Shown piece after piece: positions 1-28,328 of a DNA stretch of 28,328 nt (positions are counted from its first letter, which is position 1; each line of letters starts with the position of its first letter). Location: positions 1-28,328 of the IMG/VR virus record IMGVR_UViG_3300037189_001297; one strand, given 5' to 3'. The notes under the pieces are model-generated. The model saw nothing but the letters and a program-made list of their open reading frames with translations, made no database searches and had not been told where the DNA came from. The stretch is from a virus. A program made the position numbers and the translations under genes.

Positions 1-119
1 CCGGTTTTTGTCAGCTCAGGAAAAGCTTTATCAATACGTGCCTTCGCTACCCGAGGATCGACTTCGTCAGGGATGTCTGCGATTATTCTGCCATCTGGCA
101 GTTCAATGCTGTAGGGCAT
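1..119 (-). CDS. N-terminus of a probable large internal virion/ejection protein (partial)
   Basis: The reading frame opens with ATG at 119 and runs off the left edge of the window, giving 39 residues that begin MPYSIELPDGRIIADIPDEV. Short N-termini of this kind (an 'ELPDG..I.DIP..V.P..AK..I' pattern) are familiar at the start of large phage internal or ejection proteins, including some with lytic transglycosylase domains; that family link is from memory. The start is 5 bases after the TAA stop of the preceding gene, and no strong Shine-Dalgarno is visible, so translation is probably coupled. Its place directly after two other ejection-type proteins supports a role in DNA delivery. The catalytic or core part is outside the window, so the function cannot be confirmed. 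Confidence 0.7.
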   Translation of the reverse strand, partial: MPYSIELPDGRIIADIPDEVDPRVAKARIDKAFPELTKT

Positions 120-124
120 AGTTT

Positions 125-2542
125 TTAGATTTCACCGTATTTAATAACTTTTTTGCCGCCACCTTTGTCGCTACCACCGCTAGATGGACTACCACCAAAC
201 TCTTCCATCTTATCTGTAAACAACTTACGAACTGCGCTCTTCGGGTTCTTTGTATCGTCCGGTGCGATACCAGCATCTTTATCTTTCTTCTTAGCCGCCT
301 TAATAGCGTCACGCCCTTCACGCGAATCTCTCCACTTATCCATCCGCTCGTCTAGCGATTTCTGCGTTTTTAAGTCTACTTCTTGCTGCCTCAGTGGTAA
401 CCCACCGTATCCGGCGCGTACCTTTTCAGCTGCGGAGGCGTTAGCAGTTTTTTCGATTTGGGCAATGTCAGACTTAGTAGGCTGCTTACCGGGGTTTTTA
501 TCCTGCCACTCTTGCAGCGCGATCCTTCTTTCGGAAGCAAGAATCTGATTACTAAACTCTTGTTGCTTCGACCTTGCTCCAATCTCAGCAGAACCAAGCG
601 CGGCTTCTTTGCTAATTTGCGCAGTCCTGATTGAAGTATCAGCCTGTAACTGCTGGCCTTCTTTCGTCGTAGAGGCAGTAAGGAGGTTTGCATCCCGCTG
701 TAGCTCAAACCCTTGAGCTTTATCTCTTGCGGTCTGTGCACGCTCCACTTCTTGTTTCGAGAACGTAAACTCACCCATCCTTGCAGCACGCTGTGCGTTC
801 GCGTTAGAAATCTCAGCAAGCAACAGCTGGCGCTTAGCTTCTGCATCTGCTTTCTCAGCAGCAGCGATAGACCGACCAAACTTACCGCCAGCACGACCAA
901 ATCTTGTCAGATCAGATGCAACGCCCGGCTCACCCAAAGCTTCCACAGCTTCTAACGCAGCCAGCCCGCGTATCCTGCCCATGCGATCTTCGCCCGATAA
1001 AGCCTCACGTTCTTTTGTAAGTTCTTTTGTAAGCTCAACCGACTTATCCGGGCCTACATACTTCTGCATCTCCGCCAAGCTGCTAGCAGTAATACCTTCT
1101 TTTTCTGCTTGCGATAACGGAGTTAGTACTGCGCCTTCTAGTCTTTGTGCGTAATAGTCTGAACCTTTAGCAGGAGGAGCTTCAACCTTGTCACCCTTTG
1201 CAAAAGCTACGATGCCGCCACGAGCCATCATGCTGCTAGCTTCGGGGTCAAACTGTGACGCCATAGACTGATCGATGGGGAGCGCAGCCAAACCTGCATT
1301 CTCACCTATCATCTGTTCCTTTATGGACTCTTCGGGCACCTCTTGTTCGAGGGCTTGGTTCTGTTGTAGTAGCGCCCTACGACGCTGCTCGGTATCAAGG
1401 ATCGCAAGGGTCGTGGCATCCTCTGCGTTCTCTTGCATAGCTGCAAGCTGCTCGCTACTTAACTGCTTAACCATACTTGCTAGCTCGGCAGGGTCTGCGC
1501 CTGTAGTAACACCACCAGATGCGTAGCCTTTGATAACCCCGCCTTCTTTTTTCATCATCTGCGAGACACCGTACGCCCCTAGACCGATTTGTCCTAGTTG
1601 CGCAGCCATACCCGGCTGGGCTTGATACGTTGATTGCGTGGCTTGTTGCATAGGCGCACCGCGCAAGATATCCGCCATGAACGCAATGTTCTGCTTCTGA
1701 TAGTTACGCTGATTCAGAAAGTCCTGATAGTCTTGCGTGAGTCTTTCTTGCTCTAGAGCTTGACGTTGCCCACCCGCCGCTGCCTGTGCTCGCATCGCCG
1801 CTTCTTGCTGCCCAAACTGTGTCTGACCTAGCTGCCCTAGCGTTGCCCCAGCGGATGTAGCCTGCCCTGCACCACGCAGACCAAGCTCAGCACCCGTTCC
1901 GATATTCTTCATGGCCTGCTCGTAGGCGGATTGGCTACCACGAGCTTGGATGTCACCCATCTGTTGCATCAGATTACGGTTGGCTTCAGCGTTCTCGATA
2001 CCCTGACGATAACCACCCATGCTGCCAGAACCAGCCTGACGGAATGCGCGTTGTGTACCGGCTATGCCAGCCTGCCGCATCGCCTCACGCTTTTCGATGT
2101 CAGTGACGTTCTGCTGAAACGGAGACATAAACCGCGATACAGCACCGGGGTTAGTAACCATCTGCTGGTAATTTTCACCCGCGCCAAGTGCCTGAAGGCC
2201 ACCCAAGCCAGCGAGTTCTGTGCCGGTACCAATCTGTTGAGCGGGGCCGAGGTTTGCCGCTGCCTGAAAAGCTTGCTCCTGCATCGGGTCAAAACCAGCA
2301 ATACGCTGGCCTTTGTATGACTGATACGGCGCTTTCCCTAATGCTTCGGCTTTACCCAGCATACGCTCCATATATGGCTTAGCGTAGTCAGGAATAGTTG
2401 TCTGAGTAACCGTTTGCGAAGTAGCAGCAGGTGGGGGTGGAGGTGGCTTGGGGCTACCGTATAGTTTTATCTTCCTATCCCCAACATGTTTAAACCCGTC
2501 CTCGTCATATTCGTACGGGAAATCAACATAAATTTTACTCAT
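125..2542 (-). CDS. Large Gln/Ala/Gly-rich internal virion (ejection) protein, 805 aa
   Basis: The protein begins with a beta-like segment and a proline run (residues 33-38). Next comes a conserved-looking stretch, IPDYAKPYMERMLGKAEAL (about 50-68), and a Gln/Ala/Gly-rich helical region to about residue 320. A small glycine-rich segment carries MMKKEGGVIKGYASGG (329-344). After another helical region comes MMARGGIVAFAKGD (438-451). The C-terminal part is charged and coiled-coil-like and ends in a Gly/Lys-rich tail. Proteins with this N-terminus and the ARGGIVAFA element occur in uncultured aquatic phages next to nozzle genes, and are probably ejected with DNA; this is inference from context and composition. 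It overlaps the GNAT-like gene upstream by 4 bases (ATGA at 2539-2542). No enzymatic motif is recognised. Confidence 0.7.
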   Translation of the reverse strand: MSKIYVDFPYEYDEDGFKHVGDRKIKLYGSPKPPPPPPAATSQTVTQTTIPDYAKPYMERMLGKAEALGKAPYQSYKGQRIAGFDPMQEQAFQAAANLGPAQQIGTGTELAGLGGLQALGAGENYQQMVTNPGAVSRFMSPFQQNVTDIEKREAMRQAGIAGTQRAFRQAGSGSMGGYRQGIENAEANRNLMQQMGDIQARGSQSAYEQAMKNIGTGAELGLRGAGQATSAGATLGQLGQTQFGQQEAAMRAQAAAGGQRQALEQERLTQDYQDFLNQRNYQKQNIAFMADILRGAPMQQATQSTYQAQPGMAAQLGQIGLGAYGVSQMMKKEGGVIKGYASGGVTTGADPAELASMVKQLSSEQLAAMQENAEDATTLAILDTEQRRRALLQQNQALEQEVPEESIKEQMIGENAGLAALPIDQSMASQFDPEASSMMARGGIVAFAKGDKVEAPPAKGSDYYAQRLEGAVLTPLSQAEKEGITASSLAEMQKYVGPDKSVELTKELTKEREALSGEDRMGRIRGLAALEAVEALGEPGVASDLTRFGRAGGKFGRSIAAAEKADAEAKRQLLLAEISNANAQRAARMGEFTFSKQEVERAQTARDKAQGFELQRDANLLTASTTKEGQQLQADTSIRTAQISKEAALGSAEIGARSKQQEFSNQILASERRIALQEWQDKNPGKQPTKSDIAQIEKTANASAAEKVRAGYGGLPLRQQEVDLKTQKSLDERMDKWRDSREGRDAIKAAKKKDKDAGIAPDDTKNPKSAVRKLFTDKMEEFGGSPSSGGSDKGGGKKVIKYGEI

Positions 2543-2955
2543 AGTATTTTCTCCACTACGACGTACCGGTTAGTAAAACCGAACGCTCGTCGCCATAATC
2601 TCGCCACTGATTCATACGCCTGACCTCGTACTACGGAAGCACCCTTACTTTTTGCCCATACTTCAAAGTGCGCCCATGCACCTCGATCAGCAATAAACTT
2701 ACCACCGATAGCAACTATAAAAGCTTCGCGCATATTGGGGTAGTTGTTAAACTGTACTATTAATGCCCCATGTATCCGGTTGTTCTCATCTACCACTACA
2801 AGCAACTCGTTCCGCCCATCTACCAGATAAACTTTTATTTGGTCTAGAGTGGCTTCCCCTGATGAACGTTCTAGCGCGGGCACTAAGAAGGGTTCGACAT
2901 CACCCCACACCAAATGTAAATACTGTATGTCTACTGGCTGGACAGTTAAGTTCAT
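2539..2955 (-). CDS. GNAT-like protein, possible internal virion protein A analogue
   Basis: This 138-aa protein has the layout of a small GNAT fold. There is an N-terminal helix with a TLDQIKVYLVDGRNELLVVV strand block (about 36-55), a central strand ending before NNYPNMREAFIVAIGG (70-85), and a C-terminal RGQAYESVARLWRRAFGF segment (about 115-132). That last segment resembles the last helix and strand of acetyltransferases. No clear Q/RxxGxG/A acetyl-CoA loop is visible, so activity is doubtful. T7-like phages place a GNAT-like internal core protein (gp13 family) beside other ejection proteins, and the location here between two large ejection-type proteins fits that. It overlaps both neighbours by 4 bases (ATGA). 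It could instead be an active protein acetyltransferase. Confidence 0.6.
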   Translation of the reverse strand: MNLTVQPVDIQYLHLVWGDVEPFLVPALERSSGEATLDQIKVYLVDGRNELLVVVDENNRIHGALIVQFNNYPNMREAFIVAIGGKFIADRGAWAHFEVWAKSKGASVVRGQAYESVARLWRRAFGFTNRYVVVEKIL

Positions 2956-4838
2956 CGCTTAGGTAGATACTTCTCCGCTTTAATTTGCTTGCCTTGTTTT
3001 GAGTTACCTGTGCGTGCCTTACGTACAGCCGCCATCATCTTATACAGCTTCTTAGCACCCGCATCAGTTGAGCCGTTACCTAAGTGTGACACTACGTCAG
3101 CAGGTACAACAAACTCACCATCTGCGAGTCGTGCTGGCTGTTTACCGCTAATCGAAGCTGGGATGTCATCGCTCATACCGTCGCCCGGGCCTTTAAGCAT
3201 ACGACCGCCATCGGAGTAACCGCCGAGGTGCGACAAGCCGCCACGTGCCATTCCTTCTGCGGGGGGTGCGTAACGCGCATCTAGTTCGCCCCGTGCATGT
3301 GCGTAGAAAGGGTTAAGCCCCAGACGCTGTTCAGGAGATTGATACGCAGGGACGTTAACCGGCTGCATCAGTGGCTTGTTAGGCGATACTGGGCTAGGCC
3401 CTGCTGGTAGTGATGCGATGCCGCCAATAGGTTCCGCTGGGGTGGGAGCCGCACCGGTAGAACCATCCGTAGCATCTATACCCGGGCCCCCAGTTTGCAC
3501 AAACGACTGTGAGTTAGGATCGTAGCTGTAAGCATAGTTAGATGGCTTACGGAAGGCCATAACGACTTCTTCCCCGTGAGGGTCTGGTTTCTTTTCCTCT
3601 TCCTTTGCCCTACCAGACTTACCCGTGTTCGTAGAGCCGCCACCATACAACTGCATAATTCCACCCTTAGCCGCTTTCTTATACTCAGGGCCGGGGGCTT
3701 CGTAAGCAGGTAGTTCTGTAAACGTCTCAGTAAAGTAGAGGCGCTCACCCGTATAGTTAGGGTCGTACGTTTGTTGAGCATAAGCTTCTGGATTGTCAGT
3801 GCGCTCAAACTCGTACGGACGGATCATGCCGGGGTGAGTTGGCGGCGGTTTGTCCTCTTCATCATCGTCCTCGCCCAAACCAAGCACCGCAGGGGCAACC
3901 GCAGAGGCCGAAGCAAGCTTGTTCTTAGATAAGAATTCAGCAGCCGCATCTGTGCTATCCGTTACAGTTTCCAGACCCTTACCCATACGGCTGTAGCCTT
4001 CGGAACCCTTAGCCGTAAGGTCGTTAAACCTATCTGTTAGTGGGCGGCTGATGCTTTCTTTTGCGGCAGTACCCGATACATCAGCAGCTGCGGGGTTAGG
4101 CATGTTACCGCCAGAAATTGCCCTTTGTTTCGCAGCATCAAGGTACGAAGTGGAACCCGGAGACCCCGCTTGTAAATTAGCTAGCGTACCGGTATTCGGA
4201 GCAGCAGTCATACCGGGAGCGGTAGTTCCGCTAAGATTTGCGCCGTAGTTACCGACGATCCCTTGTTTAGAAACATCGAGCGCCGCTGTAGTACCTTGCG
4301 CCCCACCCGGCAGAGTTGCTAGGTTAGGAGCCGCAGTAGGAGTAGCCGCTGTAGACAGCGGTGTAGGATTAACCGCTAAGTTAGGCGCAGCAAGCGTAGG
4401 AGTTGCTGTTGTAGTGGCAGTTGTAGTTGCTGTTGGGGCCACTGTTGTCGCAGCCGTTGGAGTAGCTGCATTAGCTGCTGCTGCACCCCCCGCACCCATC
4501 AAGCCTGTAGCAAGGCCGTGACCGCCGAAGGCACCCAAGCCAGCCACCAAACCCTGCTCAAGACTACCCGTAGCCAAGCCGTAGCCACCACCCACCAGAA
4601 GCGCCGCGCTCATACCGCCTGTGAAAGGGGCAAGGGCTGCACCAGCCAGCATAGGCAGGAAACCTTCAAGGCTAAATGCTTCTGGCAGTCCGGTCTCAGG
4701 GTTGGTAGTAATCTGCTGGCCTGTAGCCGCAGCAATTGCGTGTAGCCCCTTAACCTCGTTAGGGGTCATGTGGACTAGGGTAGAGTCGCCGTTGCGCCCG
4801 TAAGAGGCTAGGTGATTGGCTATTTGCGGTAGGCTCAT
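2952..4838 (-). CDS. Large internal virion protein with glycine-zipper segment and conserved C-terminal module, 628 aa
   Basis: The N-terminus has an HMTPNEVKGLHAIAAATG segment (about 23-40). A hydrophobic Gly/Ala-rich stretch (about 58-120) could insert in a membrane, and an Ala/Thr/Pro low-complexity linker (about 120-180) follows. An acidic patch (EDDDEED, 323-329) precedes AAKGGIMQLYGGG (389-401). The C-terminus carries EGMARGGLSHLGG (528-540), then GPGDGMSDDIPASISGKQPA (550-569), then a helical basic end with DVVSHLGNGSTDAGAKKLYK (581-600). This C-terminal module recurs in internal proteins of many aquatic phages (from memory). Membrane-insertable segments and genomic position suggest an ejection protein that helps DNA cross the envelope; this is inference. 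The start is one base after the preceding stop (TAA-T-ATG). Confidence 0.7.
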   Translation of the reverse strand: MSLPQIANHLASYGRNGDSTLVHMTPNEVKGLHAIAAATGQQITTNPETGLPEAFSLEGFLPMLAGAALAPFTGGMSAALLVGGGYGLATGSLEQGLVAGLGAFGGHGLATGLMGAGGAAAANAATPTAATTVAPTATTTATTTATPTLAAPNLAVNPTPLSTAATPTAAPNLATLPGGAQGTTAALDVSKQGIVGNYGANLSGTTAPGMTAAPNTGTLANLQAGSPGSTSYLDAAKQRAISGGNMPNPAAADVSGTAAKESISRPLTDRFNDLTAKGSEGYSRMGKGLETVTDSTDAAAEFLSKNKLASASAVAPAVLGLGEDDDEEDKPPPTHPGMIRPYEFERTDNPEAYAQQTYDPNYTGERLYFTETFTELPAYEAPGPEYKKAAKGGIMQLYGGGSTNTGKSGRAKEEEKKPDPHGEEVVMAFRKPSNYAYSYDPNSQSFVQTGGPGIDATDGSTGAAPTPAEPIGGIASLPAGPSPVSPNKPLMQPVNVPAYQSPEQRLGLNPFYAHARGELDARYAPPAEGMARGGLSHLGGYSDGGRMLKGPGDGMSDDIPASISGKQPARLADGEFVVPADVVSHLGNGSTDAGAKKLYKMMAAVRKARTGNSKQGKQIKAEKYLPKR

Positions 4839-4839
4839 A

Positions 4840-5094
4840 TTAAACCTTCACTTTCAGTACATTACCCGCTGTGGTATCGCGGTACACATCCCCTACCCGA
4901 AGGTTAGCTAAATCAGCCTGTGTTGGTAGGGTACTTACATCAATATTTAATTTGGCTATGTTGATCTGCTGCACTGCATCAATTCGTTGGAAGTACAGAA
5001 ACAGCACCCGTACAAGCTCGTCAAAATAGCCCCTGCTGTATTCCTGCATAGGGCTAGGTAACTTAGGCGGGGGGCGACCTGTGAACAACCCCAT
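4840..5094 (-). CDS. Small virion-associated protein of unknown function, 84 aa
   Basis: The protein has a proline-rich start (RPPPKLPSP, 7-15), a central amphipathic helix with aromatic residues (about 17-45, including YFDELVRVLFLYFQRIDAV), and a short beta-like C-terminus (GDVYRDTTAGNVLKVKV). It has no signal peptide and no clear membrane span. It lies 2 bases after the nozzle gene and 1 base before the 628-aa ejection protein, so it is co-translated with tail and ejection parts. It may be a small tail or plug component. The family is familiar as a short conserved gene behind nozzle-like genes, but I do not know a function. Confidence 0.6.
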   Translation of the reverse strand: MGLFTGRPPPKLPSPMQEYSRGYFDELVRVLFLYFQRIDAVQQINIAKLNIDVSTLPTQADLANLRVGDVYRDTTAGNVLKVKV

Positions 5095-5096
5095 GG

Positions 5097-6962
5097 CTAT
5101 CTCCTACCGTCTGGACGAATATCGATACGGGGGGAGCCTAGCTGCCACGTCGTACCCAGCGTATTCGACTCAAACTTAAAGATAATCTGCCGCCCACGTA
5201 CACGAGTATAAACCTGCCCTGTGAATTGTTCTATAGGTATGGTAGCGGTTCTAACAACCCCAGCCGAGCTAGACCCACCGACCGATTCCGGATTGTTAAA
5301 GCCAGAACCAGCGTTCTGCATAGGAATAAGCGTCAGGGTCGCCTGAGGATTCTGAGACGTAGAGCCTCGGAAGGTAACGTCCGGCAGCACCCGGTAGATA
5401 AAGCCAAAGTTGTGCCCGTCATCGATGTCGGTTTCCGCCGAAGATATGTAGGCATTAATGGGTACGGGCGTAGGCGTAGTAGCGTCATCTACCCCGAACT
5501 CATGGTTCACTAGGCGATTATCCACCGCAGCCACCGGATACTCACGTAAGCCGCTATCACTCCATGCAGTACGCGTAAGGTAGCCGTAGTACCAGACATC
5601 TTCGATGTAGTTATAGATCACATACACCGTAGGTATTGTCTCGTTAGCACGGCAATAGAACCACCAGATTTCGTTAAACGCTTCGTTAGTAGAAGCAAAA
5701 ATCTGAAACCCTTGGGTTAGGTTGATATCGTTGAAAATGAACTGCCGCAAGTCGCAGCGCAAGGTGCTAACCCTACCATCGTATTTGTAGAACTTATCCA
5801 CGCCCATCCAGTACAGCGTGTTGTTCGCAAACGCTACGGCATTAGGCCCAACGATAGAAGTATTGTCCGCTAGCAGAATGGGTGCCCACACGTAAGGTGG
5901 CCCTTGGTACTGCAACGAGTACACACCGGAATCCGTCCACACCACAATCTCTTGGCGCGACTGCTTGGCAGCAATAATTTCCGAACCTACGGATAGTCGT
6001 ATTCCACCTGCTTGGTTAGTAATATCGGGAAGCCATTCGAGCCTATTGTCTGCATCAGACCAACGGATGAACATCGGGTCTATATCAGCAGAGCCGATAG
6101 GGTTGACGCCAAAGCACAACACGAACAGCGATACGTCAGACACCAGAATTATGTTCTGCGCTGTAGGTACGCTAGAGCCCAGCAACTCGGTAGACATGTC
6201 GTAGGCACGTTGCCCAAAGCCACCAGCTGCGCTCCAATAATAAATAGGGCTACCACGGTACCCGAAGATAAGGTCTTCACCGTAGTTATTACCGCTCCAC
6301 AACCGGATAGGGTCTTCCGAAGGTTGACCGACACCCCACGTACCTGCACCCCATGGGCCGATACCCCAACCTAGCAGTGGAACGGCAACGTCCTGCCCTA
6401 CGTGGATTTCGTAGGAAGCAGTAACGGTACCCCCACCGGGGCTGCTATTAAAGGCGTTAGCTATTACAGGCAGCTGAACTGTGTAGGTATTGTTAATTGT
6501 ATCTATGCTGGTTACCTGAAAGTTCTGGTTCAGCACGATGTTGGTTACGTTGCCACCAAGCCCCACCGCACCGGCAAAACTTACAAAATCACCTAAGTTA
6601 ACGCCGCTACTAGGGTCGTTAACCGTCATAACATTAGAGCCCGGCGTAACCGTGAAAGGGTTCGTGAGGATATTAACGTCACGCAACGGAGTTATGTCCG
6701 TGTACGCACCGCCCAGCTCTAGGTAGTATTTAAGGTTGGTGCCTACGCCCATCAGGTTATAACCAACTAAGGTCACCCAATTTACTAGCTGGCGGCACAC
6801 CCCCTCAAACCGTTCGTTGGATACCTGCTGCCACCCGCCTATTTTCTCCGGCGTACCTTGGCGAAAGCGAATTTTGTCGCAGTCGTACCAGCCCCCCTCG
6901 GTCGTATAGCGAGTGTTCTCTTTGTTAACTCCGGGTTTAAACTGAAGCTTTCTCAGCGGCAT
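5097..6962 (-). CDS. Tail nozzle / packaged-DNA stabilisation protein (P22 gp10-like)
   Basis: The 621-aa protein begins MPLRKLQFKPGVNKENTRY and then EGGWYDCDKIRFRQGTPEKI, the typical start of a widespread podovirus structural family. The body is beta-strand rich with repeated Trp/Tyr blades (for example WSAAGGFGQRAYDMS, VVWTDSGVYSLQYQGPPYVW, LYWMGVDKFYKYDGRV and DVWYYGYLTRTAW), consistent with a beta-propeller. P22 gp10 and the SU10 nozzle form the hexameric tube that closes the DNA channel below the adaptor. Assignment is by pattern and context, not by a search. Translation is helped by AAGGTG seven bases upstream of ATG. The gene sits between the endolysin and the ejection proteins, so lysis genes split the tail module. 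Confidence 0.78.
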   Translation of the reverse strand: MPLRKLQFKPGVNKENTRYTTEGGWYDCDKIRFRQGTPEKIGGWQQVSNERFEGVCRQLVNWVTLVGYNLMGVGTNLKYYLELGGAYTDITPLRDVNILTNPFTVTPGSNVMTVNDPSSGVNLGDFVSFAGAVGLGGNVTNIVLNQNFQVTSIDTINNTYTVQLPVIANAFNSSPGGGTVTASYEIHVGQDVAVPLLGWGIGPWGAGTWGVGQPSEDPIRLWSGNNYGEDLIFGYRGSPIYYWSAAGGFGQRAYDMSTELLGSSVPTAQNIILVSDVSLFVLCFGVNPIGSADIDPMFIRWSDADNRLEWLPDITNQAGGIRLSVGSEIIAAKQSRQEIVVWTDSGVYSLQYQGPPYVWAPILLADNTSIVGPNAVAFANNTLYWMGVDKFYKYDGRVSTLRCDLRQFIFNDINLTQGFQIFASTNEAFNEIWWFYCRANETIPTVYVIYNYIEDVWYYGYLTRTAWSDSGLREYPVAAVDNRLVNHEFGVDDATTPTPVPINAYISSAETDIDDGHNFGFIYRVLPDVTFRGSTSQNPQATLTLIPMQNAGSGFNNPESVGGSSSAGVVRTATIPIEQFTGQVYTRVRGRQIIFKFESNTLGTTWQLGSPRIDIRPDGRR

Positions 6963-6978
6963 GGCAGCACCTTATATT

Positions 6979-7491
6979 TTAGGCAAGCATACTCTCGGCA
7001 TGGGTCTTAGTCTCCGCCACTCTACGCAGCCAACCCTTACCGAACGTGGAAAATGTATTAAGGCTACGGTAGAAAGCCTCTTTCTCCTCGCTGAATCTTG
7101 CCACCATTTCCTCGCGGCTGGAATCTTTTAGTACGCCTAGCGTCTTAGGGCCAAGAATGCCATCCGTCGTCAGGCCTGTAGCTTTTTGCAGGGTACGAAT
7201 AGCTCTAACTGGGCCCGCGTTGATTGCGAAGTCGAATAAAAGATAGTCGATACCTTCAGGCAGATCGTCCCCCTTCACTGCATCCCAGTACTTTTTCCGG
7301 TACATAGGTGCCACTAGCTCAGGGGTCAGGCTACGCATCTCTTTCTCGTCAACCTTCCTACCTACCCATTCTTCCCACACGCGCTTAGTCACGCCAAGGT
7401 TGGTCATGCCGCCCGGGTCTTTTGGATGGTTAACAAAACCACCCTCATGCTTAAGGACTGCCTTCAGCGCTTCGTCGAAGTTTTCTTTCAT
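6979..7491 (-). CDS. GH108 endolysin (N-acetylmuramidase)
   Basis: This 170-aa enzyme should cut the glycan strands of peptidoglycan at the end of infection. The N-terminal half carries the glycoside hydrolase 108 signature: LKHEGGFVNHPKDPGGMTN (about 13-31) with the expected catalytic Glu at 16 in HEGG, and the following NLGVT. The C-terminal half matches the small peptidoglycan-binding domain that usually follows GH108, with LLFDFAINAGPVRAIRTLQ (84-102) and TDGILGPKT (109-117). No signal peptide or SAR segment is visible, so release would depend on the holin encoded just upstream, with which it overlaps by 4 bases (ATGA at 7488-7491). Length is normal for the family. Confidence 0.93.
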   Translation of the reverse strand: MKENFDEALKAVLKHEGGFVNHPKDPGGMTNLGVTKRVWEEWVGRKVDEKEMRSLTPELVAPMYRKKYWDAVKGDDLPEGIDYLLFDFAINAGPVRAIRTLQKATGLTTDGILGPKTLGVLKDSSREEMVARFSEEKEAFYRSLNTFSTFGKGWLRRVAETKTHAESMLA

Positions 7492-7898
7492 TTTTTAGCC
7501 TTCATATCAATAATCTTTTCCAGTGTACGACCACCAAAGTAGAACGACATCACCAGCATACCCCACTGACCTAACAGCTCTACGAACGAGTCGGCGATGT
7601 CAACTAGCGCAGCGTCCAAAATAGCAAGCGCCATGTATGCGACCAAGATATACAAAAGCGTCAAGGGGCGGATATTCTTAGACAGCCAGCTGTCGCTACC
7701 CATGTCGGCCTTTAGGCGCTCAGTCAGGTTGTTCTGCTCCGTCTTGTACAAGTCGGTGTCGTTCGCCATCTTGGCAAGTTCACCGTCCTGCGCCATCTTT
7801 GCAAGCTCTAACTGCGCCTTAGCCTTGGCTTCTGGGTCAGGAATAAGTTTATCGATTAGTTTGCCGCCAATACCCAGCAGCGCGTCTAGTCCTAGCAT
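7488..7898 (-). CDS. Holin of the 3-TM (GTA-holin-like) family
   Basis: The 136-aa protein has a charged N-terminal helix with Lys/Ala-rich repeats (LELAKMAQDGELAKMA, 30-45). WLSKNIRPLTLLYI (71-84) is the hallmark entry of the 3TMs holin family, followed by hydrophobic spans at about 79-98 and 110-123 around a short middle segment. A basic tail (DMKAKK) stays in the cytoplasm. Holins of this type form the lesion that lets endolysin reach the wall. The start at 7898 is preferred over an upstream ATG at 7928 because a perfect AAGGAGG lies five bases before it and the longer start would overlap the preceding gene. It is followed by the GH108 endolysin with a 4-base overlap. Confidence 0.88.
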   Translation of the reverse strand: MLGLDALLGIGGKLIDKLIPDPEAKAKAQLELAKMAQDGELAKMANDTDLYKTEQNNLTERLKADMGSDSWLSKNIRPLTLLYILVAYMALAILDAALVDIADSFVELLGQWGMLVMSFYFGGRTLEKIIDMKAKK

Positions 7899-7903
7899 GT
7901 CAA

Positions 7904-7910
7904 CCTCCTT
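7904..7910 (-). promoter_or_regulatory. Strong Shine-Dalgarno that decides the holin start
   Basis: The minus strand reads AAGGAGG, five bases (TTGAC) before ATG at 7898. It is the best ribosome binding site in the lysis block and rules in the short holin form over the ATG at 7928. Confidence 0.85.
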
Positions 7911-7917
7911 AATAAAA

Positions 7918-8169
7918 TCATTCCTCACCCCGCATCTCTAGCATAATTTTTGCTCGTAATTCCCGCATTTTGCGAGTCTCTTCTTTTGCTTGATACATGG
8001 CGTTATTCATATCCATGTACATCACACCCATTACAGGTAACGCAACCACTAGCACAATACACAAGACCAAAACGGTGATGAGTAAAGACCACGGTACGTG
8101 TGGCTCGTTCGGATCAGGATTAGCAGGCCTACGTACCACGCCACTACGAAAAGGATTGCTCCAACCCAT
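7918..8169 (-). CDS. Small membrane protein with C-terminal coiled coil (candidate i-spanin-like or holin partner)
   Basis: The 83-aa protein has a basic/proline N-terminus (1-26), one strongly hydrophobic span (about 28-50), and a charged helical tail (about 54-83) rich in Lys, Glu and Arg. An N-in, C-out single-span protein with a periplasmic coiled coil beside a holin and endolysin is the layout of an inner-membrane spanin subunit. No outer-membrane lipoprotein partner with a lipobox is visible, so this is only a candidate. Its first 121 bases overlap, in another frame, the C-terminus of the preceding gene. ATG at 8169 has AGGAAGAGG just upstream. It ends 19 bases before the holin start. 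Confidence 0.68.
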   Translation of the reverse strand: MGWSNPFRSGVVRRPANPDPNEPHVPWSLLITVLVLCIVLVVALPVMGVMYMDMNNAMYQAKEETRKMRELRAKIMLEMRGEE

Positions 8170-8759
8170 AACGCCTCTTCCTTGCGCTTCTCTATTAGTC
8201 GCCTACGTTTTATTCGTGCAAGCTGTATTTTTTTAGTTTCAACTTTGTGTGCTTCGTCTTGCTCAATTACAATTTGCTTCCACATCTTTTCGTACTTAGT
8301 CCATAAGTCGCCTAACTCAGGTGGCGCTTTATAAACCATCGTCTCACGTAGCTCAGCTAGCATTGCATCCAACCTTGACCTGACAATTACCCGCATCAGT
8401 GCCCGCTTACCTACTGAATCTGTACCGGTATAAACTTGTGTTGCCTCTGCTTCTTGCTGAATAAATATCTTACCTATCTTGTCATACTCATCCATTAACG
8501 CACCAAGTTGATCTCCAATCTGCAAGAACACATCGTTAGGGTCGGCCTTAGCAATTTCCTGCACCCGCTGTACTTCTTTGTTGTACTGAATCTTCTGCGC
8601 GTTTGTCGGGTTCTCAATTTTCTGAAACTGCGCTTTTAAATCATCCAGTACTTCCTTAACTTCACCTGCTGCGCCTTTGATGTCTTTGTATAGCTGGCAT
8701 CCTTTCTTAACCGCAGCAACAGCAGCGTTGGCAGCAGCAAGTATGGTGAGCGGATCAAT
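8049..8759 (-). CDS. Helical C-terminally membrane-anchored phage protein, probably starting at ATT
   Basis: The frame is open upstream of an internal GTG at 8564. It reaches an ATT at 8759, right after an in-frame TAA, with GGAGG placed five bases before the ATT. The 236-aa product begins (M)DPLTILAAANAAVAAVKKG, and residues 1-45 match a conserved small phage protein family that starts in just this way (from memory). The body is a long charged helix/coiled coil (about 30-190). A C-terminal hydrophobic span (about 196-216) is followed by a short tail ending in WSCVLC. No ATG, GTG or TTG start exists in frame near the conserved N-terminus. It leads the lysis block and may regulate or accompany lysis; function is unknown. 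Confidence 0.75.
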   Translation of the reverse strand: MDPLTILAAANAAVAAVKKGCQLYKDIKGAAGEVKEVLDDLKAQFQKIENPTNAQKIQYNKEVQRVQEIAKADPNDVFLQIGDQLGALMDEYDKIGKIFIQQEAEATQVYTGTDSVGKRALMRVIVRSRLDAMLAELRETMVYKAPPELGDLWTKYEKMWKQIVIEQDEAHKVETKKIQLARIKRRRLIEKRKEEALWVGAILFVVAWYVGLLILIRTSHTYRGLYSSPFWSCVLC

Positions 8760-8764
8760 TTAAT

Positions 8765-8769
8765 CCTCC
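8765..8769 (-). promoter_or_regulatory. Consensus Shine-Dalgarno in front of an ATT start
   Basis: The minus strand reads GGAGG, then ATTAA, then ATT at 8759. The spacing of five bases is ideal for initiation at this ATT. No ordinary start codon in the correct frame lies within range. Confidence 0.72.
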
Positions 8770-8773
8770 GTAT

Positions 8774-11700
8774 TTACATAATAAACGCCGTTCTAGATAC
8801 TGAACGTGGTGCTGCATAAGTAATAATTACAAGCCCTGCACCGCCACCGCCGCCATCCCCCGCGTCAGAAGCTGGGTTACCTGTACCAAACGAACCGCCA
8901 CCGCCGCCACCAGCACCTATTCCGCCGTTCGCACCCGCCCCACCTTTTCCGTAGTTAGGCGTGCTACCTGAAGTGAGAGTAGCTCCACCACCGCCACCAC
9001 CTGCACCGCCTAGGCCGATAGTTCCGACTACAGGGGTGTTGTTGTAAGAAACGTAGCTAACGGAGTTGTAATCCGCACCCACACCACCAGCGCCACCCAC
9101 TACCGTAGAATTAACAAGCACCGAAGTAGCAGTAGCACTAGCTACACCCGTAGTCTGTATGGTGGTGATAGTAAATTGATTAAGGTTGACGACAGTTACA
9201 ACGTAGTCGCCGTTAGTTAGCTGAGAGCTACCACCAATAGTTACATTACCTGATGCACCCGGGGTAGTAACAAGGTTAGCTGTAAATGAGTTGGTACCAG
9301 TTGAAGTGATTACATAGCTACCATCCGGCCCAGTGCCAGAAGTAAAATCTAGGTAGTATGTTTGACCTGTGGTTAAACCATGACTACTAACGGTGAATGT
9401 AGCAAACGGCGTACTTACGGCTACAGTGGAAATGATCCCTGTATTTTGCGTAGTGGTAATCGTAAATGTGGTTAAGCCGGTAACAGTTACTGTGTAATTT
9501 CCAAGGTCTAACTGCGCAGCACCCCCTAACGTAAGGTTACCTGAAGTGTTTGGTGTACCTACAACAGAAAAAGAGTTAGCATTGATTACTGTGACTACGT
9601 AGCTACCGTCACTAGCACTACCTGACGTAAAGTCAAGATAATACGTTTGCCCATTGACTAATCCATGGCTGGTAACGTTACACACAGTTCTAGGTAAACG
9701 CACCGTACTAGTCGCGTTAGAAAAGAATCCTGTGCCCTGCGCTGTAGTGATCGTAAACGTAGTGCCGTTAATTACTGTGACAGTGTAATTTTGCGCAGTA
9801 AGCTGCGTGCTGCCGCCGATAGTTACGTTACCTGACGTAGTGCCTGAAGCGGCGGTATTAAGCGTAAACGTGTTTGCTCCGGTTACAGTTACTACATAAC
9901 TACCATCAAGCGCTGTGCCGGACGTAAAGTCAATATAGTAAGTCTGACCGTTTGTCAACCCATGGTTAGTAACGTTACATGTAACTAAAGTTCCCGAGCG
10001 GCTATACGTACCCGATTTAAACGCAGGCACTAAATTAATGGAGTCGCCAGTAACTAACCCGTGCGACGTATTAGTTACAATAGTGCAAAGCGAAGAGCCG
10101 CTGGTTCTGGTAATAGAATTACTAAATACAGAATCGCCAGCCGAATAAGTTCCGCTTTTAAACGTTCTACTCGTTAAGTTAATAACGTCGTTAGTAGTTA
10201 GATTATGGTTTGAAGTCGTTGTAACACTTAGCGTAGTAGAGCCGTTATCTCGCGTGGCTGTAGCGTTACTGAACGACCCCGTAGAATAAGTACCCGTCTT
10301 AAACCCAAAAGTTATATTAGCGGTCTCGCCCGTCAGCAAGCCATGCCCTGTAGCATTTATTGTGCAAAGCGAAGAGCCGTTGGGGCGACTAGCGGGTTGG
10401 GTTGCAGTTCTAACTTGCAGTACTTGACCACCGCCACCACCGCCACCACCGTTAGTACCCGCAGTACCCGCTGTAGGAGTTCTAGCGCTGCTAGTGCCAC
10501 CCGTACCCGCGCCACCCGAAATACCTGCACCGCCGTTGTTACCAGTAGACGACGCGTTCGTACCCGCGCCACCACGTACGTTACCTGCAAATCCGGAACT
10601 AAGAAAGTTTGCAGTACCCCCGCCTTTACTACCCGCGCCCCCGGGGTAAAGGTCAGTGCCGTAAACAGCACCGCCACCTGAGCCGCCTATACCCGCCGCC
10701 GTACCCGCGCCACCACCATTAGCTAATACACCTTGCGCTACGCTAAGCGGGATGGAATTAGCAGTAAAGTTAACCCAAGAAGGATTACCCGCAGCCCCAT
10801 CACCCGCAGTAGTTTTTGCACCTAATGCTGCGGCAGCGTTAACGTAAATTGTGCTGTTGGGCGTGACACTTGTAAAAACTTCAAGGATAGCTACACCCCC
10901 ACCGCCACCGCCGCCCGCAGTTGTGTTTGCTACGGATGGTTTCCCAGCTTGTCCTCCGCCGCCGACCACAGTAATTAGTAGCTCGCTAACGTTAGGAATT
11001 GCATACGTGGTGTTAATACCGCTATACACGGCTGTCTTTACCGCAGACACGAAATCAATATTTATATTACCCCCCAAATTGGCGAGGCCGTATGCGCGTA
11101 GTGTAGTGCCCGTAACAGTTACACGTTTGTATTTTGCTTGTGTAGTTGTTACCTGCGGGGTAAGTGTAAAATTTAAATCCTGAAAAATAATATAGTTAGG
11201 CGTGGTGATAGTGAACGGAACCGTAGCACCTGTTAAATTAATACCTCGCCGAGGAGTGCCGCCTTGGTTGTTACTACGTAATTTAGTAGGGTACGTGGAT
11301 GTGACGGGGACAACTATAGAGTTAGTTACTGTTATATCGTTGAAGACAGTTAGACCTGAAGAAACTACAGTAGATTCTACAGCTAAGTTATAAAAGCTTC
11401 CGGTACCAGAATAGACAATTTGTGCAAACGTACTTGTAAGTGAACTACCTTTTATTGTAGAAGTGTCCGCTTCTAATGTGCCAAGGCTATCAGCAGAAAA
11501 AGTACCTCTAAACGTTATAAGGCTACTATTGCATTTTAGTTTTATTACCCCTGCGTAAGTAGGGGCCATGCCGTAGAAAACAGGATCGCCACCACCTGAA
11601 TATTGACTAGCAATATTTAAATTATTTACAGTTATAGCGTAATCAGGAGGTGATCCACCAATTTGTGTGTTCCACGTGCCCGCTTCTACCGTAAAGATTG

Positions 11701-14700
11701 ATGTATTTAAAGGGTTAAACTGTGTGGCTATGGTGTTTGGAGCGTATACAGATACTATTAAATCACTGCTCGCCGGTGAGTAGGTATAAACCCTATTTAT
11801 ACGCGTGGATATATTTAATCTAAAACCGGAGCCAGATATAGTTACCGAAGACGGTATGTTCAACGGGCCGCACACAAATGCGTAGCCGTAGTTGTTCCCC
11901 GCAAAAGTTATGGTAGCGGTAGACCCAGTCATATCTAAATTACCGCCTAATACACGCCTATCACCAACTGTGACAGTAATACCGCCCGCAGCGGCTCCAA
12001 ATACAACGTTATCCTGTGGTAATGGAAGTGACGCACCGGGGGTACCGGGGAACGGTGTAGCTGACCATGTTGCAGTGCTGCTCCACGCGCCTGACGCAAT
12101 TGCGTAACGAGTTACCGGGCTATCGAAGTTAATGAGTGAATTACCACCGCAGTCGCCTACAGAAGTACCTAGTGCCCAAGGTGTTGTACCGCCCGCCGCT
12201 GTTATATCCGTAAAGTCAACGTTAGTGAGCACGCGGGTGTTACCACACGACAGAGTGACAGGAGTACCTGCGGTATAAGACTCGATAGATAGTCGGTTTA
12301 CAAGCGAGTTACCGATAAGAGATAGCGCCCCGGCACCAGTACCAGTAACGGTTAAGTTACCGTAGAAAATAGCGCGTGCATGAGGGTTAGCTACACCAGT
12401 AAACGCAAACGTAGCTGCTGTAACCGCAACCCCCGGCACATTGTTACCAACATAACCTAACCGCCCAGTCATATTAACGGCGTTGTATGTGTAGCCGCCG
12501 TGCCCAAATGTAATGTCTCCCGCAGAAGCATTACCAATAGAAACAGTAGATGTGCTCCGCACAAACGTAAAGCCGGAGTCTACGTTGAAGTATTGTGCCG
12601 CTGCATAAGTAAACGCGCCTAGCGTAAGGTTACCTTGGTATCGATAAAAACCTACGCAAGAAAGCGCACCGTTCAGAGTAGCAGTGCCCGTACTAGAAAT
12701 ATTTACTGTTCCATCCCCACCAAAAGCGCTTACCGCCATTGTGATAGCACCCGTAGTAAGAGTGCCGGTGTTACCAGAGTCAAACTCAGTCCCTGAAATT
12801 GCACCGAATGTAGCGTTGTTACCGTTTACTACTGAGAATAACCTACCTCCTGTTATTGCAGCGCAAGACACTGTACCGGTGTTTGCGAACTCAAAATCTA
12901 GAGCGCCTACGTTTCCTGTTATCTGGTTTGTGAAAGAAGCACTACCTGCACCTTGAACGCGGAACTTAGTGCCTATTCCAGCGGCTACACCAGTAGTAGC
13001 CACCGCTGTAGTTGCCGCTGTGTTAGTAGCCGCGCCACCCACATCCAATAAGAATTGGTTAGGGACAACGTTAATTGCATCAGCACAAGATAACGTAATT
13101 GTACCTGTTCCGGTTACGTTACCGGGGGTAATAAGATTAACAAACGATGCGTTTATTACTCCGTAAGAAATGGCACCTGACCCAGCGCTTACAGTAGCAG
13201 TTAACCCTTTGCGGTACGTAGCCGTGCCTAACGATACAGCGCCGCCAAACGTGATTCCACCACCCGCAAAGGTGCCATAGTTTGCAAACAGATAGTTACT
13301 TGTAGTATCAACACTAAAATCCGCTGTTATCGCCCCCGTAGATGTATTCCCACCACTGTTTACAGTAATAACAGGTGGCCCCGACATAACGGTGAAAGGG
13401 TACGTAATAGTAATAGCACCTTGAGTTACTGTAGTTAACGCATATACAGTTAACCCCGAGCAGGTTATCGCACCGTGCGAAACAGAACCAGTTGAAGAGA
13501 ATAAATTTGCACCGCCTTTACCGCCAGCAGGGCCAACATCTGTGGTTCCCGATATAGTTATATTTCCAGAACTAACGATACGTACATTGTTAGGGGTTGT
13601 TGGCTGCGCGGCAGTCGTGTTTATAGACGCTATATTTACCGCCGCGTCAGACGCAATATCTAGCGCATAGTCATTTAGATTTGTTGTCAGCGTAAGCGCA
13701 CCTGATGTAATTGCCCCCACAGGGCTGGAAGAATAGGTATTTGATATATATAAATACCCAGCGGTTACGGCGGCAAAAGTTATTGTTGGCGGCGGCGAAG
13801 CTGTCGTTGAGTAAGCATAAATACCCGCCCTACCGTTTATCGCATCGCCGATTGTAACTGCCCCTGTAGCAGTAAAATTACCCCCTAACCCTAGCCCTAT
13901 TGCGGTTGCTGTGTACTGCCTAGGGATTGTAATAGCTGCAAAAGATACAGGCACCCCCACAGGAGTCTGAACTGCTAACGGCACTTCTGTGAGCGGGCCG
14001 TTATTGTAAACAGTATTAAGTGTAAGGGTGCCAGTAAGCGCAACTTCGGAGCCAGCTCGAAGCGCCCCTATAGTCATCGCACCGCCAGTTAATTTACCGG
14101 ACACTACATTACAAAGAGAAGCATCATTTCCGACAATACCGCTGGTTGTAGTAGTTGTAATATTAGTTATCGCGGTTGTGTCTTGCCCATTAATGCTCAT
14201 GCCGGGTTCCACACCCGCGCTAAAAGTAAGCGCAGTGATGTTAAGCGTAGTCCCACTACGTATAAACGTAGTAAACGACCCTAGCGTACTCGTAACGGTT
14301 CGCAACGTTTGGTTAGTTCCTACTTTACCTAAAGAAAACAGGAATGACCCGCAGGTAATTGTTTGCCCAGCTGAAGTAGTAACAACTAAATTACTATTTA
14401 TATCGTTCTGTCCGAAGGAACACGAACTACAAGTTATAGCAATAGCGTTAAGGTTGACATTACCATTGATAAACCGCAGTTCGCCAACCCCTGTGCCTTG
14501 TGTAATCGCGGCTGTAGCGTTAAACGTTGCTGTTGTATAAATACCGCCAAGCGTATCTGTGCCTACGCTCCCGTAGTTAGTTATGGTGAAGGTACTCATA
14601 TTAAAAGTACCTTGCTGTAGAATTAAGAAGCCGTTACCGATGCCGGAACCTAAGTTGAGGTTTGCTGCGAGGGTGTATGTCCCCCCACCCACCATGGTTA

Positions 14701-15070
14701 TGCCAGAGAAAGCATCGAAAGAATGCCCGGACGCAATATTTATTGTATGCGAACCTACGCCATACATATCAAAACGCCCGTAACTTGCTCCGGTAGCGCT
14801 AATTAAAATGTTGCCATAAATGGCTATCGAGAGTCCGGAAAAAACACAGTTAATAACCCCCGCTTGAATAGTAAAATTCCTACACGATGCGTTAGCTTGA
14901 ACAAGGACTTGACTGCTAAGAGCGCCAAACCCACTAGAGGTGTTAAAAATTACATCATCACCAGACGTAGGTACGCCCGCACCACCTAACCCACCAGAAG
15001 ATGCCGACCAATTAGACGTAGTACCGCCATCCCACGTGCCCGCGCCACCAACCCAATAGTACGTTGCCAT
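8774..15070 (-). CDS. Giant Gly/Thr/Ser-rich tail adhesin, 2098 aa
   Basis: This gene fills 22% of the window. Residues 3-42 (YYWVGGAGTWDGGTTSNWS, then P-T-S-G-D-D-V-I-F) start a repetitive beta-strand region, probably a beta-helix, to about 985. A second copy of the same entry motif at about 990-1024 starts another to about 1350. A glycine-rich adhesin domain begins at 1364 (LLITVVGGGG), is interrupted at about 1553-1990 by tandem HGL repeats, and resumes to end with GGGGGAGLVIITY near 2086. There are few charged residues and no signal peptide. Position after two fibre genes suggests a receptor-binding or surface-binding virion protein. The start is coupled to the fibre stop (TGA-T-ATG) without a clear Shine-Dalgarno. 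No enzymatic motif is seen. Confidence 0.82.
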   Translation of the reverse strand: MATYYWVGGAGTWDGGTTSNWSASSGGLGGAGVPTSGDDVIFNTSSGFGALSSQVLVQANASCRNFTIQAGVINCVFSGLSIAIYGNILISATGASYGRFDMYGVGSHTINIASGHSFDAFSGITMVGGGTYTLAANLNLGSGIGNGFLILQQGTFNMSTFTITNYGSVGTDTLGGIYTTATFNATAAITQGTGVGELRFINGNVNLNAIAITCSSCSFGQNDINSNLVVTTSAGQTITCGSFLFSLGKVGTNQTLRTVTSTLGSFTTFIRSGTTLNITALTFSAGVEPGMSINGQDTTAITNITTTTTSGIVGNDASLCNVVSGKLTGGAMTIGALRAGSEVALTGTLTLNTVYNNGPLTEVPLAVQTPVGVPVSFAAITIPRQYTATAIGLGLGGNFTATGAVTIGDAINGRAGIYAYSTTASPPPTITFAAVTAGYLYISNTYSSSPVGAITSGALTLTTNLNDYALDIASDAAVNIASINTTAAQPTTPNNVRIVSSGNITISGTTDVGPAGGKGGANLFSSTGSVSHGAITCSGLTVYALTTVTQGAITITYPFTVMSGPPVITVNSGGNTSTGAITADFSVDTTSNYLFANYGTFAGGGITFGGAVSLGTATYRKGLTATVSAGSGAISYGVINASFVNLITPGNVTGTGTITLSCADAINVVPNQFLLDVGGAATNTAATTAVATTGVAAGIGTKFRVQGAGSASFTNQITGNVGALDFEFANTGTVSCAAITGGRLFSVVNGNNATFGAISGTEFDSGNTGTLTTGAITMAVSAFGGDGTVNISSTGTATLNGALSCVGFYRYQGNLTLGAFTYAAAQYFNVDSGFTFVRSTSTVSIGNASAGDITFGHGGYTYNAVNMTGRLGYVGNNVPGVAVTAATFAFTGVANPHARAIFYGNLTVTGTGAGALSLIGNSLVNRLSIESYTAGTPVTLSCGNTRVLTNVDFTDITAAGGTTPWALGTSVGDCGGNSLINFDSPVTRYAIASGAWSSTATWSATPFPGTPGASLPLPQDNVVFGAAAGGITVTVGDRRVLGGNLDMTGSTATITFAGNNYGYAFVCGPLNIPSSVTISGSGFRLNISTRINRVYTYSPASSDLIVSVYAPNTIATQFNPLNTSIFTVEAGTWNTQIGGSPPDYAITVNNLNIASQYSGGGDPVFYGMAPTYAGVIKLKCNSSLITFRGTFSADSLGTLEADTSTIKGSSLTSTFAQIVYSGTGSFYNLAVESTVVSSGLTVFNDITVTNSIVVPVTSTYPTKLRSNNQGGTPRRGINLTGATVPFTITTPNYIIFQDLNFTLTPQVTTTQAKYKRVTVTGTTLRAYGLANLGGNINIDFVSAVKTAVYSGINTTYAIPNVSELLITVVGGGGQAGKPSVANTTAGGGGGGGVAILEVFTSVTPNSTIYVNAAAALGAKTTAGDGAAGNPSWVNFTANSIPLSVAQGVLANGGGAGTAAGIGGSGGGAVYGTDLYPGGAGSKGGGTANFLSSGFAGNVRGGAGTNASSTGNNGGAGISGGAGTGGTSSARTPTAGTAGTNGGGGGGGGQVLQVRTATQPASRPNGSSLCTINATGHGLLTGETANITFGFKTGTYSTGSFSNATATRDNGSTTLSVTTTSNHNLTTNDVINLTSRTFKSGTYSAGDSVFSNSITRTSGSSLCTIVTNTSHGLVTGDSINLVPAFKSGTYSRSGTLVTCNVTNHGLTNGQTYYIDFTSGTALDGSYVVTVTGANTFTLNTAASGTTSGNVTIGGSTQLTAQNYTVTVINGTTFTITTAQGTGFFSNATSTVRLPRTVCNVTSHGLVNGQTYYLDFTSGSASDGSYVVTVINANSFSVVGTPNTSGNLTLGGAAQLDLGNYTVTVTGLTTFTITTTQNTGIISTVAVSTPFATFTVSSHGLTTGQTYYLDFTSGTGPDGSYVITSTGTNSFTANLVTTPGASGNVTIGGSSQLTNGDYVVTVVNLNQFTITTIQTTGVASATATSVLVNSTVVGGAGGVGADYNSVSYVSYNNTPVVGTIGLGGAGGGGGGATLTSGSTPNYGKGGAGANGGIGAGGGGGGSFGTGNPASDAGDGGGGGAGLVIITYAAPRSVSRTAFIM
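9110..10000 (-). repeat. Three tandem ~97-103-aa HGL repeats inside the adhesin
   Basis: Residues 1691-1793, 1794-1890 and 1891-1987 repeat the same order of motifs: (N/S)HGL(T/V)xGQTYY(I/L)DFTSG, DGSYV(V/I)T, SGN(V/L)T(I/L)GG, a Q-L-(T/D) turn, and (Y)(T/V)VTV...FTITT. The DNA copies have diverged, so these are old duplications kept for protein structure. Confidence 0.85.
10001..10375 (-). repeat. Three shorter ~35-45-aa repeats related to the HGL units
   Basis: Residues about 1566-1596, 1609-1643 and 1658-1690 share the pattern (S-L-C-T-I or T-L-S-V)...(H-G-L or H-N-L)...(T-G or T-N)...(F-K-S/T-G-T-Y-S). They look like truncated versions of the longer repeats that follow and form the first part of the insert in the Gly-rich domain. 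Confidence 0.75.
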
Positions 15071-15071
15071 A

Positions 15072-16274
15072 TCAAGTCCGTTTTACATTTAATGTGACAG
15101 TAACCCGAGTAATAGTAGCAATGCTGTTGATGCTAAACGCCAATATGTCGCCCGCAGTAATGTTGGGTGACCAACCTACTAATGTATTATCAAATGTCTT
15201 CACACCCGCTGTAATTGTGGGTGGGCTAGCACCTACTATGCTACTAACCGTAGGGAACGCAGAATAAGTTCCTTTAGCTATACCTACTGTAATAGAGCCT
15301 ACTTGGTCTGCAAGCATCGATACTGATGTGATCTGGCAGTTAAAAGGAATTTGAATATATCCTTGTACCCCTGTTAACAGCACCAGACCACCACCGTCGA
15401 TAATGAACGGAATAGCAGCAACCAAGTCTGACCATACAGGAGGGGCTGCACCTGCCGAGGAAAAAATCTGCCCTGCTACACCTGCGGCTGTAATAGCCAT
15501 AGCAGAAGCGTTTGAGTACACGACACCACCGTTAATAGCCGAAAGGGTAGCGTTAGTGCCGCCCTGTGCCAGCGTAATATCCGTAGTCAGGCCAGACAGC
15601 TGAGTAATGTCGTTGTTGTTGCCGGAGCCAGCAGCGCCTAAGTTAGCACGTGCAGTAGATGGAATAGTCGCGCCTGTACCACCTTGCGAAACCGCAAGAG
15701 GCACAGCCAGTCCGGTGATAGCAGTGATATCGCTGTTAGGGCCGGAAGCTGCCGCTCCTAGATTAAGCCTTGCAGTAGCGGCGTTGTTAGCACCTGTACC
15801 GCCACTAGTAACCGGCAGTGGATTGACCAGACTGTTTAGCTTGATCGTATCAACTTCAAGGTTGTCGATGTACTGCGTGGCTATGTAAAAATCCACTCCA
15901 TCACAATACACCATAGCGCTTTTGCCATTAGGTATTGTTACGGTAGTAGCACTAGAGGCTGTGGAGATAGTTACGCCCTGCCCGCCAGTAGTTTTGTTAA
16001 CCACCACATATAGTTTGGTAACTTCGGGAGCGTACACAACACGCGTTTGCGTTAGTGCCCCTGTGAACAAAAGCCCCATTTGACGGGCTTGGTCGGGCGT
16101 ACCATCCGCTACAGTCAGGATTACGTTAGCGTTCGGGATATTAACGGCAACAGCACCAGCAATAGCTTGCTCTAAAACTGTGGCTAAGTTCTCGTTAGTA
16201 ATTACACCCCACTGGTTGGTGTAACTACCCGTATCCATTAGGGTAAGTCGAAGGTTTGTCGAAAAAGTAGTCAT
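15072..16274 (-). CDS. Tail fibre protein with 40-aa collar repeats, 400 aa
   Basis: The N-terminus (FSTNLRLTLMDTGSYTNQWG, 4-23, then ITNENLATVLEQAI) matches a fibre head seen in many aquatic phages that probably binds the virion. Two full 40-aa repeats (153-192 and 193-232) and a partial third (233-249) carry the L-x-V-S/T-x-G-G-T-G-A...A-R-x-N-L-G-A-A pattern typical of phage fibre stalks. Residues about 250-400 form a beta-rich tip domain. The protein is likely trimeric and lies between the 82-aa protein (7 bases upstream) and the giant adhesin (1 base downstream). TAGGT upstream of ATG gives a modest ribosome binding site. Receptor and host specificity cannot be read from the sequence. 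Confidence 0.85.
   Translation of the reverse strand: MTTFSTNLRLTLMDTGSYTNQWGVITNENLATVLEQAIAGAVAVNIPNANVILTVADGTPDQARQMGLLFTGALTQTRVVYAPEVTKLYVVVNKTTGGQGVTISTASSATTVTIPNGKSAMVYCDGVDFYIATQYIDNLEVDTIKLNSLVNPLPVTSGGTGANNAATARLNLGAAASGPNSDITAITGLAVPLAVSQGGTGATIPSTARANLGAAGSGNNNDITQLSGLTTDITLAQGGTNATLSAINGGVVYSNASAMAITAAGVAGQIFSSAGAAPPVWSDLVAAIPFIIDGGGLVLLTGVQGYIQIPFNCQITSVSMLADQVGSITVGIAKGTYSAFPTVSSIVGASPPTITAGVKTFDNTLVGWSPNITAGDILAFSINSIATITRVTVTLNVKRT
15528..15818 (-). repeat. Tandem 40-aa fibre repeats (two full copies and a partial third)
   Basis: Translation gives SGGTGANNAATARLNLGAA and SQGGTGATIPSTARANLGAA in register, 40 residues apart, then AQGGTNATLSAING. This is the phage tail collar/stalk type of repeat. 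Confidence 0.85.
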
Positions 16275-16281
16275 AGCTTAC

Positions 16282-16530
16282 CTACGTAGCAACAGGAGTC
16301 CACACGTTAGCCGCTTCATCATCCACATCAACCCATGGTGGTTTCGGGTTGTAACTCATAACTAACTGCAAAGATGCAGGGTCTACGGTCACGTTAACAT
16401 TCAACGCGGTAGTAATCTGCGTATACCCCAAGTTTGCGACAAGCCCAAATCCCGCCACCGGAATATAGTTCGTGGTGCTTACCTGCCCCGAGAACGAGGC
16501 ACCGGAAAAGGACGAGTCGGAGAAAGCCAT
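16282..16530 (-). CDS. Small beta-rich fibre-associated protein, 82 aa
   Basis: This 82-aa protein has a Ser/Gly start (AFSDSSFSGASFSGQVSTTN), alternating beta-type residues through the middle (NVNVTVDPASLQLVMSYN), and a Trp-containing acidic end (PPWVDVDDEAANVWTPVAT). No membrane span or signal is present. It sits between two fibre genes, 2 bases after the 806-aa fibre and 7 bases before the 400-aa fibre. A chaperone, connector or small spike role is plausible. I do not recognise a characterised family. Confidence 0.65.
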   Translation of the reverse strand: MAFSDSSFSGASFSGQVSTTNYIPVAGFGLVANLGYTQITTALNVNVTVDPASLQLVMSYNPKPPWVDVDDEAANVWTPVAT

Positions 16531-16532
16531 AG

Positions 16533-18953
16533 TTATTCAAACACGGTATCAATACGCACAAACTCACGGTAGTGAATACCTTGCGCTTGGCTAAACGTAA
16601 CCGCGTTGCTCAACGTAACAATTTCTGTATTCTGCCGAGAGTACTGTTGGTTGAACGAAATTTCGTTAACTACCTTCAATGGCAGGTTCCAGTTTCCGTA
16701 ATACACAATCGAGCCATCAGGGTTGAGCTTATAGAAAGCCCATATATTGAAGCCAAGCTGAGTAGTAGTGGTAGCCGTAGCCGGGCCAACTGGCACCATA
16801 AAGAAGCCGTTTAGCGTAGACAACAGCTGATAGCCAATCAGTGTGGGGGTGGAATCTCGACTGACAAACGTTGAAGGTGAATATACGTCCTTCAAGTCAA
16901 TTTTGTTCCCCGTCTCTTCAACCATCTTATAAATCTTAGCACCGCCGTTAGCGCCCGCCGCAGGAGTAGGTGTAGATGTACACAACACCGCCAATGATGG
17001 AGGAGTGTTTGTAGCCGCATCTGGTGTGAAGTACAAGTCTCGGCTCGACGGAGTTCCGACAAACGCCATACTTGACAGTACGGTGTTAGCGCCTTCAGGG
17101 ATAGCAAAGTCTGCTACCTGCGCCGTGAACACCCCACCACTGTTGCTAATTTTTACAAAGGCTGTGCTAGCCGCCGCCATAATGTACGCACGCCATGAGC
17201 CGTTGCGCCAATAATCAAACAGCAACCCGCGAGCGTTACCAATTAGACCGGTGGCGGAAGCAAAACCTGTTACTTGCCGCTGGAAAGCCAACGCCACACC
17301 CGCAGTCGAACCAATAGTCGTAGCTCCAAGAGAAGCTGGAGTATTCGCAGGCAGCAAACCGGTGACGCCGTTAAAAGTAGGCAGAATCGTGGTGTTAGCG
17401 TAGTAGAACACGCAACCAAAGTTTGGCGAGCTGTAATCCGCGCACCACCCAAAGTTAGGTGTAGCGGCTAGCGCAGCGCCTGTAATAACAAGTGAAGCTA
17501 TACTTGTAATTGTAGGCGCAATACCCGGGCCACCCTTTTGGATTACGACACGATCAAGTGTCAACGCGTATGGGGCAACGGTACCAACAGCGCGTAGGCA
17601 GCCAACAGCGCCAACACCGGTACCCGCATCAAACGTAATTTGACGTAGATCAACAGCGCCAGCAAAGCCAGTTCCGTTGAGGGTAACACTGTTTGTGATA
17701 GCCGAGATACGGAAAGTATTCCCGGTTCCGGTATCAATTTTAAACACCTGATAAGCACATACAGCATTTGAAGGCGCGGAAACAGCCACGAACGTATCGG
17801 CGTAGGTAACCCCACTAACTGTAGTAGTAGCAACCGGAACAATTGTCTGTAGCTCAGAAGTTGCTGAGTTACTCAGAATCGGGTTAGCCGCAAACGTTGT
17901 TGCCGAAGTAGTGTTACCAGTGATAGTTGGTGATGTTGGGTTGGTAGTCCAGTCAACTGTGAGAACCACAATAGATGAAGTCGACGCACCGTTAGCAACA
18001 ACCAAAGCAGTAGAACTTACAGGATATACAAAACCGGGGGTAGTCGTAACCAGCGATGTACCTACGCTAAGCGGGGTAAGGTTGACACGCGGGCCCACAC
18101 TAGCTGGCTTCGTAGCGGTGTTAATTGCGTGCGCATAAACCAAGTTGTTAGTCGCCGTAGCGTCTTTAGCTACAACCACATACCTATTCGTATCCAACTT
18201 TACGACAGACGCAAAGTCAGTGCTCGCCAACGTATCCGCAAGTGCGACACCCGATAGTGGTAGGTTTGCGGCGTTGTTTATAAAAAACGGGCGGAGGTCG
18301 GCACCAACAAGGCCCCAGCTACCTGCGGCAGTACTAGCGTCGTAAAGGTATACAGTTACGTTAGTCGATGGGCCAACTGCGCCCAATAAACGCCCTGTGC
18401 TGTCATAGATACCAAACGGGTTACCACCATCGTTGTGGAATACAAACTTACCATTCGATACGGTTAGGGTATTAGCCGCTGGCAGTGTAATGAAAGCAAA
18501 CTCAGCAACCGTAGTGAACTCGATCAATCTTGCCGAGGCGTTGGTGAGGGTAAGACCTGTAGCAGGGAGTGTCTGCCCGGCTAAACCAGTAGAGAGCGAA
18601 AAGTTAGTGTCTACATACTGTTTAGTAGCTGCTTGAAGCGGCAGCGTTGGGTCAGCAGCCAATCTAACAGTACTGTTGAAAGTAGCAGCTCCATCGGCAT
18701 TAAACGTGTCGTTGAAATCTGCGGGGTCGTTGACTATCAACGCTTCAAGTGTAGTTGTGCCTGAGACACCAACGTTGTTAGCGAAGTTGGTTGGCCCGTT
18801 GATCGTACCGCCCGTCGTCGGGTTGAAAGGTACAAAGCCTAAGTTAGTCGATGCCGCGTTAGGCGCAAGCTTGACACCTGTAATTGAGCCATCCTGATAA
18901 TCCGCTGTAGAAAGCGGTACTGGGGTAGGTTCTTTTCCAATATAGTTTGCCAT
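16533..18953 (-). CDS. Large tail fibre protein, 806 aa
   Basis: The N-terminus (MANYIGKEPTPVPLSTADYQ, then DGSITGVKLAP) is a typical virion-binding fibre start, followed by a stalk-like region that ends with AATKQYVDTNF (108-118), a widespread fibre motif. Residues about 120-230 form a beta domain. From about 230 to 790 the sequence repeats hydrophobic beta strands with spaced Asp/Asn and aromatic turns, as in a propeller or long beta structure that could bind a receptor. AAGGTG lies five bases before the ATG. The C-terminus (YREFVRIDTVFE) is short, without an obvious chaperone domain. Fibre identity is well supported; the receptor is unknown. Confidence 0.82.
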   Translation of the reverse strand: MANYIGKEPTPVPLSTADYQDGSITGVKLAPNAASTNLGFVPFNPTTGGTINGPTNFANNVGVSGTTTLEALIVNDPADFNDTFNADGAATFNSTVRLAADPTLPLQAATKQYVDTNFSLSTGLAGQTLPATGLTLTNASARLIEFTTVAEFAFITLPAANTLTVSNGKFVFHNDGGNPFGIYDSTGRLLGAVGPSTNVTVYLYDASTAAGSWGLVGADLRPFFINNAANLPLSGVALADTLASTDFASVVKLDTNRYVVVAKDATATNNLVYAHAINTATKPASVGPRVNLTPLSVGTSLVTTTPGFVYPVSSTALVVANGASTSSIVVLTVDWTTNPTSPTITGNTTSATTFAANPILSNSATSELQTIVPVATTTVSGVTYADTFVAVSAPSNAVCAYQVFKIDTGTGNTFRISAITNSVTLNGTGFAGAVDLRQITFDAGTGVGAVGCLRAVGTVAPYALTLDRVVIQKGGPGIAPTITSIASLVITGAALAATPNFGWCADYSSPNFGCVFYYANTTILPTFNGVTGLLPANTPASLGATTIGSTAGVALAFQRQVTGFASATGLIGNARGLLFDYWRNGSWRAYIMAAASTAFVKISNSGGVFTAQVADFAIPEGANTVLSSMAFVGTPSSRDLYFTPDAATNTPPSLAVLCTSTPTPAAGANGGAKIYKMVEETGNKIDLKDVYSPSTFVSRDSTPTLIGYQLLSTLNGFFMVPVGPATATTTTQLGFNIWAFYKLNPDGSIVYYGNWNLPLKVVNEISFNQQYSRQNTEIVTLSNAVTFSQAQGIHYREFVRIDTVFE

Positions 18954-18962
18954 AGCTACACC

Positions 18963-19292
18963 TTAATTTAATTCGACAGTGGAGACCAAAACGTCAACCG
19001 CCGCAGCGACCGAAGCAATAACCTGAATAATGTCACCATTTTCCAGCGCAATTTTTTGCGGTGCGCCTACAACTAGCGCCGCACTTCCTGACGGAATGGG
19101 GATGTCCTTACACAAATAAACAGTAGTTGCCCCAGAAGTCATGGTGACGCTTGCAGTTATGTTTGCCGCAGGAGATTTAATGTTCGCCAGCGACAAGCTG
19201 TACACCGAAGTTTGGTTAGAGCCACCGGTAGCTACAGTAGTCGCTACAATGCCAACATTTGACGTAAGATAATTTTTAAACGTAGTTGCCAT
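18963..19292 (-). CDS. Small beta-rich virion protein, 109 aa
   Basis: The protein starts ATTFKNYLTSNVGIVATTV and continues with alternating Ser/Thr/Val strands, then IPSGSAALVVGAPQKIALE and GDIIQVIAS before a short end. This composition and the pattern of a basic turn before 'DIIQV' are common in small phage structural proteins next to fibre genes, where they may cap or join fibres. It starts 3 bases after the stop of the 128-aa gene and ends 9 bases before the 806-aa fibre. No motif allows a specific name. Confidence 0.68.
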   Translation of the reverse strand: MATTFKNYLTSNVGIVATTVATGGSNQTSVYSLSLANIKSPAANITASVTMTSGATTVYLCKDIPIPSGSAALVVGAPQKIALENGDIIQVIASVAAAVDVLVSTVELN

Positions 19293-19295
19293 GAT

Positions 19296-19682
19296 TTACC
19301 CCATAACAATGGCTATAGCCACCGCTTCATTATCTGTTTCATACGGAGGTACATTTGCTGCATCTTTGTACACCGCACGTTCAGCAGGGTACGTACAAAA
19401 CACAACTTTGATACCCGCTGAAAAATTAACTTTAGCCCCACCCGACGAACTATCCAATACCGTAGTGCGCTGAAGGAGCGTAGAAGAGGCAAGCGTAGCT
19501 ATACCTACTTCCCACTGATTCAAAGTAAGATCAGAACTATACGCACAGTAGTATGTTGTGTTCGATGTACCCACACCTGCATTAAACGACTGATAGCCAG
19601 CCGTTGCGCCATCTAGGGTAAAGTCAAACAGCCCCGAAGTGGAGCTAGTTTCCTGCACACGATCAGCAACGACGAGAGGCAT
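19296..19682 (-). CDS. Conserved phage structural protein of the 'ADRVxET' type, 128 aa
   Basis: The sequence opens LVVADRVQETSSTSGLFDF and continues GATAGYQSFNAGVGTSNTTY, WEVGIATL, LLQRTTVLDSS, VNFSAG and VVFCTYPAERAV. This ordered motif set is widely shared among uncultured phage proteins encoded near fibres and is likely a virion surface or fibre-base component (from memory of the family). It begins on TAATG, sharing one base with the stop of the preceding gene. A function beyond structural is not known to me. Confidence 0.72.
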   Translation of the reverse strand: MPLVVADRVQETSSTSGLFDFTLDGATAGYQSFNAGVGTSNTTYYCAYSSDLTLNQWEVGIATLASSTLLQRTTVLDSSSGGAKVNFSAGIKVVFCTYPAERAVYKDAANVPPYETDNEAVAIAIVMG

Positions 19683-20140
19683 TATGTGATCCTTATAAGT
19701 GCGGAGGTAGCGTTAGGCGCGGGGAAGATCACATTCATATCTCCTGCGATTGCCTGCTTGTCGCCTCCGAAGTCGAAAATGCACACCGCCGGATTAGTCA
19801 ACGGAGTGTTCGAATTACTCTGCGCCGAAGGAGTCGTGTTGTAGATCATCGCCCCACGTGCAGTCACCGTCACATTGGTGAAGATAAAATCCTGAAAATC
19901 GATAAACGATGTAGAACCAGAAAGAAAAGTACCTAAGCTAGTAAGCGTGGCTCCGCCCGCTGGGTAGTTAGTACCAATCGATTCACCCGAAGTGGTGTAC
20001 GCAGTAGTGGTAGGGCCGATGTTTGCAGCCGAGGTGTACAACGCAAACTTGAATGTATCCCCGCCCGTGACTCGGAAGTCGTGAACGCCAAGAAACAGTT
20101 CTTGTTTGAAACTATTAGCTACGCCCTGAGTGATCGCCAT
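19682..20140 (-). CDS. Beta-rich virion protein, paralogue B, 152 aa
   Basis: The protein begins AITQGVANSFKQELFLGVHD and has the conserved order DTFKFALYTSAA, YTTSGE, YPAGGATLTS, TARGAMIYN, IFDFGGDK and a final SALIRIT. It is clearly related to the 145-aa protein encoded at 20428-20865, with matching blocks along the whole length. An eight-residue insertion near TPSAQSNSNTP is specific to this copy. This family is frequent in phage tail or decoration regions, but the exact site in the virion is unknown. The ribosome binding site AGGAG stands seven bases before ATG, and the stop of the 96-aa gene is directly adjacent. Confidence 0.75.
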   Translation of the reverse strand: MAITQGVANSFKQELFLGVHDFRVTGGDTFKFALYTSAANIGPTTTAYTTSGESIGTNYPAGGATLTSLGTFLSGSTSFIDFQDFIFTNVTVTARGAMIYNTTPSAQSNSNTPLTNPAVCIFDFGGDKQAIAGDMNVIFPAPNATSALIRIT

Positions 20141-20431
20141 TTATATACTCCTGATAACGGAAGCCACCTCGTGGTGCCCCATTTCTTTCAGCTTGTTACT
20201 TACAGTAGTCCGGTCGCTCTGCACCGCAGCCGTAAGGTAGAACTTAATCACACTATGGATATGATTACGGAAAGCATGTGCCTGCGCTTTTAACTCAGGT
20301 GGCGCAGTATCTGCCACCGAAATAATCTTCTCAACCGCAAACTCCGCTAGCTCTTCCGGGTTAAATCCACGATAGTCCACCGTGCGAACAACCGGTGAGC
20401 CTAGTGCTACTTCGGAGTGTTGTCCTATCAT
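20141..20431 (-). CDS. Small helical conserved phage protein, 96 aa
   Basis: The N-terminal third is beta-like (VALGSPVVRTVDYRGFN). The rest is helical: EELAEFAVEKIISVADTAPP (26-45), then KAQAHAFRNHIHSVIKFYLT (48-67), and a C-terminal QSDRTTVSNKLKEMGHHEVA segment. The AQAHAF...H..IKFYL...AV.SDRTT pattern recurs in many uncultured phages. It lies between two paralogous virion proteins, with a 4-base ATGA overlap upstream, so its product is made in step with them. It might be a chaperone or internal helper for these structural proteins; this is inference. Confidence 0.68.
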   Translation of the reverse strand: MIGQHSEVALGSPVVRTVDYRGFNPEELAEFAVEKIISVADTAPPELKAQAHAFRNHIHSVIKFYLTAAVQSDRTTVSNKLKEMGHHEVASVIRSI

Positions 20432-20865
20432 TTAATCCTCAGTATCGCTGTGTTAGCCGCCACAACCGGAAACTGCACGGTAAATGTCGAGTTATTCGAT
20501 GTCTTGTCCGCACCAAAATCTAATACTGCCACTGCCTTGTTACCCTTACTGCTGTTGTAGATCAACGCACCACGGGCTGTAAAACTTGATGCAGGCCATG
20601 ATGTATTCGCAAATGACCAGTATGCCACTCCCGTTGTTGTATCTACAATAGGTGCCTGTGAAATGGTCAGCGTGTTACCACCTGCTGAATAACCCGGCCC
20701 TACTACTTGATCCGCCGTTACATACACCGTAGTGTTTGCGTTCAGGTTAGCCAAACCGGTGTACAAAGCCAACTTAAATACATCAGGCGAAGTGGGGCCG
20801 AAGTTGTGTACACCTTGCGCCAACTCCTGCTTGAAACTCGTACATGCTGTCTGCGAGATCGCCAT
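20428..20865 (-). CDS. Beta-rich virion protein, paralogue A, 145 aa
   Basis: The sequence starts AISQTACTSFKQELAQGVHN and carries DVFKLALYTGLANL, TTVYVT, YSAGGNTLTIS, TARGALIYNSS, VAVLDFGADK and a final AILRIK. All these blocks are also present, in order, in the 152-aa neighbour at 19682-20140. AAAGG is placed six bases before ATG. It lies 9 bases after the adaptor gene. The family is widespread in phage structural regions; whether it decorates the head or belongs to the tail is not known to me. Confidence 0.75.
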   Translation of the reverse strand: MAISQTACTSFKQELAQGVHNFGPTSPDVFKLALYTGLANLNANTTVYVTADQVVGPGYSAGGNTLTISQAPIVDTTTGVAYWSFANTSWPASSFTARGALIYNSSKGNKAVAVLDFGADKTSNNSTFTVQFPVVAANTAILRIK

Positions 20866-20874
20866 GTAATTCCT

Positions 20875-21504
20875 TTATCGCACGGGTAACCGCAGCTGTC
20901 CATCCCTGTAGGCATCCATACGCTGCTTGGCATCGCCGAGGTTTTTTAGCAGACTCATAGATGAGTTGAACCTTTCGAGGTACAACTTAACCATATCGTC
21001 CTCACCCTTCATAAACGTAATAGCTTCAACCAACGCGCCATTAAGCAGCGCGGAGTCAAATTCATTACCGAGCCATGTAGTACCGGCTGTGACAATAGAC
21101 TCCGGGTAGTAAAAATAATGAAGCTCTACGGAGTAGGTAGCATCAGGAGTAGGGCCGATGATGAACGTATTCTGGTCAAAAAATGCGTAATACAACGGAA
21201 GCCCTGTATCGGCGGGTGTAGGATATGCCTCGCGGATGTAGTTCACATCCTTGTTAAGCATGTAGCGGTATCCGTTTACAGGGTCAATTACGGCGAAAGA
21301 AAAGACAGACAAGTAGTCCTGCGGGGCTGAGATGTAGCTGTTACCGACGATGCAGTTGCTAGTAGCGTTTTTACGGAGCGCAGAAATCTGCACCGAGTTG
21401 TATATCTTTTGCTCGGCCTGCTCCGTAAAAGTGGCTAGCTGCGTGTCAGTAAACGTGTTCTCGCAGTAGTCCTGAATTGTCGCTTTTAGTTCGATGTAGT
21501 TCAT
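20875..21504 (-). CDS. Head-tail adaptor protein (SU10-type)
   Basis: The 209-aa protein has an N-terminal helical pair (NYIELKATIQDYCENTF and TEQAEQKIYNSVQISALR). A beta region follows with APQDYLSVFSFAVID, FDQNTFIIGPTPD and VELHYFYYPESI, then a long C-terminal helical segment (about 150-205). This matches the phage adaptor family that forms a dodecameric ring below the portal in SU10-like podoviruses. It starts 2 bases after the 85-aa gene. Assignment comes from motif memory and context; portal and nozzle partners should be the head gene beyond the right edge and the 621-aa protein at 5097-6962. Confidence 0.75.
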   Translation of the reverse strand: MNYIELKATIQDYCENTFTDTQLATFTEQAEQKIYNSVQISALRKNATSNCIVGNSYISAPQDYLSVFSFAVIDPVNGYRYMLNKDVNYIREAYPTPADTGLPLYYAFFDQNTFIIGPTPDATYSVELHYFYYPESIVTAGTTWLGNEFDSALLNGALVEAITFMKGEDDMVKLYLERFNSSMSLLKNLGDAKQRMDAYRDGQLRLPVR

Positions 21505-21506
21505 TA

Positions 21507-21764
21507 TTACCCCATAGGGCCACGAGCCATCGTACCCTTAGTAGCTGCGCCGGTACCGCGAATCTTGATACCTGATGTTTTAGTCTCCGGATAGTTACCC
21601 TTGGTAACTACACCAGCACCGATATTCATCTCGTTCATGTACTGCGCACCGGTCTTCTCCGGCACCTGTGGTTTTACTTTTTTACCGTCCATAGTATGTG
21701 GCTCCGCATAAACGGCGGCTTGGCCTACTTCCTTGCCACCCACCTTTTGTGAAAATTTAGCCAT
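21507..21764 (-). CDS. Small basic phage protein with 'RGTGAATKGTMARG' C-terminus, 85 aa
   Basis: The protein begins AKFSQKVGGKEVGQAAVYAE and ends SGIKIRGTGAATKGTMARGP. The C-terminal element recurs at the ends of small proteins of many uncultured phages and is reminiscent in composition (Arg/Lys-Gly-Thr) of the tag on five other proteins in this window, though it is a distinct motif. No transmembrane segment or enzymatic motif is seen. Its ATG shares a base with the stop of the 52-aa gene (TAATG), and it precedes the adaptor gene by 2 bases. Function is unknown; a virion accessory role is inferred from context. Confidence 0.68.
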   Translation of the reverse strand: MAKFSQKVGGKEVGQAAVYAEPHTMDGKKVKPQVPEKTGAQYMNEMNIGAGVVTKGNYPETKTSGIKIRGTGAATKGTMARGPMG

Positions 21765-21922
21765 TAGCGGCTCCGTGCGCCACCGCGCTGATTCATTGCA
21801 CGAGCCATGTTACGGCCCATCTTTTTCATGGCTTCGCCGGTCACACCGCCCTTAGCCATCTTGTGCATCCGCTTTTCGTGGGCCTTAACTTCCGCCTTAG
21901 CCACTTTCTTCATGTTGTCCAT
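21764..21922 (-). CDS. 52-aa basic protein with a KGGV element, easily missed
   Basis: The frame opens at ATG 21922 and codes for 52 residues: MDNMKKVAKAEVKAHEKRMH, then KMAKGGVTGEAMKKMGRNMA, then RAMNQRGGARSR. AGGAG lies five bases upstream of the ATG. The stop overlaps the next start as TAATG. Without this gene there would be a 166-base hole in an otherwise gap-free operon. It is strongly basic, mostly helical and shares the (M/Y)AKGG element with its neighbours. The AEVKAHEKRMH segment resembles KHEEAEM in the 265-aa tagged protein. Function is unknown. Confidence 0.85.
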   Translation of the reverse strand: MDNMKKVAKAEVKAHEKRMHKMAKGGVTGEAMKKMGRNMARAMNQRGGARSR

Positions 21923-21930
21923 ATTTACTC

Positions 21931-22353
21931 CTACGAGGTTGTAACAGTTACGGTACCTACAAACACCGTGGGTATTAGTGCGTTAGGGGTAACCCCACCA
22001 TCATCCCCCATCCCTACCGGTCGCCAGCCCCACTGTATGAGCCTGCTACCCTCGCTAGGTACACCATCTGAGTCCACATCAATACTGGGTACCGAAGTCA
22101 ACTGTAGCCCGGTATAGCCAGCTTGGGTATAACTTTTATCCGGGCGCGGATTACGAACCGCCTGTGGATCATCTACCGGATACATACCTAACTGCAACTG
22201 CGGCTGGTCAGGTTCCCAGCATTCCGGGCACACCAGAATGTTAACGTTCTTGGTCTTAATAACCAAGCTGCGCAGCTTTTTTAACTTAAAACGAAACCCG
22301 CAGCGGTCACACTCCGAGATTGCATTTTTACCGGAGGAGTACCTATTACCCAT
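21931..22353 (-). CDS. Zinc-ribbon virion-associated protein, 140 aa
   Basis: Two CxxC pairs, CDRC at 15-18 and CPEC at 42-45, form a zinc ribbon in the first third, separated by a basic FRFKLKKLRSLVIKTKNVN stretch. The protein continues with QPQLQLGMYPVDDPQAVRNP (50-69) and R-P-D, a very conserved phage motif. A variable beta-rich C-terminus ends in VGTVTVTTS. Such proteins are routinely encoded among connector genes of uncultured phages and are probably minor head or connector components (family recollection). Here it sits 2 bases behind the gp4/gp11-like gene. Nucleic-acid binding is possible but not shown. Confidence 0.78.
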   Translation of the reverse strand: MGNRYSSGKNAISECDRCGFRFKLKKLRSLVIKTKNVNILVCPECWEPDQPQLQLGMYPVDDPQAVRNPRPDKSYTQAGYTGLQLTSVPSIDVDSDGVPSEGSRLIQWGWRPVGMGDDGGVTPNALIPTVFVGTVTVTTS

Positions 22354-22355
22354 AT

Positions 22356-23096
22356 TTAAATAAACTGCTGACGCGGAACAAACCGATCAGCAGCCTTTTC
22401 CCTATCTTCACCTGCTGCTAGCTCCCATGCCTCATCGTACTGAGCTTTTAACAGCGTAATACGATCAAGTGACACTTCTGGCAGCTTCATACCCAGCATG
22501 TACGCCAGCCCTGCCACCAAGCAGTTCTGGAAGCGGAACGGAATGCCCGGGACGTTTACGCCGTTACCGGCGTCGTATATGCGCTTAAGTCTCCAGTAAT
22601 AGAACACGTAGTACGGGTTACCCTGCGGGCCCTGATCCGGCGCAGGCCACACGTTAATCTGCGGAGAATCAGGAGTTGCGCCCGGTAAATTAGTAGTCTG
22701 CCCTGACTGCCGGTTGATCCATACCTGAATCGGTCGGCCTTGCGTCAGCTTGTTAGGGATAGTTGCGTAGGTAGAGACGCTAATTCGGGTGATGGTCAGA
22801 TCAGTCTGATTAGCCACCTGTCCGGAATTAGTGCGAATAACATGCTCCAATAAATCCACGGTATCAAGAGGTAGATCATAGGTCACCTGTCCTTGTACTA
22901 GGTTGATAGACCCCTGCTCAATAGTCCACAGGTTGATGCCCCGGTTCGCCCACTCCGTAATAAGGAGGTTCAGGCTACGTCGGGCAGTCCGAAAGTCATA
23001 ACCCGAACGAAGCTCACGCCCGCACCGCTCGAACGCCTCTTCGACGATATCGTTCAGCGTCGGGTTAAAGTCTGTCGTTGAGGTTGTGACTGACAT
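22356..23096 (-). CDS. Connector / tail accessory protein (P22 gp4 or T7 gp11-like), 246 aa
   Basis: The N-terminal helical core reads LNDIVEEAFERCGRELRSGY (14-33), DFRTARRSLNLLITEWANRG (34-53), then INLWTIEQGSINLVQGQVTY (54-73). The order of helix, RR.LN.L...W..RG and a following beta strand is typical for the adaptor family that joins portal and tail. The middle is beta-rich with a VWINRQSG...PQINVWPAPDQ block (about 124-155), and the C-terminus is helical (EDREKAADRF). The gene overlaps the preceding stop by one base (TAATG). With a second adaptor-type protein at 20875-21504, either could be the main ring protein; I rate the exact role as uncertain. Confidence 0.68.
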   Translation of the reverse strand: MSVTTSTTDFNPTLNDIVEEAFERCGRELRSGYDFRTARRSLNLLITEWANRGINLWTIEQGSINLVQGQVTYDLPLDTVDLLEHVIRTNSGQVANQTDLTITRISVSTYATIPNKLTQGRPIQVWINRQSGQTTNLPGATPDSPQINVWPAPDQGPQGNPYYVFYYWRLKRIYDAGNGVNVPGIPFRFQNCLVAGLAYMLGMKLPEVSLDRITLLKAQYDEAWELAAGEDREKAADRFVPRQQFI

Positions 23097-23365
23097 TATT
23101 TCTTCCCCATCTTCTCGCGCTCTTCAATCAACGTAACCTTAACCCGCAGTTCGTTGATGTGCGTCATGAGCTGTTCTTTCATTGCTGCTCTGCGTTCTGC
23201 GCTAATCGGGCTATCGGTAGGGATGCCTTCATGAGTGATTAACGCAGGCATCTGCCCTTCTATCTTCGTTAAGCGTTCGGAAAAGCTATTAACCTGCCCA
23301 AGCAACCACGCCAAAGACATGACCACAATCGGGATAACCGCTTTCAATACGTCTGACCAATTCAT
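23096..23365 (-). CDS. Small membrane protein with C-terminal coiled coil (DUF7201-like), 89 aa
   Basis: The protein has an N-terminal hydrophobic span (about 8-25, AVIPIVVMSLAWLLGQV), then ERLTKIEGQMPALITHEGIP (30-49) with conserved TDSPISAERR, and a C-terminal helix (about 57-88) rich in Glu, Lys and Arg. I recall this pattern as a phage family listed under DUF7201, without a known function; the number needs checking. It could be lysis-related (single-span, periplasmic coiled coil) or a capsid-interior anchor. It overlaps both neighbours by one base (TAATG). It lies far from the lysis genes. Confidence 0.68.
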   Translation of the reverse strand: MNWSDVLKAVIPIVVMSLAWLLGQVNSFSERLTKIEGQMPALITHEGIPTDSPISAERRAAMKEQLMTHINELRVKVTLIEEREKMGKK

Positions 23366-23598
23366 TATCTATACCTCGCGGTCTTCTGCGCTATGCGTTT
23401 TGGTTGCGCGACGAACTGCTTTCCACTCTTCTTCCCTTCCCGCTTTGCCTTCGTGGTGGCGGCATACTCGGTCGGGCTTAGCGCCTTGATCGCCTTTTCC
23501 GGGAGATACCTCTCTCCGGTTTTCGACGAAGGTTTTCCGCTCTTGGTTCGCCATTTCTGCTCCGTCCACGACTTCAAGCTTTGCTGAGAAGGTTTCAT
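23365..23598 (-). CDS. Small, very basic protein of the 'TKSGKPSxxTGERYLP' family, 77 aa
   Basis: The sequence contains SLKSWTEQKWRTKSGKPSSK (7-26), TGERYLPEKAIKALSPTEYA (27-46) and KSGKQFVAQPKRIAQKTARY (57-76). Lys and Arg dominate, giving a very high predicted pI, and no membrane segment is present. I recall similar short proteins in phages and in some large eukaryotic viruses and algae, without known function. It starts on ATGA at 23595-23598, where it overlaps the end of the tagged 158-aa protein by 4 bases, and it ends on TAATG at the start of the next gene. A nucleic-acid-binding or packaging role is only a guess. Confidence 0.72.
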   Translation of the reverse strand: MKPSQQSLKSWTEQKWRTKSGKPSSKTGERYLPEKAIKALSPTEYAATTKAKREGKKSGKQFVAQPKRIAQKTARYR

Positions 23599-24071
23599 CT
23601 CACCCTACCTCGTGTCTTACCGCGTTGTGCAATTCCGTCTGCACGGGACGACGCTGACTTTACAGCACCGCCTTTGTTGTACAACTTCTGCGGATTCATC
23701 TCGCGGAGCAAACTACCTGCCCCGCCACCGCCGCCACCCCCACGAATCTGCGCCGTAGGGCGTCGCTCAACTTCATCAACGGCAGGGTACTCCGTTACCT
23801 TAACGCCACCAACCATCTTGGTGGTAGCGCCTTTTTCTGCTTCGGCACGTGCGGCTTTACGGTCGTCGTACAACGGATCAGCCTTACGCTCTTTTGCTTC
23901 TTTCGCTGCGGCTTTTTCTGCGTCTGCTTTTTTACGCTCTGCTTCAGCTGCTTTGCGTTCTTTCTCAAGTCTACGCATTAAAAACTGTCGGTTTAACTTA
24001 GAATCAGCTTTATCAAAAGCTTCTTCCGAACGCTGTTGTTCTATCTCGTCAGCTACCGTCAGCTTACCCAC
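23595..24071 (-). CDS. Coiled-coil protein with C-terminal KGG/RADG tag, 158 aa
   Basis: A GTG start at 24071 is preferred over GTGs at 24080 and 24083 because AAAGGTGGTGA stands just before it, with eight bases between GGTGG and GTG. Residues about 10-90 are an Arg/Lys/Ala/Glu-rich coiled coil. A hinge containing MVGGVKVTEYPAVDEVERRP follows, then a run of seven glycines (111-117). The C-terminus is YNKGGAVK (131-138) followed by SSRADGIAQRGKTRGRVR (141-158), nearly identical to the end of the 281-aa protein at 25772-26617. The coiled coil may be the specific part and the tail a common targeting or docking module (inference). Function is unknown. Confidence 0.75.
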   Translation of the reverse strand: MGKLTVADEIEQQRSEEAFDKADSKLNRQFLMRRLEKERKAAEAERKKADAEKAAAKEAKERKADPLYDDRKAARAEAEKGATTKMVGGVKVTEYPAVDEVERRPTAQIRGGGGGGGAGSLLREMNPQKLYNKGGAVKSASSRADGIAQRGKTRGRVR

Positions 24072-24076
24072 GATAC

Positions 24077-24087
24077 TCACCACCTTT
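24077..24087 (-). promoter_or_regulatory. Ribosome binding site deciding the GTG start at 24071
   Basis: The minus strand reads AAAGGTGGTGA, which is close to TAAGGAGGTGA, and the GTG at 24071 follows four bases after its 3' end. The earlier GTGs at 24083 and 24080 fall inside this site. Confidence 0.65.
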
Positions 24088-24110
24088 TTCTTTGTGCTTC
24101 TGCGGGGCTT

Positions 24111-24302
24111 TCACTTCATGGTACCCCGTGTTTTACCCCGCTGGCAGCAGCCATCCGCAGCTTTAACGTAACCACCTTTTTTCATATTAGCCGTATCGCC
24201 AGAAGCGCTATACGTAGATGGTTTGGGTAGCCCGTCTTCCGTTTTGGTAGATTTACCAGAAGGAAGGCCATATTTTTTAATATATTCTGCAATTAACCGC
24301 AT
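24111..24302 (-). CDS. Small tagged protein, 63 aa
   Basis: The preferred start is ATG at 24302 (MRLIAEYIKKYGLPSGK), five bases after AGGA; a GTG at 24314 would directly abut the previous stop. An N-terminal amphipathic helix (1-11) is followed by a polar linker (12-38). Then NMKKGGYVKAADGCCQRGKT (39-58) and RGTMK complete the tag. The Arg of RADG is replaced by Ala and two cysteines take the place of x-A. This is the smallest protein here that carries the complete tag, so the tag makes up more than one third of it. Function is unknown. Confidence 0.72.
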   Translation of the reverse strand: MRLIAEYIKKYGLPSGKSTKTEDGLPKPSTYSASGDTANMKKGGYVKAADGCCQRGKTRGTMK

Positions 24303-24314
24303 AACTATCCTCAC

Positions 24315-24590
24315 TCAGTCACGATACCCGCCACCAGCGGCTTTGTACTTCTTAGCAACCAACTGTGCCTTACGGGCTGACCACTGACCTGCACCGGTGC
24401 CGTGGGTTGCTGCGGCTTTAACCTGACTTACAATCCGCTTGCGCAGCTCAGGTTTGGTGTAGTTACCGGCAGCATTGACCTTCCCACCTTCAGCGTACTG
24501 CGTGAAGTCGGTGTCATCCCGACGGGCTTTCTTCTTCCCGCCGGGCATCTTGGAAGGGTTGATTGCACCCATGCCACGTGAGTAGCGCAT
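24315..24590 (-). CDS. Small basic protein with conserved 'GQWSARKAQLVAKKYK' C-terminus, 91 aa
   Basis: The N-terminus RYSRGMGAINPSKMPGGKKK (2-21) and the following TQYAEGGKV (30-38) are a phage-type module. The C-terminal part, AAGNYTKPELRKRIVSQVKA (40-59) then GAGQWSARKAQLVAKKYKAA (66-85) and GGGYRD, is a compact basic helical domain. I recall it in small proteins of phages, large DNA viruses and some eukaryotic algae, listed as of unknown function (perhaps DUF5872; not certain). It has the KGGxV-like element (EGGKV) but lacks the RADG tag. It begins two bases after the stop of the 265-aa gene, and the 63-aa gene follows at once. Confidence 0.74.
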   Translation of the reverse strand: MRYSRGMGAINPSKMPGGKKKARRDDTDFTQYAEGGKVNAAGNYTKPELRKRIVSQVKAAATHGTGAGQWSARKAQLVAKKYKAAGGGYRD

Positions 24591-24591
24591 A

Positions 24592-25389
24592 TCAGCACTT
24601 ACCGCCGTACTTCATACCTTTAGTAGCACCAGCCATTTTTACCATGGTGCCCTTGGTCTTGCCCTTGGAGGCAATACCGTCACGGCTAGGGGCAGCAGTG
24701 CGAACCGAACCCATCTTCGAAGGGGCAACCATGCCGCCTTTTGCATATTTCTTGGTCTTCATTTCAGCCTCTTCATGTTTAACCATGGATTTAGGTGCGC
24801 CCTTCTTCTTCATAAACGCAATTTCCTTACCTACCATCTTCTTCGACTCAGCGACGCCGCCTTTTTTCATAGGAGCTGCTGCTGGCGCTGGTGTTGATGC
24901 AGGTGCTGCCTTGGCTGCTGGCTTGGCTGCTGGCTTAGCCCCCATGCTGCGGCTTATAGTACCCACACCACGTTTCAGCGCACGGGCCATGCCGCCACCA
25001 AACATTTTCTTAGTCTCTTTCACACTGCCTCCTTTTTTCATCGGTGCGCCTTGGCTAGCCGCTGGTGTTGCTCCGCTTTTCTGTGCTTGCATATCAGCAA
25101 GTGCTTTCGATGCACCAGCATCAGGAGTTGCTGGAGCACCTTGCTGTGCTTTCTGCATAGCAGCAAACTTTGCTGGGTCGAGTGCAGTTAAACCCGACTT
25201 TGGAGCTTGTTGGCCCATAGCACCACCAGCTCCGGGCATCGCCTTGCCACGCAGCATGTCAGACATAAACTGCATTTGCTTTGGGTTAGCTTGCTGACCC
25301 ATAGGCCCCATACGCCCACCCATAGGTGGGCGTGCCGCAGCCATGCGTGAACTCATACCGCCACCAAACATTTTCTTCGTCTTAGCCAT
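24592..25389 (-). CDS. Modular Met/Lys/Ala/Gly-rich protein with repeated motifs and a tag, 265 aa
   Basis: TKKMFGGGM occurs twice (4-12 and 126-134) and MKKGG twice (117-121 and 174-178). The part between is Pro/Ala/Gln-rich and disordered-looking. VGKEIAFMKKKGAPKSMVKH (186-205) is a basic helix familiar from other phage small proteins. YAKGGMV (215-221) precedes a tag variant, SRDGIASKGKTKGTM (235-249), in which one Arg is Lys and the Ala of RADG is missing. Unlike in its neighbours the tag is not terminal: 16 residues follow, ending in YGGKC. The internal repeats suggest growth by duplication of one module. Function is unknown. Confidence 0.74.
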   Translation of the reverse strand: MAKTKKMFGGGMSSRMAAARPPMGGRMGPMGQQANPKQMQFMSDMLRGKAMPGAGGAMGQQAPKSGLTALDPAKFAAMQKAQQGAPATPDAGASKALADMQAQKSGATPAASQGAPMKKGGSVKETKKMFGGGMARALKRGVGTISRSMGAKPAAKPAAKAAPASTPAPAAAPMKKGGVAESKKMVGKEIAFMKKKGAPKSMVKHEEAEMKTKKYAKGGMVAPSKMGSVRTAAPSRDGIASKGKTKGTMVKMAGATKGMKYGGKC

Positions 25390-25391
25390 AA

Positions 25392-25772
25392 TTAAGCCCT
25401 CGTCTTTCCACGAATAGCGCAGCCATCTGCGCGTTTAGAGGCGGATGAAACCTTACCTCCCTTTTTAAACCCCAGCCGGGGAAACTGATTGCCTAACGCA
25501 TCACCACCACCTACATTGATGGGGTCAGATTGCTGCATAGGCATAGTGTTAGTCTGTGCAACGGTAGGGCCGGGAGATGTCTGATACGCGCCGTTGTTAG
25601 CCGTAACATCTCCACCATCAACGCCACCACCCATTGCAAACTTCTTCGTGCGCTTGTCCGCAGCAGAAAAGTCCTTACCCACCTTTTGTGGTACACCGAC
25701 CTTCTTAGCAAACTTAGGGTTGTGCGCAACAGCGTTCATAAAGTCCGACTGTTTTTTAGTTGAGCTTGGCAT
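25392..25772 (-). CDS. Tagged protein with 'KKQSDFMNAVAHNPKFAKKVG' N-terminus, 126 aa
   Basis: Residues 6-39 (KKQSDFMNAVAHNPKFAKKV, then GVPQKVGKDFSAAD) form a conserved helical domain that I recall at the start of many short phage proteins of unknown function. KRTKKFAMGGGVDGG (40-54) resembles the TKKMFGGG element of the adjacent 265-aa protein. A polar Asn/Thr/Pro-rich linker follows. The C-terminus is GFKKGGKV (101-108) and SSASKRADGCAIRGKTRA (109-126), a complete tag. Its ATG overlaps the preceding stop by one base (TGATG). It probably acts with the other tagged proteins, perhaps inside the virion; this is inference. Confidence 0.76.
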   Translation of the reverse strand: MPSSTKKQSDFMNAVAHNPKFAKKVGVPQKVGKDFSAADKRTKKFAMGGGVDGGDVTANNGAYQTSPGPTVAQTNTMPMQQSDPINVGGGDALGNQFPRLGFKKGGKVSSASKRADGCAIRGKTRA

Positions 25773-26617
25773 CAGACTGTCCTTCCACGAGTTTTACCGC
25801 GCTGTGCGATACCGTCTGCACGCTTAGACGCAGACGATTTAACAGCTCCGCCTTTGGCATACGACTTAACCTCACCACCTTTTTTATGCCCGACGCTACC
25901 CCGCTCGAATAAACCTTTATTCCAACCGCCTCTCATAGCCTCTCGGGATTTTCTAAGGCGCTCTTCAGTTAAAAATGTATTTCTAGGGCCAAAACCGGAC
26001 GACTCCTTTTTGACACTCTTATCAGTATTAGCTGCTGCTTTCTTTTCTGCCACTGGGGCCGAATTAGAATTAGAACTTGCGCTATTGCGTTTCTCTTCAG
26101 CTTTCTTAACAAGAGGGTTTTCAGGCTCAAACTTAATACCTTGATCGCTATATAGCTTATCGATCTGCGCGGATGTTGGGGCTTTGTTTGAATGCTTAGT
26201 TTTAGGGTACGCCGCAGCTTGTTTTTCAGGATAAGGCTTAGACGGACGATCCTCGTTAGCTACATAATTAGATTTCTTAGTAGCGTTTGAATCCCTAGTT
26301 GTATTCGTACCTGTTGAAGATTTTTTAACAGGTGCAGTTTTATTGGAAGTAGTTTTATCGGAAGTAGTCGTATCACCAAATTTGTAATTTGGGTCGCCTC
26401 CAACCATATAGTCTTCAGCTTGCCTACGTTCGGCGTCAGTAAACTCTTTCTTCGGCTCTTCCTTAGGCTTAAGGTTTTCGACTACTGCATCCTTAGCGGC
26501 CTTGTCCTTACTTTTAGACCCACGACCCCACATATAGCCAAGGCCACCGATCAAGGCCAAGCTGCCTAAGTCAGAAGATAGGCCTCCGCCACGAAATCGT
26601 TTAGTCTTTTGCTTCAT
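25772..26617 (-). CDS. Tagged Lys/Ser/Asn-rich protein with N-terminal glycine-rich hydrophobic segment, 281 aa
   Basis: The protein begins KQKTKRFRGGGLSSDLGSLA (2-21), of which KTKRFRGGGLSS resembles KTKKMFGGGMSS of the 265-aa protein. A short hydrophobic segment (about 15-31) may touch a membrane. Residues about 35-215 are a polar, low-complexity Lys/Ser/Thr/Asn/Pro region. A conserved-looking helical part FLTEERLRKSREAMRGGWNK (about 215-234) follows. Two KGG elements, HKKGGEVK (244-251) and YAKGGAVK (253-260), precede RADGIAQRGKTRGR (266-279). GAGG upstream of ATG gives a weak ribosome binding site. It shares one base with the next gene (TGATG). Function is unknown; architecture suggests a linker between two anchors. 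Confidence 0.74.
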   Translation of the reverse strand: MKQKTKRFRGGGLSSDLGSLALIGGLGYMWGRGSKSKDKAAKDAVVENLKPKEEPKKEFTDAERRQAEDYMVGGDPNYKFGDTTTSDKTTSNKTAPVKKSSTGTNTTRDSNATKKSNYVANEDRPSKPYPEKQAAAYPKTKHSNKAPTSAQIDKLYSDQGIKFEPENPLVKKAEEKRNSASSNSNSAPVAEKKAAANTDKSVKKESSGFGPRNTFLTEERLRKSREAMRGGWNKGLFERGSVGHKKGGEVKSYAKGGAVKSSASKRADGIAQRGKTRGRTV

Positions 26618-26622
26618 GATTA

Positions 26623-26862
26623 CTACCCTCTTTGCGCGATGAGCTGGTCAATTTTTGCTTCCAGCTTGTTAAAGCGTTGGTCAATGTGCGTAGTAATTCG
26701 GTCAACTTCTGCATTAGTGACGTTGTCACGGGCCACCTCCACACGAGTATCATTAAGGAGTCGTTCGACAGTGTCGAGCTTCCTAATCTTTTCAACTGCA
26801 ACAAAACCTAACACTGCGAGTAGCACGGTTAGGACGACGTTCCATATAGCAATCGCTTCCAT
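26623..26862 (-). CDS. Small membrane protein with coiled coil, 79 aa
   Basis: The N-terminal hydrophobic span (about 4-24, ending LLAVLGFVAVE) is followed by a charged helical region with DTVERLLNDTRVEVARDNVT (30-49), then a coiled coil DRITTHIDQRFNKLEAKIDQ (54-73). It looks like a phage single-span inner-membrane protein with an exposed coiled coil. The layout matches that of the 89-aa and 83-aa proteins elsewhere in this window, though sequence similarity is low. The start codon is directly adjacent to the preceding TAA. It could be a spanin-like or superinfection-related protein; nothing decides this. Confidence 0.65.
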   Translation of the reverse strand: MEAIAIWNVVLTVLLAVLGFVAVEKIRKLDTVERLLNDTRVEVARDNVTNAEVDRITTHIDQRFNKLEAKIDQLIAQRG

Positions 26863-27117
26863 TTAACACTTCCATGCACGTAATGATTTATTGATTCTGC
26901 TATTCGGGTCGTTCGCGGTCTTAGACGAAGTCAGCTTCTTTTTCATGCCAGACATACGGGCACAAAATGACTTCTTCCTAGCCCCGCCTTCTGGTTGCGG
27001 TGCTTTTAGCCCGGGCTTCCCCGGATTAGCTGCGTTGTACGAAGCCCGACCTTTGGCGTTCAAGCCGCCCTTCTCAGACTTACCTTCCTTGCGCTGCCAT
27101 GCTGGAGTCTTAGCCAT
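26863..27117 (-). CDS. DUF6321-like small basic protein, 84 aa
   Basis: The whole sequence matches my memory of the DUF6321 family: AWQRKEGKSEKGGLNAKGRA (6-25), SYNAANPGKPGLKAPQPEGG (26-45), KKSFCARMSGMKKKLTSSKT (48-67) and ANDPNSRINKSLRAWKC (68-84). Members are found in phages, especially marine ones, and have no known function. The protein is strongly basic and Gly/Lys-rich, with two cysteines (52 and the terminal 84). It has no membrane segment. It starts two bases after the 266-aa structural gene and abuts the membrane protein that follows. High conservation suggests a role in the virion or in nucleic-acid handling; this is inference. Confidence 0.82.
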   Translation of the reverse strand: MAKTPAWQRKEGKSEKGGLNAKGRASYNAANPGKPGLKAPQPEGGARKKSFCARMSGMKKKLTSSKTANDPNSRINKSLRAWKC

Positions 27118-27119
27118 AA

Positions 27120-27920
27120 TTAAATATACCCCGCGTCGTAGCTGTTAGCCACTAATAACAAAATAAACATCGAAGAAACACCGTTGTTATTGGAACTAGC
27201 AAGTGCTGTTGCCTCAAGCGTAGTTTTTTCTGGAACAGCTAATGGGTACTCAAACACATAGTCCGCTACACCATTATTGACAGTCGTGACTGCGGCAGTG
27301 CGACGAATGTTGTCGGTGCCACGGGTTAAAAGTCGCCCCTCAACTTGGGCAGACCCGCCTGCTTGACCCGCCGAAAACAGACCCTGAGACACATACCCCG
27401 TATACCCTGCTGGGATGGTGTAGCTGCCCGTGATCGTGGTGTTGTAGTCAAACTTAATGATGTCGTATATGGTCGCAGGGACACCAGCAGTCACGGTACC
27501 TGTGCCGATATAAATGTCACCTGCGGCACTGTTTCCAGAACCTGCCGTTAATACATAAGCATAGTTAATCCGAAGCAGCGACGCAGTCATCGTCACAGCC
27601 GTTTGACCATTCAAGACAACAGTTTCTGACACTTCGTTGTAATTGGCATCAAGACCCTGCACAACGACCGTGCGGGCACCTGTACCTGCGGCTGTGTCGT
27701 TAGCGCTGGTAGAGCTGACCTTCATCTGCAAAGCAGCCGCAGGGAAATTAATCAGGCTCGGCAAAGGCCAGACAGCTACTTGAGCTGTGTCTACATCAGA
27801 GTTAAAGCCAAACACCGTCACGTTGCGGTGAAAGGCAATTTGCCCGCGAGCGACTTGCAACTCAAACGGCTCGTACAAGCCTCTCTGAGTTACGGAAGAA
27901 ACTTTTCCGTAATTAGCCAT
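27120..27920 (-). CDS. Virion structural protein, 266 aa
   Basis: ATG at 27920 (MANYGKVSSVTQRGLYEPFE) is preferred over an upstream ATG at 27941, because phage proteins of this kind usually start here and the overlap with the upstream gene is then only eight bases. Key blocks are FHRNVTVFGFNSDVDTAQ, VSSTSANDTAAGTGARTVVV, QGLDANYNEVSETVVLNGQT and YIGTGTVTAG, followed by strand-rich domains ending in NSYDAGYI. The 'SANDTAAGTGARTV...GLDANYNEVSE' set is a common virion motif in uncultured aquatic podoviruses (from memory). It is likely a head or head-decoration protein, as it follows the head end of the operon. No signal peptide is present. Confidence 0.76.
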   Translation of the reverse strand: MANYGKVSSVTQRGLYEPFELQVARGQIAFHRNVTVFGFNSDVDTAQVAVWPLPSLINFPAAALQMKVSSTSANDTAAGTGARTVVVQGLDANYNEVSETVVLNGQTAVTMTASLLRINYAYVLTAGSGNSAAGDIYIGTGTVTAGVPATIYDIIKFDYNTTITGSYTIPAGYTGYVSQGLFSAGQAGGSAQVEGRLLTRGTDNIRRTAAVTTVNNGVADYVFEYPLAVPEKTTLEATALASSNNNGVSSMFILLLVANSYDAGYI

Positions 27921-28197
27921 AGAACACCGTTGCAGTTGCACCAGCAGGTGTAGTCACGTAAACGTCGGTGGTGCAAAGAATACCTTCGCCCGGAAAGAGC
28001 ATATACACACCCCCCGCCACAGCAGGTGTAGTGTAAGAAAACACCACAGAACCGCTTGTGCCACCATCCTTGATCGTAATTGAACCGGGGGTAGCACCAT
28101 GACTAATCGCAACAGCGCGTACGCGAGTACGGTCTGCGAATGCCGTAGTGCTAGTCCCCGCAGCACATGCTGCCGATTTAACGTCTGTTTGCATCAT
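27913..28197 (-). CDS. Small beta-rich virion protein, 94 aa
   Basis: The protein begins MMQTDVKSAACAAGTSTTAF and contains RTRVRAVAISHGATPGSITI, SGSVVFSYTTP and GVYMLFPGEGI before a short TPAGATATVFYG end. This is an all-beta layout typical of small phage coat or decoration proteins. AAAGGAG lies seven bases before ATG at 28197; an immediately following ATG at 28194 is an equal alternative. The stop overlaps the start of the 266-aa gene by eight bases. It is placed between the end of an upstream structural gene and the 266-aa virion protein. Exact role unknown. Confidence 0.72.
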   Translation of the reverse strand: MMQTDVKSAACAAGTSTTAFADRTRVRAVAISHGATPGSITIKDGGTSGSVVFSYTTPAVAGGVYMLFPGEGILCTTDVYVTTPAGATATVFYG

Positions 28198-28213
28198 GAT
28201 GATGCTCCTTTAC

Positions 28214-28328
28214 TTAGACGTTCTGCTGACCTACCAGCGGGTCGGCTACGAAGTAAGTGATGAAGCCACCAACAGTGCCAGCACCCGAAGTGTCGATGGT
28301 CACAGTAACGTAAGACAGCTCGCTAATA
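28214..28328 (-). CDS. C-terminus of an upstream virion protein (partial)
   Basis: The last 37 codons of a gene enter from the right edge: ISELSYVTVTIDTSGAGTVG then GFITYFVADPLVGQQNV and a TAA at 28214-28216. The alternating hydrophobic pattern is beta-like and suits a structural protein from the head region. The stop is 16 bases before the next start, with the ribosome binding site between. Too little is present to name it, though the expected head genes (coat, portal, terminase) should lie in this direction. Confidence 0.7.
   Translation of the reverse strand, partial: ISELSYVTVTIDTSGAGTVGGFITYFVADPLVGQQNV

Follow-up and report, generated by a model that had tools for sequence, protein, structure and literature searches.

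A shared C-terminal tag on diverse proteins of a short-tailed phage clade and its possible role as an encapsidation signal

The internal proteins of phage T4, encoded by several genes in a genome, are small and highly diverse yet have one conserved signal in common (PMC3012670); this capsid-targeting sequence (CTS) is an N-terminal propeptide of 10-20 residues that is removed by the prohead protease (PMC5694885). In Family 1 encapsulins, a short, flexible and usually C-terminal targeting peptide brings different cargos to a shell of the HK97 fold (PMC10960027). In our study, a common tail was found at 23595-26617 (minus strand) on five of six adjacent genes of a virus record, IMGVR_UViG_3300037189_001297, and the findings suggested that this tail could act as an address signal of a comparable kind. 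The window, meaning the whole stretch of DNA that was analysed, is 28,328 bases long, with its genes on the minus strand.

Tagged genes of the window and their neighbors

The full form of the tag was (Y/F/M)(K/A)KGGxV-S-S-A-S-x-R-A-D-G-(I/C)-A-Q-R-G-K-T-R-G followed by three residues, with the short consensus (Y/F/M)KKGGxV-SASxRADG(I/C)AQRGKTRG-KMV. Two classes were distinguished: in class I (307 proteins) the tag is the very C-terminus, and in class II (132 proteins) it lies farther from the end, the terminal residue being Cys in 101. The cluster in the window comprised the following genes.

25772..26617, minus strand: 281-aa tagged protein, class I, tag C-terminal, ..KRADGIAQRGKTRGRTV; core at 25787-25816
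25392..25772, minus strand: 126-aa tagged protein, class I ending RGKTRA, ..KRADGCAIRGKTRA; core at 25398-25427; a three-helix N-terminal module (common to phiKZ165.1 and CBB_322), a disordered middle and the tag
24592..25389, minus strand: 265-aa protein, class II variant, ..TAAPSRDGIASKGKTKGTMVKMAGATKGMKYGGKC; core at 24652-24681
24315..24590, minus strand: 91-aa basic protein (phrog_17747) inside the cluster, no tag
24111..24314, minus strand: 67-aa ORF (63 aa if the first ATG is the start), class I, ..KAADGCCQRGKTRGTMK; core at 24126-24155
23595..24083, minus strand: 162-aa ORF (158 aa if a later GTG is the start), class I, ..SRADGIAQRGKTRGRVR; core at 23610-23639

The initial annotation had placed the tail on five of the six genes here, and all five were located on the minus strand; tblastn with the first (281-aa) tail found the same five, hitting exactly five places (E 1.7e-19 to 4.4e-4). 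Its placement at the very C-terminus of four proteins also held, the stop lying 1-4 residues past the core, while the 265-aa protein carries the internal variant TAAPSRDGIASKGKTKGTMVKM, followed by 19 residues ending GGKC with the terminal Cys, and has Met/Lys/Gly-rich repeats. The tails had been called nearly identical, which was accurate for the core and too strong for the remainder, as the first tail shared 48-83% identity with the other four.

An AlphaFold model of the 126-aa protein gave a confident three-helix N-terminus, with the rest, including the tag, predicted to be disordered (pLDDT about 54), the tag having neither predicted strand nor predicted helix. The core could be mistaken for a Walker A (P-loop) nucleotide-binding site of the form GxxxxGKT, as the pattern GxxxxGK[ST] fits most copies. 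However, whole sublineages have H, R or L in place of the lysine, Pag-Yong1 has R there, and the region is predicted to be disordered and strandless in a protein that ends a few residues on, making this the most improbable of the readings considered. Membership among P-loop NTPases was accordingly rejected, as there is neither an invariant Walker A lysine nor a strand-loop-helix at the tag.

Four further genes of the window bear on the type of phage and on the setting of the cluster.

22356..23096, minus strand: head-tail adaptor, 246 aa (SU10_adaptor PF24175), directly downstream of the tagged cluster
26863..27117, minus strand: DUF6321 protein, untagged in the window, with clade relatives that carry the tag in some cases
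2952..4838, minus strand: 628-aa protein, whose relatives share a linker motif with tagged proteins
125..2542, minus strand: 805-aa protein matching phrog_4287 (DNA ejection protein)

The adaptor shared 42% identity with the protein named 'Pam1 adaptor' in phage DSL-LC04, and the adaptors of HTVC023P, CRP-901/902 and Pag-Yong1 were related to it as well. The gene order matched that of DSL-LC04 as well, running from an FYGG-type protein through DUF6321, a membrane protein and small basic genes to the adaptor. Together, adaptor identity and gene order placed the tagged genes within the head/neck block of a short-tailed phage.

Distribution, cargo and selection on the tag

A regular expression for the tag matched 479 times in 182 fetched loci, some of which overlap (451 distinct tagged proteins), and not once in the same 2.75 Mb reversed, indicating that the tag is not a product of chance. 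In IMG/VR, a degenerate DNA pattern of the core was found in at least 120 stretches and a His/Arg variant pattern in at least 120 further stretches; among the matches listed, core markers of the same clade were present in 119/120 and 118/120, respectively. When loci were picked solely by the adaptor gene, with at least 4 kb upstream, 37 of 38 carried tags (1-5 each); all 155 tags of the adaptor-selected loci were on the adaptor's strand, and 153 were no more than about 3.5 kb upstream of the adaptor. Across 12 contigs of 50-67 kb, every exact match (28/28) was just upstream of the adaptor, with none elsewhere. The number of tagged proteins per locus ranged from 1 to 6. The tag therefore marks one clade, made up of short-tailed phages whose genomes are roughly 50-67 kb long and whose adaptors are of the SU10/Pam1 type. 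The proposal of a portable tail within a virion gene block was borne out throughout this clade, with the tag situated between the capsid-side genes and the adaptor; this is the pattern of a tag seated in the virion block, as opposed to a random low-complexity match with no enrichment there.

Among cultured phages, one tagged protein was found, encoded between the minor capsid and adaptor genes, in records that appear under three names with the same genome length. Planktothrix phage Pag-Yong1 has a divergent copy, UMO75986.1, recognised by reading its ORFs; when records of cultured phages were searched with the tag by tblastn, there was no match, and the search is insensitive, since this copy exists. 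The two matches to the tag pattern in GTDB genomes were isolated and judged to be chance, and so gave no evidence of prophages. Literature searches turned up nothing relevant on the peptide or on a tail common to several proteins, and no experiment, mass spectrometry or structure concerning a tagged protein.

The cargos of the tagged proteins fell into about 140 clusters, of which 93 were singletons. When 100 proteins with different cargos were aligned, the invariant columns were solely GG, DG and GKT, and only the tail was conserved. DUF6321 proteins occurred both with the tag (30) and without it (91) among 123 distinct cases, indicating that the tag was gained or lost on the same protein. 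The view of the tail as a portable module, not the outcome of whole-gene duplication, was thus upheld by the number of cargo clusters, by conservation of the tail alone and by DUF6321 with and without the tag. Searches of the cargos with Pfam, PHROGs and PADLOC recognised almost nothing except DUF6321, and PDB sequence and fold comparisons gave no meaningful match. BFVD matches were to uncharacterised phage proteins only, through the N-terminal module. An anti-defence or enzymatic cargo was considered and set aside, as none of 100 cargos was hit by PADLOC and DUF6321 was the one credible Pfam match among them.

Selection was stronger on the tag than on the cargo, with dN/dS of 0.118 and 0.274, respectively. 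Synonymous codon agreement of copies was 0.441 within a genome versus 0.393 between genomes, Gly codon agreement was 0.437 in the same column versus 0.429 across columns, and H-type copies shared codons at 0.36 within a genome versus 0.42 for unrelated copies. The codons are thus scrambled, and saturated at synonymous sites, while the residues are kept, which indicates old protein-level selection and not a recently spreading repeat. Lys/Gly-rich repeats are abundant in tagged proteins, those of the window included, and would fit tails that arose as a functionless product of recent DNA repeat or gene conversion; yet the saturated synonymous sites with retained residues, the low codon sharing of H-type copies and the empty reversed control make such an origin highly improbable.

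Genomes tended to one residue type at core position 7 (K, or H/L/R) across all class I copies: non-K residues occurred in 34/42 copies in H genomes versus 2/101 in K genomes (Fisher 7e-23, raw). The tag on DUF6321 agreed with the other tags of its own genome (K or non-K), with one exception. After phylogenetic correction, about 7 independent pairs remained for the position-7 co-variation, which was not significant. The co-variation within genomes points to one partner per phage, a fit that loses significance once phylogeny is allowed for, and an old spread within a lineage would give the same position-7 pattern.

Links to virion proteins and competing readings

Two indirect lines, both drawn from sequence comparison, point to the virion as the probable location of the tagged proteins. 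In the first, the N-terminal 45 residues of the 126-aa protein matched the phrog_16759 profile (E 3.1e-19) and were 69% identical to phiKZ165.1; the module is phage-wide, and it also starts CBB_322 and begins many class II proteins. Mass spectrometry of purified virions of Pectobacterium phage CBB detected CBB_322, which has the module and lacks the tag, through 30 peptides (43.57% coverage; PMC5259590). In the second, the linker GGx(2-5)[YFM]AxGG occurred in 20% of tagged proteins and in 47% (17/36) of the relatives of the 628-aa protein, versus about 0.1% and 1%, respectively, in shuffles, and was absent from all capsid, portal, scaffold, adaptor and nozzle proteins compared, which numbered several hundred. 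The linker motif is also present in the 805-aa protein, a match to a DNA-ejection family, and its KKEGGVIKGYASGGV resembles the linker that precedes tags. The position and kind of the 628-aa protein suggest that it, too, is probably an ejection protein.

In almost all genomes the cluster lies immediately upstream of the adaptor, and the tag might accordingly dock minor neck or tail components on the portal/adaptor neck, or on another outer part of the virion, in place of marking packaged cargo. We consider this unlikely, as the cargos are mostly unrecognised and hypervariable, unlike neck parts, and the linker motif is common to ejection-type proteins and not to the adaptor or nozzle.

The strongest rival to an address tag is a nucleic-acid-binding peptide, in which the Lys/Arg/Gly sequence of the tail would neutralise or condense packaged DNA or coat cellular DNA or RNA, the cargos would vary spacing and charge, and there would be no single protein partner. 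The tag is strongly basic, and plain DNA binding could therefore explain it: the median net charge of the tag region was +7 for class I proteins and +8 for class II, the cargos of the latter had a median of +11, and the tagged proteins of the window ranged from +9 to +39. However, charge would not require D, G, A and T to be almost invariant at set positions, nor a constant distance to the stop, and the cargos of class I are only slightly basic (median +3). On balance we regard this explanation as possible and still rather doubtful.

The reading that we prefer, with a probability of about 0.5, is that the tag may be a protein-level encapsidation/ejection address signal, similar to the T4 CTS or to encapsulin targeting but C-terminal. 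By such a mechanism, small late-block proteins encoded between capsid and adaptor would carry a flexible, basic C-terminal peptide, and the tag would bind one conserved site presented in head assembly, for which the scaffold, capsid interior and portal core are candidates. Diverse, fast-changing and mostly disordered proteins could thereby be packaged and would probably be ejected with the DNA. The 65-aa relatives of the 52-aa gene have the motif near the N-terminus, which counts against an address tag. Diglycine protease processing was also considered, from the recurring GG, and we found no evidence for it or for any protease or cleavage acting on the tag. More tentatively still, the tag could belong to a general system by which tailed phages load cargo through a C-terminal signal, in which a clade-wide, exchangeable tag would bring more than 100 unrelated families of small proteins into the head for delivery to the host, co-evolving with one capsid or scaffold receptor.

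Should the tag prove to be an encapsidation signal, a single regular expression would list the proteins inside the particles of a large clade of uncultured phages, some of them possibly injected, which are beyond annotation by homology. Such a signal would also offer a C-terminal peptide with which proteins could be loaded into phage heads, and would imply that the T4-like arrangement, variable internal proteins under a common signal, had an independent origin in small short-tailed phages. If instead the tag does no more than bind DNA, it is still a module found across the clade on hundreds of proteins and missed by the family libraries searched.

Comparison with known systems

The jumbo-phage proteins of phrog_16759 (phiKZ165.1 and CBB_322) are matched by the N-terminal module only, to which the 126-aa protein adds the tag. 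In Pelagibacter phage HTVC023P, a relative with the adaptor, the unrelated proteins gp32 and gp51 have at their C-terminus a Gly/Arg tail, RGxGAA(I/V)RGxxFxGV(K/F); this motif differs from the tag, and any homology between the two is putative.

Similar to encapsulin targeting peptides, the tag is short and C-terminal, occurs on different cargos and is predicted to be disordered (in the one protein modelled). The cargos of encapsulins, in contrast, are enzymes in a cellular compartment, whereas those of the tag are mostly unrecognised phage proteins. As with the T4 CTS, one signal occurs on diverse small proteins, here 1-6 genes per locus and about 140 cargo clusters. Unlike the T4 CTS, the tag is C-terminal in class I (1-4 residues to the stop), is rich in Gly, Lys and Arg and has no known cleavage; to our knowledge, the two have no sequence relation. 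The tag is therefore not a member of the T4 CTS family, from which it differs in position and sequence, nor of the encapsulin family, as its shell binding is putative. It is the pairing of a T4-like variable set under one signal with an encapsulin-like C-terminal loading peptide that suggests an encapsidation/ejection tag in these phages.

Tails and tagged small proteins

Cys was the final residue in 101 of the 132 proteins from the fetched loci that carried the tag farther from the end (class II), and in 77 of the 307 with the tag at the very C-terminus (class I). Two further small proteins are encoded in the window:

21507-21764, - strand: small protein with a second Gly/Arg tail type, tail sequence RGTGAATKGTMARGPMG
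21764-21922, - strand: 52-aa protein, C-terminal end GRNMARAMNQR

Relatives that lack the main tag also bore the second Gly/Arg tail on small proteins from this gene block, where it took the form RGxGAA(I/V)RGxxFxGV(K/F) in gp32 and gp51 of HTVC023P (locus L127) and RGMGCATRGGG in DSL-LC04 (locus L126, 11771-11998). Relatives of the 52-aa protein, of ca. 65 aa (loci L103, L119, L122, and L123), had the tag core near the N-terminus instead.

Adaptor, tail-region genes, and probable repeated deposits

The adaptor was longer in one sublineage, represented by the records G007-G012 of loci L012, L029, L033, L034, L039, and L059, with an open frame of 308-321 aa versus the usual ca. 246 aa; in these adaptors, the match was split near query residue 136-143. 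In the tail region, two similar genes lie one on each side of a 96-aa gene:

19682-20140, - strand: similar gene, MAITQGVANSFKQEL..
20428-20865, - strand: similar gene, MAISQTACTSFKQEL..

This pair likely represents a tandem duplication. As OL906435.1, OQ594354.1, and PP438419.1 are each 65,014 bases in size and their matches were 100% identical, they are probably a single genome deposited three times; their host names differ (Planktothrix, Synechococcus, and Planktothricoides).

Modules shared with other phage proteins

Two modules of the window recurred elsewhere:

26863-27117, - strand: DUF6321 protein
25392-25772, - strand: tagged protein with a three-helix N-terminal module (45 aa) that recurs in jumbo phages

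DUF6321 was itself a C-terminal module of several longer PHROG families, and the tag immediately followed its WxC end in 30 cases. The three-helix module constitutes a small protein by itself in phiKZ-like jumbo phages (phiKZ165.1), and the 847-aa virion protein CBB_322 of phage CBB (loci L291 and L292) begins with it.
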